A DNA stretch of 64,000 bases from an uncultured Verrucomicrobia subdivision 3 bacterium (GTDB lineage: Bacteria; Verrucomicrobiota; Verrucomicrobiia; Limisphaerales; UBA11358). The DNA is taken from contig CAJAQO010000187.1 of the NCBI GenBank assembly GCA_903944085.1, positions 1 to 64,000 on the forward strand. The letters are read 5' to 3'. The first letter of the stretch is position 1, and each line of letters starts with the position of its first letter. The translations under genes and the position numbers were made by a program. The notes beneath the pieces are model-generated. The model searched no databases and was not told the origin of the DNA. It was given only the letters and a program-made list of their open reading frames with translations. Below are positions 1 to 64,000 of this stretch, in pieces.

Positions 1-115
1 CTCAATGCGCGTCTGCATTTCTGGCGCGGTGCGCGTGTAACTTGAGGCGATGATAATTCGGGCTCTTCACCCATTCCGCACAACATTGCCGAGACTCATC
101 AATCCCTTTGTTTAG

Positions 116-199
116 TGGTGCGCGCGAGAGGACTTGAACCTCCAATCCTTGCGGAACCAGATCCTAAGTCTGGCGTGTCTGCCATTCCACCACGCGCGC
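116..199 (-). tRNA. tRNA-Leu (anticodon UAG), CCA encoded
   Basis: Reverse complement gcgcgcg...ccaga cttagga tctgg...ggttcaagtcc...cgcgcgcacca: 7-bp acceptor stem pairs, anticodon loop CTTAGGA, T-loop GGTTCAAGTCC, long variable arm typical of tRNA-Leu. Confidence 0.93.
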
Positions 200-545
200 A
201 ACCTTTTATTTACAAGCATTTGATAAGAGTTTTGGCCGCTCTTGTTGAGATTGCCACAGTATATGCGACTGTGTTCCCTTGTGAAACGGAACGCGTCGCC
301 AGGCAATAACAGCATTCCATCCAGCTCATCACGTCAATATAGATACACCAAGGTGCTCGATAGCCGCAAGCATCCGATTCGCGGTTTAGCCCGATCTTTT
401 CACACTGACGTGCGGAATGATTTTGCGGCCAAATTGGCGTGAGTTTTGGGCGGGCAAGTGACGAAGGGGCGGATTTTTCCAGTCCTAGACAGAATGCCCT
501 CAACCCCCGTTGTTGTTCGCGTGCCGGGGCAGCACTCACCGCGCT

Positions 546-1152
546 TCAACCACGACCCAAAGCTTGGGCGACCTGCCCGCAGAGCCGCTGATCGGGATAG
601 CTGCTGTCAAGCAACATTTGGCTGCGGCGTGTATTGCGCAACCCGGCCGCGCCGATCTTCAGGCGTTTCAATCTGATGGTCCCGGCCTGTAGTCCGTCCC
701 CGCCAGTCCGAGGGCGCGCAATCGTTCAAACAGCACCTAAGCCAAGCTGCGAAAGCAACCGACGAAATTGGCTGACCCGCCAGCCATGGCAACTGGTCCG
801 GTCGGCAAACAACCCCAAGTGCTGTTCTTGGATCCGGTTTTCCATTTCCCCCGCGCACAACCGACTTCGCCGTAGCGTTTCTGCGCGTCGCCCGCAAGGT
901 TGGGGACCAGAAAACGCGGATGGCTGCCCTTGGCCGTGGGTTCGGCTTTCACCAGCACCCGCCGTGCCTAGTCCCAAGTGGCCGCGCGATCCGCGCGGGG
1001 ATCCAGTTTTGGCGCACCAGCGGCAGCCCGCCATCGCTGGTCACCTACCCACCAGCAAAACTCGCGGCCACCGGGCGCTTCTTGACGGCGGAAAAGCAGC
1101 AGCGTTCAGGGTTGCAGACGGTAGCCTTCGTCGCGGTGGGCGGTGTCTGCAT
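546..1152 (-). pseudogene. Decayed IS1380-family transposase (N- and C-terminal pieces, internal deletion, frameshift, stop codon)
   Basis: Minus-strand frames give MQTPPTATKATVCNPERCCFSAVKKRPVAASFAGG*VTSDGG, then LVKAEPTAKGSHPRFLVPNLAGDAQKRYGEVGCARG, then (shifted frame) GEMENRIQEQHLGLFADRTSCHGWRVSQFRRLLS and TIRLKRLKIGAAG...YPDQRLCGQVAQALG, which resemble IS1380 transposase blocks. Confidence 0.8.
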
Positions 1153-1213
1153 TCCACCCACATAGACATTGGGCCGAATTCATCGTTGCAGTTTTTGCCG
1201 TGAATTCTTCGAG

Positions 1214-3499
1214 CTAAATTCCTGGCGGGCGATCCGCCGGCGCGGAACCGAAAGCTTTGTTCGGCGTCGGGCCCATCGTCAGCACGAGCTTGCCGCCGGT
1301 GGTGATTTCAGCGTTCGAAATCCAGCTTCGCGTGATCGGTTGGCCGTTGAGCGTGGCGGACTGGATGTAGGGATTTTGGGCGGAATTATTTTTTGCGACG
1401 ACGGTGAACTCACGGCCTTTGGCAAATTTGGAATTGAGTTTCAAGGTCACCTTGTCAAACAGCGGGCTGCCCAAAATATAATTTCCGCTCACCGGGTCCA
1501 CCGGATAAAAACCCATCGCCGTGAACACAAACCACGCAGACATCTGCCCGCAGTCGTCGTTGCCGCAGATGCCGCCGGGCGCGTTGGTGTAAAGCACCGA
1601 GCAAATCTGGCGAACGCGCGTCTGCGTTTTCCACGGCTGGCCGGCATAATTATAAAGATAAGCCACGTGGTGATCGGGTTCGTTGCCATGCGAATACATG
1701 CCGATGACGCCGGTGACATCGGGAATCGAGGCCAGATTCGGAATGGTTTGCGTGGTGTCGAACATTTCGTCGAGCCGGGCGGTGAATTTGTCGTCGCCGC
1801 CGAGCTTGGCGATCAGTGCTGGGACATTGTGCAGCACGAAAAAATTATACTGCCAGGCGTTGGCCTCGGTGTATTCGTTGAAATTGATGCTGTTGATTTC
1901 TTTTTCACCAAACGGCTTCACCCAACTGCCATCGGCGATTTTGCCGCGCATGAAACCGGTGGCTGGATCAAAAACATTTTCCCAATTCTGCGAGCGCTTG
2001 GCATATTTTTCAGCAACGTCATTCTTGCCCAGCGCCTTGGCGAGCCGCGCGATGCACGAATCGTCATAGGCATATTCCAAAACTTTGGAAACGCTCTGCC
2101 GGCCATCGGCGGTGGGAATGAAACCTTGGTCGCGATAAGCATCGAGCTGCTCGCGGTTTTTATCCGTGGACGCGACCATGTCGTTGAATGCCTCGTCAGC
2201 GTCGTAATTGCGAAAACCTTTCAGGTAAGCATCGGCGATCACGGGAATGGCGTGGTTGCCGATCATGCACCACGTTTCTTTGCCGCCTTCGGGCCAGACG
2301 GGCAGCGTGTTCTGGCCGAAAATTTTGTAATGCGCCAGCATGGTGTTGACGAAGTCATTTACCCGCGCGGGCTGGGTCAGCGTGAGCAAAGGATTTTCCG
2401 CGCGGAACGTGTCCCACAAAGACAGCTCGGTGTAATAATCATAGCCTTTGGCTTGGTGAACATTTCCATCCGGCCCGCGAAACTGTCCGTCCACATCGCT
2501 CAACAATGTTGGGGCAACCATGGTGTGATACAGCGAGGTGTAAAACGTCTGCTTGAGATTGTTGTCCGCCGACTCGACCTCGAAAACGCTCAACGCTTTT
2601 TCCCATTGTTTGCTGGCGGCTTTGGCGACGGCATCAAAATTCCAGTTGGAAATTTCCGTGTGCAGATTGTTGCGCGCGCCTTCGACGCTGACGGTGGACA
2701 AGCCGACGCGAACTAAAATCTGTTCGCCGGCCTTGGTCTTGAAATCAAAGTGGCCTTTGGTTTCCTTGCCGGTGGTTTTTTTACCGGCGACATCTTTGTC
2801 GCCTTGCGCCACGCCGGATGAATCGAATGACCGCGAAAATTCCATGACAAAATAATACACCTTGCCGCCGCCCCAACCGTCGCTCTGGCGATAACCGCTG
2901 GCGGTATGATCGTCTTCAATCGCAAGTTGCGCCTCGGTCACTTTGTTGCCGATGCCGTGCTGCAAATCCACCACGATGTGGCCGGCATCCGCAGCCGGAA
3001 AAGTATAACGGTGAAAACCGGCGCGCGCAGTGGCAGTCAATTCGACCTTCACATTGTAATCCGGCAGCAGCACGCAATAATAGCCAGGGCGGGAAATTTC
3101 ATCCGCGTGCGAAAACCGGGCGCGATAGCCTTCACCGACATTGGCGCCGGGAACCAATTTCAACTCGCCGACCGTCGGCATCAGCAAAATATTTCCCAAA
3201 TCCGGGCAGCCGGTGCCAGTCAAATGATTGTGCGAAAAACCCAGAATGCTGCTGTCGGAATAATGATAGCCGGATGAGCCGTCCCAAGTGTTGTCGCGCG
3301 TGTCGGGCGAAAGTTGCACCATGCCGAACGGCACCGTGGCCCCGGGATAAACGTGGCCGTGTTCCGCCGTGCCGATCATGGGATTTACCTCATCCACCAC
3401 CGGCTTGCTGAAACCGGTTGCCGCTGCCAGCAGCAGCGTCAGGCTGAAAATATTTTTTCCGGGGCGCGTCAGAAATGCAGACAAGAATTTGTGTTTCAT
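1214..3499 (-). CDS. GH92-family alpha-mannosidase-like glycosidase, secreted
   Basis: Signal peptide MKHKFLSAFL...AAATGFSKP then VDEVNPMIGTAEHGHVYPGATVPFGMVQLSPDTR, GYHYSDSSILGFSHNHLTGTGC, GNEPDHHVAYLYNYAGQPWKTQ: GH92 motifs. Confidence 0.93.
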   Translation of the reverse strand: MKHKFLSAFLTRPGKNIFSLTLLLAAATGFSKPVVDEVNPMIGTAEHGHVYPGATVPFGMVQLSPDTRDNTWDGSSGYHYSDSSILGFSHNHLTGTGCPDLGNILLMPTVGELKLVPGANVGEGYRARFSHADEISRPGYYCVLLPDYNVKVELTATARAGFHRYTFPAADAGHIVVDLQHGIGNKVTEAQLAIEDDHTASGYRQSDGWGGGKVYYFVMEFSRSFDSSGVAQGDKDVAGKKTTGKETKGHFDFKTKAGEQILVRVGLSTVSVEGARNNLHTEISNWNFDAVAKAASKQWEKALSVFEVESADNNLKQTFYTSLYHTMVAPTLLSDVDGQFRGPDGNVHQAKGYDYYTELSLWDTFRAENPLLTLTQPARVNDFVNTMLAHYKIFGQNTLPVWPEGGKETWCMIGNHAIPVIADAYLKGFRNYDADEAFNDMVASTDKNREQLDAYRDQGFIPTADGRQSVSKVLEYAYDDSCIARLAKALGKNDVAEKYAKRSQNWENVFDPATGFMRGKIADGSWVKPFGEKEINSINFNEYTEANAWQYNFFVLHNVPALIAKLGGDDKFTARLDEMFDTTQTIPNLASIPDVTGVIGMYSHGNEPDHHVAYLYNYAGQPWKTQTRVRQICSVLYTNAPGGICGNDDCGQMSAWFVFTAMGFYPVDPVSGNYILGSPLFDKVTLKLNSKFAKGREFTVVAKNNSAQNPYIQSATLNGQPITRSWISNAEITTGGKLVLTMGPTPNKAFGSAPADRPPGI

Positions 3500-3651
3500 G
3501 GTTGTGTGGAAAGAGTCTGCCGAAAATGGCGGGAAATTGCAATGTGGCCTTTTCTGGCTACAGGATGCCAGCGGCCTTGCCGGCGGTATTTTGCGCAAAC
3601 ACCAATCCGGCCTTTGGCCGGCAGCTTCAAAACGCAGCGGCGGGCATCCGG

Positions 3652-4596
3652 TCACTGGATGTAGTTCAAGATGGAAAGCTGGATGATTTTCGATCCGCTT
3701 TGCAGCGCGGCCTGATACGCCGTTTGCGCCTGGTTCAACTGCACCATCGTGGTCATCAGGTCGGCGCTCGACGCGTTGGAAATCATCGTGTCCAGCCCGG
3801 ACGACCGGTTGGTGGCAAACGTCGCGGCAGCGGTCAACTGGTTTTGCTGCACGCCATTGTTCGCGACCTGATACGCGAGGTTGTTTTCGTCCTTGCCCAG
3901 ATTGACGCTGTCGGTGTTGGTGATGGCGGTCTTGTTGCCGGCCTGCAGATCGTTCCGCAGCGAAATCAGGTGGTTCAAAAAATCCGCGCCCGACTGCTGG
4001 TCGGTGATCAGGCCGCGCACGCCGCCCGTGCCGGTATTGGCGCCGGGAATGTCCACGGAGGTCGTGAGATTCGTGCCGATCTCGGACTGGTTCACGCTGC
4101 TGTTGCCGTTGTAAGTCACGGCGGTCACATTGCCGTTGGCGTCCGTGGTAGCCGTGAACGGCGCGGAACCGGAGGCGGTGCCGCCAAATAGATACTGCCC
4201 GGTCGAGGGATCGGTTGTGTTCGCGGCGGTGACGACCTGCTTGATCAGCGTGTTGACCTCGTCGGCGTAATTATTCAAGTCCGAGGCCGAAGTCGTGGCC
4301 GTGGCGGCGCTCGTGGCGATTTCGCCCACGCGGGAGGAAACCGTTTGCAAGCTCTGCAACGCCGTGTAAATCGTGTCCGCCCGCGACTGCAAAGTCGTAA
4401 TGTTCGCGCTGTATTGCGTCTGCGTGGATTTGTCGGCGGCGTAATCCAGCGTGTTCTGCATCGCCACCGGATCGTCGGAGGCCGACTGCACCCGCAGGCC
4501 GGTGGAAACCTGGTTCTGCAACGTGTATTGCTTGCCGGCCAGTTGATTATACTGGTTCAGCATCGCGTCCGTGTAAGCGTTGGTAGCAATGCGCAT
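3652..4596 (-). CDS. flgL: Flagellar hook-associated protein 3 (FlgL)
   Basis: MRIATNAYTDAMLNQYNQLAGKQYTLQNQVSTGLRVQSASDDPVAMQNTL flagellin N-domain; immediately follows flgK. Confidence 0.9.
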   Translation of the reverse strand: MRIATNAYTDAMLNQYNQLAGKQYTLQNQVSTGLRVQSASDDPVAMQNTLDYAADKSTQTQYSANITTLQSRADTIYTALQSLQTVSSRVGEIATSAATATTSASDLNNYADEVNTLIKQVVTAANTTDPSTGQYLFGGTASGSAPFTATTDANGNVTAVTYNGNSSVNQSEIGTNLTTSVDIPGANTGTGGVRGLITDQQSGADFLNHLISLRNDLQAGNKTAITNTDSVNLGKDENNLAYQVANNGVQQNQLTAAATFATNRSSGLDTMISNASSADLMTTMVQLNQAQTAYQAALQSGSKIIQLSILNYIQ

Positions 4597-4600
4597 AAAA

Positions 4601-6025
4601 TCAAGAAGTCTTCATTGCGACCACAGTGCCCAGCATCGTGTTGAGCGTGGTCACCACCTGTGCGGAAGCCTGGTAGGCGCGCTGAAACGCCATCATGTTC
4701 GTCATTTCCTCGTCCACATTCACGCCGCTGATGGAACCGAGCTGGGTGGATAGCATGCTCGTCACCGCCGTCTGATTGGTGACCTGCGTGTTCGCGTCGC
4801 TCAACGCGGTGCCGAGGCCGGCCACCGTGGCGTCATACGAGCTGGAAAAAGTCTGGCCATTCAAGGCCGTCTGGGTGGCCGTGGACAATTGCGAAATGCC
4901 CAGCGCCAGCGATGTGTCGCCGCTCACGGTCGCGCTGCTGGAAATCTGAAGCAACGACGCGTTGTTCGTCAGCGCCGCGTTCACACCGATGGTGGCCGCG
5001 TCCGAGCCGGTGAAAAAAGTATTGCCCGTGCCGCCGGCCGAATTGTAGCCGCTGCCGTGAATCGTGTTGACCTGCGTGATCAGCGTGTTCGCCAGCGTGT
5101 TGACGCTGCCCTGCATCGTGGCCAGCTCACCGTCGCGCGCATCAATCGTGCCCTGCATCGAGCCGTTGGTGAGCGTCAGATTTGCGCCGCCCGATTTCGT
5201 CTGCACCAGCAACTGGCCGCCGCCGGCGTCGTAAGTCTGCAACGTGTCGAGCACGCTGCTGCCGGCCACCAGCGACTGGCCGCCGATGGTGACGTTGACC
5301 GCGCCATCCGTGCCGGTGCTGGTCGTGACGCTGGTGAGCTGCGACAAATTTTCCAAATCCTGCTCACGCTCGTCGCGCAGATCATTGGCGCTGCCGCCGC
5401 CGAATTCCGAACTGGAAATCTGCTTGTTCAAGTCCGCGATCTGGGAAAGCAACTGGTTTGCGGAATCCACGTCGCTGTTCAACGACGAATTCAGCGCCGT
5501 GCGCACGCTGCCGAACTGGCTGTTGATGTTATTGAACGTGGTGGCCAGCGACTGCGCCGCGCCGACCGCCGCCTGCTTGTTGCTGTCCGAGCCGGAGGAC
5601 GCCAGCGCGCTAAACGCAGAAAAGAAGTTGCTCAACTGCGTGGACAGGCCGGAACCGCTCGTGTCGGTCGGGGTCGCGCTCGTGCTGGTGGTCGCGCCCG
5701 AGCCGTTGAGAAATTCGCCGAGCGCGTTTTGCGCGCTTTGCAGCGCCGTCTGCTGCGCGTTCCAGTAACCGCTGGTGCTTCCTTGCGACTGGATTTGGCT
5801 GTTCAGCAGATTGCTGACGATCTGCTGGATGCTGGTCGCGTCCGCGCCGGTGCCTTCCGGCCCGATGCTCGTCGTCAGGTCAGGACTCGCGGAAATCTGC
5901 ACGCGCTGCCGCGAATAGCCCGTCGTATTGACGTTCGCGAGATTTTGTCCGGTCACTTCCACGCCGGTCATCTGCGTTTGCAGCGAGCGCGCGGCCAGAT
6001 TCAAGGTGCCAAATAGTCCGAGCAT
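4601..6025 (-). CDS. flgK: Flagellar hook-associated protein 1 (FlgK)
   Basis: MLGLFGTLNLAARSLQTQMTGVEVTGQNLANVNTTGYSRQRVQIS; C-terminus GVNVDEEMTNMMAFQRAYQASAQVVTTLNTMLGTVV. Start moved inside the ORF. Confidence 0.95.
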   Translation of the reverse strand: MLGLFGTLNLAARSLQTQMTGVEVTGQNLANVNTTGYSRQRVQISASPDLTTSIGPEGTGADATSIQQIVSNLLNSQIQSQGSTSGYWNAQQTALQSAQNALGEFLNGSGATTSTSATPTDTSGSGLSTQLSNFFSAFSALASSGSDSNKQAAVGAAQSLATTFNNINSQFGSVRTALNSSLNSDVDSANQLLSQIADLNKQISSSEFGGGSANDLRDEREQDLENLSQLTSVTTSTGTDGAVNVTIGGQSLVAGSSVLDTLQTYDAGGGQLLVQTKSGGANLTLTNGSMQGTIDARDGELATMQGSVNTLANTLITQVNTIHGSGYNSAGGTGNTFFTGSDAATIGVNAALTNNASLLQISSSATVSGDTSLALGISQLSTATQTALNGQTFSSSYDATVAGLGTALSDANTQVTNQTAVTSMLSTQLGSISGVNVDEEMTNMMAFQRAYQASAQVVTTLNTMLGTVVAMKTS

Positions 6026-6036
6026 AAAATCAATGT

Positions 6037-6534
6037 TCAGCCGACCGCCTGATACAGTGGGCGCGGTGCCACCGCCGCCACCGGAATGTGGCCGCTGCCG
6101 TCGTAAGTCGTGGGGCTGACGCCGGGAAAAATCGAGTTGATCAACTGCTGCATCAAATCCACGCAATGGCTCAACAGCAGATGGTTCTGCCGCGCGCGTT
6201 GCTGCACGCGGATCAACAGCTCGTTGTTTTCATGCACGAGCGCGTCCACCAGCGGGCGATAATCGGACGGCAGCAATGGAATCAGCATTGTGATGCCCGA
6301 AGTCTCCGGCAACGACAGTAGGCGCGCGAGATGGCGCTGGCGCTGCTCGCGTTCCTGGCGCGCGGCGGCGATGACGCCGGCCTGCGAATTGACGCAGTTC
6401 ACATTCTCCGGCAACTCGGCGACCTGCCGCTGCATGACCAGCCGCTGCTGCTGCTCCAGCAGCGCCAGCATCTCGCCGTATTGTTTCAGCTCCTCGCGGA
6501 GCGCTTCGATAAGGTTGGAAAGAAGTTCTTTCAT
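6037..6534 (-). CDS. flgN: FlgN-like flagellar export chaperone
   Basis: 165 aa helical protein with the FlgN pattern, between flgK and flgJ; start overlaps flgJ stop (ATGA). Confidence 0.7.
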   Translation of the reverse strand: MKELLSNLIEALREELKQYGEMLALLEQQQRLVMQRQVAELPENVNCVNSQAGVIAAARQEREQRQRHLARLLSLPETSGITMLIPLLPSDYRPLVDALVHENNELLIRVQQRARQNHLLLSHCVDLMQQLINSIFPGVSPTTYDGSGHIPVAAVAPRPLYQAVG

Positions 6535-6887
6535 GTATGGGAAATTTTGTGTGAGCCGCCGGCGGGGGCGGCGGGATGTGTCAATTGACGTTCAAAAGTT
6601 TTGGCCAGTCCAATGCCGCCGCCGCGCGACATGCTGTCCGCCATCTGGTTCGTGATGAAATCCTGGTAAATGCCCGCCGACGCCGAATTGTCGGTGAACT
6701 CCGACGTGACGACCGGCTTCTGCGATTCCGCCAAAAACTGCCGGATCAAAATCGCCTCAAACTGCCGGCTCGCCTCCGTGATTTTTTGATTCTCGGTCAG
6801 CGCCTTGCTGCCCGCCAGCGATTCCAGCGGCAGATGGCTGGCATCCACGGCGGTGTCCGTTTTAGGTTTGATGGCGGAGATTTGCAT
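6531..6887 (-). CDS. flgJ: FlgJ-type rod-binding protein, single domain (no muramidase)
   Basis: ASRQFEAILIRQFLAESQKP...YQDFITNQMADSMSRGGGIGLAKTFERQL rod-binding motif; 118 aa. Confidence 0.85.
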   Translation of the reverse strand: MQISAIKPKTDTAVDASHLPLESLAGSKALTENQKITEASRQFEAILIRQFLAESQKPVVTSEFTDNSASAGIYQDFITNQMADSMSRGGGIGLAKTFERQLTHPAAPAGGSHKISHT

Positions 6888-8113
6888 CAGCGGACGATCA
6901 GTTCAGCCTGCAGCGCGCCGGCCTGTTTCATGGCTTGGAAAATGGACATCATGTCGCGCGGCGTTGCGCCCAGCGCATTCAGCGCCGCCGCCACTTTTTC
7001 CACCGTCGGCAGTTCCTGCAACGGGATCAGCCCGGATTTGCTTTCCGTGACCGACGTGCTCGTGCGCTGTGTGGCCTGCGTGCTGCCGCCGCTGAAGGCG
7101 CCCGGCTGCGAAACGTCCTGCGAAGACGCGACGTTGATGGTGATGTTGCCGCTCGCCACCGCGCAGCTCGAAATGTGGATGGACGCCGTCGCCACAATCG
7201 TGCCCGTGCGCTCGTTGATGATGATGCGCGCCGGCGTGTCCGGCGTGACTTCGATCATGTTCAAACGCGAAATGAAATCCACCGGCGACGCCTCCGCCCC
7301 TTCCGGCATTTGCACCAGCACGGTCGAGGAATCCATCGCGTGCGCCGCATTGGTGAACACTTCGTTGATCGCCAGCGCCATCGCGGAAGCAGAATTAAAA
7401 CTGGGATCGCGCAGCAGCAACTCCACCGAATTGTCGCGGACAAATTGCGTGGGAATTTCCTTTTCCACCAGCGCGCCGTTGACGATCTGCGCCGTGGTCG
7501 GATGATTCTTGGTCACCGTTGCGCCGCCCGCACCGCCTTCGCCGGCGGCAAAACCGCCCAGCACCATCGGACCCTGCGCCACCGCATAAACTTTGCCATC
7601 CGCGCCCAGCAACGGCGTCTGGAGCAGCACGCCGCCGGCCAGCGATTTGGCGTCGCCCATCGAAGCCACCGTCACGTCAATCCGCGCCCCGTTTTTCAGG
7701 AACGGCGGAATGTCCGCTGTGACCATGACCACGGCCACATTCTTCGCCGACAGCGTCGAGGCTGGAATGTTGATGCCGTAGCGCACGAGCAAATTCGCCA
7801 CTGTCTGCTTGGTGTAAGCCTGGTCCTTGTCGCCGTCGCCCGCGAGCCCCGCCACCAAACCGTAGCCGACGAGCTGGTTATCGCGCGCGCCGGAAATCAT
7901 CACCAGATCGCGCAGCCGGACCCCGCCGGCAAAAACCGAAACCGGCAGCAAAAACAAAAATGAAATGGCAAACGCAAACGCCAGCGGGAAAAATTTTTTG
8001 CGCTGCGGGGCGCAATTTTTCTCAGCGGCAGCCAGGGCGGATGCCACCGGCAGCGCGCGGGCGTCGGTGGCGACGCGGCGGCGCGGACGAAGTTGGCGAG
8101 GCACGAGTGGCAT
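6887..8113 (-). CDS. flgI: Flagellar P-ring protein FlgI
   Basis: VRLRDLVMISGARDNQLVGYGLVAGLAGDGDKD...PVDFISRLNMIEVTPDTPARIIINERTGTIV...VEKVAAALNALGATPRDMMSIFQAMKQAGALQAELIVR. Confidence 0.96.
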   Translation of the reverse strand: MPLVPRQLRPRRRVATDARALPVASALAAAEKNCAPQRKKFFPLAFAFAISFLFLLPVSVFAGGVRLRDLVMISGARDNQLVGYGLVAGLAGDGDKDQAYTKQTVANLLVRYGINIPASTLSAKNVAVVMVTADIPPFLKNGARIDVTVASMGDAKSLAGGVLLQTPLLGADGKVYAVAQGPMVLGGFAAGEGGAGGATVTKNHPTTAQIVNGALVEKEIPTQFVRDNSVELLLRDPSFNSASAMALAINEVFTNAAHAMDSSTVLVQMPEGAEASPVDFISRLNMIEVTPDTPARIIINERTGTIVATASIHISSCAVASGNITINVASSQDVSQPGAFSGGSTQATQRTSTSVTESKSGLIPLQELPTVEKVAAALNALGATPRDMMSIFQAMKQAGALQAELIVR

Positions 8114-8115
8114 GA

Positions 8116-8733
8116 TCAGAACGGATTGACCTTGTCCAGAATGCGCGTGAACCAGCCCTTCTTCGTGGCGTCGGTCACACTGCCTTTGCCGGTGATCTGA
8201 ATCGTGGCGTCGGCGACATTGTAGCTCAACACCGTGTTCGCGGCGGTGACATCCTCGGCGCGCACGACGCCGTGCAGCACAATGGTCTGGCGTTCGCCGG
8301 CAAACGACGTTTCGCGTTTGCCCTCGATGACCAGATTGTGGTTCGGCAGCACGTCCATGACTTTTACCGCCACCTGCGCCACGATGGTTTCGGAATTGTT
8401 GATGGCCCCGCTGCCGTCATGCTTCAAGTCGGAATTGTAACTGACCGCCGGCATGGAGCCTTTGACGGCGCCCCAGCCGGGAAACAGAAACGACGTGATG
8501 GCGGCCGTCCAGCTCGAGTTTTTCTCGGTCTTCGTCTCGTTGTTTTTATTCGCGGAGGAAGTTTCCTGGACGATGATCGTCAGGATGTCGCCCACGCCGG
8601 TGGCGCGTTTGTCTGCAAACATTGGACGCGAAACGTCGTCGTGCCAGAGCGATTGCGCGCGGGCCGCCGTTTGGAAACACAGCGGCAGCGCGAACAGCGC
8701 GATCAGCACCGATTGGGGAAAATTCATTTTCAT
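8116..8733 (-). CDS. flgH: Flagellar L-ring protein FlgH
   Basis: SLWHDDVSRPMFADKRATGVGDILTIIVQETSSANK...NHNLVIEGKRETSFAGERQTIVLHGVVRAEDV; ATG at 8733. Confidence 0.92.
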   Translation of the reverse strand: MKMNFPQSVLIALFALPLCFQTAARAQSLWHDDVSRPMFADKRATGVGDILTIIVQETSSANKNNETKTEKNSSWTAAITSFLFPGWGAVKGSMPAVSYNSDLKHDGSGAINNSETIVAQVAVKVMDVLPNHNLVIEGKRETSFAGERQTIVLHGVVRAEDVTAANTVLSYNVADATIQITGKGSVTDATKKGWFTRILDKVNPF

Positions 8734-9692
8734 AACGAAATCAAAATGGTTCGGGCGTTGAGCACCGTGCCGGTCAAGTCGCGGTGCGTAATGGAATTGC
8801 GGGCGTGAACCGTCTGGCCGGGCGAGCCGTCGTCGAGAATGTCCACTTTCGTCTTGATGCTCATCGCGCCGTCCTGCACCAGCGCGTCGGCGTGCTGGCC
8901 GCGATGCACCACCGCGCGGGCCTTGATCATGCGCGCCAGCAGCGGCTGGCCGGGCGGCACGGATTCCGCCAGTTCCAGCGCTTCGTCGCCCGCTGCAAAA
9001 TCCGCCACCGCCTCGCGCAAAACCAAAATGTCCCGCCGTTCGCGGGTGAAAGCATCCAGCACCACCGGGTCGCCGTGTTTGAGTTGGACGCTGGCCACCC
9101 ACACTTCGCGCCAGACGGCGGCTTTCAAATTTGCCTGCCAGTTGCCAAGCGTTTCGTGCGCGGTGCGGAGCGTGAACCGGACAATGAAACCGGGCGTGAC
9201 GCCAGCGCTGGGCAATTCGGTGACATCGAGCGTGAGCGCTTCATCGGGCAAAACCAGCGCGGCCCACGGCTGCGCGAGACGCAGTTCGAGCTGGCCGCGG
9301 TCTTTGATGTAATCATGCTGGAGCGTGGCGGTGAGCAGGCCGAGGATGTCGGATTCGCCCAACGTGCGGACGCGGCGGGAAATTTTGATGGCGTCGGGAC
9401 CGGAGAAATTGGTTCCGACGCTCGGCGCGTTTGCGGCCAGCAGGTCGCAAATCTGCGCACGATTAAGAATCAGATTTTTGCCGAACGCCGGCGCGTCGCA
9501 CAGGCGGATGGCCGGCAGCGGCTGCGCGGACGTGAAGATTTGCGGCAAAAAAACGCCGTCGCCACTGACGGGCGCGACGGCGATTAATTGAAGTGGCGGC
9601 GCTTCGCCGGCACGGATGTTTAAAGGGAAGCCGCCGCCAAGGCAGGCCCACAGGAGCAACGGGCAGACGATTCGTGCCGACAAATTCCTCAT
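8730..9692 (-). CDS. flgA: Flagellar basal body P-ring formation protein FlgA
   Basis: SAF-like C-terminus VPPGQPLLARMIKARAVVHRGQHADALVQDGAMSIKTKVDILDDGSPGQTVHARNSITHRDLTGTVLNARTI; signal peptide from MRNLSARIV. Confidence 0.88.
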   Translation of the reverse strand: MRNLSARIVCPLLLWACLGGGFPLNIRAGEAPPLQLIAVAPVSGDGVFLPQIFTSAQPLPAIRLCDAPAFGKNLILNRAQICDLLAANAPSVGTNFSGPDAIKISRRVRTLGESDILGLLTATLQHDYIKDRGQLELRLAQPWAALVLPDEALTLDVTELPSAGVTPGFIVRFTLRTAHETLGNWQANLKAAVWREVWVASVQLKHGDPVVLDAFTRERRDILVLREAVADFAAGDEALELAESVPPGQPLLARMIKARAVVHRGQHADALVQDGAMSIKTKVDILDDGSPGQTVHARNSITHRDLTGTVLNARTILISL

Positions 9693-9733
9693 CGGCGAGA
9701 AGCGGAAAAACTGAAATGGATTTTGGCAATTCA

Positions 9734-10516
9734 TCAGCGCTGGAGGTTGTTGCTCTGCTGCATCATTTCGTCGGCGGCCTGCACCGCCTTGGAATTCACT
9801 TCATACGCGCGCTGCGCGAGGATGAGATTCACCATTTCCTGCACCACGCTCACGTTGGAAAGTTCGAGCGATCCCTGCTGCAATTCGCCAAAGCCGTTTT
9901 GCGCGGGGTCGCCGAGCTCGGGCGTGCCGGACGCGCTGGTTTCCTTGTAGAGATTATGGCCCACGGCATCCAGCCCGCCGGGGTTGATAAACCGCGCGAG
10001 CTGGATTTGAAAATTTGTGTTGCCGCTCGCCGTCGTGTAAGTCGCCGCGCCGCTCGCGGTGATGGTGATGCCCGTGGTGCCGGCGGGCACCGGTTGAAAA
10101 CCGCCCTGCACGGGATAGCCGTCGCTCGTGACCACGCGGCCCTGCGAATCTGTCTTGAACGAGCCATCGCGCGTATAGCTGAGCGTGCCGTCGGGCATCT
10201 GCACTTCAAAAAATCCATTGCCCTGGATCGCGATGTCGAGGTTGTTGCCGGTCTGGGTCAGATCGCCCTGCGTGAACAGTCGTTCCGTGGCCACCGGCGT
10301 TGAGCCTTGGCCGACCTGCAAGCTCGACGGCAACTGGTTGCCGCCGCCCTGCTGCGAGCCGGCTTCCCGCGTGTTCTGGTAAAGCAGATCCTGAAACTGC
10401 AGCTTGGTCATCTTGTAACCCGTCGTGTTCGTGTTGGCGAGGTTGTTGGAGATGACATCCAGGTTCATCTGCTGGGATTGCATGCCGGAGGCGGCGGAGT
10501 AAAGGGCGCGAAGCAT
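9734..10516 (-). CDS. flgG: Flagellar distal rod protein FlgG
   Basis: MLRALYSAASGMQSQQMNLDVISNNLANTNTTGYKMTKLQFQDLLYQ; C-terminus LSNVSVVQEMVNLILAQRAYEVNSKAVQAADEMM. Confidence 0.96.
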   Translation of the reverse strand: MLRALYSAASGMQSQQMNLDVISNNLANTNTTGYKMTKLQFQDLLYQNTREAGSQQGGGNQLPSSLQVGQGSTPVATERLFTQGDLTQTGNNLDIAIQGNGFFEVQMPDGTLSYTRDGSFKTDSQGRVVTSDGYPVQGGFQPVPAGTTGITITASGAATYTTASGNTNFQIQLARFINPGGLDAVGHNLYKETSASGTPELGDPAQNGFGELQQGSLELSNVSVVQEMVNLILAQRAYEVNSKAVQAADEMMQQSNNLQR

Positions 10517-10524
10517 AAATTAAT

Positions 10525-11271
10525 TCAGGTTGTGCCGCTGAGATCCGCGATGGATTTGGTCATGCGGTCGCTTTGCATCGTCATGACTTTCTGGTTCGTT
10601 TCGAACATGCGCATGGAAGTGATCAAGCTGCCCATCGCCATCATGGGCGAGGTGTTGGACGCTTCCACAAAACCCTGCCGCACGCTGGTGGTCGTGGAAG
10701 TTTGCGGCTGCGCCAGCGGGCTGTCCGCGCGGAAAAAACCGCCGCTCCCCATTGTCAGCGCCTGCTGGTTGGCGAATTCCGTGATGGCCAGCTTGCCTTT
10801 CGAGTCCGGCCCCTGGCTGACTTCGCCCTCGGGAGAAATGTTGATCGTCGCGGAATTATTTGGATCAAACGTCAACGAGCCGCCATCGCCCACGACCGGA
10901 TAACCCTGCTTGGTGGTGAGCTGACCCTGGGCATTGAGCTGAAACTCGCCGTCGCGCGTGTAGCCATTGGAACCGTCCGGCAATTGCACGGTGAAGAAAC
11001 CCGGCCCTTCGAGCGCCACATCCAGATTGCCGCCCGTGGTCTTGAGTTCGCCCTGCGAGAAATTGGTGCCGGTGCCGGCGAATGGAATCACGAAGTTTTT
11101 GCCCGCCGCGCCGGGCGTGGCGGCCGCCAGACCGGCTTGCACGGCGGAAAAGCTGATCACCTGCTGCCGCGCGCCGGGAATGGAGGCCCGGGAAAGATTC
11201 TGCGCCACCATATCCTGCCAGCGCTCGGTGGCGTTCATGGCGGCGGCAGCGGAATAGAGACTGACATCCAT
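10525..11271 (-). CDS. flgF: Flagellar basal-body rod protein (FlgF-like)
   Basis: MDVSLYSAAAAMNATERWQDMVAQNLSRASIPGARQ...GGNLDVALEGPGFFTVQLPDGSNGYTRDGEFQLNAQGQL; adjacent to flgG. Confidence 0.85.
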   Translation of the reverse strand: MDVSLYSAAAAMNATERWQDMVAQNLSRASIPGARQQVISFSAVQAGLAAATPGAAGKNFVIPFAGTGTNFSQGELKTTGGNLDVALEGPGFFTVQLPDGSNGYTRDGEFQLNAQGQLTTKQGYPVVGDGGSLTFDPNNSATINISPEGEVSQGPDSKGKLAITEFANQQALTMGSGGFFRADSPLAQPQTSTTTSVRQGFVEASNTSPMMAMGSLITSMRMFETNQKVMTMQSDRMTKSIADLSGTT

Positions 11272-11374
11272 ACGCCAGACGAATAGCAACGACTGTGCCA
11301 CCGTGAAATTCCCTTGATTTTACAAGGGTTTGAACCGGCGAAGGGAAAATGTTACCGGCGCAAAAGCGGAGCCA

Positions 11375-11989
11375 CTAGGCAAGTTTGTCGTCGTGCCGCC
11401 ACGGCTGTTCCGCCCGGCCGGCGCGGAAAACGAACAGCAAGGCACCCAGCGCGCCCAAAGCCAGCGAACTTGGTTCGGGTGTCGTTGTCGGCGTGATCGA
11501 AATGCCGGTAATGCCATACACGGAACCAACATCAGCGTTGGCTGTGGCATTGAACAGCGTCGTGGCATCCGTGGCGGTGGTCAGAAAATCATATTCATAC
11601 CATCCCTCAGCGCGGACGGCGACGCTGCTATTGCCAAAATGGACATTGTAATCCAAATAACCGGGAGTCTGTGGATCATAACCTGCAAATCCCCAAAAAT
11701 TGACATCATAAATCGTTCCCGGAGTGGTGGCGACCAACTGGCTTAAACCAAGATAGGTTTCATAACCAACATTCTGGCCGGCATAATAATTGAAGTTACT
11801 ATTGGGTCCGCCGTTTTGAATCCATGGCCCGCCGGGAGGTGCCAAGATATTATCGTAGATGACAGTCCAATCGTTGAAACTGCCGCCGCCGTCGGCAAAG
11901 CTGCCGTTGAGGATCAAGTTGCTTTGAGCCACCGCCGAAGTCATCCCCAGCAATGTAATCATCATCCCCGATAAGATCTCAGTTTTCAT
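11375..11989 (-). CDS. PEP-CTERM sorting-domain secreted protein
   Basis: Signal peptide plus C-terminal TTTPEPSSLALGALGALLFVFRAGRA (PEP motif, TM helix, basic tail). Confidence 0.88.
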   Translation of the reverse strand: MKTEILSGMMITLLGMTSAVAQSNLILNGSFADGGGSFNDWTVIYDNILAPPGGPWIQNGGPNSNFNYYAGQNVGYETYLGLSQLVATTPGTIYDVNFWGFAGYDPQTPGYLDYNVHFGNSSVAVRAEGWYEYDFLTTATDATTLFNATANADVGSVYGITGISITPTTTPEPSSLALGALGALLFVFRAGRAEQPWRHDDKLA

Positions 11990-12068
11990 AGTGAGCCTTT
12001 CTACCAGACGACACTAATCCTCCGCCAAAAAATGGCAAGAGAAACTTTTGGGCGGAAACGCGCGGCGG

Positions 12069-12410
12069 TTAGGCGGCGGGTGCCGGCTCGTCATACACGC
12101 AGGCAAGGTCCATGATCTGGCCGCAGGTGCATTGGATGCGCAGATGCGTCACGCGGTTGCCGTCGCGCTGGACAGTCACGCGCGGCTCGCAGGTTTTTTT
12201 CTCGGCCCCGTTGGCGCCGTGCAGCGCGGCCGGCCGCAGCGGTTCGAGGGATTGAAACGCGGACGAGTTGACCACGCCGCCGGCTTTCTCGCCGGCTTTG
12301 CCATTGGCCTGGCCGTGACTGTTGAGCACGGCCACGCGGAACTCACGCGCGACGGGCGGCGCGGGCGCGGCGGTGAGCGGCACAAAAGAGTCGGAAGGCT
12401 GCGAGGTCAT
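12069..12410 (-). CDS. Small protein with C-terminal CxCG motif, downstream of motB
   Basis: MTSQPSDSFVPL...RVTVQRDGNRVTHLRIQCTCGQIMDLACVYDEPAPAA; start overlaps motB stop. Confidence 0.65.
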   Translation of the reverse strand: MTSQPSDSFVPLTAAPAPPVAREFRVAVLNSHGQANGKAGEKAGGVVNSSAFQSLEPLRPAALHGANGAEKKTCEPRVTVQRDGNRVTHLRIQCTCGQIMDLACVYDEPAPAA

Positions 12411-13177
12411 TGGGCAATGTCGGAAGAAATGGCCTCCGGCAGATTGTTGATAGTGTCCTTGATCTTGACGAGCACGGTGACGCGGCGATTGGCCTCGTCG
12501 GCGGGCACGGTGTCGGGCATCGGCACGGTGTCGGCAAACCCGGAGACTTTGCAGATCTGCGCGGTGTCCACGCCGCCTTCGATGATCTTGCGGCGGGCGG
12601 CGTTGGCGCGCTCGGTGGAGAGTTCCCATTTGTGCAGCGCCTCGCGCGCGGCCACGGCGGCGGTGCCGGTGTGGCCTTCCAACTCGATGCGGAAATGTGT
12701 GTAGCGCGCAATCTCCCAAGCCAGCGTGTTGAACACCCACGCGCCGTAATCGGTGAACACGTCGGTGTCGGGATTAAAAATGGGTTTCTGCGAGCGGTCA
12801 AAAACATTGATGCTCAAGCCCTCGGTGGTCACATCAATTTTCACCGGCGCCTGGCCGGTTTCCTGGTCCTTGAAAAGTTTGGCGAGGTCTTCGCTCAAAT
12901 GGTGCATGGCTTCCATTTCGATGGCAGAGATGGAGGAGAATTTCCCCTGCTGCTTGTAAGTGCTGGAGGCATCCTTGTTCGGAATGACGCCGGTGGACTC
13001 CTTGGTGACAGAGGAAAAAGGATTGCGGAAGGCGCGCTCGACGGCGTCCTTAATTTTCTGGTCCTGCGACGTCAGCCACAGGCACAGGAACAAGGCCATC
13101 ATCGCCGTGACGAAATCCGCGTAGGCGACTTTCCACGAACCGCCGCTGTGTCCGCCGTCATGTTTTTTTTTAGCCAT
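12407..13177 (-). CDS. motB: Flagellar motor protein MotB
   Basis: GGSWKVAYADFVTAMMALFLCLWLTSQDQKIKDAV plus OmpA-like IELEGHTGTAAVAAREALHKWELSTERANAARRKII. Confidence 0.95.
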   Translation of the reverse strand: MAKKKHDGGHSGGSWKVAYADFVTAMMALFLCLWLTSQDQKIKDAVERAFRNPFSSVTKESTGVIPNKDASSTYKQQGKFSSISAIEMEAMHHLSEDLAKLFKDQETGQAPVKIDVTTEGLSINVFDRSQKPIFNPDTDVFTDYGAWVFNTLAWEIARYTHFRIELEGHTGTAAVAAREALHKWELSTERANAARRKIIEGGVDTAQICKVSGFADTVPMPDTVPADEANRRVTVLVKIKDTINNLPEAISSDIAQ

Positions 13178-13186
13178 GACGGGAAA

Positions 13187-14056
13187 TCATTTGCCAGCTT
13201 TCATGGCCTTGAACATCTGCTCCAACTCCTCGAGCGAGGGCCGGAATTCGCTGGCCAAACCGCGCCGGCCCAATTCTACGGCGGTGACCGGGGCCATGCC
13301 GTTGGCAAAGCCCGTGACGCAGGCCGCGATGCAACGGGTGAAATCCAGTTCCGATTCGCCGACAAACTCAAGATTGGTTGCCAGCGGTCCCATGAAACCG
13401 TAGGCCAGCAAAATGCCGAGAAACGTGCCGACGAGCGCGGCGGCCACATGCGTGCCGATGTCTTCCACCGCGCCGCCGATGGATGCCATCGTGATCACAA
13501 TGCCCAAAACGGCGGCGACGATGCCGAAGCCCGGCATCGAGTCGCCCGTCTTTTGCAGCACGGAAACCGGCGCGTGATGCTCGGTCTCGAGCCGGTCAAT
13601 TTCTGCATCCAGCAGCAGCCGAAGCTGGTCGGGCTTGATCTTGCCGTCAATGATCGGCCGCAGCGCGCCGCACAGAAATTCGACCGCGTGCTGGTTGTTG
13701 GAGAAGCGGGGATATTTTTTGAACACGGAACTTTTCTGCGGATCCAAAACGTGTTCTTCCAGTGCGATCATGCCGTTGCGGCGGCCGAGCAGAAACAGTT
13801 CGTAAAGCACTTTCAGCAAATCCTCGTAAGAAGCGCGGTTGTGCGGTGCGCCCTTGAGGCAATTGCCCAAGCCCTTGACAATGTCCATCAGCACTTTTTT
13901 CGGCGACATGATGATGAGCGATCCCGCCGCGCCGCCGGCGATGATCAGCACTTCGTTCACAAACGCATCGAGCAGCACTTTCATGTGCCCGCCTTCCATC
14001 ACGAAGCCGCCGAAAACACAGACGAACACCGTGGCCACGCCGATGAGAATGATCAT
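13187..14056 (-). CDS. motA: Flagellar motor stator protein MotA
   Basis: MIILIGVATVFVCVFGGFVMEGGHMKVLL...PGFGIVAAVLGIVITMASIGG...HVAAALVGTFLGILLAYGFMGPLA. Confidence 0.95.
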   Translation of the reverse strand: MIILIGVATVFVCVFGGFVMEGGHMKVLLDAFVNEVLIIAGGAAGSLIIMSPKKVLMDIVKGLGNCLKGAPHNRASYEDLLKVLYELFLLGRRNGMIALEEHVLDPQKSSVFKKYPRFSNNQHAVEFLCGALRPIIDGKIKPDQLRLLLDAEIDRLETEHHAPVSVLQKTGDSMPGFGIVAAVLGIVITMASIGGAVEDIGTHVAAALVGTFLGILLAYGFMGPLATNLEFVGESELDFTRCIAACVTGFANGMAPVTAVELGRRGLASEFRPSLEELEQMFKAMKAGK

Positions 14057-14904
14057 GCTGGCCTGCTGGTTGTGGCCTGCTGGGACAGGCCGGATTCAAA
14101 GCGTTGCAGATAGGAGCGGATGGCCAGGATGGCCTGCGCGTGAATCTGGCAGATGCGGGATTCGGTGAGATTGAACACCTCGGCGATTTCGCGGAGGTGC
14201 ATGTCTTCAATGTAATAAAGCGCGAGCACTTTGCGCTGCATTTCCGGCAGTTCCTTCAGCCGCGCGAAAATCACCTGCTTGAGTTCGTTGTTGGAAACTT
14301 TTTCCAGCGGCCCTTCGCTCGTGTGGTCGGCGATCACTTCGTAAAGCGGGCCACTGTCGCCGTCGTCGGAAGAATTCACCGCGTCCAGACAGACAAAGGC
14401 GGCGGGCCGGACTTCATCCAGCAGCTCTTCATATTCTGTCACTGACATGTTCATGGCCTTGGCCATCTGCGCCTCGTTCGGCGTCTTGCCCAATTTTTGT
14501 TCCAGCTCGCCCAGCACGGTTTTGATCCGCCGCGCTTTTTCGTGAATGGTCCGCGGCACCCAGTCCATGCGGCGCAGTTCGTCCAGCATGGCGCCGCGCA
14601 CACGCACGCGCGCGTAAGTTTCAAACGAAGTGCCGCAGGCGGGATTGTAATTGCGCAGCGCCTGCAGCAAACCGATCAAGCCGACGCTGTAAAGATCATC
14701 GTGGTCCACATGTTCCGGCAAAGTCATGGCCAGCCGGCCCATGACGGCGGACACGAGCGGCAGATATTTTTGGACGAGCGCATTCTCGGTGTCAGCGTTG
14801 GTGGCGGTGGTCTGCTGATGGTAGCGCTGCCACAGTTCCTGCGCCATCATGCCGGAGGGGATCGGCGCGGCGGTTTCCACGGGGGCGGCGGTCAAGGTGC
14901 TCAT
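14053..14904 (-). CDS. fliA: Flagellar-type RNA polymerase sigma factor (FliA/WhiG)
   Basis: LVQKYLPLVSAVMGRLAMTLPEHVDHDDLYSVGLIGLLQALRNY...VRVRGAMLDELRRMDWVPRTIHEKARRI...EIAEVFNLTESRICQIHAQAI. Confidence 0.94.
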   Translation of the reverse strand: MSTLTAAPVETAAPIPSGMMAQELWQRYHQQTTATNADTENALVQKYLPLVSAVMGRLAMTLPEHVDHDDLYSVGLIGLLQALRNYNPACGTSFETYARVRVRGAMLDELRRMDWVPRTIHEKARRIKTVLGELEQKLGKTPNEAQMAKAMNMSVTEYEELLDEVRPAAFVCLDAVNSSDDGDSGPLYEVIADHTSEGPLEKVSNNELKQVIFARLKELPEMQRKVLALYYIEDMHLREIAEVFNLTESRICQIHAQAILAIRSYLQRFESGLSQQATTSRPA

Positions 14905-15140
14905 ACTTTAGCGGTCGTTTTGGTTTCGGACGCTTGGGCGCGGGCGCGGCGCTGTTGCTCCAGGGCGTCGGTCAGGCCGGTGAGCCACATCTGGCCGCAC
15001 CAGCGGGCTAGCACGCCGCCCACCAAGGCAGTCACACAGGCGTGCCAGAACAGCGTGGCCCCGGTGCAATCCCCGGCCAGGCTGCTGCCCGCGCCGAGAA
15101 CAAATCCCGCCATCGCTCCAAGAATCATCATTGACTTCAT
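14901..15140 (-). CDS. Small predicted membrane protein (79 aa) coupled to fliA
   Basis: MKSMMILGAMAGFVLGAGSSLAGDCTGATLFWHACVTALVGGVLARWCGQMW...; 4-nt overlap with the fliA start. Confidence 0.6.
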   Translation of the reverse strand: MKSMMILGAMAGFVLGAGSSLAGDCTGATLFWHACVTALVGGVLARWCGQMWLTGLTDALEQQRRARAQASETKTTAKV

Positions 15141-15214
15141 ACTCGTGAACCTTGTTTAGCAAAACCTTTGCCAGCCGTTTTGGGAAGTGAGGCGACCCGC
15201 AGAATCGCCAATGT

Positions 15215-16228
15215 TCACCGCAGATTTTTGTGCGGGAATAAAAGTGAGGACGCCGCGCGGTGAAATTCACCGGGAATTTTTTGCCCCCCGGCCAGCCAGC
15301 CCAACGAGCAATTTGTGCCCAACACAAAATTCCACAATTTCACGCGGCGATGCTCCTCGTCGAGGTGCGTGAAAATCAAATCCTCCGGCATCAGCGGCGC
15401 AAACACGTTGAACTGTTCGAACAGCAGCGTCGTTTCGTAGGCGGCGTTGAGCACCAGATGAATGTGCGGCGCGGGCAGCGACGACAACTGTTCCCGCAGC
15501 GCCTTCATGCCCGCGGCGCTGTGACCGTCCACGCCGGGCAAATCCACCAGCAATAATTCTTCGCCGCCGTCGGCGCCGTTCCAAAATCGTTCCGCCGGCA
15601 CGCCGATCATTTCGCAGTGCAGCGAAAGAAATTCCGCCGTGTTCGCGGTCTCGCCATCCAGCCGCCAGACCCGCGCGCGATGCTCGCCGCGCAGCACGGC
15701 GGACGTCAGCCATTTGCAAAGCGCCGTGGTTTTGCCCGAACCGGGCGGGCCGATGAAAACGTGCGGCCGACCGGTGCCATCTTCTTCGTGGCGCGGCGGA
15801 CGCCAGAACGTGGCCAGCGTGTCGCGCACCGCCGACCATTCGGCGATGGGCATTTCCGGCGGCTTCGGGCCATGCATCGTGCGCAGTTTTAATTCCAGCC
15901 GGTCGGAAAATTCCGGCAGCAGGCCCAGCGATTCCAGCCACGCAATGCTGCGCCAACGGTGCGCCGCGCGCGGCGGCGGCAATTCCATTTCCTCCTCGAA
16001 TTTTTCACCGAACGGCACATACGCATCCACGCCCGCCGGCACCGCATGCCGCGGTTTTTCCGGCACGCACGCCGTCACCTCGATCTGGCCGGCGCGCTGC
16101 AGCAGCCGCGCCAAACCGCTGGCCGGCAGCTTGCGCACGCTCGTGATGACCGCTTCCGGCCCGAGATTTTTCTGCACGAGCTGGACAGCGTCCTCGGCGT
16201 TTTCAGCGATGAAGGAAGAGGATTTCAT
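15215..16228 (-). CDS. flhF: FlhF-like SRP-family GTPase (divergent)
   Basis: MKSSSFIAENAEDAVQLVQKNLGPEAVITSVRKLP; FIGPPGSGKTTALCKWL Walker A; DLIFTHLDEE; adjacent to flhA. Confidence 0.8.
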   Translation of the reverse strand: MKSSSFIAENAEDAVQLVQKNLGPEAVITSVRKLPASGLARLLQRAGQIEVTACVPEKPRHAVPAGVDAYVPFGEKFEEEMELPPPRAAHRWRSIAWLESLGLLPEFSDRLELKLRTMHGPKPPEMPIAEWSAVRDTLATFWRPPRHEEDGTGRPHVFIGPPGSGKTTALCKWLTSAVLRGEHRARVWRLDGETANTAEFLSLHCEMIGVPAERFWNGADGGEELLLVDLPGVDGHSAAGMKALREQLSSLPAPHIHLVLNAAYETTLLFEQFNVFAPLMPEDLIFTHLDEEHRRVKLWNFVLGTNCSLGWLAGGQKIPGEFHRAASSLLFPHKNLR

Positions 16229-16235
16229 TTACGAA

Positions 16236-18362
16236 TCAGGCTTCGAGACAGGGAATCACCGCCGCATTTTGCACCTGCACGCGCGGCGGAATTTCCGCGT
16301 AGGACAACACCTGCAAATCATTGAATGTGTTTTCAAAAAACCGGCGGAAGGCCAGGCGCAACGCCGGCGCGCACAACACTACCGGCTGCTGGCCCGCCGC
16401 CAGCATCTGCTGGATGAACCGCGAGAGCGAATCAACCACATGCCGCGCGAGCCGCGGCTCGATGATGAGCGCCACTTCGCTGGCCGATTGCCGCACGCCT
16501 TGCGCGAGCTGCGCTTCGAGCTTCGGATCAATCGTGATGGCGCGCACGCTGCCGTTCTCCGTTTGAAACGGTTTCGACAACTGCGAGCCCAGCGCGCGGC
16601 GCGCATGCTCGGAAAGCTCGTCCGGATTTTTCGTGAACGCCGCGTAGTCGCCCACTTTTTCCAAAATGCCCGCGAGGTTGCGGATGGAAATTCCCTCGGC
16701 CAAAAGATTTTGCAAAATGCGCTGCACCTGGCCGATGGTCAACTGGCCGGGAATTAATTCGTTCACCACCGCCGGATGCGTCGTTTTCAAATTATCCAGC
16801 AGCGCCTGCACGTCCTGCCGCGTCAAAATTTCATGGCAATGCCGCCGCACGGTTTCGGACAAATGCGTGATCAGCACCGACGGCGCATCCACGACGGTGA
16901 ACCCGCTGACCTCGGCATTTTTGCGTTCCACTTCCGTGACCCACGTCGCCGGCAGTTGAAAAACCGGCTCCACGGTCGGCACGCCTTTGAGCACCACCTT
17001 GCTGTTCGTGGCGTTCATCGCGAGCCAATGCTGCGGCATGAGCTGGCTGCTGGCGATGGGATTACCCTTTAAAACAAAGCGATATTCGTTGTTGCCGAGC
17101 TGCAAATTATCGCGCAGCCGGATCGGCGGGATCAGCACGCCCATGTCCGACGCGAACGTGCGGCGCACGCCGGTGACGCGATCCAGCAAATCGCCGCCTT
17201 TTCCTTTGTCCGCCATCGGAATCAGGCCGTAGCCCAATTCGATTTGCAAGGTGTCGAGCGTAAGCAGCGTTTCAATTTTTTCCGCCGCCTTCGCCTCGGC
17301 GGCGGTGGCCGCGCCGGCCATCGGATTTTTGGTATCGGCCGATTTTCCATTCATGCCGCCGGAAGTATTGGACACATTGGCGGCCGCAAGTTCGGGCATG
17401 CCGTTTTTGTGAATGGAATAAGACAGCAAGCCGATGAGCGACGCCATGATGAGAAACGGCATCGTCGGCAGGCCCGGCACAATCGCCAGAAAGCCGAGCA
17501 TCACGGCGAGAATCGTCAAGGCTTTCGGATAAAATAACAGCTGGCGGCTCAATTCGCGGCCGAGATCGGCCTTGGACGTGGCGCGCGTCACCAAAATACC
17601 GGCGGCGACCGAAGTGATCAGCGCCGGCACTTGCGAAACCAAACCGTCGCCGATGGACAGCATCGTGAAACGCGAGAGCGCTTCGTTCATCGTCATGCCT
17701 TTTTGCATGATGCCGATGGCGAAGCCGCCGATGATGTTGATGAGCGTGATTAAAATCGCGGCAATCGCATCGCCGCGCACGAATTTGCTCGCACCGTCCA
17801 TCGCGCCGTAAAAATCCGCTTCTTCCTCGACGCCGCGCCGGCGGTTGCGCGCCTCGGTTTCATTGATCAAACCGGCGTTCAGCTCCGCGTCAATCGCCAT
17901 TTGTTTGCCGGGCATGGCGTCCAACGTGAACCGCGCCGCGACTTCCGCGATGCGCCCGGCGCCTTTCGTGATGACGATGAAATTGATTAAAACGAGAATG
18001 CAAAAAACGACCATGCCGACGACGTAATTGCCGCGCACGACGAAATTGCCGAACGATTCGATGATGTGCCCGGCGTAGCCATCAAGCAAAATAAGTCGCG
18101 TGGAAGCGACATTGAGCGCCAGCCGGTAAAGCGTGATGAACAGCAGCAAGGTTGGAAAGCCGGTAAATTCTGCCGGCGTGCGCAGGTAAAGAATGACCAG
18201 CAGCGTCAGCAGCGAAAGCCCGATGCTCACCGTCAACAGCAAGTCGAGCAAGAACGGCGGAATGGGCAGAATCAGCAGCAAGATCGTGCCGAAAAGCCCG
18301 AAAATCAGCCACAAATCGCCGTGGCGAAGCAGCTTTCGCATTCTGTCACTCAACGCGCCCAT
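16236..18362 (-). CDS. flhA: Flagellar export apparatus protein FlhA
   Basis: MKLL..FGLFGTILLLILPIPPFLLDLLLTVSIGLSLLTLLVILYLRTPAEFTGFPTLLLFITLYRLALNVASTRLIL; FHIPEP motif region KGAGRIAEVAARFTLDAMPGKQMAIDAELNAGLI. Confidence 0.97.
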   Translation of the reverse strand: MGALSDRMRKLLRHGDLWLIFGLFGTILLLILPIPPFLLDLLLTVSIGLSLLTLLVILYLRTPAEFTGFPTLLLFITLYRLALNVASTRLILLDGYAGHIIESFGNFVVRGNYVVGMVVFCILVLINFIVITKGAGRIAEVAARFTLDAMPGKQMAIDAELNAGLINETEARNRRRGVEEEADFYGAMDGASKFVRGDAIAAILITLINIIGGFAIGIMQKGMTMNEALSRFTMLSIGDGLVSQVPALITSVAAGILVTRATSKADLGRELSRQLLFYPKALTILAVMLGFLAIVPGLPTMPFLIMASLIGLLSYSIHKNGMPELAAANVSNTSGGMNGKSADTKNPMAGAATAAEAKAAEKIETLLTLDTLQIELGYGLIPMADKGKGGDLLDRVTGVRRTFASDMGVLIPPIRLRDNLQLGNNEYRFVLKGNPIASSQLMPQHWLAMNATNSKVVLKGVPTVEPVFQLPATWVTEVERKNAEVSGFTVVDAPSVLITHLSETVRRHCHEILTRQDVQALLDNLKTTHPAVVNELIPGQLTIGQVQRILQNLLAEGISIRNLAGILEKVGDYAAFTKNPDELSEHARRALGSQLSKPFQTENGSVRAITIDPKLEAQLAQGVRQSASEVALIIEPRLARHVVDSLSRFIQQMLAAGQQPVVLCAPALRLAFRRFFENTFNDLQVLSYAEIPPRVQVQNAAVIPCLEA

Positions 18363-18608
18363 GAGAATTCTTTCATCAAAATTAGTTGCCGCAAACGCTG
18401 CGGTTGGGCGGAAATTATTTGCCGCCAACAACGGATAAGCAGGAAGTTCGCCAAACCGAAATCATCGTCATTCCCGTTCGCATCCTCGTCTGCGTTTGGC
18501 CATTAAAACAAGTGAGGATGAGAATGAGGGATGACGATGAGCAGGATTCCCGGCGTCCACGAAGCGAGTTTGATTTGTCTTACGTGCGCGAACTTGGAAG
18601 AATTTGGC

Positions 18609-19151
18609 ATGGCAACCAGTTCCACCAACAAGGTCCGGCAGGCGCGCGCGCTGTGCGAGCAGGGCCAGTGGCCGGACGTGCTGGCGTTGGCACAAAAGTG
18701 GCACGCGGAAAATCCGGCGGACGCCAAGGCGTTGTTTTATCAAGGCGTCGCGCTCGCCGCCACGGGACATTTTGCGAACGCGGAAACGGCTTATCGCCGC
18801 GCGCTGAAATTGGATCCGGCGGATTTCAAGTGCTGGAACAACCTGGCGGCATTGTTGTTCGACTCGTTGAACCGGCCGGCGGATGCGGTGCAATGTCTGG
18901 CCCAGGCGCTGAAGCTCGATCCCGGCAACAAACTGGGCTGGGCCAATCTCGCCAGCATGCACGGCCAGCTGGGCCGGCATGTGCAGGCGCGCGTCTGCGC
19001 CGAGCGCGCGCTCGAACTCGATCCGGAAATGGTCGAAGCCCAGTTGCATCGCGCCCGCGCGGCGCAAATGCTCGGCCAGACCGAGATTGTCCGCGCCGCG
19101 AGCGAGGCGCTGGCGCAGTTGCCGCCGGAAAAATTTCGCCGCACGCGGTGA
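18609..19151 (+). CDS. Tetratricopeptide-repeat protein
   Basis: Repeated TPR pattern FYQGVALAATGHFANAETAYRRALKLDPADFKCWNNLAALLFD...; alternative start at 18531. Confidence 0.8.
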   Translation: MATSSTNKVRQARALCEQGQWPDVLALAQKWHAENPADAKALFYQGVALAATGHFANAETAYRRALKLDPADFKCWNNLAALLFDSLNRPADAVQCLAQALKLDPGNKLGWANLASMHGQLGRHVQARVCAERALELDPEMVEAQLHRARAAQMLGQTEIVRAASEALAQLPPEKFRRTR

Positions 19152-19161
19152 TCAAAATCAA

Positions 19162-19842
19162 ATGAAAAAAAAATCTGCGCTGGATGATTTGCTCCAAGTC
19201 ATGGCGAAGCTGCGGTCGCCAAATGGCTGTCCGTGGGACCGCGAGCAGTCGCACCTGACGCTGCGCCGCCATGCGATCGAGGAGGTTTATGAATTGATTG
19301 ACGCCATCGAGGCGCGCGACGACATCGAGATGGCGGAAGAATTGGGCGATTTGCTGTTGCAGGTGGTTTTTCACTGCCAGCTTGCGCGCGAGCGTGGCGC
19401 ATTTGATTTTGAAAAGGTCACGCGCCATCTGGTGGACAAATTAATCCGCCGCCATCCGCATGTTTTCGGCACGACGAAAGTCAAAAACGTGGACGAAGTC
19501 TGGGCGAACTGGGAAAAAATCAAGCGCGCGGAAAAACACGGCACGCATCTCGAACGCAAATCGGCGTTCGACGGCATTCCAAAATATTTGCCAGCCTTGC
19601 TCCGCGCGGAAAAACTTTTGAAGAAAGCACACAAGGTTTTTGCAGACGGCCACCTTGCGGACAGCAAAAATTCAAAACGAACGCTGACCAAGACTTCGCT
19701 GGCCAAAGAACTGTTTGATCTCGCATCGCTTGCCCAAACGCGCGGCTGGTGCGCGGAAGAAATGCTGGCCGGCGAAGTCAAAAAACAGGAGCGCCAGTTG
19801 CGCCGGCGGGAACAAACGAGTTTGCCAAAAAACAGGCCTTGA
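19162..19842 (+). CDS. mazG: Nucleoside triphosphate pyrophosphohydrolase MazG
   Basis: LRSPNGCPWDREQSHLTLRRHAIEEVYELIDAIEARDDIEMAEELGDLLLQVVFHCQLARERGAF...RHPHVFG. Confidence 0.93.
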   Translation: MKKKSALDDLLQVMAKLRSPNGCPWDREQSHLTLRRHAIEEVYELIDAIEARDDIEMAEELGDLLLQVVFHCQLARERGAFDFEKVTRHLVDKLIRRHPHVFGTTKVKNVDEVWANWEKIKRAEKHGTHLERKSAFDGIPKYLPALLRAEKLLKKAHKVFADGHLADSKNSKRTLTKTSLAKELFDLASLAQTRGWCAEEMLAGEVKKQERQLRRREQTSLPKNRP

Positions 19843-19893
19843 CAGTTTTCCGAAATCTGGTTTAATTCCCGACCCTTTGCGGGGAAAAAATTT

Positions 19894-20205
19894 ATGTATG
19901 CCGTTTTAGAAACAGGTAGCAAACAGTATCGCGTCGTCGCCGGCGACAAACTTGAAATTGAACGCCTTGAAGTCGAGGCGGGCAAGCCGGTCACGTTTGA
20001 CCGCGTGCTGCTCGTCAACAACGACGGCAAGCTTTCCGTTGGCGCGCCCACCGTCAGCGGGGCGACGGTCACGGCGGATGTCGTCGAGCACAAGCGCGGC
20101 GAACACAAGCTGACGTTCAAGATGAAACGCCGCAAGGGCTATCACAAGACCATCGGTCATCGTCAGGAGCTGACGGTCGTCAAAATCACCGCAATTAACG
20201 CTTAA
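19894..20205 (+). CDS. rplU: 50S ribosomal protein L21
   Basis: [41 protein letters not shown]...[23 protein letters not shown]. Confidence 0.97.
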
Positions 20206-20210
20206 CATTT

Positions 20211-20471
20211 ATGGCACATAAAAAAGGTCAAGGCAGCTCTAATAACGGACGCGACAGCGTCAGCAAGCGCCTCGGCGTAAAAGAATTTGGCGGCCAGACC
20301 GTCACCGCCGGCAGCATCCTCGTCCGCCAGCGCGGCAGCAAGTTTGTTGCAGGCAAGAACGTCGGCACCGGCCGCGACTGGACGCTTTACGCGCTCACCG
20401 ACGGCAAAGTGCTGTTCGACAAGGAAAGCCGCCGCATCAATATCGTCGCGGAAGCCACGGCGAAGAATTGA
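20211..20471 (+). CDS. rpmA: 50S ribosomal protein L27
   Basis: [67 protein letters not shown]. Confidence 0.97.
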
Positions 20472-20489
20472 TCGGCGCGGAACAATTTC

Positions 20490-20522
20490 AAGGCGAGGCC
20501 AAACGCCTCGCCTTTTTTGTTG
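20490..20522 (+). terminator. Rho-independent terminator after rpmA
   Basis: aaggcgaggc-caaa-cgcctcgcctttttt: long GC stem, tetraloop, T-tract directly downstream of rpmA. Confidence 0.85.
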
Positions 20523-20527
20523 CTTCA

Positions 20528-20604
20528 GTTCTTAATCGGAATCCTGATCTTGCTCGTAATCGGGGAGGATTGAGATTACGATTGGGATTAAGATTAGGAA
20601 TGAG
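20528..20604. repeat. Imperfect inverted repeat built of TAATC-like words between rpmA and obg
   Basis: cttaatcggaatcctgatcttgctcgtaatc / gattacgattgggattaagattagg. Confidence 0.6.
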
Positions 20605-20607
20605 ACC

Positions 20608-21798
20608 ATGTTCATTGACGAAATAAAAATTTACGCCCGCGCCGGTCACGGCGGCAAGGGCAGTGTAGCCTTTCACCGTGAAGCCTTCGTGCCCAAGGGC
20701 GGGCCGAGCGGCGGCAACGGTGGCCGCGGTGCCAGCGTGATTTTGGAGGCCGACCACGACCTGAACAATCTCATTCAGCAGTATTATGTCCCGCGCCTGC
20801 TGGCGCAGGACGGCCAACACGGCATGGGCAAAGGCATGGACGGGCTGGCCGGCAAAGATTTAATCATCAAGGTGCCTTGCGGCACGCTCGTCTGGCGGCT
20901 CAAGGACACCACGCCGCCCATCGAAATCAAAATGAAGAAGGATGATGACGACGAGGATGAGGACGAAAAACCAATGATTGGCAGCGGCATGGGCAGACGG
21001 CCGTTGCTGCGCACATCGCGCGGCCAGACGGCGATGGAAGTTGATTTGAGCGACGAAGGAGCCACGCCGGGCGTCGAAGGCGATGAAACACCGGAAACCC
21101 GCGAACTCGTGGCCGACCTCACCACGCACGGCCAGCAGTTTGTTTTGTGCAAAGGCGGTCGCGGCGGATTGGGCAACCGGAATTTTGCCACCGCGCGCCA
21201 TCAGACGCCGCGATTCGCGCAGCCGGGCGAGCCGGGCACCGAGGGCGAATATCTTTTGGAGCTGCGCATCATGGCTGAAATCGGTTTGGTTGGTTATCCA
21301 AATGCCGGCAAGTCCACTTTGCTCGCGGCGATTTCCAAGGCGCGACCGAAAATTGCCGCGTATCCGTTCACGACGCTCACGCCGCAGATCGGCATTTTGG
21401 AATATGCCGATTGGAAGCGGCTTACCGTCTGCGACGTGCCGGGACTCATCGAAGGCGCGCACAACAACGTCGGCTTGGGCCACGCGTTTCTTCGCCACAT
21501 CAAACGCTGCAAAATTCTCGTGCTGCTGCTCGACATGGCGGGCACTGACGGGCGCGAGCCGTGGGACGATTACAAGCAACTGCTCAAGGAGCTTGAGCTT
21601 TACGATCCGGAACTGCTGGAACGTCCGCGCATCGTCGTCGCCAACAAAATTGACGAAGCCATTGCCGAGGAAAAGCTGAAGCTGTTCAAAAAGAAGATCA
21701 AAAAAGTTTCGCCGCTGGCCATCTCCGCCGCTTTTGGTGAAGGAATGGATAAGTTCAAGCAGACCATCCGCGAGGCGGTCGAGGAAGCGGAGAAATAA
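20608..21798 (+). CDS. obg: GTPase Obg/CgtA with an acidic insert
   Basis: Gly-rich Obg domain GHGGKGSVAFHREAFVPKGGPSGGNGGRG; G1 GYPNAGKSTLL; NKID; unusual MKKDDDDEDEDEKP segment. Confidence 0.95.
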   Translation: MFIDEIKIYARAGHGGKGSVAFHREAFVPKGGPSGGNGGRGASVILEADHDLNNLIQQYYVPRLLAQDGQHGMGKGMDGLAGKDLIIKVPCGTLVWRLKDTTPPIEIKMKKDDDDEDEDEKPMIGSGMGRRPLLRTSRGQTAMEVDLSDEGATPGVEGDETPETRELVADLTTHGQQFVLCKGGRGGLGNRNFATARHQTPRFAQPGEPGTEGEYLLELRIMAEIGLVGYPNAGKSTLLAAISKARPKIAAYPFTTLTPQIGILEYADWKRLTVCDVPGLIEGAHNNVGLGHAFLRHIKRCKILVLLLDMAGTDGREPWDDYKQLLKELELYDPELLERPRIVVANKIDEAIAEEKLKLFKKKIKKVSPLAISAAFGEGMDKFKQTIREAVEEAEK

Positions 21799-21800
21799 TT

Positions 21801-21857
21801 TTGGACTGCGGTGACATGTCACCGCTTTCAAAGCGCCGACTTGTCGGCGCACTCCAA
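21801..21857. repeat. Twin-palindrome element, copy 1
   Basis: TTGGACT-GCGGTGACATGTCACCGC-TTTCAAA-GCGCCGACTTGTCGGCGC-ACTCCAA: two 18-nt palindromic units and near-inverted flanks. Confidence 0.85.
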
Positions 21858-22415
21858 AAATCGCATCACGGTGTCGCCGTGCTTGAGCATTTTGGCCTCC
21901 GTCCACGGCGCGACCAACTCCAGCGTGTCGCGTTTGGTGTGGCCGAGCACAAATCTTCCGCCGGACGCCAGCAGTTTTGGCAAGTTTTTATCGTCGAGCA
22001 ACTGCTGCGCGAAGGAAGTCGAGCGGCGGTTCACATTTTTCTCGCCGTAAGGCGGGTCGGCGAGGATCAAATCAAATTGTTTTCCGCTTTCGGCCAGTTG
22101 ATTCATCACCGGGAAAACATCCTGCGTGCGCACTTCCAGAATTTCTCCGTAGCCGGCCGCAGCGGCGTTGCTGCGGATGAATTCGGCGTGGCGATGCGAC
22201 TTCTCGACGCACATCACGCTCGCGGCGCCACGACTCAAACATTCCAAGCTCAACGCGCCGCTGCCGGCGAACAGCTCCAGCACGCGCGCGTTCACCACGC
22301 GGGCGCCGAGAGAGTTGAAGACCGCCTGCTTGACGAGATCGGGCGTCGGACGGACGTCCAGTCCTTTGGGAACTTTCAGAATCCGCCGGGCCGCGTGGCC
22401 GCCAGTGATGCGCAT
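21828..22415 (-). CDS. rsmD: 16S rRNA (guanine966-N2)-methyltransferase RsmD
   Basis: MRITGGHAARRILKVPKGLDVRPTPDLVKQAVFNSLGARVVNARVLELFAGSGALSLECLSRGAASVMCVEK...DLILADPPYG. Confidence 0.93.
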   Translation of the reverse strand: MRITGGHAARRILKVPKGLDVRPTPDLVKQAVFNSLGARVVNARVLELFAGSGALSLECLSRGAASVMCVEKSHRHAEFIRSNAAAAGYGEILEVRTQDVFPVMNQLAESGKQFDLILADPPYGEKNVNRRSTSFAQQLLDDKNLPKLLASGGRFVLGHTKRDTLELVAPWTEAKMLKHGDTVMRFLECADKSAL

Positions 22416-22421
22416 GAGTTG

Positions 22422-22513
22422 TTAAGCCACAGATTTTCACAGATGAAACACAGATGACAGAAGGAAAAATTGTTTCTCAAATCTGTGTTTCATCTGTGTC
22501 CATCTGTGGCTAA
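22422..22513. repeat. Long inverted repeat of CACAGAT words
   Basis: ttaagccacagattttcacagatgaaacacagat ... atctgtgtttcatctgtgtccatctgtggctaa, arms of 33-34 nt nearly complementary. Confidence 0.85.
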
Positions 22514-22518
22514 AAAGT

Positions 22519-23295
22519 TCAATTAAAGATCCCCGCGAAAAACATTTTCATCGCCGCCCAGGAACGGCGGTCGGCTTTTTCGTTGTAGGCCGCGCCTTTG
22601 GAATTGTCATTGCCAGCCATTGGCTGCGTGAAGCTGTGCACGGCACCGCCGAACTTGATCAGCGTCCAGTCCACCTTGGCCTGGCGCATTTCGTCTTCAA
22701 ACGCGGCGAGATCGGCCGGCTTTTCGAACGGATCGTCCGCGCCATGGCAGATGAGGACTTTGCATTTGATGTTTTTGCCGTCGGCCGGCGTCGGCGAATC
22801 CAGCCCGCCGTGGAAGCTGACAATGCCCGCGATGTTCGCGCCGCTGCGCGCCAGCTCGATGACCGTCGTGCCGCCGAAACAGTAGCCGATGGCGGCGACG
22901 CGTTCCGAATCCACGAGCTCGTTTTTCTTGAGCACGTCGAGCGCGGCGTTCACGCGGGCGCGCAGGAGCGTGCGGTCGGATTTATATTTCGTGGCTTCGG
23001 TGCCGGCGTCCGTGGTGTTTTGCGGGCGGATGCCCTTGCCGTAAATGTCCGCGCAAAACGCGACGTAGCCGAGTCCCGCGAGTTGTTCCGCGCGGTGCTT
23101 CTCGTAATCGGTGAGGCCCAGCCATTGATGCACGACCAGCACGCCGGGCCGCTTGCCGCTGATGGCATCGTCATAAACGAGGTAGCCTTCGAGCGTCGCG
23201 TCGCCTTGTTTGTATTCGACCGGCCCGGTCACCAGTTTTCCGTGAACGGAGACGGTGCCGGCCAGCGCCAGAAGAAGCGGGATAATGTTTTTCAT
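22519..23295 (-). CDS. Dienelactone hydrolase family protein, exported
   Basis: GVLVVHQWLGLTDYEKHRAEQLAGLGYVAFCADIYGKG...AAIGYCFGGTTVIELARSGANIAGIVSFHGGL...VLICHGADDPF: DLH fold motifs. Confidence 0.9.
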   Translation of the reverse strand: MKNIIPLLLALAGTVSVHGKLVTGPVEYKQGDATLEGYLVYDDAISGKRPGVLVVHQWLGLTDYEKHRAEQLAGLGYVAFCADIYGKGIRPQNTTDAGTEATKYKSDRTLLRARVNAALDVLKKNELVDSERVAAIGYCFGGTTVIELARSGANIAGIVSFHGGLDSPTPADGKNIKCKVLICHGADDPFEKPADLAAFEDEMRQAKVDWTLIKFGGAVHSFTQPMAGNDNSKGAAYNEKADRRSWAAMKMFFAGIFN

Positions 23296-23407
23296 AACCA
23301 TTTAATTCATAAACCGCCTGCCGTCGGAATGCCAGCAAAGAATGGCCGGCACGCCAAATGATTTTTTTGTCGGCAGTTTTCCGCCGAAGCCCTTATCATC
23401 GCCGCCC

Positions 23408-23911
23408 ATGCAACCGCTCGAACCGCCGGACACGCACCACCTCAACGCCGCCATCGGCTGGCTCGGACTGGGCTGCCTCGCCGACGCGCGTGACGAGCTG
23501 AAGCTGATTTCCGCCGGCAACCAAAGTCATTCCGACGTGCTCGAGGTCTGGTGGACGCTGTGTGTGCAGGAAAAAGCATGGCCCGCCGCGCTGACCATCG
23601 CCGAGCAGGAACTGAAAGCCGCACCCGGCGACGCCGGCGGCTGGTTGCACCGCGCCTATGCCTTGCGCCGCATGAAAAACGGCGGCTTGCCGCAAGCGTG
23701 GGACGCCTTGCTGCCCGCCGCCCGGCAGTTTCCGCAGGAGCCAGTCATCGCCTACAACCTTTCGTGCTACGCCTGTCAAATGCAGCAGCTCGACCTCGCG
23801 CGCGAATGGTTGCAACGCGCCGTCAAGGCCGGCACGAAAGCTGTCATCAAGCAAATGGCGCTGGCCGACGATGACCTCCAACCGCTCTGGTCCGAGATTC
23901 AGGAGCTGTGA
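23408..23911 (+). CDS. TPR-like protein
   Basis: MQPLEPPDTHHLNAAIGWLGLGCLADARDELKLISAGNQSHSDVLEVWWTLCVQEKAWPAALTIAEQELKAAPG... Confidence 0.75.
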   Translation: MQPLEPPDTHHLNAAIGWLGLGCLADARDELKLISAGNQSHSDVLEVWWTLCVQEKAWPAALTIAEQELKAAPGDAGGWLHRAYALRRMKNGGLPQAWDALLPAARQFPQEPVIAYNLSCYACQMQQLDLAREWLQRAVKAGTKAVIKQMALADDDLQPLWSEIQEL

Positions 23912-23917
23912 AACGGC

Positions 23918-24802
23918 ATGACGCAGAAGAAGATCAAACTCCCTCACCCGGCCTTCGGCCATCCTCTCCCCAGCGGATGCGGAGCGGGACGGGGTGCGGG
24001 GCGCGCGCACGTCCTTTCCGTGTCCGCGCTGCGCATTGAGCGCTCCGGCACGGTGATTCTGGACGACGTGAACTGGCGGGTGCGACCGCGCGAACACTGG
24101 GTCATCCTGGGCGCAAACGGCTCCGGCAAAACCTCCTTGTTGAGCGCCTTGACCGGTTATCTGATGCCCACGAGCGGGCAAATTTCCGTGCTCGGCGAAA
24201 CCTATGGTGAATCCGACTGGCGCGAGTTGCGCAAAAAAATCGGTCTCGTCAGCTCCTCCGTGCGGCAGATGATGTCCGACGAGGAGCCGGCGCTGGAAAC
24301 GGTCGCCAGCGGCAAATACGCGATGATAGATTTCTGGGGGCGGCTGACGCGCACTGAAAAAGCCGGGGCGCTGAAACTGCTGCGGCAGGTCGAGTGCGGC
24401 CATCTGGCAGAGCGGCCGTGGCGCGTGCTGTCGCAAGGCGAACGCCAGCGCGTGCTGATTGGCCGCGCGCTGATGGCCAAGCCGCGCGTTTTGATTTTGG
24501 ACGAGCCTTGCGCCGGGCTGGACCCCGCCGCGCGTGAACATTTTCTGCAATTCCTCCAGCGGCTCGGCCAAAACAAAGATGCGCCGACGCTGATTTTGGT
24601 GACGCATCACGTCGAGGAAATCATGCCCGTGTTTTCGCATGTGCTGATGCTGCAAAGCGGTCGCGTGCTGGCCGATGGCAAAACGGCGGACGTATTGAAC
24701 GCCAAAAATCTCTCCTGCGCGTTCGGTGCGCGGATGCAACTGCGCCGCTTTGACCGCCGTTACGCGCTGAAAGTCAGGCTGAAATCGCGCGCCCTGATGT
24801 GA
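23918..24802 (+). CDS. ABC transporter ATP-binding protein (ModF/YbbL-like)
   Basis: WVILGANGSGKTSLLSALTGYLMPTSG Walker A; LSQGERQRVLIGRALMAKPRVLILDEPCAGLDP signature and Walker B. Confidence 0.9.
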   Translation: MTQKKIKLPHPAFGHPLPSGCGAGRGAGRAHVLSVSALRIERSGTVILDDVNWRVRPREHWVILGANGSGKTSLLSALTGYLMPTSGQISVLGETYGESDWRELRKKIGLVSSSVRQMMSDEEPALETVASGKYAMIDFWGRLTRTEKAGALKLLRQVECGHLAERPWRVLSQGERQRVLIGRALMAKPRVLILDEPCAGLDPAAREHFLQFLQRLGQNKDAPTLILVTHHVEEIMPVFSHVLMLQSGRVLADGKTADVLNAKNLSCAFGARMQLRRFDRRYALKVRLKSRALM

Positions 24803-24954
24803 GCGGGACTCGTGAGCGGGAGGGTTGCCGGCGCGCGGATGCTTCCTTCGCCTGATGCCCTGCTTGGCGACGGGTTGGATGCAGTGCGGCCAAAGCCAAC
24901 GGGGCTTGCGCAAAATCAATGGGTGGCTTTATCGCAGCGGCTTTTCATTTCTAA

Positions 24955-25290
24955 ACGGTAATTGTGGTTTTGGAATCAACAATTTTCATTTATTTAACAT
25001 AAAGTCGTGTCAACTTGGCAGTTTAGTCTATTTACGAAGCGTTATTTGGTGTTAATGAAACATTTTTTAATCCATTTTTTTCTTTGTGCATATATGGTTG
25101 TTCTTTGTTAATAGCCATATATTCTTGGTTTACATATTTATTTTCTGCGTAAAGCCTATACAGTTCTTGGCAGCTACTATTTTTTTCTTAAGAAAGATAA
25201 GATTGTTCTTTGTTAATATGAAATTGTTCTCGTCAAATATTAACATATTCTCCTGTTATGGCATATTTGTCTTAAAATGCTTGACCAAAT
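24955..25290. promoter_or_regulatory. AT-rich leader with direct repeats upstream of an HTH regulator
   Basis: Strongly AT-rich against GC-rich surroundings; 16-nt direct repeat ttgttctttgttaata at 25098-25113 and 25203-25218. Confidence 0.55.
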
Positions 25291-25316
25291 GCGGCGGCGA
25301 TGCGAAAACATCGGAC

Positions 25317-25697
25317 ATGAATGCGTCTGCTTCGATCGCCCATGCGCCCGAAACCGCCTCGAATCCGACCGGCGCGTCGCCCAATCCGTCCAGTGCGGCA
25401 CCGGTTCCGGAAATGATGAAGGTCAAGCACTTGAGCCGCGTGCTCAATGGGATCGCCCGCTGGCGCATCCTGCGCGAACTCGCCAAAGGCGAGGCATTGC
25501 CCGTGAAAGAGCTGGCCCTGCGGGCGGGTTGCCCGGCAGCGAGTGCCTCCAAGCACATGTTGGTGCTCAAAAAGGCGGGCGTGGTGACGGTGGGCTACGG
25601 CCGGCTTTACAAATTATCGCCCCACTTGCAACCGGAGCCGGGCTGCCTGCGGCTGGACCTCGGCCATTGCATCATCAAGCTGGATACGAAGTGGTGA
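25317..25697 (+). CDS. ArsR-like winged-HTH transcriptional regulator
   Basis: VKHLSRVLNGIARWRILRELAKGEALPVKELALRAGCPAASASKHMLVLKKAGVVTVGYGRLYKLSPHL. The frame stays open back to 25086. Confidence 0.75.
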   Translation: MNASASIAHAPETASNPTGASPNPSSAAPVPEMMKVKHLSRVLNGIARWRILRELAKGEALPVKELALRAGCPAASASKHMLVLKKAGVVTVGYGRLYKLSPHLQPEPGCLRLDLGHCIIKLDTKW

Positions 25698-25698
25698 A

Positions 25699-26070
25699 CT
25701 AACCCAAAGCAGCGAGTATCTTGCGGAATTTAATTTTCAAACCCACTGCCGGACCAACGGATGCAATTCCAGTTTCGGCAAATTGTCTAGCCTCTGAAGT
25801 GCGACCTAAATGCGCAGCAATCCGACATAAGGCGAGCGCACGCCAGACGTGAGATGGATGCCGAGGCACACGCCATTGGCCACCATGAATAGAACCTGGC
25901 ACATGGATAACATGAATCACCTCGCCCATCGTGCGTCGGCAGGTGGTGCCTGATGCCCGAAAGCCATCCGCGACAAGAACTGGCTTCAGGACTTCCTTTA
26001 TTTGCAAGTTGAATTGGTCTCGTTCAGGCATAGGCTGCGCAAGGTAGCGGCCAAAGGTATCATTGAACAA
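25699..26070 (-). pseudogene. DUF4304-like protein, probably truncated/decayed
   Basis: MPERDQFNLQIKEVLKPVLVADGFRASGTTCRRTMGEVIHVIHVPGS then an apparent internal loss and HPSHVWRALALCRIAAHLGRTSEARQFAETGI. Confidence 0.4.
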
Positions 26071-26145
26071 TTTCCAATGTTCCCCGTTCCATTTAGCGCT
26101 GTCTTTTTAGCGCCGTGCCACCCCCTTGTCCGGCGACGTTTCAAG

Positions 26146-26427
26146 TCAATAGCCTTCGTCGTGCGTGCCGATGCTTGCGAGCAGGATGGCTTCCTGTCCT
26201 TGATGGCGAACAAACTGAAAGACGATGCGCAAATCGTATCCGGCACTGCTCGCCTATGAGCCAGCGAGCCGGCCCTTGAGCTTGTGGGTCTTGCGTTGCG
26301 GATGAAAAGCATCTTCGGCCAGCAAGGTGAGCCTGGCTTGAAGTTCCGCCGCCAGTTGCGGCTGCTTGCGGGCATGCCGGCGGCCAGCGTGAAGGAACGC
26401 CGCCGAGGGCAGAAGCGGCCGTTTCAA
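26146..26427 (-). pseudogene. RelE/YafQ-like toxin interrupted by an in-frame TAG
   Basis: Frame reads LKRPLLPSAAFLHAGRRHARKQPQLAAELQARLTLLAEDAFHPQRKTHKLKGRLAGS*ASSAGYDLRIVFQFVRHQGQEAILLASIGTHDEGY*; TAG at 26254-26256. Confidence 0.78.
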
Positions 26428-26630
26428 GCAAAAAGGCGTTTGACGATTTGCGCCGGGGTGGCCGGACGGAGACGACCGGTCTTGAATTCACGCCGCGCGG
26501 ACTTGACGGCTGCGACCAGTTCGGCCCGGCGATGTTCCGCGAGCCGACGCTGAAGAACCTCGACGAGCGATTCCTGATCTTCGATGGCCAAGTCATCGGC
26601 GGAGTCGAGAACTTGCGCGAACTTTGTCAT
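26424..26630 (-). CDS. Antitoxin-like partner of the RelE-type toxin
   Basis: MTKFAQVLDSADDLAIEDQESLVEVLQRRLAEHRRAELVAAVKSARREFKTGRLRPATPAQIVKRLFA; stop overlaps the putative toxin start. Confidence 0.7.
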   Translation of the reverse strand: MTKFAQVLDSADDLAIEDQESLVEVLQRRLAEHRRAELVAAVKSARREFKTGRLRPATPAQIVKRLFA

Positions 26631-26639
26631 GGCCCAAAC

Positions 26640-28079
26640 CTAGCACGGCACCGGACTTTGGGAAACGATGTTTTTTTGCCCCCAGCCGAAGAGTTGCTTG
26701 GCCTTGATGACCTCGAAGATTTGCGGCGGGATGAGCTGCGCGAGCGCTTCGTCGCCGGCATGGATTTTGGCCAGCACTTCGCCGGAATAAATCTTGAGGC
26801 TGGCGGCGTTGAAGTGGGTGATGTTCTCGATGAACTTGTTTTCGACGAGGTGCGCGTAGAGATGCCGCAGGTGCGGGGCCACGTCGAGGTTTTCCACGGT
26901 GAACAGCTTGCCGGTCTTCTTGTCCAGCGAGGGATAGACGTAAAGCTTCGCGCCGTTCTTGAAGAGCTGGCCGAGGGATTCCATGAGCCCGCCGGGCAGG
27001 TCGGTGTAAAATTTCTCATCCATCACGTCGCGCAACCGCACGAGGCCGATGGGCAGGCCGATGGGCTTCTGCGTGTGGCGCGAGAGGTAGGTCACGAGCC
27101 GGTGGTAGCGAAGAAAATTGGAAATTAACACGGGCTTGCCCAGCGCGCCGAGCGTGTCCACGCGGTCGAGGAAGTCGCGATGATCAATGGCGTCGCCCAC
27201 TTGCAACTGGCGCAGGGTCATTTCAAACATGGCCACGGGCGCTTCGCCTTGCAATGCGGGTTCTTGGAGGAACATTTCTTGCGCGCGATCCATCATGTCG
27301 AGCATCGGGTTGGTCAACGGGCGAAAGCTGCCGCGTTCGAGCAGCACGGGCTTTTTGTAGAGGAGTTCGCTGGGAATCACGCTCTCGCCATCGGCGGTGA
27401 ACATGGCGGCTTCGGTGAGCCATTGCTGCACGAGCTGCAGCGCCATGAGCCGGTTGTCCACGCTGGCAAACGCCGGGCCGGTGAATTTGATCATGTCCAC
27501 CTCCACGCGCAGGCTGGTCAGGCCGTCCATGAGCGCGCCGATGAGACGCTCCGGCTCGATGTGCTGGTAGAAGGCCGCGTGAATCAGATTCACGCCGATG
27601 ATGCCGACGGTCTCCTGCTGGCGCATCGTCTCGGTGTCCAGCAAGCGCACATGGATGATGATGGTGGACGGGGCGTTGCGCGGGAGCGTCTGGAACTTGA
27701 TGCCGAGCCAGCCGTGGCCGCCCTCCTCGCCGGTCTTGGCAATGTGCTTGGTGGTGACAGTGTTCGCAAACGCGAAGAAGGTGGACTTGTCGCCGCGCGT
27801 CTTGTCGAGGCGTTGCAGCAGCAGGTCAAATTCCAGGTCGAGCATGGACTGGAGACGTTTGCGGCTGACATAGCGTTCGGCCGGGCCGTAAATGGCGTCG
27901 CTCACGGCCATGTCATACGCGGAAATGGTTTTGGCCACGGTGCCGGAGGCCTTGCCGACGTGGAAAAACCAGCGGGCAACTTCCTGGCCGGCGCCAATTT
28001 CGGCAAAGGTGCCGTATTTCTTGGCGTCGAGGTTGATCTGGAGGGCTTTCTGGCCGGTGTTCAGCTTGTCTTTGGTCAT
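26640..28079 (-). CDS. Conserved protein of unknown function (YGTFAEIGAGQEVAR family)
   Basis: MTKDKLNTGQKALQINLDAKKYGTFAEIGAGQEVARWFFHVGKASGTVAKTISAYDMAVSDAIYG; long intact ORF. Confidence 0.7.
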   Translation of the reverse strand: MTKDKLNTGQKALQINLDAKKYGTFAEIGAGQEVARWFFHVGKASGTVAKTISAYDMAVSDAIYGPAERYVSRKRLQSMLDLEFDLLLQRLDKTRGDKSTFFAFANTVTTKHIAKTGEEGGHGWLGIKFQTLPRNAPSTIIIHVRLLDTETMRQQETVGIIGVNLIHAAFYQHIEPERLIGALMDGLTSLRVEVDMIKFTGPAFASVDNRLMALQLVQQWLTEAAMFTADGESVIPSELLYKKPVLLERGSFRPLTNPMLDMMDRAQEMFLQEPALQGEAPVAMFEMTLRQLQVGDAIDHRDFLDRVDTLGALGKPVLISNFLRYHRLVTYLSRHTQKPIGLPIGLVRLRDVMDEKFYTDLPGGLMESLGQLFKNGAKLYVYPSLDKKTGKLFTVENLDVAPHLRHLYAHLVENKFIENITHFNAASLKIYSGEVLAKIHAGDEALAQLIPPQIFEVIKAKQLFGWGQKNIVSQSPVPC

Positions 28080-28386
28080 TGTTTCCTCGCGGCGCACGAT
28101 ACACAAAATCCGCCGGCTGTCCAACATCGTCCTGCTGAAAAAAAGCCGGCGAGCGAAGGCATCCGCTGGCACCGCGCCGCCATCAGCGGCCGGGCGACGG
28201 GCAACCGGGACATTTCGGATTTGAATTTTGGGGGCGCACGGGTGTATTCAAAGGAGCGGAAAGATGTCAGCTCCAGTTGCCAAGCCAAACCGCGAAAGAT
28301 AAAAGCCAAAAAGAATTTCAATCGCCAGCCGAAATTGCGAAGGTAGCCCGACGGTGCCGGCCAAAAACCAGAACCAACCGAAACCA

Positions 28387-29535
28387 ATGACACCACCCAC
28401 CCAAAAACAGGCGCGCATCATGTGGTTCGCGTTGACCGGACTGGCGATGGCCACGGTCATCGCGCTCATCGTGGCGGCGATTTGGGGACTCGGTCGCGTG
28501 CTGAACTTGTTAAGCCCGGTGCTGTGGCCGCTGGCGGTGGCGGCGGTCGTGGCGTGCCTGTTGTCGCCGGTGGTGGACTACTTGGAAGGCAAAAAAATTC
28601 CCCGGTCGCGGGCGATCCTGCTGGTTTTCGTCATGGCTTTTGCGCTCGTGCTGGGCGTGCTGGCGAGCGTCATTCCGCAAGTCGTGTTGGAAACGGAAGA
28701 ATTGGCGTCCAATGTTCCCGAATACGCCCAGCGTCTGCAATCGCACATCAACGCCTTTCTCGCGCAGCCGCCGGAATTTCTCCGCCACTTCCTGCCGCCG
28801 CCGCAAACGCCGCCGACTGCGAACGCCGCTGGCAATCCGAACAATCCCGCGCTGGCCTCGGCCACGACCTGGCTCACCGGCAGCCTGCCGGAGATGAGTT
28901 CCTGGCTCCTCAGCCGCATCGTGCAAGTCGCGTCCGGCTTCGGGCTGCTGGCCGGGCTGGCGCTGATACCGGTTTACGCGTTTCATTTTCTGCTGCAGAA
29001 GCGCGGCATTGAAAGTCATTGGCGGGAATATCTGCCGTTGCGGGATTCGCGCGCGAAAGAGGAACTGGTGTTTGTCCTCGAATCCATCCGGCAATATCTC
29101 GTCGCCTATTTTCGCGGGCAGGTGCTGGTGGCGATTTGCGATGCGGTGCTTTACACGGTCGGCTTTCTGGCCGTCGGCGTGAACTACGCCTTTCTGCTCG
29201 GCTTCGCGGCGGTGCTGCTGACGATGATCCCGTTTCTGGGCGCGCTGGTGATTGGCATCACGGCGCTCACGCTGGCCTTCGTGCAATACGGTGACTGGCA
29301 GCATCCGGCGCTAGTGCTCGCGGTCGTCGCCGTGGTGCAAACGCTCGAAGGCCTGGTCATCTCACCCAAGATCATGGGCAACCGCGTCGGGCTGCCGCCG
29401 TTGGCCATCATCATCGCGGTGATGGCGGGAACCACTTTGCTCGGCGGCATCCTCGGCGGCATCCTGGCCATCCCGCTCGCCGCCGCACTGCGCGTGATCA
29501 TGTTCCGCTACGTTTGGAAAAAGCGCGAGGCGTGA
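28387..29535 (+). CDS. AI-2E family transporter
   Basis: PVVDYLEGKKIPRSRAILLVFVMAFALVLGVLASVIPQVVLETEEL...LLTMIPFLGALVIGITALTLAF...VVQTLEGLVISPKIMGNRVGLPPLAIIIAVMAG. Confidence 0.9.
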   Translation: MTPPTQKQARIMWFALTGLAMATVIALIVAAIWGLGRVLNLLSPVLWPLAVAAVVACLLSPVVDYLEGKKIPRSRAILLVFVMAFALVLGVLASVIPQVVLETEELASNVPEYAQRLQSHINAFLAQPPEFLRHFLPPPQTPPTANAAGNPNNPALASATTWLTGSLPEMSSWLLSRIVQVASGFGLLAGLALIPVYAFHFLLQKRGIESHWREYLPLRDSRAKEELVFVLESIRQYLVAYFRGQVLVAICDAVLYTVGFLAVGVNYAFLLGFAAVLLTMIPFLGALVIGITALTLAFVQYGDWQHPALVLAVVAVVQTLEGLVISPKIMGNRVGLPPLAIIIAVMAGTTLLGGILGGILAIPLAAALRVIMFRYVWKKREA

Positions 29536-29580
29536 ATCGCCCTCGCTCGACTTCGCGCAAAAATTTGGTAATGTGTATTC

Positions 29581-30783
29581 GTGAGTTTTGTCTCTGAATT
29601 CAATTCGTTGCCGCTGGCTGCGCTCGTCAAGCAATCGCTCGGCACCAGCACCGCCGCTGCGCGCGAGGCCGCCGGCAAAACCAAAATCAATCTCGCCGAT
29701 TTCGCCGCGCTCATTTCGCCGGCGGCTGCGGAAAATCTGGAAGCGATGGGCCAGCGCGCGCATTTGATGACGCAGCAGCGCTTCGGCAAAACCATCCGGC
29801 TGTTCGCGCCGCTCTACCTTTCCAACGAGTGCATCAACAACTGCTCCTACTGCGGCTTCTCGCGCGACAACCCGATTCTGCGCGTGACGCTCTCGCTTGA
29901 CGAAATGCGGCAGGAAGCGCAGGCGCTCAAGGCGCAGGGCTTCCGCAACATTTTGCTCGTGGCGGGCGAACATCCGAAATTTGTTTCCAACGGCTATATG
30001 CGCGACTGCATCGCCGCGCTGCATCCCGACTGGCCGAGCATTTCGCTCGAAGTCGGGCCGATGGAAATCGAGGAATATCGTCCGCTCGTCGCCGCCGGCG
30101 CGGACGGGTTGGTGGTTTATCAGGAAACTTACGACCGCAAAGTTTATGCGGACTTGCACACCGCCGGGCCGAAACGGAATTTCGACTGGCGGCTGGAAAC
30201 GCCCGAGCGCGCCTACGCCGCCGGCTTTCGTCGGCTCGGCATCAGCCCGCTTTACGGTCTCGCCGACTGGCGCTGGGAAGCGTTGAGCGCGGCGGCGCAC
30301 GCGGATTATCTTTTGCGCAACTGCTGGAAAGCGGCGCTGACGATTTCCACCGTGCGGATGCGGCCCTGCGCCGGCGAGTTCGAACCGCTCACGCACATCA
30401 GCGACCGCGAACTGGCACAACTGATTTGCGCCATTCGCCTGATGTTTCCCGATGTCGGCATCGTGCTTTCGACGCGCGAGACGCCGAAGTTGCGCAACGG
30501 TTTGATTCCGCTCGGCGTGACGATGATGAGCGCTGGCGCGCGCACCGAGCCGGGCGGCTACACCGGCGCGGGCAAGGAACGCATCCATCACACCGAGCGC
30601 GGCATCATCAAGGAACTCGTGTCCGGCGCCAGCGAATGGGCACCGCAGACGAATCATCCGACGAACGCCACCGGGCAGTTCAACGTCGGCGATGAACGCC
30701 CGCCGCAGGAAGTCGCAGAATTGATCCGCCAGCTTGGCTACGAGCCGGTGTGGAAGGATTGGGACGCGGCGCTGACGATGTGA
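29581..30783 (+). CDS. thiH: 2-iminoacetate synthase ThiH (radical SAM), GTG start
   Basis: FAPLYLSNECINNCSYCGFSRDNPILRVTLSLDEMRQEAQALKAQGFRNILLVAGEHP; YQETYD...HTAGPKRNFDWRLETPERA. Confidence 0.92.
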   Translation: MSFVSEFNSLPLAALVKQSLGTSTAAAREAAGKTKINLADFAALISPAAAENLEAMGQRAHLMTQQRFGKTIRLFAPLYLSNECINNCSYCGFSRDNPILRVTLSLDEMRQEAQALKAQGFRNILLVAGEHPKFVSNGYMRDCIAALHPDWPSISLEVGPMEIEEYRPLVAAGADGLVVYQETYDRKVYADLHTAGPKRNFDWRLETPERAYAAGFRRLGISPLYGLADWRWEALSAAAHADYLLRNCWKAALTISTVRMRPCAGEFEPLTHISDRELAQLICAIRLMFPDVGIVLSTRETPKLRNGLIPLGVTMMSAGARTEPGGYTGAGKERIHHTERGIIKELVSGASEWAPQTNHPTNATGQFNVGDERPPQEVAELIRQLGYEPVWKDWDAALTM

Positions 30784-30991
30784 AAGAATAATCCCGGAAC
30801 AAATTTCGCCTCGTAAAAATCGCAACCGTAAAATCGGTGCAAATTACTTTTTGACGCCCGCCGCTGTTTTTAGAAAAGTTGCTGCCGCACTCCATGCGGA
30901 ACCGGGGATCAGTCGGAAGTCTTTTGGCAAGCCAGCGTGCGAAAGGTTCGCACCCTGACCGGGGAATTTTTTTACCCCAAACCCGCCGGCT

Positions 30992-31050
30992 TTGGACGGC
31001 GCGGACAGGTCCGCGCTTTGGAACTGGGAGACCTGTCTCCCAGTCGGAAA
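30992..31050. repeat. Twin-palindrome element, copy 2
   Basis: TTGGACG-GCGCGGACAGGTCCGCGC-TTTGGAAC-TGGGAGACCTGTCTCCCA-GTCGGAAAG. Confidence 0.8.
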
Positions 31051-31233
31051 GCGGCGACGTATTGCCCCCGATGGTCTTGATGCAAATCCGCGCGGGGTAG
31101 CCAACCAATGGGCGTCAGTCCGCGCCAGCCGGATATGGGTTTGGAGGTTGTGCGCGTCAAGTTCGGCAAATTGGTTTTTGATAAACGAATCAGAGTGATT
31201 CGTTAACGCCTGTAAACTGTTTAAGAAATCAGT

Positions 31234-33699
31234 TCAGAGCCGGATCACCGTGAACGAATAGGCAGGAAGCGTCACGGTTATTTCACCATCTTTCAAACCG
31301 CTTTTCCATTCGGTCGTCACGGGCTTGACGCAGCCGGGGTTGTCCGCCCGGTTAATCGCCGCCAGCGGTCCCGCCAGCGTCAGCGCTTGCATCTTTGGTC
31401 GGGTTGGCATAAAACCGGAAATTTTCAGCGGCAGTGTGACCGTTTTGTCGCCGAGGTTAAGCACTTGCAACGCCAGCGTTCGGCCGTCTTCGCTCTTCGT
31501 CGCGGTCACATCAATGTCGCGATCCGGGCATTCGCATTTTACCACGAGCGGCTGGTAATCCCGCGCCATCATTTGCGTCACATAGCCCGGTGGTTGGAGC
31601 CAAACTTGCGAAGGATTCAGGAATAGCAATCCCTGATTCCAGCCGTTGTCATTCTGGCCGTCGGGCTGGAGGCAATTCGCGGAACAAGTGATCGGCAGGC
31701 GACCGTCACGCTGAATGGCATTGAGCGCAAGTGCATTGGCCAGGGCACGGCGTTGTGAAGCGTTGTTGGCGTTCAACTCGAACACGAGAACTTTGTGCTT
31801 CGCGCCATCGGCAATTTTATCCATCGCGTCAATATAGGAGAACATTGCCGGCAAGCTGCTGTCCGGGCGCGGTCCATCGGTGCCGACATGCACGTCAAAC
31901 CACACTTCGCGAGCGTGTTGTTTGGCCAGGTCCAGAATTTTCTTCTGGGCTGCGAGCGTGGTAATGCCGCTGTCGGCGCCGGAAAAATTGAACGGCTCCG
32001 TAATAATTTTGTGATACGCAAAATCGCCGACGATTAAAATGATGGCCGGATCTTTCGCCCAAATCACCTCGGCCTGGGCTTGGAATTTTTCAAAGTAGTT
32101 ATCATCCACCCGTTCTTCATTGCCCAGCTCGAGGTATTTCAACCGATACGGCGCCGGATGGCCGTCAGCCGCGCGCCGCGCGCCCCACTTGGTGCCGGGC
32201 GCGGCGGTGAGATAATCCATGAAATCACCCATGTCCTGCGGCGACTCGTTGATATCGAGGTCGGGAATTCCGAGAAAGCCCGCCGCTTCGCAGAAGTTCA
32301 GAAAATCAAAAATGCCCCAGCCGTCCGAAGCATAGGGATACCAGTGACCTTCATAGGGTGGCCGTTGCGCGCGCGGCCCGATCATTTTCTTCCAGCGATA
32401 TTCCGAATTGTTGACCATGCTGCCACCGTAGCGCAGGATGGTCACACCTTGATTGATCAGAGCTTCAGCCACATCCTGGCGCACCGGCAGATTTTTGAAA
32501 CGCCCCCAAGAACCGGGTTGCAGAAAAGCGTAACCCAAAGTAACCGATCCGGCTTGCTTGAGCTTGATGGCAAATCGCCCGGCTTTGTCTGTCGCGTGGG
32601 GACTCAGCTTGAAACCGAGCCGCTGCCAATCGCCCGCTTTGAGTTTCAACGCTTTTTCGGCAAGCACGGAGGAACCATCTTTGCTCTCCAACGCGACGAA
32701 TATTTCCGCAGCCGAGTTAGCGCGGGCCCAGAGATAGCCTTCGTATTCTTTGCCTTTTATAAAGTTCATTCCCCAACGATTCAGACTTTGGTTCTCGATC
32801 CCGATGACGCCTGAACCGCTGGCAAAAGTCATTTGCTGGCTTTGCTGGCCGGAAAACGCGCCTTGCGATTCGAGGGAAAAACTTCCTTTAACCTCACCCT
32901 GCCGGATCGGACGCCACATGCCGCTCACAAAATCGGCGGGATTGCTCTCCGTGTCATACGCAAACGCAATGGGCGGCGGCGACAATTTTGCTTTGATGGA
33001 GAGATTGCGGAACAAAACTTTGTGCTGCCAGATCCGCAACCCCACGGCACCGGATTCAAGCGGATGCTCATGGTCTTCAAATTGCGTCATGCTTTTGCCA
33101 TTCACCAGCACCTCAAACGATTTTGCTTTCAATCGAACGGTCAAAGTAATCCATTCATTCACCGGCACATCGCAAGGCATGCGGCGAATCGGTTCCCAAT
33201 TCTGGCGATGCCGTCCAAGCACAAGAAAACCCGGTCGCTCGAGCGACACTTCGTAGCCGGTGAAAGCATCCGCTCCGTTGCCAGCATCTTTGACCTTGAA
33301 AATTAAACCTCCGTTGCCCCCGGTGGTTTCCGTCAACTTCACATCCGCGCTGACCTCGCCTTCGGAAATTGCCGGACCATCCCGGATGATTTTCGAACCG
33401 CCATCGCCAACTCCTTGGAGGCTATCGTCCTCGCCCAGCGTCCAACGGCCATCGTATGCCGTGAATCCTTTCAAAGGCAGTTGCCCCGCCGGCTCCGCGA
33501 AGCTCTCGCCAAAAATCATCTGGCTGTCAAGGCCGCCATAGATTTCATGGTTCACGTCCTCGAGGCACGCGCCGGTCAAATAGGGAGAATTGGTGTGCAG
33601 CACCTGGTCCGCCTGCACGGTGATGACCGGTTCCTGTGCCGTCGCGATGACTGCCGTCGCGGCTAGTGCCATGAACTGAGAAATGAATTTATGGATCAT
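31234..33699 (-). CDS. GH51 alpha-L-arabinofuranosidase, secreted
   Basis: DVNHEIYGGLDSQMIFGESFAEP; LRYGGSMVNNSEYRWKKMIGPRAQRPPYEGHWYPYASDGWGIFDFLNFCEAAG; KYLELGNEERVDDNYFEKF. Confidence 0.9.
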   Translation of the reverse strand: MIHKFISQFMALAATAVIATAQEPVITVQADQVLHTNSPYLTGACLEDVNHEIYGGLDSQMIFGESFAEPAGQLPLKGFTAYDGRWTLGEDDSLQGVGDGGSKIIRDGPAISEGEVSADVKLTETTGGNGGLIFKVKDAGNGADAFTGYEVSLERPGFLVLGRHRQNWEPIRRMPCDVPVNEWITLTVRLKAKSFEVLVNGKSMTQFEDHEHPLESGAVGLRIWQHKVLFRNLSIKAKLSPPPIAFAYDTESNPADFVSGMWRPIRQGEVKGSFSLESQGAFSGQQSQQMTFASGSGVIGIENQSLNRWGMNFIKGKEYEGYLWARANSAAEIFVALESKDGSSVLAEKALKLKAGDWQRLGFKLSPHATDKAGRFAIKLKQAGSVTLGYAFLQPGSWGRFKNLPVRQDVAEALINQGVTILRYGGSMVNNSEYRWKKMIGPRAQRPPYEGHWYPYASDGWGIFDFLNFCEAAGFLGIPDLDINESPQDMGDFMDYLTAAPGTKWGARRAADGHPAPYRLKYLELGNEERVDDNYFEKFQAQAEVIWAKDPAIILIVGDFAYHKIITEPFNFSGADSGITTLAAQKKILDLAKQHAREVWFDVHVGTDGPRPDSSLPAMFSYIDAMDKIADGAKHKVLVFELNANNASQRRALANALALNAIQRDGRLPITCSANCLQPDGQNDNGWNQGLLFLNPSQVWLQPPGYVTQMMARDYQPLVVKCECPDRDIDVTATKSEDGRTLALQVLNLGDKTVTLPLKISGFMPTRPKMQALTLAGPLAAINRADNPGCVKPVTTEWKSGLKDGEITVTLPAYSFTVIRL

Positions 33700-33758
33700 G
33701 AGAAAAATTTCTAACTTTCGCGCGCGGTGAAGCGGGCCAAATTTCAACCGTCATGCAA

Positions 33759-35507
33759 TTACAACCTCGGGGCGGCGGGTTTGTTGGGTTCGGCCCAGGC
33801 GTTCGCGCCGGTGACGTTGAGCTTGCGTTTGAAAACCTTGTCGCCGCAGGTGGCGAAGAGCGTGTCGAACTTTTCCCCGCCAAAACACAGGTTGGCCACG
33901 CGGCTGTTGGGCGTGGGCAAAATACATTGCACGCGGCCGGCCTGGTCGCAGACTTGAATGCCCATCCGCGTGGCGACGTAAAGCCGGCCGTCGCGGTCGC
34001 AGCGCATCCCGTCCGCGCCGGTGTCATCATCCGCGTCGCGTTCGTGCAGCCAGTAATAGCGCTGCTTGTCCGCCAGCGTGCCGTCGGGCTGGATGACGTA
34101 GCTGTAAATCCAGTGCGTATGCGAGTCGTCCACATACAGCAGCGATTGGTCGGGCGAGAGCGTCACGCCGTTGGCATATTTCAAGCCGCGATCCACGATC
34201 TGTTTTTCGCCGGACGGTTTGACGAGCCAGACTTTGCTCGGCGCGTTCGTGGTGTCGGGCGGCGGGTCGGTGATGTAAATATTCCCGTTGTGCGCGATCG
34301 CGAGATCGTTGCCGGGAATGCCTTCGGCGATGACCGCAGCCTTGCCATCTGCGTCGTAAGCGAGAATTTGCGCATCGCGATTGGCATTGGCGTAAAGTTT
34401 TCCGTCCGGGCCGAACGCCTGGCCGTTCGCGCTTTTTGAATCGGCAAGGAATGCGGAAATGTTTCCGTCAAGTCCGACCTTGAAAGTCTTGCTGTTGGGA
34501 ATGTCATTGAAAAAAACTTCGCCGCGCGCGTTGGCCGCCGGGCCTTCGGTGAATTTGTAGCCGCTGCCGACCAATTGCCAGCCTTCGCCGGGAATTAAAA
34601 TACTCGCGAGCGTGGGATTTTGCGTTTGACCGACTTTGACCGGCTGCGGCCAGTCTTGCCACAACCAGCGCAGGGCGTCGGGAAAAATGGCCGTGGCGTT
34701 TTTGCCATTGTGGCCGCCTTCGCCCCAGAAGTGATTCACCTCGTAGCCGGCAAACGCGAGCGCGCGGGCCATCGTCTGATTTGCCATCCACCAGTCGCCG
34801 CCGTAGATGTTAAGGTCGTTCGTGCCATCCTGGAGAAACACGCGGATGGGCTTGGGCTCGAACTTGCGGATGAGGCTCGGATAACGCCCGCCGCCGCGCA
34901 AATCCACAAACGTGCCGATGGCGCTGAATACGCGGCTGAATTCCTGCGGCCGCTCCCACGCCACGGTGAACGCGCAAATGCCGCCGCTGCTCTGTCCGCC
35001 GATGGCGCGGTCGTTGCCGTCGTGCGACAAATGAACGGCGCGGCCATCCGGCAACGTAATTTTCTCGACGGCTGGTAAAATTTCTTCAAGCAGGAACCGC
35101 GCGTAATTGTCGCCCAGGCCGTCGTATTCGTAGCTGCGATTGAAGCGGTCGAGCGCGGCATTGGTGTCGGCGGCGGGCACCACGCCGGGCCGCACGAAGA
35201 TGCCAATGGTCACGGGCATTTCCTTTTTGGCGATGAGGTTGTCAAACACCACCGGCGCGTTCAGGCCCACGCCGTCCTGACCGACATAAACGCAAGCCGG
35301 TTTGGCCGGCGTGTATTGTTGCGGAATGTAAACCCAGTAATCGTGGCGGGTGCCGGGAAAAAATTTGGAGTTCTCCAAAGTGAATTTCAGCACGTCGCCT
35401 TTCGGCACGCCGGGCTGCGGCTTGGAATCAGGACCGGGCTGATAATCATCCGCCGCGAAAATGGGCAGCGTCACGGCCAAGGCCAGCAGCAGGCAGGGAA
35501 TTTTCAT
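33759..35507 (-). CDS. Esterase fused to SMP-30/gluconolactonase-like beta-propeller
   Basis: N-terminal esterase (GQDGVGLNAPVV; IGGQSSGGICAFTVAWERPQEFSRVFSAIGTFV) and C-terminal SMP-30 (ILIPGEGWQLVGSGYKFTEGPAANARGEVFFNDIPNSK). Confidence 0.88.
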   Translation of the reverse strand: MKIPCLLLALAVTLPIFAADDYQPGPDSKPQPGVPKGDVLKFTLENSKFFPGTRHDYWVYIPQQYTPAKPACVYVGQDGVGLNAPVVFDNLIAKKEMPVTIGIFVRPGVVPAADTNAALDRFNRSYEYDGLGDNYARFLLEEILPAVEKITLPDGRAVHLSHDGNDRAIGGQSSGGICAFTVAWERPQEFSRVFSAIGTFVDLRGGGRYPSLIRKFEPKPIRVFLQDGTNDLNIYGGDWWMANQTMARALAFAGYEVNHFWGEGGHNGKNATAIFPDALRWLWQDWPQPVKVGQTQNPTLASILIPGEGWQLVGSGYKFTEGPAANARGEVFFNDIPNSKTFKVGLDGNISAFLADSKSANGQAFGPDGKLYANANRDAQILAYDADGKAAVIAEGIPGNDLAIAHNGNIYITDPPPDTTNAPSKVWLVKPSGEKQIVDRGLKYANGVTLSPDQSLLYVDDSHTHWIYSYVIQPDGTLADKQRYYWLHERDADDDTGADGMRCDRDGRLYVATRMGIQVCDQAGRVQCILPTPNSRVANLCFGGEKFDTLFATCGDKVFKRKLNVTGANAWAEPNKPAAPRL

Positions 35508-35607
35508 GCGGATATTTTAGTCCACCGCGGTGGCAACGCAAACAAAGTCCGCGCGGGAAACGGACTTTGCGCTTTGAACTCGCGGCGGGGCCGAATATAA
35601 ATGGCGC

Positions 35608-36474
35608 GTGCCACAACCGGTTCAACTTGCCATCAATGCCGCGACGCGCCTCTGCGCGGTCTATGGCTTGCCTATCGCGCATTCCGCGTCGCCGGCGATG
35701 CACAACGCCGCGTTCGCCGCGCTCGGCTTGAACTGGCGCTATCTCGCGTTCGAGGTGGATCCGAAAAATCTCCGCGCGGCCATCGCCGGCGCGCAGGCGA
35801 TGGGTTTTGCCGGACTGAATTTGACGGTGCCGCACAAATTGCTCGCGGTGGACATGATGGACGCGCTGGACGAATCCGCGGAAAAATGGGGCGCGGTGAA
35901 CACGGTTCATTTTCAGGCGGCCGGCGCGGTGGGTTACAACACCGACGCGGACGCCATCACGCAGTCGTTGCGCGAGGATTTGCAACTGGAACTGCGCGGC
36001 GCCAAAGTCCTGCTGCTGGGCGCGGGCGGCGCCGGGCGCACGGCGGCGTTGAAACTGGCGTCGGAAAAAGTCGCCGAACTATTTCTTGTTAATCGCACGC
36101 CCAGCAAGGCTGAAGAGATCGCCGGTGAAATCAAAAAACAATTTCGATCCGTGAGCGTCACCGTGGGCTATCCCAAGGCGGGCGTGGATTTAATTTTGAA
36201 CGCGACGTCGCTGGGCCTCAAACACGACGACGCCTCGCCGCTGGACGAAGCGCGCTTTTCCGTGAACCAGGCGCACGCCGTTTATGACATGATTTACCGG
36301 CCGGCGGAAACCGCGCTGCTGAAAAGCGCCAAAGCCGCCGGCTGCCGCACGGCGAATGGCCTCGGCATGTTGCTGCACCAAGGCGCGAAGGCGTTTGAAA
36401 TCTGGACCGGCCAGCCCGCGCCGCGCGACGTGATGCGCCAAGCGCTGGAACAAAATGTTTATGGGCACAAATAG
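35608..36474 (+). CDS. aroE: Shikimate dehydrogenase AroE
   Basis: AVYGLPIAHSASPAMHNAAFAALGLNWRYLAFEV; GFAGLNLTVPHKLLA; LLLGAGGAGRTAALKLA; YDMIYRPAETALL. GTG start. Confidence 0.95.
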   Translation: MPQPVQLAINAATRLCAVYGLPIAHSASPAMHNAAFAALGLNWRYLAFEVDPKNLRAAIAGAQAMGFAGLNLTVPHKLLAVDMMDALDESAEKWGAVNTVHFQAAGAVGYNTDADAITQSLREDLQLELRGAKVLLLGAGGAGRTAALKLASEKVAELFLVNRTPSKAEEIAGEIKKQFRSVSVTVGYPKAGVDLILNATSLGLKHDDASPLDEARFSVNQAHAVYDMIYRPAETALLKSAKAAGCRTANGLGMLLHQGAKAFEIWTGQPAPRDVMRQALEQNVYGHK

Positions 36475-36488
36475 TCTAAATAACAGTC

Positions 36489-36570
36489 CAACGCCCAAAG
36501 TCCAAAGTCCAAAGTCTGACCGACTGCGCGTCTTGGGACATTGGACATTGGACATTGGACTTTGGACTTA
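36489..36570. repeat. Hairpin of 8-nt words (CCAAAGTC / TTGGACAT) between aroE and prepilin peptidase
   Basis: cccaaagtccaaagtccaaagtc ... gggacattggacattggacattggactttggactt. Confidence 0.75.
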
Positions 36571-36576
36571 ATTTTC

Positions 36577-37716
36577 ATGCTGCATACGATTTTCAATCCA
36601 ACCTACTGGGAAGCGGTGCCGTTTCATTTCTGGTCGCTCACGTTTTTTGCGTTTGGCTGCATCGTCGGCAGTTTTTTGAACGTGTGCATTTACCGGATGC
36701 CGCTGGATTTGAGCGTGGTCTCGCCGCCGTCGCATTGTCCGCACTGCAAATACTCGATTCCGTTTTACCTCAACATCCCGCTGCTGACGTGGCTCTCGCT
36801 GCACGGCCGCTGCAAAAATTGCGGCGCGCCGATTTCCCCGCGCTATTTCATTGTGGAACTGCTGACCGGCCTGACGTTCCTGGCCTGCTGGCTGGTGTTC
36901 GGCGCGCACTCGCCCGCGCTGGCGCTGGTGTATTCACTTTTTCTCGCCGGCCTCATCGTGGCGACGTTCATTGACTTCGAACATCTCATCATCCCCGACG
37001 AAATCACGCTGGGCGGTGCGGTGGCGGGCTTCGTCATTTCCTTTTTGCTGCCGTCCCTGCACCACGTTGCTTCCAACGGCCAGGGCATGGTGCAAAGCGC
37101 CCTCGGCATCGCCGCCGGCGCGGGCATTGTCTATGGCACGTTGCGCGGCGGAAAACTGTTGTTTGGCCGGCAGAAAATGAAGCTGCCGCTGGAAACCAAA
37201 ATTATTTTTTCGGAAACCGCGCTGTGCCTGCCGGACCAGGAGATTTCCTACGACGAAATTTTTTACCGCCAATCGGACACGATTGTCTTTCACGCGCGCA
37301 CGGTGGAACTCGTGGACCGCAGCTACGCGAACGCCACCGTGCGGCTCTCGCCGGCGCGGCTGCGGATTGACGACGAGGAAATCGATCCCGAAACCGTGCC
37401 GCATCTCGAGGCCGTCTGCTCCGAAATCGTGCTGCCGCGCGAGGCGATGGGTTTGGGCGACGTGAAATTCATGGCGGCCATCGGCGCATTTCTGGGCTGG
37501 GAAGCCACCATTTTTTCGCTCGTCGTCGCCGCGATGATTGGCGCGGCCTACGGCGGCGTCATGGTGGCGCTGCACAAACAGAAATGGTCGGGCCGGCTGT
37601 ATTTCGGGCCGTTTCTCGCGGCGGCGGCGACCATCTGGATTTTTGCCGGCCCCGAATTGGTGGCCTGGTATCTGCGGTTTTCCCAACACTTCCTCGACCG
37701 GCTGCTGGGCCATTGA
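36577..37716 (+). CDS. Prepilin peptidase (A24, PilD-like)
   Basis: GCIVGSFLNVCIYRMP; CPHCKYSIPFYLNIPLLTWLSLHGRCKNCGAPIS; FIDFEHLIIPDEI; AMGLGDVKFMAAIGAFLGW. Confidence 0.94.
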   Translation: MLHTIFNPTYWEAVPFHFWSLTFFAFGCIVGSFLNVCIYRMPLDLSVVSPPSHCPHCKYSIPFYLNIPLLTWLSLHGRCKNCGAPISPRYFIVELLTGLTFLACWLVFGAHSPALALVYSLFLAGLIVATFIDFEHLIIPDEITLGGAVAGFVISFLLPSLHHVASNGQGMVQSALGIAAGAGIVYGTLRGGKLLFGRQKMKLPLETKIIFSETALCLPDQEISYDEIFYRQSDTIVFHARTVELVDRSYANATVRLSPARLRIDDEEIDPETVPHLEAVCSEIVLPREAMGLGDVKFMAAIGAFLGWEATIFSLVVAAMIGAAYGGVMVALHKQKWSGRLYFGPFLAAAATIWIFAGPELVAWYLRFSQHFLDRLLGH

Positions 37717-37749
37717 ACGCGGCGCGAATTTTCGCCGAATACGCGTTTA

Positions 37750-38880
37750 TCAATCCAGTGTCTGCCGGTAGCGCTTGATGCCGATGAACAGCATCACCGC
37801 CACGAACAGCGCAATCGGCCATAAGTCCGGCGCACATTCCGCCAAGCCGTTTCCTTTCAACAAAATGCCGCGCACCACGCGGAGAAAATGCGTCAGTGGC
37901 AAACATTCGCCCACGTCTTGCGCCCAGCCGGGCATTCCGCGAAACGGAAACATATAGCCGGACAGCAGCAGCGACGGCAGAAAAAAGAAGAACGCCATCT
38001 GCACCGCCTGCAACTGGTTTTTCGCGATGGTCGAAAACGTGATGCCCACCGCGAGATTTGCCACGATGAATAAAAACGTCAGCACGACGAGCAGCGGCAC
38101 GCTGCCGATGAACGGCACGTCGAACAAAAATTTCGCCGCCAGCAGCACCAGCGCCACCTGCACATAGCCGACCATGATGTAAGGCACGATTTTGCCGACG
38201 ATGACTTCGCCCGGATGCGCCGGCGTGGAGAGCAAATTTTCCATTGTGCCGCGCTCGCGCTCGCGCGTGATAGCCAAGCCGGTGATGATGATCATCGTCA
38301 TCGTCAGCATCACGCCCATCAGGCCGGGCACGATGTTGTATTGGCTGATGCTTTCGGGATTGTAATGCTGGTGCGTGACAAGGTTGAACGGCGGCGCGGA
38401 GGCTTGCAATTTCGTCAGCGGCCCGATGAGATCGCGGTTGATGACGGTGGTGGCAAGTTGGTTCACCGCCGCCATCGCAAAGCCTACGGCTGACGGATCA
38501 GTCGCATCGGCTTCGAGCAGCAAATCAGGTTTTTCGCCGCGCAATAATTTCCGAGAAAAATCCACCGGCACGGTCACGGCAAATTGCACTTCGCCTTGCG
38601 CGAGCATTTTCCGAATGTCCGCCGCGCTGTGCGCCTCGCGCGTCAGGTCGAAATAGCTGCTGTTGCGCAAGCCCCACATCAGCGTGCGCGAAAACGGGCT
38701 GTTGTCCGCCGCATAAATTGCCGTGGGCAGATGTTTGGGATTCGAGTTAATGGCGTAGCCGAACAGGATGAGCTGGATCATCGGGATGCCGACCATCATG
38801 CCAAACGTCAGCCGGTCGCGCCGCATCTGGATGAACTCCTTCACGACGATGGCCCAAAAACGCTGGAAGCTGAAACTCAT
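37750..38880 (-). CDS. ABC-2 type permease (YhhJ/YbhS-like)
   Basis: AIVVKEFIQMRRDRLTFGMMVGIPMIQLILFGYAINSNPKHLPTAIY; GLAITRERERGTMENLLSTP. Confidence 0.92.
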   Translation of the reverse strand: MSFSFQRFWAIVVKEFIQMRRDRLTFGMMVGIPMIQLILFGYAINSNPKHLPTAIYAADNSPFSRTLMWGLRNSSYFDLTREAHSAADIRKMLAQGEVQFAVTVPVDFSRKLLRGEKPDLLLEADATDPSAVGFAMAAVNQLATTVINRDLIGPLTKLQASAPPFNLVTHQHYNPESISQYNIVPGLMGVMLTMTMIIITGLAITRERERGTMENLLSTPAHPGEVIVGKIVPYIMVGYVQVALVLLAAKFLFDVPFIGSVPLLVVLTFLFIVANLAVGITFSTIAKNQLQAVQMAFFFFLPSLLLSGYMFPFRGMPGWAQDVGECLPLTHFLRVVRGILLKGNGLAECAPDLWPIALFVAVMLFIGIKRYRQTLD

Positions 38881-39803
38881 GAGAAATTGTCCTTCGAGGT
38901 TTCCATCAGGCTGATGAACACATCTTCCAGACCTGATTCAATTTTCTCCCAGCGATGCGCGTTCGTTTGAAACGGCGTGACGCTCGCGCGCAATTTTTCC
39001 GCATCGCGCCCGCTGACATGCAGCGTCGTGCCAAACGCCACTACTTGTTCCACGCCCGGCAGCCCGCGAATTTTATCCGCGAGGGCAAATAAATTTTCGC
39101 CAGAAATTTCCCACGTCGTCAGCCCGCCCGCTTTGACGACTTCCTCGACGGTGCCGCTGGCGAGCAGATTGCCGTAGGCGATATAAGCCAGCCGATGACA
39201 CCGCGACGCCTCGTCCATGTAATGCGTCGTGATCAGCACCGTCAAACCGTCCGCCGCCAGCTTGTGAATCTCCTCCCAAAAATCGCGGCGCGCTTTCGGA
39301 TCCACGCCCGCCGTCGGTTCGTCCAGCAGCAGCAATTGCGGCTCGTGAATCAGGCATGCCGCCAGCGCCAGCCGCTGTTTCCAGCCGCCGGACAAAGTGC
39401 CCGCAAGCTGTTTGCGCCGCTCGACCATGCCCAGCCGTTCCAAACTTTTTTGCACGGCGGCTTTCCGCTCCGTCATGCTGTAAAGCCGCGCGATGAAATC
39501 CAGATTTTCCTCGATGGTCAAATCTTCGTAGAACGAAAATTTCTGCGTCATGTAGCCGACGCGCTTTTTGATCTCGCCGGATTCGCGTCGGAAATCGAGG
39601 CCAAGGCACTGGCCGCTGCCGCCATCGGGCGTGAGCAGGCCGCAAAGCATCCGCAGAAAGGTGGTCTTGCCGCTGCCGTTGGGGCCGAGGAAGCCGTAAA
39701 TCTCGCCGGGCCGCACCTGCATGGCGATGTCGTTGACGACCGTGCGCGCGCCGAATTTTTTCGTGACGCCGCGCACATCTATGGCGAAGTCAGAAGCGTT
39801 CAT
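38877..39803 (-). CDS. ABC transporter ATP-binding protein
   Basis: YGFLGPNGSGKTTFLRMLCGLLTPDGG; TLSGGWKQRLALAACLIHEPQLLLLDEPTAGVDPKARRDFWEEI; 4-nt overlap with the permease. Confidence 0.94.
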   Translation of the reverse strand: MNASDFAIDVRGVTKKFGARTVVNDIAMQVRPGEIYGFLGPNGSGKTTFLRMLCGLLTPDGGSGQCLGLDFRRESGEIKKRVGYMTQKFSFYEDLTIEENLDFIARLYSMTERKAAVQKSLERLGMVERRKQLAGTLSGGWKQRLALAACLIHEPQLLLLDEPTAGVDPKARRDFWEEIHKLAADGLTVLITTHYMDEASRCHRLAYIAYGNLLASGTVEEVVKAGGLTTWEISGENLFALADKIRGLPGVEQVVAFGTTLHVSGRDAEKLRASVTPFQTNAHRWEKIESGLEDVFISLMETSKDNFS

Positions 39804-40345
39804 TCGGGAAGCGCATCTTTTAATTTTTGCATGGTTCGCCGGCTCTCTTCTTTACACAGGCTTTTGACTGCTTCGCTCGTGTGCAAGTAAACGCCGAACT
39901 TCCCCGCGAATTTAATGTGCGAAGCCTCATAAACCAAACCCCAGATGATGGTGAGCAGACGTTGCCCAGGCGGCCTTTCAGCAAAAATTCTTTGAAGGTT
40001 TACGATGCATACACCGGCCCCCAAATTAAAAAACAAATCCTGATACTTCTTCGACACAATGAAAATTATTCGGAAGTGCTTTTTTACCAGTTCCAACTTT
40101 TCTCGATCATGCCGATTTAACATCTCTAACGCAGTGTAAACCTTGATATGATTAGCCCAAGTCCCATCATCTTCGAGAGAAACCACGCGAATTCCAAATT
40201 CTTTAAGTGCCAACGGATAAGGTTTTAATCCGAACGCCCAGATGACGGCTATGTAACTCCAAAGAAACTGGAAAGGCAAAAAAAACGGCAGAAACACCAA
40301 ATATCTTATTCTGCGAAACTTTTTAGATTTAATATCCGCTTTCAC
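39800..40345 (-). CDS. Unknown protein embedded in the efflux operon; YEASH motif
   Basis: 181-aa ORF with 4-nt ATGA overlaps at both ends (hlyD upstream, ATPase downstream); contains WGLVYEASHIKFAGK. Confidence 0.75.
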   Translation of the reverse strand: MKADIKSKKFRRIRYLVFLPFFLPFQFLWSYIAVIWAFGLKPYPLALKEFGIRVVSLEDDGTWANHIKVYTALEMLNRHDREKLELVKKHFRIIFIVSKKYQDLFFNLGAGVCIVNLQRIFAERPPGQRLLTIIWGLVYEASHIKFAGKFGVYLHTSEAVKSLCKEESRRTMQKLKDALPE

Positions 40346-41304
40346 TTTGCGTTTAGATTCACATCCACCGGCTGCCCCGGCCGCAGTTCCGTCGCGTCCG
40401 CCGGGGAAAATTTCGCCTCGATCATGAACACCAGATTCGCGCGCGTCTCGCGGCTGAAAATCACCGGCGGCGTGTATTCGGCCTGCGTGGAAATGTAATT
40501 CACTGTGGCGCTCACCGCCCGCGCCGCGCCGTCGGCCAACACGGAAACGGTGGTGCCGGTTTTGATCTGCGCCAGCTTTTCCTGCGGCACGAAGAACCGC
40601 ACTTTCAAATTTTCCGGCGGCAGCAAAACGACGACGGGATTTCCCGCCGCCACAAATTCGCCCGGCCGATAAAGCGTGTCATGCACCGCCGCGTCCGCCG
40701 GCGCGAATTGCTGCTTCTGGTCAAATGACCATTGCGCCTTTTCGAGCGCGGCGCGCTGCGCTTCGACGGCGGCTTGCGCGGCGCGGATGGCGTCGTCGCG
40801 TCCGCCCAATTTTGCGGTCGCCAAATCCGCCGCAAGCTGGGTGACCTGCGCCTGATTGGCGTCGCTTTGCGCGCGGGCCTGATCCAGTTCTTCCTTGGAA
40901 ACGACGTCGGTGGCGTCGAGCTTTTCCCGGCGGGCCAACTGCGCGGCGGACAATTTCAAATTGGCCTGCGCCCGGTCCAACTGCGCTTCGAGCGAGGCGA
41001 TTTCCGTCGGGCGCTGCCCTTTTTGCAAATCCGCAAGTTGCGCCTGGGCCTGCGCGAGATTTTTTTCCGACTGCGCCAGCGCGGCGGCTTCGGACTGCCG
41101 CTCGAGTTCAAACAGCCGTTGCCCAGCCTTGACGGAATCGCCCCGCGCCACGGCGAGATTCGTGAGCGCGCCGCCGAGCGGCGAGGCGATATAAATGTAT
41201 TCGCCTTCGATGTAGCCCTGAAAACCGCCGGAGGTATTTTTCCCGCAGCCGGCCAGCAGCGCGACGGTAAATCCGACGAGGACGGCGTTCAAAAAGTTTT
41301 TCAT
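40342..41304 (-). CDS. HlyD-family periplasmic adaptor (lipoprotein)
   Basis: Lipobox LLAGC; VEGEYIYIASPLGGALTNLAVARGDSVKAGQRLFELE; long coiled coil; VRFFVPQEKLAQIKTGTTVSV. Confidence 0.92.
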   Translation of the reverse strand: MKNFLNAVLVGFTVALLAGCGKNTSGGFQGYIEGEYIYIASPLGGALTNLAVARGDSVKAGQRLFELERQSEAAALAQSEKNLAQAQAQLADLQKGQRPTEIASLEAQLDRAQANLKLSAAQLARREKLDATDVVSKEELDQARAQSDANQAQVTQLAADLATAKLGGRDDAIRAAQAAVEAQRAALEKAQWSFDQKQQFAPADAAVHDTLYRPGEFVAAGNPVVVLLPPENLKVRFFVPQEKLAQIKTGTTVSVLADGAARAVSATVNYISTQAEYTPPVIFSRETRANLVFMIEAKFSPADATELRPGQPVDVNLNAK

Positions 41305-41400
41305 GCGCACGTGCCGCAAGGCTAACACGCCGGCGCCAATTTACGAGCGAAACGATTGTTCGACTTTTAACCTACCGAATGGTAGGATGTCCGCGCTGTT

Positions 41401-42735
41401 ATGAAAAAATTGACCCTGCTGACGCTGTTTCTCGGTTTCACTTTGGCCGCGCTTGCGGCGGACACCAACACGGCAGCGTGGCTGACGCGGCCCTTGTCGC
41501 TGGCCGACGCGCTGAACACCGCGCTCCTGCAAAACGCCACCATTTTGAAGGCGCAGAATGACCTTGAGGCGTCGCACGGCATCGTGGTGCAGACGCGCGC
41601 GGTGGCGTTGCCGCAGGTGAAGGCCAGCGGCCAATATGCGGACGAGGAGCTAACGCTGGTGCAGAATTTCCCCGGTGCCGAGGTGCCGCACCAGAGTTGG
41701 AACGCCGGCATCCAGATTGTCCAGGCCATTTACGAGGGTGGCAAACTGCGCGCCGCCATCCAGGCGGCCGACGCCACCAAACAGCAGGCTGTCGCGCAAT
41801 ATCAAACTACCGTGGCCGACACGCTGCTCGCCGTGCGGCTGGCCTATTACGACACGCTGCTCGCCGCCCAGCAAATCACCGTTCACGAAGCCTCGGTCGT
41901 CCTGCTGCAAAAGGAGCTGGAAGACCAGCAGCACCGCTTGGACGCCGGCACGGTGCCCAAATTCAACGTGCTGCGCGCCGAAGTGGCCGTGGCCAACGAA
42001 CGGCCGAATCTGATCCGCGCGAAAAATGATTATCGCATCGCCAAAAACAATCTCGCCAATTTGCTCGGCTACAATCTGCCGCGCGAAGTCTGGGAGAACA
42101 TTCCGCTGAATTTGACGGACGCGCTCGAAGCCGCGCCGTATGCGGTGAACCTGCCCGACGCCATCCAGCAGGCGCTCACGCGCCGCACGGAACTGGTCGC
42201 GCTGCGAAAACAAGTTGAATTAAACCAGCTCAACATCGTCAACGCCAAGTCCGGTTACAAACCGACGGTGTCGCTTTTTGCCGGTTACAACTGGATGAAC
42301 AACGAGTTCTCCACCGAGCTCGACAACAACCTGAACGGCTGGAACGCCGGCGCGCAGATGAGCTGGAATATTTTTGACGGGCTGCTGACGCATGGCAAAG
42401 TCATCCAGGCCAACGCGCAGTTCACCCACTCCCAGACCGACCTCGCCGACCAGTCGCGCCAGATTGAACTCGCCGTCCGCACCGCCTATTCCGATTTTCT
42501 CGAGGCGAAGGAAGTTTTGGATTCGCAAACGAAAGTGCAGGAGGAAGCCGACGAAGCCCTGCGCGAAGCCAAGGCCCGCGCCGATGCCGGCACCGGCACG
42601 CAGCTCGACGTGCTCGACGCCGAAACCTCGCTCACGCAGGCGCGCACCACGCAAATTCAGGCGCTGCACGATTACACCGCCGCCCGCGCCAAGGTGGAAC
42701 GCGCCATCGGAGCCGACCTCGCACCCGCGAAGTAA
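41401..42735 (+). CDS. TolC-family outer membrane efflux protein
   Basis: LSLADALNTALLQNATILKAQNDLEASHGIVVQTRAVALPQVKASGQY; QARTTQIQALHDYTAARAKVERAIG; divergent from hlyD. Confidence 0.92.
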   Translation: MKKLTLLTLFLGFTLAALAADTNTAAWLTRPLSLADALNTALLQNATILKAQNDLEASHGIVVQTRAVALPQVKASGQYADEELTLVQNFPGAEVPHQSWNAGIQIVQAIYEGGKLRAAIQAADATKQQAVAQYQTTVADTLLAVRLAYYDTLLAAQQITVHEASVVLLQKELEDQQHRLDAGTVPKFNVLRAEVAVANERPNLIRAKNDYRIAKNNLANLLGYNLPREVWENIPLNLTDALEAAPYAVNLPDAIQQALTRRTELVALRKQVELNQLNIVNAKSGYKPTVSLFAGYNWMNNEFSTELDNNLNGWNAGAQMSWNIFDGLLTHGKVIQANAQFTHSQTDLADQSRQIELAVRTAYSDFLEAKEVLDSQTKVQEEADEALREAKARADAGTGTQLDVLDAETSLTQARTTQIQALHDYTAARAKVERAIGADLAPAK

Positions 42736-42740
42736 GACGA

Positions 42741-43898
42741 TTATTTTTCAGACGCAGCGGGAGCGTTCGTCTTTGCTTCCGCCAACAGTTGTGATCTCGG
42801 CTTGATCAACTCGTCCACGCTGTAAGCGGACAACCGATAAACCCAGTTCGTGAACGATTTTTCTTTCGCCAATTTTTCGGCAAGCTTGTTCTGGCGATCC
42901 TTGAATTCCTTGTCGAGCCGCGTTTTGTCGTCGGCCTTTTCATCCTTCGCCGCCGTCCGTTCAGCGGCAAGGTTCGCCGTGATCGAAAAGTTCACGGGAT
43001 AATCTTCATTTTGTTTTGGCGCGATGTTCGCGACATAAGTGAAGCCGTCAAACGTCTCCACCGTCAACACGGCTTGATTGGTGGCGCTGCCCGAATTTAG
43101 CGGCGAAACGTCATTGAAGCTGGGCGAACTGAACGGGCTGGTGACGCTGGAAATTTTTGACGAATCCAGTTTTTCATCCGCCTTGGCGTCGGCCAGTTGC
43201 CAATCATTGGTTTCCGAGGTGCGCGTCAATTTCCAGGAATTGGTTGGCTCGGCAAACCGCACCGCAATCGCGCTCGGTTTTTCGATGCTCAAAAAATCCT
43301 TGTTCAGCCAAGGCTCCGGCTTGGACTGGGCGTTGTCCAGCGGATCAGAAATCACGGCGAGCGTTTTGGCGCCGGTGCCGGTCATCACATAGCGTCCATC
43401 GGGCCAGCCTTCATCGCCCATGCCGGGGAACTGCGGATTTTTGACCGGCTTGGCCAGGTGCTTTTTGCCGAGCAAAAGAGAATTAAGCGTCTTGCCGGTT
43501 TGATTTTTGAATTCAACCGAAGTGCCGGTGTTCGGTGCGGAACCGGGTGGCAGCAATTCAAACCGGCCGAGTTGCGACGGTCCGATATCCTCGCTCTGCG
43601 CGATTTTCAAATCCGCGAGTTTCATCAGCAGTTCACTGATTTGCGAAAAGTTCGCCGGATAATCGCCGCGCTCGCGCACGCGCCACAAATTGTCGCGGCG
43701 AATAAGATTCAGCTCGTTCCCGCCGGACTTGATCGTAATTTGCGCGATGTCGTTCACGGCCAGATTGGGCAGCAATTTCTGGCCAATGGTGGTCGCCGCG
43801 CTCTGCCATGATTTGCTGCTGTTTTGGCGCACCAGCAGTCCCGCCGCGCCAACCACCACAACGAGCACCAATAAGATGAGAAATTGTTTCCGGTTCAT
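42741..43898 (-). CDS. DUF4340-domain protein
   Basis: MNRKQFLILLVLVVVVGAAGLL...LNLIRRDNLWRVRERGDYPANFSQISELLMKLADLKIAQ; partner of a Gld-like ABC system. Confidence 0.85.
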   Translation of the reverse strand: MNRKQFLILLVLVVVVGAAGLLVRQNSSKSWQSAATTIGQKLLPNLAVNDIAQITIKSGGNELNLIRRDNLWRVRERGDYPANFSQISELLMKLADLKIAQSEDIGPSQLGRFELLPPGSAPNTGTSVEFKNQTGKTLNSLLLGKKHLAKPVKNPQFPGMGDEGWPDGRYVMTGTGAKTLAVISDPLDNAQSKPEPWLNKDFLSIEKPSAIAVRFAEPTNSWKLTRTSETNDWQLADAKADEKLDSSKISSVTSPFSSPSFNDVSPLNSGSATNQAVLTVETFDGFTYVANIAPKQNEDYPVNFSITANLAAERTAAKDEKADDKTRLDKEFKDRQNKLAEKLAKEKSFTNWVYRLSAYSVDELIKPRSQLLAEAKTNAPAASEK

Positions 43899-45808
43899 TT
43901 TGCCGAGGTTTTTTTCCGTTTGATCATTGCGATGCCGATGCCCGCCGCCGTCACGCCCAGCGGCATGGCCAGAATATTAAGCCACTTCAGCCGCGTCTCC
44001 AGCGACACGACTTCCTTGCGCAAATCTTTCTGCGCCTGTTTCAATTCTTTGCTGACGTCCGCCTGTTTCTTGCGGAAATTTTCCAGCTCGGCCTTTTGTT
44101 CGGGTGAGAGGATGAAGCGCTGATCCTTGTCTTTCTTTTGCTGCTGTAGTTCGCTCAAACGTTGCTGCGTTTCCTGCAAGCTCTGCTGCAATTCCGTGAT
44201 CTTGGCCTGACCGGTCGCCTCGGCTTCGGCCTCCATCTTTTTCACCAGCGTGAACGGCCGGCTCTGCGTCGCGCGGCTGCGCACGCCAATGAGATTGCTG
44301 TCGCCAGCCATCTGCTCAACCAGGTTTTGCGCCAAATCCAGATTGGCGTTCATCGGCGTGATCATCGCGCCAAACGGGCTTTCCATTTTACGCAGTGAAA
44401 AATCATCGGCCAGCAAATCGGAATCGCCAAACAGCACCACCGAGGTTTCGACCTTCGACTCCTTCAGCGAATCATTGGTTTTGGCAACGCTGTTGGTGTT
44501 GCCGGCATTGGTTTTGTCCTCCGGTTTGCCGTCGGGAAAAGCAGTCTTGAATTTTCCAGTCAGTCGGATGGCGAGTTTGTAATTCACGCCGCTCGGCTTG
44601 AATCCGTTCAAAATGCTTTCGCCGCCCATGCTGGCCATGAAGCCGTCCACCAATTGCGCTTCCTTGGAACTATTGAGGAGAACGGTTTCCTTGAGACCGG
44701 CCGCCGGTTCGCCGGTGAACGCGCCGCACATCGGCAGCCAGATGCTGCCGAGTTCGCTGGTTACAATGTCATTGGTATTCAAGCCTTCGGAAGTCAGCGC
44801 GAGAAACGCCGGCGCTTCCGTCGGCTGGCCATTTTGACCGCGCAACTCCATCTTGAAATTCAAATCGGCCACGACCTTGCCGGTGTCGAACTGAATTCCC
44901 CACGCGGGTAATAATTTTTCCAGCGAGGAAGAAGTGCCACTCGGTCCGCCGCCTTCCATCGGATTCCGTTGCCGGCTGGCGATGGCTGACTGCGCATCGA
45001 GAAACGCGATCAGCTTGCCGCCGCGCAAAATGAATTGATCAATCGCAAATTGCGCCTTGTCGGAAATGTCTTTTGGATGGATGACGACCAGCACCTTCAC
45101 GTCGTCATCAATTTTGTCCGCCGTCATCTCGATGCGCTTAACGTTGAAATCCTGCTTTAACTGCTCGATGATCGTCCACGCTGGCGTGCCGCCGCCGCCC
45201 TGGCCCATTTGCATCATCATCTGGTTGCCCATTTCACCGAACACCGGCAGCGCGCTCATCACGCCGACCGTCGGTTTTTCCGGTGTGAACACGCGCGCGA
45301 CCGCCCGCGTGATGTCGTATTCGAGCAGCTTCTCGCGGGTTGGATCCAGGAATGGCAGCGCCACGCGCTCGTCAGCCAACGATACGGCGAGGCCGAGGTA
45401 GAATGGGTCACCGCTCTGGATGGATTGAGGTTCAAGGCCATCGAGCTTCGCCGAGTCTTCCGCGTCCGAATCCGGCTGCGGATCGTATTTTTCGATGACG
45501 AGATTTTTGCCGGCGATCTGCTTGTATTCCTGCAACAGGTCTTCGACCTTGCGCGCGTAATCCTTCAGATACACCGTTTCCGGCGTGGCCGTCTCGCTTT
45601 GCGTGCAGTAAAAACGGATTTTCACCGGCGTGTCGAGTTTCTTCAAAATCGCCTTGGTGCCGGCCGACAGCGTGAAGGCTTTTTCCTGCGTCATGTCCAC
45701 GCGCACCGGCTTGACGCCGGTAATGACGTTGACGGCGACGATGATGACCAGCATCACGATGATGCCGGCCGACGAATAGAGAATGGTTTCGAGCGACTTC
45801 TTTTGCAT
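43895..45808 (-). CDS. GldG-like ABC-type auxiliary protein
   Basis: VDMTQEKAFTLSAGTKAILKKLDTPVKIRFYCTQ; DPQPDSDAEDSAKLDGLEPQ; LLEYDITRAVARVFTPEKPTVGVMSALPVFG. Confidence 0.9.
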   Translation of the reverse strand: MQKKSLETILYSSAGIIVMLVIIVAVNVITGVKPVRVDMTQEKAFTLSAGTKAILKKLDTPVKIRFYCTQSETATPETVYLKDYARKVEDLLQEYKQIAGKNLVIEKYDPQPDSDAEDSAKLDGLEPQSIQSGDPFYLGLAVSLADERVALPFLDPTREKLLEYDITRAVARVFTPEKPTVGVMSALPVFGEMGNQMMMQMGQGGGGTPAWTIIEQLKQDFNVKRIEMTADKIDDDVKVLVVIHPKDISDKAQFAIDQFILRGGKLIAFLDAQSAIASRQRNPMEGGGPSGTSSSLEKLLPAWGIQFDTGKVVADLNFKMELRGQNGQPTEAPAFLALTSEGLNTNDIVTSELGSIWLPMCGAFTGEPAAGLKETVLLNSSKEAQLVDGFMASMGGESILNGFKPSGVNYKLAIRLTGKFKTAFPDGKPEDKTNAGNTNSVAKTNDSLKESKVETSVVLFGDSDLLADDFSLRKMESPFGAMITPMNANLDLAQNLVEQMAGDSNLIGVRSRATQSRPFTLVKKMEAEAEATGQAKITELQQSLQETQQRLSELQQQKKDKDQRFILSPEQKAELENFRKKQADVSKELKQAQKDLRKEVVSLETRLKWLNILAMPLGVTAAGIGIAMIKRKKTSAK

Positions 45809-45816
45809 GGGACGAA

Positions 45817-46575
45817 TTAGCTGGTGCGGTGTGTGCGCAGAATCACGCTGGTGGTGAACAATGAAAACCCGATCACGGACAGGAAGAAAATGATGTCGCG
45901 CGAATCGAGCACGCCTTTTTGAAATCCGTCAAAATGGGTGATGACGCTGAATGAGGTGATCACGTCCACGAGCCATTGCCAGTTGTGCGTCAGGCTTTGC
46001 AACAGATTGATCACCGGCGGAAAGCCCGCGAGAATCAAGAACAAACAGGCGACGACCGAGACGATAAAGCTCACCACCTGGCTGCGTGTGACGGCTGACG
46101 TGATGCAGCTTACCGCCAGATACGCGCCCGCCATCAGCCAGCTTCCGACATACGCGGCAAAAATGACGCCGTTGTCCGGGCTGCCGAGATGATTCACCGT
46201 CAGCACCACCGGAAACGTGAGCACCAGCGCGAGGCCGAGAAACAGCCATGAAGCAACAAATTTTCCGACGATGGCTTCCCACGGCGCGATGGGCATCGTC
46301 AGCAGCAATTCCAAAGTGCCGACACGCCGTTCATCCGCCCACAATCTCATGCCGACCGCCGGCACGAGAAACAGGTAAAACCACGGGTGCCACATGAAGA
46401 AAGAATTTGCCAGCGACGCCTCGCCGCGCTCAAAAAATCCGCCGACCATGAACGTGAAAAAACCGTTCAACAGCAGAAAAATGACGATGAACACATACGC
46501 GACCGGCGATGAGAAATACGCCAGCAGCTCGCGCTTCGCGATGGTTTTGATGTTGCCAAAAGAATTCATTTTCAA
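45817..46575 (-). CDS. GldF-like ABC transporter permease
   Basis: IAKRELLAYFSSPVAYVFIVIFLLLNGFFTF...VPAVGMRLWADERRVGTLELLLTMPIAPWEAIVGKF. Confidence 0.92.
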   Translation of the reverse strand: MKMNSFGNIKTIAKRELLAYFSSPVAYVFIVIFLLLNGFFTFMVGGFFERGEASLANSFFMWHPWFYLFLVPAVGMRLWADERRVGTLELLLTMPIAPWEAIVGKFVASWLFLGLALVLTFPVVLTVNHLGSPDNGVIFAAYVGSWLMAGAYLAVSCITSAVTRSQVVSFIVSVVACLFLILAGFPPVINLLQSLTHNWQWLVDVITSFSVITHFDGFQKGVLDSRDIIFFLSVIGFSLFTTSVILRTHRTS

Positions 46576-46599
46576 ATTTGGGAATGCGGATTGCGGATT

Positions 46600-47556
46600 T
46601 TAATTTTTTGTGTCCGGCAGCGTGAGGTTGCGGAAAACTTCATCCAGCCGGCCTTCTTCCGTCCGCAATTCTTCAACCTGCCAGCCGTTCGTGGCCTCGA
46701 TGACTTCGCGCGTCAAATCGCCGTCGCCGGCGGTGCGCGGAAACACGGTCGCCGTCACACGGTTGCCGTTGGTTGCGGTCGAAACTTTTTTCGCCGTGCG
46801 CAAATGGTTTAATTTTTCCTGCACCGCATTGGCGGGCACACCGTTCAAGCGCAACGTCACCGCGCCCGCCCACTCCGACTTGCGCCGCAATTCTTCCGGC
46901 GTGCCGTTGGCCACAATCGCGCCCCGGTCAATGATGATGGCCCGCGTGCAGACCGCGTCCACTTCCTCAAGAATGTGCGTCGAAAAAATAATCGCCTTCG
47001 TCTCGCCCATTTTGCGGATGAGCTGGCGGATTTCGTGCTTTTGATTCGGGTCGAGGCCGTCCGTCGGCTCGTCCAAAACTAAAATGTCCGGGTCGTGGAT
47101 GATGGACTGCGCGAAACAGGTGCGGTGCCGGTAGCCTTTGGAAAGCGTGTCCACGTTTTGATGCAGCACGGCATTGAGAAAACACAACTCCACCACGCGA
47201 TTGATGGCGGATTTTTTGGCGTCGCCGCGCAGTCCGCGAATTTCGGCGGTGAAATCCAGAAAGCCATGCACGGTCATGTCGGTGTAAGCCGGCGCGTTTT
47301 CCGGCAGGTAGCCGATGAGTCTTTTGGCGGGAATAGGCTGCTCCAGAATATCAAATCCGCCCACGGTGATTTTCCCGCTGCTGGGCGGAAAGAAGCCGGT
47401 GATCATCCGCATGGTGGTGGACTTGCCCGCGCCGTTCGGCCCGAGAAAGCCCAGGACTTCCCCGCGCGCCACGTTGAAGGAAACATTGTCCACGGCGCGC
47501 TTGGTGCCGAATGTTTTGGTCAAATTCTCTACTTTAATCATTTTGTCTGCTGGCAA
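46600..47556 (-). CDS. GldA-like ABC transporter ATP-binding protein
   Basis: MIKVENLTKTFGTKRAVDNVSFNVARGEVLGFLGPNGAGKSTTMRMITGFFPPSSG; DPDILVLDEPTDGLDPNQ. Confidence 0.94.
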   Translation of the reverse strand: MPADKMIKVENLTKTFGTKRAVDNVSFNVARGEVLGFLGPNGAGKSTTMRMITGFFPPSSGKITVGGFDILEQPIPAKRLIGYLPENAPAYTDMTVHGFLDFTAEIRGLRGDAKKSAINRVVELCFLNAVLHQNVDTLSKGYRHRTCFAQSIIHDPDILVLDEPTDGLDPNQKHEIRQLIRKMGETKAIIFSTHILEEVDAVCTRAIIIDRGAIVANGTPEELRRKSEWAGAVTLRLNGVPANAVQEKLNHLRTAKKVSTATNGNRVTATVFPRTAGDGDLTREVIEATNGWQVEELRTEEGRLDEVFRNLTLPDTKN

Positions 47557-47782
47557 ATGTTGCGTGCAAGGCAGGCGTTAAAAGTAATTCAACTGCCGGG
47601 CACTTAGCACGCTATTTTTGCATATAGACAACCTGGGGAAAAAATGTTCAAAAAATTTTACGCGGATTTTAGGCTTGCGGCGGACCCAAAAAACGCAGGA
47701 TTTTATTTGCACCGTTTTCACGGCCTTGCCTTTTTTGCCGATCCAGTTCAGGCTGGTGAACACCTCAAAATATTTTTCGCTG

Positions 47783-49159
47783 ATGAAAACCGCGCGCCTC
47801 AACCCGACATCCAATTTGTTCGGCTTCATAAAATTGCCCGTCGCTTTAGTGCTGGCAGTCAGTGCCGTTTTTTTGAACGGTTGCCAGTCCCGCTGCCCGC
47901 TGGCGCGCGCCGCCAATCAGCCGCCACCGGGTTTCACCGCCATTTTCAACGGCCACGATCTCGCCGGTTGGTGGGGCACCACCACCGAGGATCCGCGCAA
48001 ATATCTGGCGCTGCCGGCCGCCGAGTTCAAAGCGAAACATGACGCCAGCCTCACGGATGTGCAGCAGCATTGGTCGGCGCAGTCCGGCGAGCTCGTGAAC
48101 GACGGCCACGGGCTGTTCCTCACGACGGAGAAGAACTACGGCGATTTTGAATTGTTGGTGGACTATAAAACCGTGCCGCTCGCGGACAGCGGAATTTATT
48201 TGCGCGGCTGCCCGCAGGTTCAAATTTGGGATTCGACCGAGAAAGCAAAATTCCCGCTCGGCGCGGACAAAGGTTCCGGCGGCTTGTGGAACAATTCGCC
48301 CGGTGCCGCCGGAAAAGATCCGCTTGTCAAAGCGGATCAGCCGTTTGGCCAGTGGAATCATTTTCGAATCATCATGGTCGGCCCGCGCGTCTGGGTGTGG
48401 CTGAATGGCCGGCAGACTGTAAACGGCGCGGTGCTGGAAAATTATTACAACCGCCAGCTTCCGGTGCCGCCGCGCGGGCCGATCCAGTTGCAGACGCACG
48501 GCGGCGAAATCCGCTGGCGGAATCTTTTTGTGCGCGAGATTGGCAGCGACGAAGCCGACCAGCGATTACGCGTCACCGATCCCAAGCCGTTCAAATCCGT
48601 TTTCAACGGCAAAGATTTTACCGGCTGGGCTGGGCCGTTGGATTGCTGCCGCGTGACGAACGGAGCCATTGTCTGGCAGCCGAAAAAAGGCGGCACGATT
48701 TACACGCAACAAGAATTCACCAACTTCGTCGCGCGCTTGGAATTCAAGCTGCCGCCCGGCGGCAACAACGGCCTGGCTATTCGTTATCCGGGCAGCGGCG
48801 ACACCGCCTACATGGGCATGTGCGAGTGTCAGGTGCTGGACGATAATTACGAACAGGCCACCGGCGAAAAAATTGATCCCCGGCAGGCGCACGGCTCGGC
48901 GTATGGCATGGTGGCGGCGCTGCGCGGCTATCAGCATCCGATCGGCGAATGGAATTACGAGGAGGTCACGGTCATCGGGCCGACCATCAAGGTCGAGTTG
49001 AACGGCACGCAAATTCTCAATGCCGACTTGAGCCAGGTCACCGAGTTCATGCACGGCAGCGCGCATCCGGGCAAAGACCGCACCAGCGGCCACTTCGGTT
49101 TCGCCGGCCACAATGACCCGGTCATGTTCCGCAATATTTCAATCAAGCCGCTGGATTGA
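47783..49159 (+). CDS. Protein with two tandem DUF1080 (3-keto-disaccharide hydrolase) domains
   Basis: GFTAIFNGHDLAGWWG... and FKSVFNGKDFTGWAGPLD... each followed by a concanavalin-like jelly-roll pattern. Confidence 0.9.
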   Translation: MKTARLNPTSNLFGFIKLPVALVLAVSAVFLNGCQSRCPLARAANQPPPGFTAIFNGHDLAGWWGTTTEDPRKYLALPAAEFKAKHDASLTDVQQHWSAQSGELVNDGHGLFLTTEKNYGDFELLVDYKTVPLADSGIYLRGCPQVQIWDSTEKAKFPLGADKGSGGLWNNSPGAAGKDPLVKADQPFGQWNHFRIIMVGPRVWVWLNGRQTVNGAVLENYYNRQLPVPPRGPIQLQTHGGEIRWRNLFVREIGSDEADQRLRVTDPKPFKSVFNGKDFTGWAGPLDCCRVTNGAIVWQPKKGGTIYTQQEFTNFVARLEFKLPPGGNNGLAIRYPGSGDTAYMGMCECQVLDDNYEQATGEKIDPRQAHGSAYGMVAALRGYQHPIGEWNYEEVTVIGPTIKVELNGTQILNADLSQVTEFMHGSAHPGKDRTSGHFGFAGHNDPVMFRNISIKPLD

Positions 49160-49179
49160 TTGAAGTTTCGAACCGGCCC

Positions 49180-49216
49180 AACGACCGGCGGCGACGCCTC
49201 GTCGCCAGCCGGTTTA
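49180..49216. repeat. Palindrome between convergent genes (possible terminator)
   Basis: accggcggcgac-gcctc-gtcgccagccggt between the DUF1080 stop and the convergent oxidoreductase stop. Confidence 0.55.
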
Positions 49217-49250
49217 TTTCAGCGGGATGGAATTGGAATTCGCCAGCGGC

Positions 49251-50549
49251 TTACGCTTCGCCGGGAATCGGATAAACGTTGTCTTTGGGCGCGACCACTT
49301 TGTCGTTTTCAAAATCCGCCGGTGACGGCGAGAGCGACAAATTATACCACGGCGAACTGGTGTTGGTGGTCAAGTCGGACCAGCGCACGAGCCGGCCGGT
49401 GTAGCAGGCGATGCGGCCCATGATCGCGGTCAGCGTGGACTCGGCGATCGTCCGGGCGACGATGAGCGGTTCGCCTTTGACGATGCTTTGCAGCAACGCA
49501 ATGTGCTCCTCGACATACGGGTTATCGTGGGTTTTGAATTCCGGCACGTTGAGCGAGGCGAGCTTGGCCGAATACATTTTGCCACCGCCGTAAGTCGAGC
49601 CTTCGGTGCCGCAAAAAAATTCGTCCACGCCGCCGTCGGTGCCGTTGACCTGGCGGCACATGCTGTGAATATGGCAGTCCTCGCCGTAATTTAAATCCAG
49701 ACTGAAGAAATCAAATTGGTCGCCGGTCTTGCGGCGGGCGCGACCGCCGAAGCCCAGCGCGGAAACCGGCGGATGGCCGATGAACCAGTTCGCCACATCC
49801 AGATTATGCACGTGTTGTTCGACGATATGGTCGCCGGACATTTCCGAGAAGCTGGTCCAGTTGCGCACCAAATAGCTGGCGTCGCTTTCGCCGGGATTGC
49901 GTTCCTTATACCACAGCGCGCCGCCGCACCAAGAGACGGTGCCGCCGACAATTTTGCCGATGGCGCCGTTGGCCACGGCGTATTGGTTGCGCAGATAGCC
50001 GGCTTGGTGCCGCCGTTGATTGCCCGAGACCACGGACAAACCTTTTTTCTTCGCGAGGTCGTCCAACTCCATCACTTTGCGCGCGCCGACGGGATCCACC
50101 GCCACGGGTTTTTCGATGAACATGTGTTTGCCCGCGTTGAGCCCGGCTTCCAGATGCGTCGCCCGGAACAATGGCGGCGTGGCCAGCAACACGATGTCCA
50201 CCGGCTGTTCCACCAACTGGCGATAGCCGAGCGGGCCGGTGAAAACGCGGTCGGCGGGAATATTATATTTCTTGGCGGTGCCATCGGCGCGGTCCTGGAA
50301 AAAATCCGCCACGGTATAAACCTCCACTTCATAGCCGAGCGTCTTGGCGGCTTCGAGGTGGTTTTCCACCGCGCCATTGCCGCGGCCGCCGCAGCCGACG
50401 AGGCCGATCTTGAATTTTTTTCCGGCGTTCTGCGCGCGGACATTGAACAGCGGCAGGGTGGAAACCACTGCGCCGGCGACGGCAATGTTTTTGATGAAGC
50501 TGCGACGAGGCATGATAATGGGGTTGGTCATAATAATTTTGTGTTTCAC
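49251..50549 (-). CDS. Gfo/Idh/MocA-family oxidoreductase, twin-arginine-like signal
   Basis: MPRRSFIKNIAVAGAVVSTLPLFNVRAQN; FKIGLVGCGGRGNGAVENHLEAA; EKPVAVDPVGARKVMEL; exact start uncertain. Confidence 0.92.
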   Translation of the reverse strand: MKHKIIMTNPIIMPRRSFIKNIAVAGAVVSTLPLFNVRAQNAGKKFKIGLVGCGGRGNGAVENHLEAAKTLGYEVEVYTVADFFQDRADGTAKKYNIPADRVFTGPLGYRQLVEQPVDIVLLATPPLFRATHLEAGLNAGKHMFIEKPVAVDPVGARKVMELDDLAKKKGLSVVSGNQRRHQAGYLRNQYAVANGAIGKIVGGTVSWCGGALWYKERNPGESDASYLVRNWTSFSEMSGDHIVEQHVHNLDVANWFIGHPPVSALGFGGRARRKTGDQFDFFSLDLNYGEDCHIHSMCRQVNGTDGGVDEFFCGTEGSTYGGGKMYSAKLASLNVPEFKTHDNPYVEEHIALLQSIVKGEPLIVARTIAESTLTAIMGRIACYTGRLVRWSDLTTNTSSPWYNLSLSPSPADFENDKVVAPKDNVYPIPGEA

Positions 50550-50659
50550 GTTTAGGACGGAATCATGGGTGCGCAGGTTAAAAACATTTTTCTCCGCACT
50601 TTGTCAAGCACAACGACTTTCAGACTTGTTCCGCGCATTTCTCCGTGCTAGAAACAGCC

Positions 50660-51517
50660 ATGCAAAAAAAATCCCCGGTCAACTTTCTTCACCTGCTCGT
50701 TTTGGGCGGCTCGCTGGCGATGTCATCACTGCTGCTCGCCCAGGAATCCGTCAAACCGCTCAAAGCATTGCTGCTCGCCGGCGGCTGCTGCCATGATTAC
50801 GAGCACCAGAAGGACATTCTCAAGCAGGGCATCGAGGCGCGCGCGAATGTCACCGTGGATGTTATTTATGTAGCCGACGGCAACACGCGGCCGGCGTTTC
50901 CGATTTACGGCCATCCGGATTATGCCAAGGGCTATGACGTCGTCATCCACGACGAATGCGCGGCCGACATCAATGACACGAATATTATTCAAGGCGTGCT
51001 CCAGCCGCATCAGGACGGCATTCCCGGCGTGAACCTGCATTGCGCCATGCACTGCTACCGCTTCGGCGATTTCAGCAAGCCGCTGCCCGCCGGCGCGCCC
51101 AACGCGCACTGGTATGAATACCTCGGCCTCCATTCCAGCGGCCACGGCCCGCAGGAGCCGATTGCCATCCAGTTCACCGACACCACCAATGCCGTCACCA
51201 CCGGCCTGGCCGACTGGACGACGATTCACGAGGAGCATTACAACAACATCCATGTTTACGATACCGCCCACGCGCTGGCGCACGGCACGCAGGTGATCAA
51301 GAACGAGAAAGGCCAGCCGCAGCGCACCAATGATTTCGTCGTCGCGTGGGAAAATATTTATCGCGGCAAGACGCGCGTTTTCTCCACCACCATCGGCCAC
51401 AACAACGAAACGGTGGCGGACGCGCGGTATCTGGATCTCGTCACGCGCGGCCTGCTTTGGGCCTGCGACAAGCTCGACGCCGACGGCAAACCCAAGCCCG
51501 GCTACGCGGCAAAATAA
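50660..51517 (+). CDS. ThuA-domain protein, exported
   Basis: KALLLAGGCCHDYEHQKDILKQGIEARANVTVDVIY; YDVVIHDECAADI; AWENIYRGKTRVFSTTIGHNNETVADARYLDLVTRGLLWA. Confidence 0.9.
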   Translation: MQKKSPVNFLHLLVLGGSLAMSSLLLAQESVKPLKALLLAGGCCHDYEHQKDILKQGIEARANVTVDVIYVADGNTRPAFPIYGHPDYAKGYDVVIHDECAADINDTNIIQGVLQPHQDGIPGVNLHCAMHCYRFGDFSKPLPAGAPNAHWYEYLGLHSSGHGPQEPIAIQFTDTTNAVTTGLADWTTIHEEHYNNIHVYDTAHALAHGTQVIKNEKGQPQRTNDFVVAWENIYRGKTRVFSTTIGHNNETVADARYLDLVTRGLLWACDKLDADGKPKPGYAAK

Positions 51518-51562
51518 TTTTCGTTTGCTGGCGGCACTTTCGCGCCCCGGAGGAAACGGCCT

Positions 51563-52432
51563 TTGCCGCCATTGGCGGATTGGCCGGAAGCCACCGGCAT
51601 TTTCCCGTTGTTTTCGCAGACTGGTTTCCGGCGCGGGAATTCGCTAGGCTCAACAAAATTGCAAAACGCGACTGAACAAAAATTTCGCATTGGCTCGGTG
51701 CATTATCTGAACGCCGCGCCGCTCACGCGCGGCTTGGAAAGCGAAATCATTTTCGCCACACCCGCCAAGCTCGCCGAACTGCTTCGGCGCGACGAACTCG
51801 ATGCCGCGCTGGTCAGCGTCACCGAAGTGCTGCTCCACGACCGCTACGATATTTTGGACGGCGTCGCCATCGCCTCGCTCGGCGAGGTTTACAGCGTGCT
51901 ACTGGCGCACCGCCAGCCGCTGGCCGAGGCGCGGGAAATTTTTTGCGACACCGCGTCGCTCACCAGCGTGAACCTGCTGAAAGTCCTGCTGGCCGAGCGC
52001 GGCTTGCAGCCGGAATTCAAGCCGTTGGAAAATTACGCCGCCGCCAGCGATAAAGATTTTGTGCTGCTCATCGGCGACCGGGCGATTGAATTCCAGCGCG
52101 CCCCGCACGCGCACGAAATTTTTGATCTCGGCAGCGCGTGGCTGGAACTGACGCGGCTGCCGTTTGTGTATGCCGTCTGGGCGCTGCGGCGCGGGATTGT
52201 AAACCGGGAGCTGCGCCGCGAACTGAATGAGGCCAAACTGTTCGGCTTGGAAACGCTGGAGAGCATCATCGAAACGCGCGCGGAATTCGACGCGGATTTC
52301 CGGCGCGATTATTTCGAATGGCACATTCATTTTCATCTCGGCGAAGATGAAAAGCGCGCCATCGCCAAATTCAGCGAACTGCTCGCCAAACACCAGCTCG
52401 GCCCGGTTTTCCCGCCGAAGTATGTCGCCTGA
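51563..52432 (+). CDS. mqnA: Chorismate dehydratase MqnA (futalosine menaquinone pathway)
   Basis: FRIGSVHYLNAAPLTRGLE; ELLRRDELDAALVSVTEVLLHDRYDILDGVAIASLGEVYSVLL; LIGDRAIEF...DLGSAWLELTRLPFVYAVWALRRG. Start uncertain. Confidence 0.88.
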   Translation: MPPLADWPEATGIFPLFSQTGFRRGNSLGSTKLQNATEQKFRIGSVHYLNAAPLTRGLESEIIFATPAKLAELLRRDELDAALVSVTEVLLHDRYDILDGVAIASLGEVYSVLLAHRQPLAEAREIFCDTASLTSVNLLKVLLAERGLQPEFKPLENYAAASDKDFVLLIGDRAIEFQRAPHAHEIFDLGSAWLELTRLPFVYAVWALRRGIVNRELRRELNEAKLFGLETLESIIETRAEFDADFRRDYFEWHIHFHLGEDEKRAIAKFSELLAKHQLGPVFPPKYVA

Positions 52433-52488
52433 TTGACCCTCCGCGCGGGTGATGATCCGCCGCCGGCCATCCGGTTTTAAATTGGGTC

Positions 52489-54684
52489 GTGACGGAATCT
52501 GATTTTTTATCAAATATTCACCGCATGAAATCACTTCACTGCCATCGTCCCGCTTTGCTCGCGCTACTGCTTGGAATGACCGCGTCATTGATCTTCGCGG
52601 AAAACGGCGCGGCCAAACCGTCGCCCGAAAATTTCAGCGTCACGACTAAAAACTTCGCCCTGAATTTTGTGGTCAGCGGCGATGGCCGGTTGTATCAACG
52701 CACGCTGGGCGCGGCGGACGCGACGACGAAAACAGCGCGGACGGACGAATGCTATCCGCCCGCTGGCGACGGCTTCATTTGGGAGCCGGCCTTGCAGGTG
52801 GTGCATGCCGATGGCAACACTTCGACGTCCCTGATTTTTGACGGCGTCGCGCGCACGAATGACGCCGCCGGACGGGAGTTGACGCGGATCAGCTTGCACG
52901 ATCCGGCATTTCCGCTGGAAGTCGCCTTGAATTTCCGCGCCGACCGCGAGCGCGATGTGGTGGAGCAATGGACAGAAATTATTCATCACGAAGCCGGCCC
53001 GGTCACGCTGGAGCGCATGGCTTCGACCGCACTGCTGCTTCCGGCCAAGAATGTTTATCTCACGCACTTTTTTGGCGACTGGGCGAAGGAAATGTTGACG
53101 CCCATCACCGAGTTGGTCACGCCCGGCACGAAAGTTTTGGATTCCAAAATCGGCGTGCGCGCGGAGCAGTTTCGCAATCCGTCGTTCGTGCTGTCGCTGG
53201 ACGGGCCGCCGGCGGAAAATGGCGGTCGTGTGCTAGCCGGCTTGCTGGAATGGTCGGGCAGCTTTCAATGCGCGTTTGACGACAACGGCCAGAGCCTCCG
53301 CGCCCTGTGCGGCGTGAATCCGTTTGCGTCAGCGTATCATCTGAATCCGAACGAGATTTTTTCCACACCCAAAATGATCTGGGCCTGGAGCACGAACGGC
53401 CTGGGCGAAATGAGCCGCAACCTGCACCGCTGGGCGCGCGATTTCGGCCTGCGCGACGGCCACAAAACCCGCGCCGTGCTGTTGAACAATTGGGAGGCAA
53501 CCGGCTTTGCTTTTGATTTCAACCGCATTGTCGGGCTTTACGATCCTGCGAAAGAAATCGGCACGGAATTGTTCCTGCTGGACGACGGCTGGTTCGGCAA
53601 CAAATATCCGCGCGTGAATGACCATGCCGGTCTCGGCGATTGGCAGCCGAACCGTCAGCGCCTGCCCGACGGCCTGGCACCGCTCGCCACGGAAGCCGTC
53701 AAACGCGGCCTGCGTTTCGGCATTTGGATGGAACCGGAAATGGTGAATCCCAAGAGCGAATTGTTTGACCAGCATCCCGACTGGGTGATCGCTCAGCCGA
53801 AGCGCAAACTCGAATTGCAGCGCAACCAACTCGTGCTCGACCTCACGCGCCCGGAAGTGCAGGCGTTTGAGTGGCAGACGATTCAAGACATTCTGGGCGT
53901 GACCAACATCACTTACGCGAAGTGGGATTGCAATCGTTACCTCACGCAGCCGGGCTCGTCGTATCTTGCGCCGGACCGCCAATCGCATCTCTGGATTGAT
54001 TATGTGAACGCGCTTTACGCGCTGATGGACAAAACTGCGAAAAAGTATCCGGACACCGAATTGATGCTGTGCTCCGGCGGCGGCGGGCGCGCGGATTATG
54101 GCGCGCTGAAATATTTTCACGAATTCTGGCCAAGCGACAACACCGACCCGGTGCAGCGCGTGCCGATGCAATGGGACTACTCGTATTTTTTCCCGCCGAT
54201 GGCTCTCGCCAGCCACGTCACGCACTGGGGCAATCGTCCGATCCACTTTGCATGCAGCGTGGCGATGAGCGCGCGCTTCGGCATGGACCTCGACCTGACG
54301 AAATTATCGGCGGCGGACAAGGCGATTTGCGCCGGAGCCATCAGCGCCTATCTGAAAATCCGCGACGTCACGCAGCTTGGCGATTTATACCGGCTCGAAG
54401 ATCCGCACAGCAATGCTCGCGGCACGCTGAATTTTGTTTCGCCCGACCGCGCGCGGGCCGTGATGTTTGCGTTTCAATTGCAAGACGGTTCAGCCGCGCC
54501 CGTGCGGCCGCAAGGACTTGATCCGGCAAAAAATTACACCGTTCGTGAATTGAATCCCGCGCCCGGTCGTGCCGTAATTCCGCAGGAAGGCAAAACTTTT
54601 ACCGGCGAGGAATTGATGCGTGATGGCGTTGTGCCTTCCTGCGCCCACGCCATTGAAGCCTGCGTCATCGAACTCGGCTCGTGA
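52489..54684 (+). CDS. GH36 alpha-galactosidase
   Basis: LLNNWEATGFAFDFNRIVGLYDPAKEIGTELFLLDDGWFGNKYPRVNDHAGLGDWQPNRQRLPDGL; GIWMEPEMVNPKSELFDQHPDWV; YAKWDCNR. Confidence 0.95.
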   Translation: MTESDFLSNIHRMKSLHCHRPALLALLLGMTASLIFAENGAAKPSPENFSVTTKNFALNFVVSGDGRLYQRTLGAADATTKTARTDECYPPAGDGFIWEPALQVVHADGNTSTSLIFDGVARTNDAAGRELTRISLHDPAFPLEVALNFRADRERDVVEQWTEIIHHEAGPVTLERMASTALLLPAKNVYLTHFFGDWAKEMLTPITELVTPGTKVLDSKIGVRAEQFRNPSFVLSLDGPPAENGGRVLAGLLEWSGSFQCAFDDNGQSLRALCGVNPFASAYHLNPNEIFSTPKMIWAWSTNGLGEMSRNLHRWARDFGLRDGHKTRAVLLNNWEATGFAFDFNRIVGLYDPAKEIGTELFLLDDGWFGNKYPRVNDHAGLGDWQPNRQRLPDGLAPLATEAVKRGLRFGIWMEPEMVNPKSELFDQHPDWVIAQPKRKLELQRNQLVLDLTRPEVQAFEWQTIQDILGVTNITYAKWDCNRYLTQPGSSYLAPDRQSHLWIDYVNALYALMDKTAKKYPDTELMLCSGGGGRADYGALKYFHEFWPSDNTDPVQRVPMQWDYSYFFPPMALASHVTHWGNRPIHFACSVAMSARFGMDLDLTKLSAADKAICAGAISAYLKIRDVTQLGDLYRLEDPHSNARGTLNFVSPDRARAVMFAFQLQDGSAAPVRPQGLDPAKNYTVRELNPAPGRAVIPQEGKTFTGEELMRDGVVPSCAHAIEACVIELGS

Positions 54685-54709
54685 TCGGTGGCGGCTCGCA
54701 TGAGCGGCG

Positions 54710-55185
54710 TCAGCCCCAAATCTGCCGGTCTAACGAACGATATTGGATGGCTTCCGAAACGTGATCGGCCGTGAGCGGTTCTGAACCTGCCAGGTCGGCG
54801 ATGGTGCGGGCGACTTTCAAGATGCGGTCATAGGCGCGGGCGCTGAAATTCAGGTCGGTCATGGCATGGTTCAACAAAGCCTTGGTCGCCTCGTCAATGG
54901 CGCAGAACTGCTGCAATTCCTTCGAGCCCATGCGGGCGTTGCAGGCCAGATTTTTCCGGCCGCGAAAACGCGCGTGCTGGCGCTGGCGGGCGGCGACCAC
55001 CCGCGTCCGGATTTGCGCGGAGGTTTCGCCCGTGCGCCCGGCCGCGAGGTCGCGGAATTTCACCGCCGGCACTTCGATGTGCAGGTCAATGCGGTCCAGC
55101 AGCGGCCCGGAAATGCGGCCCAGATAATTCTGGATTTCACGCGGCGAACTTTTCGATTCGCCCGGCATCTTGCCATCAGGCGTGC
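54710..55185 (-). pseudogene. ComM/YifB 3' fragment (C-terminal Mg-chelatase domain only)
   Basis: [67 protein letters not shown]...[15 protein letters not shown], parallel to the intact copy at 55778. Confidence 0.88.
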
Positions 55186-55188
55186 GCG

Positions 55189-55695
55189 ATGTTGCGTTCT
55201 TGTGATCGTAGCGTAAGTGTCGCACGGAAGGATGTTGCACCGGTTTGGACACGGAGTTTTCCAATCGCCAAGGAGCCTACGACCCTGGGCCAGCATCTCA
55301 AGAAGAAACGGTTCATGGCCGGGATGCGACAGAAGCAAATTGCTGCAAAATTGGGGGTTAGCGCACGAACCTTGAGCCTATGGGAATGCGACCGGATTGT
55401 TCCAGCTTGGGCTTTCCAGCCACGTTTAATCGCCTACTTGGGCTATGACCCATTCACCGATCCAATGCTCAGAAGCCCCAAACGCAACGAACCGTCAGGC
55501 GTTGCCATTTTATCACCAGACGCCCCCATCACGGTTGGTCAGAAGATAAAAGATTTCAGGCTGAAATCGCGGAAAACGCGGCGGCAATTAGCGGTGGAAT
55601 GGGGTATCAGCTCCAAAACGCTTTGGGGCTGGGAAACGAACCGCCGACAGCCGAGCGAATCATGCCGGAAACGCATGGCCGGGATTGATTTGTAG
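55189..55695 (+). CDS. Double helix-turn-helix (XRE-like) protein
   Basis: Two HTH units: TTLGQHLKKKRFMAGMRQKQIAAKLGVSARTLSLWECDR and ITVGQKIKDFRLKSRKTRRQLAVEWGISSKTLWGWETNRRQPS. Confidence 0.75.
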   Translation: MLRSCDRSVSVARKDVAPVWTRSFPIAKEPTTLGQHLKKKRFMAGMRQKQIAAKLGVSARTLSLWECDRIVPAWAFQPRLIAYLGYDPFTDPMLRSPKRNEPSGVAILSPDAPITVGQKIKDFRLKSRKTRRQLAVEWGISSKTLWGWETNRRQPSESCRKRMAGIDL

Positions 55696-55777
55696 GTTTC
55701 AACCATCGTAAGGAAAGTTTGAATATTTCCGTCCATCCGCTGGGTTTTGTGCTCTGGTTCACGAGCCGGCTAAATGC

Positions 55778-57304
55778 TCATCCCCACAATTGCCTGTCCA
55801 GTGAGCGATACTGAATTGCCTCACTGACGTGGTCGGCGAGGATTTTTTCAGACCTGGCAAGGTCGGCAATCGTCCGCGCCACTTTCAGAATCCGGTCATA
55901 GGCGCGGGCGCTGAAATTCATATCGTTCATCGCGTGTTTAAGCAGTTCGCGCGTCGGCTCGTCGAGTTCGCAAAATGACTTTAATTCCCGCGCACCCATT
56001 CGGGCGTTGCAAGTGACTTTTGGTTTGCCCGCAAAGCGCGTGTGTTGAATTTTACGCGCGGCAACAACACGTTCGCGGATTTGCGCGGAGGTTTCGCCGG
56101 GCTGCAAATTTGACATCTCGCGGAATTTTACCGGTGGCACCTCAATGTGCAAATCAATGCGGTCGAGCAGCGGCCCAGAAATGCGGCCAAGATAATTTTG
56201 GATTTCGCGCGGCGAACTTCTGCTCTCACCAGGCATTTTCCCGTCTGGTGACGGATTCATCGCAGCCACCAACATAATTTGGCTTGGGAATGTCATCGTG
56301 CCTGCCGCCCGCGAAATCGTGACGGTGCCTTCCTCCAGCGGTTGGCGCATTGTTTCCAGCACGCTGCGTTTGAACTCCGGCAGTTCATCCAGAAACAGCA
56401 CCCCGTTGTGCGCGAGGGAAATTTCACCGGGCGTGGGATTGATGTTGCCGCCAAGCAAACCGGCGTCGCTTGCCGTGTGATGCGGCGCGCGGAACGGACG
56501 CTGCGTCACCAACGCCTGTCCGGGTTTCAGCAGGCCCACAATGCTGTGAATCTTTGTCGTCTCCAGCGCCTCGTCAAGTGTGAGTGGCGGGAGAATCGTC
56601 GCCAACCGCTTCGCGAGCATGGATTTGCCCGTGCCGGGCGGGCCGATAAGAAGGACGTTGTGTCCGCCAGCCGCCGCAATTTCGAGGGCGCGCTTCACGC
56701 TTTCCTGGCCCTTCACTTCGGAAAAGTCCACGTCGGCGTCTTGGGGGGCTTCGAAAATCTTTGTGACGTCCACCCGCACCGGCAGTATTTGGATCTCGCC
56801 TTCGAGAAATTGCGCAGCTTCGCGGAGATTTTGGATGGGGATGACGTTCAATCCGTTAACCACTGCGGCCTCAGCGGCATTTTCGACGGGAACCAAAATG
56901 CCCGTTTTCCCGTCCGCTTTCGCGCGCAGCGCAATCGGCAATACCCCATACACTGGGCGCACGCCACCTGTGAGCGCGAGTTCGCCGACGATGACAAAAT
57001 TGTCGAGCTGGTCAGTTTCGAGTTGCTCACTCGCAGCGAGCGTTGCGACGGCGATGGGCAGGTCAAAGCTTGGTCCCTCCTTGCGAACGTCAGCAGGCGC
57101 AAGGTTGATGGTGGTTTTGCCCATTGGAAATTTGTAACCAGAATTAGCGAGTGCGGTGGAAACACGATCCTTCGATTCCTTGACCGCCGCATCCGGCAAG
57201 CCCAGCACCACGATCAAGGTGTCGCCGTAACCGCAGTTGACCTCCACCTCGATAGCGTAGGCGTCAATACCATTGACCGCCGCAGAGCAGGCGCGGGAAA
57301 GCAT
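55778..57304 (-). CDS. comM: ComM/YifB-family Mg-chelatase AAA+ ATPase
   Basis: [83 protein letters not shown]. Confidence 0.94.
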
Positions 57305-57658
57305 GGGTTTTATATCGCTGAAATTGCGAGCGACGGCAACGATAATTTGAGCTTCCCGCAGATTCGGCCGCCCGTTTTGGAGTGCCAACTGGTAGCAGAA
57401 AATGAGAATCACGAAGGGTTCATTGAAGTATTCATTAGCATCGCCAGATTGCACCTGCAATGTTCACGGGTTGGCCAGCGACATCCAGCTTGAGCCCAAA
57501 TATTCTACCGCCCTTATGATGCCACCTTCAAGTGTTCTGGTGTTGAACACTCGTTAAGCGGTGGCAAGGGCAGTTTTGTTTCACACACCCTAAAGTCGGT
57601 TTGGGATAAATCCACTGGCGGTAACAGGAACCCTGTTTTATCTTGCCGCAAAATAGCC

Positions 57659-58216
57659 ATGAGCGACATCACACTGGTGTTGGAATCAGTCGGACGCGGT
57701 GAGGGCAAAGCCACGGAGGAATTATTCCCGCTGGTTTATGCTGAATTGCGCCGCCTGGCGACCGCGCGAATGGCGCAGGAATCGGCGGGACACACGCTGC
57801 AACCCACCGCGCTCGTGCATGAGGCCTGGCTGCGGCTGGTTAACGACAAGAACCGTAACTGGCAGAACCGATGGCATTTCTTTGCGGCGGCGACCGAAGT
57901 CATGCGGCGGATTCTCATTGACAACGCGCGACGCAAATCGCGGCTCAAGCACGGTGGCGGACAACATCGGCTGAACATCGAGGACGTGGAGCAGGCTGCG
58001 GCCACACCCGATGATCAATTATTGTTGGTGAACGATGCGTTGGAACAAATGGAAAAGGAAAATCCCGAATATGCGCGGATCGTGGCCTTGAAATTCTTCA
58101 GCGGTTTGACCAACGGCGAAGTGGCTGAAACGCTCGGAATCAGTGAAAGCACGGTGGAACGGCATTGGTTCAATGCGAAACGATGGCTGTTCAAAAAAAT
58201 CCGCGCTTCGGTTTGA
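57659..58216 (+). CDS. ECF-type RNA polymerase sigma factor
   Basis: LFPLVYAELRRLATARMAQESAGHTLQPTALVHEAWLRLV; RRILIDNARRKSRLKHGGG; GEVAETLGISESTVERHWFNAKRWLFKKI. Confidence 0.92.
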   Translation: MSDITLVLESVGRGEGKATEELFPLVYAELRRLATARMAQESAGHTLQPTALVHEAWLRLVNDKNRNWQNRWHFFAAATEVMRRILIDNARRKSRLKHGGGQHRLNIEDVEQAAATPDDQLLLVNDALEQMEKENPEYARIVALKFFSGLTNGEVAETLGISESTVERHWFNAKRWLFKKIRASV

Positions 58217-58275
58217 GCCTGTAGTTTTGTGAGGGGATTTTATTTCAGAAGACGCATTAATTATCAGAGACAAAA

Positions 58276-60510
58276 ATGTCCGACTTCGTCGTCAATCGAG
58301 CCGAAGAGATCGTCTTCAGCGCACTCAAATTTCAGAGTTCTGCTGAGCACGCTGCGTTTTGGGATCGCGCCTGTTCCGGCGATGCCGCGTTGCGGGCGGA
58401 GGTTGAGAAAATCTGGGCTGAATACATCGAGGCTGAAGGTTTTTTTGATGAATGTCAACCGTCTTTGAGCTCCGGTGCTGAAGCGGTTCGCTTGCTCGCG
58501 GACTCAACGGATTTTACGGAAGGCATCAGCGCTGCATTTGATTCGGATAAGATTGTTGGCAGCAAGATCGGACCTTACAAATTGCTGCAAAAGATCGGTG
58601 AAGGCGGCTGCGGCGTCGTTTACATGGCCGAGCAGGAAAAACCGGTGCGCCGTCGCGTGGCGCTCAAGGTCATCAAACTCGGCATGGACACCAAAAATGT
58701 CATCGCTCGGTTTGAAGCCGAGCGGCAGGCGCTGGCCATGATGGATCATCCCAACATCGCGCGGGTGCTGGAGGCAGGCGCGACGGAAACCGGCCGGCCG
58801 TATTTCGTCATGGAGCTTGTGCGGGGAATCAAGATCACGACTTACTGCGATGAGAACCGGCTGAATGTGCGGCAGCGTTTGGAATTGTTCATTCAAATTT
58901 GCGGTGCTATTCAACACGCGCACCAGAAAGGCATCGTCCATCGCGACATCAAGCCGTCGAATATTCTGGTGACGATGCTGGACGGTGTGCCGGTGCCCAA
59001 GGTGATTGATTTCGGCATCGCCAAGGCGACCGGCGGCGAGCGGCTGACGGACAACACGCTATTCACCGCCTACGAGCAATTTGTCGGCACGCCCGCCTAC
59101 ATGAGCCCGGAGCAGGCGCAGATGAGCGGCACGGACGTGGACACGCGCAGCGATATTTATTCGCTGGGCGTGCTGCTTTACGAATTGCTCACCGGCAAGA
59201 CGCCGTTCGATCAAACCGAACTGCTCAAGTCCGGCCTGGACGCAATGCGCCGCACCCTGCTGGAGCGCGAACCGCAGCGGCCCTCCACGAAACTGGACGG
59301 ATTGCGGGCGGTGGAACTGACGCAGACCTCCCTCCATCGCCAGATTGAAACGCCCCGGCTCAAGTCCCTTTTGCGGGGCGATTTGGATTGGATCGTGATG
59401 AAGGCGCTGGAAAAGGATCGTAACCGGCGTTACCAGACCGCCAACGGTTTCGGCATGGATGTTCAGCGCTATTTGAACAATGAGCCGGTGTTCGCGCGTC
59501 CGCCCAGCCGGTTGTATCGTTTGCAAAAATTGGTGCGCCGGAACCAAACCACGTTTGCGGCCATTGCGGCGGTGAGCGTGGCGCTGATTGCCGGCTTCGG
59601 AACTTCCACCTGGCTCTTTTTCCGCGAGCGCGAAGCCCGTCGGGAAGCCGAAAACGCGCGGCGGTTGGAAACCGAGTTGCGCGCCGAGGCTGACGCGCGG
59701 GCGAAAATTTCCCAGGCAGCGTTGTTAATCAGCCGCAACGATATAACCGGGGCGGATCATCTGGTGGACAATATCCAAGTTCCCGTCGTGGGATCTTCTT
59801 TGGAAGCTGCGGGCGTGTTTCACGCTTTGGGCAACTGGAATGTCACTCAAGGCCGGTGGCAAGTCGCCGCTGACCGCTTTCTGCAATTGGAGCAGGCAAA
59901 TCAAGTTGATAAATCGGATCTGACAGCGGATGGAACGAGAGATTTGCTGGGTGCCGGGCCGGCGCTGATTGTTGCCGGAGATTTGAAAAAATACTGCCAG
60001 TTCGTCCAAGTCACGCTGCATCGCTTCGCCGACACAGCCGACCCGGTGGCGGCTGAAGAGGTGATGAAAAACAGCCTGATTTTGCCGGCGGATGCGATGA
60101 CGCTCCAAGAAATGGAACCATTGGTAAAATTGCTGCAAAATTCCGTCGCCCAAAGCGGTCCCGAAGCCGCATACCGCATCCCGTGGCAGCTTTTTGCTCT
60201 GAGTCTTTATGAATATCGGTGTGGCAATTTTACGAATGCAATTGTTTGGGGGCAAAAGTGCCTGACTTATTCCAACCCCGTGCCGCCGCGCGTTGTGATG
60301 GAGCATATCGTCCTAGCCATGGCGTATGCCAGACTAAACCAGCCAGAGAACGCTCGTTTGGAATTGGCCGCAGGCCGCGAACCCATCGAGAAAAAGCTTC
60401 CGAACGGACCGGAAAAAATTGTGGATTTAGGGAAAGCTTCCACCGGCAACTGGCACGACTGGGTCATCGCGTATTTTCTGTTGCACGAAGCCGTAAAGTT
60501 GGTGAAATAG
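58276..60510 (+). CDS. Transmembrane serine/threonine protein kinase
   Basis: IGEGGCGVVYMAEQ; VALKVIKLGMD; IVHRDIKPSNILV; KVIDFGIAKA; GTPAYMSPEQA; TM helix near FAAIAAVSVALIAGFGTSTWLFF. Confidence 0.94.
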   Translation: MSDFVVNRAEEIVFSALKFQSSAEHAAFWDRACSGDAALRAEVEKIWAEYIEAEGFFDECQPSLSSGAEAVRLLADSTDFTEGISAAFDSDKIVGSKIGPYKLLQKIGEGGCGVVYMAEQEKPVRRRVALKVIKLGMDTKNVIARFEAERQALAMMDHPNIARVLEAGATETGRPYFVMELVRGIKITTYCDENRLNVRQRLELFIQICGAIQHAHQKGIVHRDIKPSNILVTMLDGVPVPKVIDFGIAKATGGERLTDNTLFTAYEQFVGTPAYMSPEQAQMSGTDVDTRSDIYSLGVLLYELLTGKTPFDQTELLKSGLDAMRRTLLEREPQRPSTKLDGLRAVELTQTSLHRQIETPRLKSLLRGDLDWIVMKALEKDRNRRYQTANGFGMDVQRYLNNEPVFARPPSRLYRLQKLVRRNQTTFAAIAAVSVALIAGFGTSTWLFFREREARREAENARRLETELRAEADARAKISQAALLISRNDITGADHLVDNIQVPVVGSSLEAAGVFHALGNWNVTQGRWQVAADRFLQLEQANQVDKSDLTADGTRDLLGAGPALIVAGDLKKYCQFVQVTLHRFADTADPVAAEEVMKNSLILPADAMTLQEMEPLVKLLQNSVAQSGPEAAYRIPWQLFALSLYEYRCGNFTNAIVWGQKCLTYSNPVPPRVVMEHIVLAMAYARLNQPENARLELAAGREPIEKKLPNGPEKIVDLGKASTGNWHDWVIAYFLLHEAVKLVK

Positions 60511-60733
60511 ATTTTTTCTGTCGGCACCTTTTTCTTCAGTAATATTTTTTTTAATATCCGTTCAGTTACAATGGGTTGGCGTCGGATATTCCAAATCTTT
60601 TATCTTGGGTCAAAAATAATTTGAGGGAAACAGAAGGCAAATAACGCCATTATAGTTGAAGCACTATTATGAATCCCAAATTGTCCGTGATCCTTTATTG
60701 GAAAAGAATCAACCTGAAAACCCTAAAACTCAA

Positions 60734-63700
60734 ATGAACACTTGTATGAAAAACAAACTTGCCATCACCGCCCGCCTGTTGGCTTTAATGGCCATCGCAT
60801 TCGCCCCCACGTTTGCCCAAGCAGCGGCGATTATGCTGACCGCCAGCGATGCCTCTAGCTCAACCTCGTTTAATGCCGCTGGGCACTGGAGCAGCGGGCT
60901 AGCTCCAAGTGCAGGGAATACGTATGACACGACTACAGCTTTTATGATGAGAACTCCGGTGGGTGGAACCACTCCCATAACCTTTGCTGGGGATTCTTTG
61001 CAATTAAGCGGGCCTGGTTCGACGACTGCCGGTGGCGGTCGTTTGGATTGGACGGGAACTACTGGTGGAGCCACCACCATCAACAATTTGATCGTGACCA
61101 ATCTGGGGATGCTGCAAAATGGCGGCGCGAGCGGCACCACCTGGGTTTTGGCGGGCGGGTTGACGATTCAGGCTGACGCAGTGAACAGCTTCGGCACCAA
61201 TGGCTGCATCTTTCTTACCGGCAACGGCCCCATCCTCGTCACGGCGAGCGTCAGTGGTTCGGGAGCGATTTGTCTGGGCACACCCAGCGCCGGAACTAGC
61301 GGTCGCGCGGTCATCCTGGCTGGCGATTTGAGCGGCTTCACTGGGCAGATATTGACGACCGACCACCACATAACAACCCCCCTTATAGTAAGCAATGTCA
61401 CGGATCAGACTGTTTCCGGCGTCATCAGCATTCTGGATGCTTTTACCAAACAGGGATCAGCCAAACTGACCTTGATTGGAACCAATACCTGCAAAGGCAC
61501 AACCACCGTGAGTGCTGGCACTCTTGTTCTGGCAGGCAATGAAGCCGGCGTCACCAACACCACCACCGTCAGCAGCGGCGCGACCTTGCAGCTTCAAGCC
61601 AATTCCAGCAACATCGTCAGCGGTATCAGCTATGCTCTGGGGACCCTTTCAACCGCTGCAAATACTTTCAATGTTGGCTCCGCGATCCAATTTCGCTCCG
61701 ACAGCAGCGTGACGTTCAACGGCGGAAACAATTTGGGCGGCGTCGGCAACGGCACCAATTCCTGGGACGTGAACCAACTCACCGGAGCGGGCGCCAATAA
61801 CACCATCACCTTTGCGCCGGCCGGTTTTAATGTGCTCAATTCCACCTTCAACATCACCGGTGGCAACGGCTATTCCCTGTCGGTAGGCCCGATGAACCTC
61901 ATCAGCACCGCCGGCACGCTGACGCTCAATGCCTCCAACGCCAACCTCACAGTCAATGGCATCACCAGCGCCGGGGCCAGCGGCGTGACGACGGTTCTTG
62001 GCAGCAGCAACACGACCATCAGCGCGGCGATCACCGCGACGACTTCGTTGACCAAGCAAGGCCCCGGCATCCTGACGCTCAACGGCGCGAACAGCTATAC
62101 CGGCAGCACGCTCATCCAGACCGGCATCGTGGCACTCGCAAACAGCACCACACTTGCCAGCACAAATCTCAACATCAGTGCCGGAGCCGCGTTGGATGCG
62201 AGTGCGCTGGGCGGTCCGCTGGCGATGAACTATGGCCAGTATCTCATGGGTAAAGGCACGGTGAAGGGATCCGTCGACACAGCCTCCGGCGGCCTGATTT
62301 TTCCCGGCGGTAATTTCGCGGCCGGCACGGTGACCGTTACCACCAACCTGACCTTGTCATCCGGCGGCACGTTGAGCTTCGACCTCGCCCACAACACGGC
62401 CATCGGCGGCGGCACGAACGATTTGATTGTGGTCGGCGGCAATCTGAACGTCGCCGGTTCCACGACGCTCGCACTCAGTTTCCTCAATGGCTCGCCGGCC
62501 ACCGGCACTTACACGCTCATCCAATACGGCACGATTTCGGGCGACACCACGCTGGCCTCGATCACGTTGCCCAGCAATCCCCGCTATTCGCTGATTTTAA
62601 GCAATGACACGGTTCACAAAGCCGTTGAACTCGTCGTGTCCGGCGTGCCCGGCAACCTCGTCTGGCTCGGCGATGGCATCAACAACGGCTGGGACAATGC
62701 GGGTGGCTACCAAAGTTGGACCAACACCGGCAGCCACAGCCTCGACTTTTTTTATGACGGCGACAACGCCACTTTCAATGATTTAGGTTCCGCTTCGCCG
62801 GCCATCTATCTGACCGCCGTCAACTCACCTGGCTCGCTGGTGGTGAACTCCACGCAGACGTATGACTTCACTGGCTACGGCGGGATTGCCGGCGTGACCA
62901 GCTTGAACAAGAGCGGCAGCGGCACGCTGATTTTGGAAACGGCCAATACCTACACCGGCCCGACGGTCATCAACAGCGGCACGGTTCAAATCGGCAACGC
63001 CAACGCCAGCGGCTCGCTCGGCACCGGCGCGGTGACGAACAACGGCACGCTGGCCTTCGACCGCACCGACGGCATCGGTGTGGCCAACGACCTGCATGGC
63101 ACCGGCAGCGTCATTTACAACGGCACCGGTTCAGTCACGCCCACCTCGGCGAACAATGATTACACCGGCAGCACGGTGGTCAACAATGGCATTGTTTACG
63201 CCACCACCAGCGCCGCATTTGGCCAGTCCAGCGGCACGACGATCAACAGCGGCGGCCAGGTTTACATCACGGCCAACGTGAACATCGGTGCCGAGCCATT
63301 AACCTTGACCGGCGTCGGCGACGGCAACGGCGCGTTGCGCAAAGGCGGCGCGGGGGCGACGACTTACGGCGGCGCGTTGACGCTTTCCGGCAACACCACC
63401 CTCGTCGTTGACGGCGGCGCGACGCTCACGCTGACCAACGTCGCAGGCATCGCCGGCGCCAGCAACGCCCTTGCGATTGTCGGCGGCGGAACACTGACTC
63501 TTGGCGGCTCGATGAGTTTGGGCACCAACGCCCTGACCGCGAGCGTCGCCACTTTGAATCTGAACAGCACCAATTTTTACAGCGGCGGCACCACCCTCAC
63601 GGCGGGCATCGTCAATGTGAACACCAGCGGCGCGCTGGGCACCGGCCCCGTCACGGCCACGACGACCGGTCGCTTTGTCGTTGGCACGGGTTTGAACATC

Positions 63701-64000
63701 ACCAACGCCTTCACCGCCACGACGGTGAATCCCGGTGCCGCCTTGGGTTTCCTGATGACTGCGGACAACACCAACAGCACCGTGACCACCGTCAGCGGAC
63801 CGATTATTTTTAACAGCATCGCCATCAGCGGCGGACATTTTACCGGCCCGACTTCTTCAGGTTATTTGAATGTTCCCGGCACCATCACCATGCCGGCTGC
63901 GACGCCGATGATTATCCGGTCGGGCAACCTCCGGTTCTCCGGCGGCGGCAGCAGTTATTACACGGAAATCCAGCCGCGCGCGAACACCACCAGCATTGGC
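60734..64000 (+). CDS. Autotransporter-associated beta-strand-repeat protein, incomplete at right edge
   Basis: MNTCMKNKLAITARLLALMAIAFAPTFAQAAA signal peptide; repeated [NG]xYTGxTxVNxGTxxxG units; frame open to the last base. Confidence 0.85.
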   Translation, partial: MNTCMKNKLAITARLLALMAIAFAPTFAQAAAIMLTASDASSSTSFNAAGHWSSGLAPSAGNTYDTTTAFMMRTPVGGTTPITFAGDSLQLSGPGSTTAGGGRLDWTGTTGGATTINNLIVTNLGMLQNGGASGTTWVLAGGLTIQADAVNSFGTNGCIFLTGNGPILVTASVSGSGAICLGTPSAGTSGRAVILAGDLSGFTGQILTTDHHITTPLIVSNVTDQTVSGVISILDAFTKQGSAKLTLIGTNTCKGTTTVSAGTLVLAGNEAGVTNTTTVSSGATLQLQANSSNIVSGISYALGTLSTAANTFNVGSAIQFRSDSSVTFNGGNNLGGVGNGTNSWDVNQLTGAGANNTITFAPAGFNVLNSTFNITGGNGYSLSVGPMNLISTAGTLTLNASNANLTVNGITSAGASGVTTVLGSSNTTISAAITATTSLTKQGPGILTLNGANSYTGSTLIQTGIVALANSTTLASTNLNISAGAALDASALGGPLAMNYGQYLMGKGTVKGSVDTASGGLIFPGGNFAAGTVTVTTNLTLSSGGTLSFDLAHNTAIGGGTNDLIVVGGNLNVAGSTTLALSFLNGSPATGTYTLIQYGTISGDTTLASITLPSNPRYSLILSNDTVHKAVELVVSGVPGNLVWLGDGINNGWDNAGGYQSWTNTGSHSLDFFYDGDNATFNDLGSASPAIYLTAVNSPGSLVVNSTQTYDFTGYGGIAGVTSLNKSGSGTLILETANTYTGPTVINSGTVQIGNANASGSLGTGAVTNNGTLAFDRTDGIGVANDLHGTGSVIYNGTGSVTPTSANNDYTGSTVVNNGIVYATTSAAFGQSSGTTINSGGQVYITANVNIGAEPLTLTGVGDGNGALRKGGAGATTYGGALTLSGNTTLVVDGGATLTLTNVAGIAGASNALAIVGGGTLTLGGSMSLGTNALTASVATLNLNSTNFYSGGTTLTAGIVNVNTSGALGTGPVTATTTGRFVVGTGLNITNAFTATTVNPGAALGFLMTADNTNSTVTTVSGPIIFNSIAISGGHFTGPTSSGYLNVPGTITMPAATPMIIRSGNLRFSGGGSSYYTEIQPRANTTSIG

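Follow-up and report, generated by a model that had tools for sequence, protein, structure and literature searches.

A REPIN-like element of Limisphaerales with a GA[GC]T foot, usually three hairpins, and an unusual RAYT lineage as its probable mobiliser

Introduction

Two members of a dispersed palindromic repeat family lie in the 64,000-nucleotide stretch of Limisphaerales DNA analysed here (the window), and this family is very probably a non-autonomous REPIN-like mobile element, mobilised in trans by an unusual lineage of RAYT transposases. Each element would consist of two inverted REP units, formed by a TTTGGAGT tag and a GC-rich 18-nt hairpin with the core GACNNGTC, usually placed around a third hairpin with the same core. 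In the proposed mechanism, a RAYT (TnpA_REP, HUH-Y1 type) supplied in trans would read the GA[GC]T foot together with a hairpin of clade-specific core, cut the element and join it elsewhere, allowing copies to build up between genes. The evidence also leans, with less assurance, towards a further REP superfamily marked by a GA[GC]T foot, a fixed GC-rich base and a clade-specific core, served by an undescribed RAYT subclass in many phyla; in this superfamily the Limisphaerales unit would comprise three hairpins, the outer two of which are kept different, favouring the three-hairpin fold over one long hairpin.

The genome of origin is represented by a Limisphaerales-like assembly of 5.79 Mb in 335 contigs, about 96% complete, and the number of element copies counted in it is a lower bound.

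Element copies in the window

Twin palindromes at 21801-21857 had been reported in the preliminary description, and their coordinates and sequence proved right on re-reading; both are 18 nt long and both carry the GACNNGTC core. A second copy, given as 30992-31050, was correctly located, except that it continues into a decayed third hairpin at 31051 (Table 1). Compared with the longer element to which they belong, the window copies are truncated or degenerate: copy 1 is without the middle hairpin and copy 2 without the end of the third.

Table 1. Features of the two element copies in the window and of the genes beside copy 1.
Feature	Position	Strand	Basis or remark
Element copy 1, 59-bp two-hairpin form	21800..21858	.	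sequence
Left tag TTTGGACT of copy 1; hairpin-foot tetranucleotide GACT	21800..21807	+	sequence, foot statistics
Copy 1 hairpin 1, GCGGTGACATGTCACCGC = GCGGTGAC-AT-GTCACCGC	21808..21825	.	
Copy 1 spacer TTTCAAA	21826-21832		
Copy 1 hairpin 2, GCGCCGACTTGTCGGCGC = GCGCCGAC-TT-GTCGGCGC	21833..21850	.	outer hairpin of the second REP
Right tag ACTCCAAA of copy 1	21851..21858	-	inverse of TTTGGAGT
obgE, left neighbour of copy 1	20608..21798	+	ORF; identity from sequence
rsmD-like methyltransferase ORF	21828..22415	-	ORF and comparison with relatives
Element copy 2, three-hairpin form	30991..31066	.	third hairpin decayed, right tag lost
Copy 2 left tag TTTGGACG	30991-30998		
Copy 2 first hairpin, GCGCGGAC-AG-GTCCGCGC	30999..31016	.	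followed by spacer TTTGGA
Copy 2 central hairpin, ACTGGGAGAC-CT-GTCTCCCAGT	31023..31044	.	followed by spacer CGGAAA
Copy 2 third-hairpin remnant GCGGCGACGTATTGCC	31051..31066	.	GCGGCGACNNGTCGCCGC in intact copies

Copy 1 occupies the gap between the convergent obgE and rsmD-like genes, and the stop codon and last residues of the rsmD-like ORF come from the element itself. The neighbours of copy 2 are a plus-strand radical-SAM ORF (ThiH-like, judged by eye) that ends at 30783 and a minus-strand ORF that ends at 31234. ORFs running through elements occur in the window (21801-22457, plus strand) and in two other stretches (L089 1587-2471, minus strand; L091 3090-3584, plus strand); recurring peptides from such ORFs, for example ECGDMSPLS, are element translations, and their misannotation as proteins is possible.

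Enrichment in the window and the genome

Chance palindromes are ruled out by simulation and by genome-wide counts. The bare GACNNGTC core is not enriched, with 9 sites in the window against 12.4 in shuffles, whereas GACNNGTC palindromes with arms of at least 8 bp number four sites in two close pairs, compared with 0.01 such sites and no pairs per simulated window. The pattern TTTGGAN{3,12}GACNNGTC matched the genome 63 times, against 4 matches for the reversed control pattern, and in nearly all 63 matches the gap is exactly 7 bases; with an 8-base gap, the negative control, a single genome match was obtained. The enrichment of palindrome pairs proposed as a check was thus found, and the refuting possibility that only two copies exist genome-wide fails.

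From this genome 33 copies were extracted (window copy 2, with its decayed third hairpin, was left out), 25 of which are exactly 86 bp long; among the shorter forms, two copies have two hairpins (59 and 60 bp) and three have a single one. The inverted doublet layout originally described stands, while the unit normally holds three palindromes instead of two.

Architecture and covariation

The intact 86-bp unit reads TTTGGAGT-[hairpin]-6 nt-[hairpin]-6 nt-[hairpin]-ACTCCAAA, with GACNNGTC at the centre of every hairpin. In the consensus, TTTGGAGTGCGGCGACACGTCGCCGCTTTCCGACTGGGAGACATGTCTCCCAGTTCCAAAGCGCGGACATGTCCGCGCACTCCAAA, the hairpins are spaced at 26 bp, the same core recurs in all three, and complementary ends close the unit. 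GAGT or GACT stands 5' of the hairpin in nearly all copies of the GACNNGTC-core family.

In an alignment of 47 86-bp copies from this and related genomes, 94.2% of the pair cells in a model of three hairpins and a closing stem are standard pairs, and both sides changed together in 13 pairs and 46 cells, compared with 4.6 and 7.3 in shuffles (none of 500 shuffles was as high). When the partner was slid by 1-3 columns, standard pairs fell to at most 51.5%. The compensated arm variation claimed from two copies is thereby borne out, exceeding both controls. The central hairpin is the most variable of the three, and the closing stem alone has little covariation. A single long hairpin fits less well, pairing 77.9% of cells, because the same two positions set the outer hairpins apart: across the element they mismatch at columns 12/75, 13/74, 22/65 and 23/64 in 45-47 of the 47 copies. 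When single copies were folded as DNA, the minimum-energy form was either the three-hairpin or the long-hairpin one.

As in REPs, palindromes of about 20-50 nt are present in many extragenic copies, and, as in REPINs, two inverted REPs have the potential to form a hairpin, according to alignment and fold counts. A REPIN in which a spacer alone separates the two REPs matches the 59-60 bp copies, including window copy 1, but not most copies, which hold a third co-varying hairpin. Rfam gave no above-threshold match for the intact element or for either window copy.

An alternative outer-hairpin core, GGCNNGAC (reverse GTCNNGCC), occurs in L109, L111, L169 and other loci. In it the loop-adjacent A-T pair is replaced by G and A, and beside clade-1 RAYTs it is often found in one outer hairpin of the pair.

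Genomic placement and insertion

Gene calls from a simple codon-usage caller place 22 of the 33 copies between called genes and 7 at contig edges, while 4 overlap the upstream end of an ORF, at which the start is uncertain. Called coding sequence makes up 87% of the window, yet none of the 33 lies within a gene body. Convergent-gene gaps hold 7 of the 33, as they do both window copies, and tandem or divergent gene pairs flank 15 of the 22 classifiable copies.

Such placement bears on the alternative that the elements are immobile, host-selected bidirectional terminators or mRNA-stabilising hairpins at gene ends. The elements are indeed extragenic, some copies do sit between convergent genes, and the hairpins are stable with compensated arms. 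This alternative is nevertheless improbable: the hairpins have no U-run 3' of them, most classifiable copies lie in tandem or divergent gaps, the near-fixed 86-bp layout and fixed outer tags would be superfluous for termination, the element is patchy within its genus, and it stands on both sides of RAYT genes. For a mobile REPIN-like element, a terminator role might have been gained after insertion, and any possible terminator or protein-binding role would be secondary.

Comparison of loci is consistent with mobility. No element is present in the rsmD-obgE gap of any fetched relative locus, although RsmD is up to 93% identical and the genes are likewise convergent; among the loci examined, this gap contains the element in the genome under study alone. 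In the same genome an element lies 3' of the upp stop codon and is absent from all other upp loci examined. Insertion would be the simpler reading of presence and absence at both sites. At rsmD, TTTTTGGAG or a near match is already present in relatives at the place where the element starts. A fixed insertion target was considered; the upp junction has no match of the rsmD kind, and a target rule is not established. A DDE-type MITE was discarded, since direct repeats of at least 5 nt, as target duplication would leave, flank 2 of 78 copies, one of them an odd 19-bp repeat. The latter, AATCAATTCAGTTCAACGC, flanks the copy at L042 2797-2882, unlike other copies. Flank symmetry, considered as a sign that the element extends further, is modest (6.41 versus 5.52 matches of 20) and confined to a subset of copies. 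A second dispersed repeat, approximately GGTGCTGTCCTAATCTTAATCYTGTTCTTAATCGTAATC, lies beside copies in L002, L004, L029 and L033 of the genome under study, and copies in L015 and L090 have the similar GGCAGYGTCCTAA or GGCAGYGGCTTAA on both flanks.

One pair of contigs carries different forms at the same place between common flanks: a one-hairpin form in G000:C192 (L035 2882-2915) and a three-hairpin form in G000:C328 (L051 88-173). Their left flanks are identical at 87 of 87 positions, and the C192 form is a perfect palindrome, with no counterpart of the mismatch present in C328. The difference could be strain variation, an excision footprint or an assembly effect, which weakens it as a trace of mobilisation by a RAYT. 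The perfect palindrome, which gives the impression that one arm served as template for the other, speaks for another alternative, namely that arm covariation comes from template-switch (quasi-palindrome) correction in replication and that the elements are otherwise inert relics. As the whole explanation this is highly unlikely, leaving the occurrence at new sites in the genome, the constancy of the tags, the link with RAYTs and the persistent difference of the outer hairpins at the same two positions unexplained; template-switch correction may act in addition to mobilisation.

Distribution in the order

Of 320 genomes of the order, 56 contain the pattern TGGAGTGCGNNGACNNGTC, with a maximum of 359 matches in one genome and a reversed control near zero. 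Within the genus the distribution is patchy (14 of 49 genomes). A RAYT homologue (E 1e-20 or better) was found in 78 of 313 genomes of the order, and 19 of the 28 genomes with at least 5 element matches have a RAYT, compared with 60 of the 292 others (Fisher p 5e-7, with kinship ignored). In a collection of viral contigs, four (L371-L374) contain the half-site TTTGGAGTGCGNNGACNNGTC.

The RAYT transposase beside the element

In two relatives the element clusters around one ORF. The RAYT ORFs of five relatives (G005, G043, G038, G132 and G263) are 77-100% identical and have matching inverted element copies on both sides. Two of these relatives belong to other families of the order; because the element flanks close RAYT homologues across families, the sequences suggest that the RAYT and its element spread together horizontally.

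The G005 protein scores 83.8 bits against NCBIfam NF047646 (REP_Tyr_transpos; cut-off 80), and all 8 aligned family members match that model. The ORF also reaches the Pfam Y1_Tnp cut-off, and a match of E 7e-9 links the family profile to the solved structure of E. coli TnpA_REP (4er8), the alignment covering the HUH and tyrosine regions. NHYH and Y---N[PA] motifs are present in nearly all of 144 RAYTs. The HUH motif, the Y---NP tyrosine and the curated family match place these proteins among the RAYTs.

The RAYT link suggested at the outset is supported in close relatives; in the genome under study no cognate RAYT was found (best match 31%), which counts against mobilisation by a RAYT. Six Y1 genes of this genome were rejected as the cognate RAYT, the stretches fetched around them having palindromes of other kinds or none and no element palindromes. 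Y1 genes at G000:C163, C37, C239 and C52 (L055, L057, L059 and L060) lie among different palindrome families (CCTGGGG/CCCCAGG, CCGGGG/CCCCGG and CACGGGCG/CGCCCGTG), which are probably further repeat systems. Contig ends fall within 1 kb of 15 of the 33 copies (hand-counted from coordinates), against about 4 expected. Since copies cluster at contig ends and the assembly is about 96% complete, the cognate RAYT may have dropped out between near-identical copies in assembly; loss from the genome is equally possible. Other species are reported to have lost the RAYT while keeping the repeats (PMC3733652). A RAYT was presumably once present in the lineage of this genome, and proximity, specificity and analogy suggest that it is the RAYT that moves the element.

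Foot, core and RAYT clade across phyla

Wider sampling comprised 159 RAYT loci from coded genomes and named records, whose organisms partly overlap, and 144 loci after removal of identical proteins. Tagged hairpins were found within 450 bp at 124 of the 159 loci, compared with 3 of 113 control stretches, and in both orientations at 102 of the 159. Beside RAYTs that are about 50% identical stand sister elements with the same GGA[GC]T-GC base and other cores, such as AGTCCTCT or GGCTTGAC. When the four bases 5' of every palindrome were counted without bias, GA[GC]T was the foot at 84 of the 144 loci and GT[AG]G at 2; the foot that defines REPs, GTAG/GT[AG]G or CGTC, is thus not the one carried here. 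The assignment to REP/REPIN-type elements, made in the preliminary description, accordingly survives for dispersed extragenic inverted doublets and not for the tag. Record titles place RAYTs of the group that has tagged hairpins in Planctomycetota, Acidobacteriota, Chloroflexota, Pseudomonadota, Chlamydiota and others; these labels come mostly from metagenome bins and may singly be wrong.

On the RAYT tree, a quick one with many weak branches, core classes (assigned by majority, with the 50 of 144 loci that have no classifiable core excluded) require 18 changes, compared with 47.6 with shuffled labels, and the GYCCYC core class requires 2 versus 23. RAYT clade and hairpin core are associated, which is not a dated co-divergence. 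The core described as fixed is so within the family, where every hairpin has GACNNGTC, and differs by RAYT clade in sister elements.

These results weigh on a further alternative, in which the GACNNGTC dyad is a double-stranded binding site for a protein, a regulator or nucleoid protein, with arms free to vary. One core common to three hairpins with different arms is what such a site would produce. The arms, however, co-vary as pairs and do not vary freely, the core on its own is no commoner in the window than in shuffles, and sister elements retain the GA[GC]T foot and GC base while the core shifts with RAYT clade, as expected if the RAYT reads the core; there is very little probability left for this alternative.

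Comparison with known systems

REPs, REPINs and RAYTs are well known (PMC2817692, PMC3116915, PMC3733652, PMC6006769, PMC8266576), and RAYT-REP co-evolution has been reported in Stenotrophomonas (PMC2817692). In the available parts of these papers GT[AG]G and CGTC are the tags described, class 3 having CnGA; the GA[GC]T tag was not found there. Open-access full texts yielded no report of the element sequence as a repeat; an earlier description elsewhere is possible.

REPINs are REP doublets that form hairpins (Bertels and Rainey 2011, PMC3116915). The element resembles them in its inverted REP pair, short spacer, extragenic position, compensated arms, clustering at a RAYT gene and neighbouring near-identical copies (L089, L091). 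It differs in the independent third hairpin that usually lies between the REPs, in the GA[GC]T foot, and in outer hairpins that differ at two fixed positions, because of which three local hairpins pair better than one long hairpin. The GTAG- and CGTC-tagged REPs and TIRYT elements (Di Nocera et al. 2013, PMC3733652) are similarly many-copy, tagged GC-rich palindromes with flanked RAYT genes; the element has neither tag and is without the GGGGWSAS motif of TIRYT repeats.

With the TnpA_REP/RAYT subclasses (Quentin et al. 2018, PMC6006769) and E. coli 4ER8, the transposases share the HUH-Y1 type, a length of about 176-190 aa, NHYH and a motif of the Y---NP type. Subclass 2.8 (NHYH, W[YH], YIHYNP) has the nearest listed signature, compared by description alone; it is reported only from Cyanobacteria with GT[AG]G REPs, whereas the RAYTs described here have NHYH with Y[VT]HxN[PA] and GA[GC]T feet, and occur in Verrucomicrobiota as well as, judging by record titles, about a dozen further phyla. 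Subterminal hairpins of IS200/IS605 share the HUH-Y1 enzyme family and a 5' foot that carries a short guide sequence; the element, by contrast, is geneless and has two inverted ends and a middle hairpin.

By analogy with these systems, the element would best be called REPIN-like in function and served by a true RAYT, standing outside the strict GTAG/CGTC definition of REPs by its tag. Against the literature available, the GA[GC]T tag and the usual third central hairpin look new, and the family looks like an undescribed branch of known bacterial mobile DNA.

Significance

How RAYTs read REPs is an open question, and it is mostly GTAG-tagged systems of Proteobacteria that have been studied. The RAYT-repeat pairs described here form a broad set: they share a foot that differs from GTAG (GA[GC]T), and what varies with the transposase clade is the core alone. 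From the combination of a constant foot and a clade-specific core it can be predicted directly which residues of the protein recognise the foot and which the core. Recurring dispersed palindromes of Verrucomicrobiota genomes are, in turn, accounted for by this class of elements.
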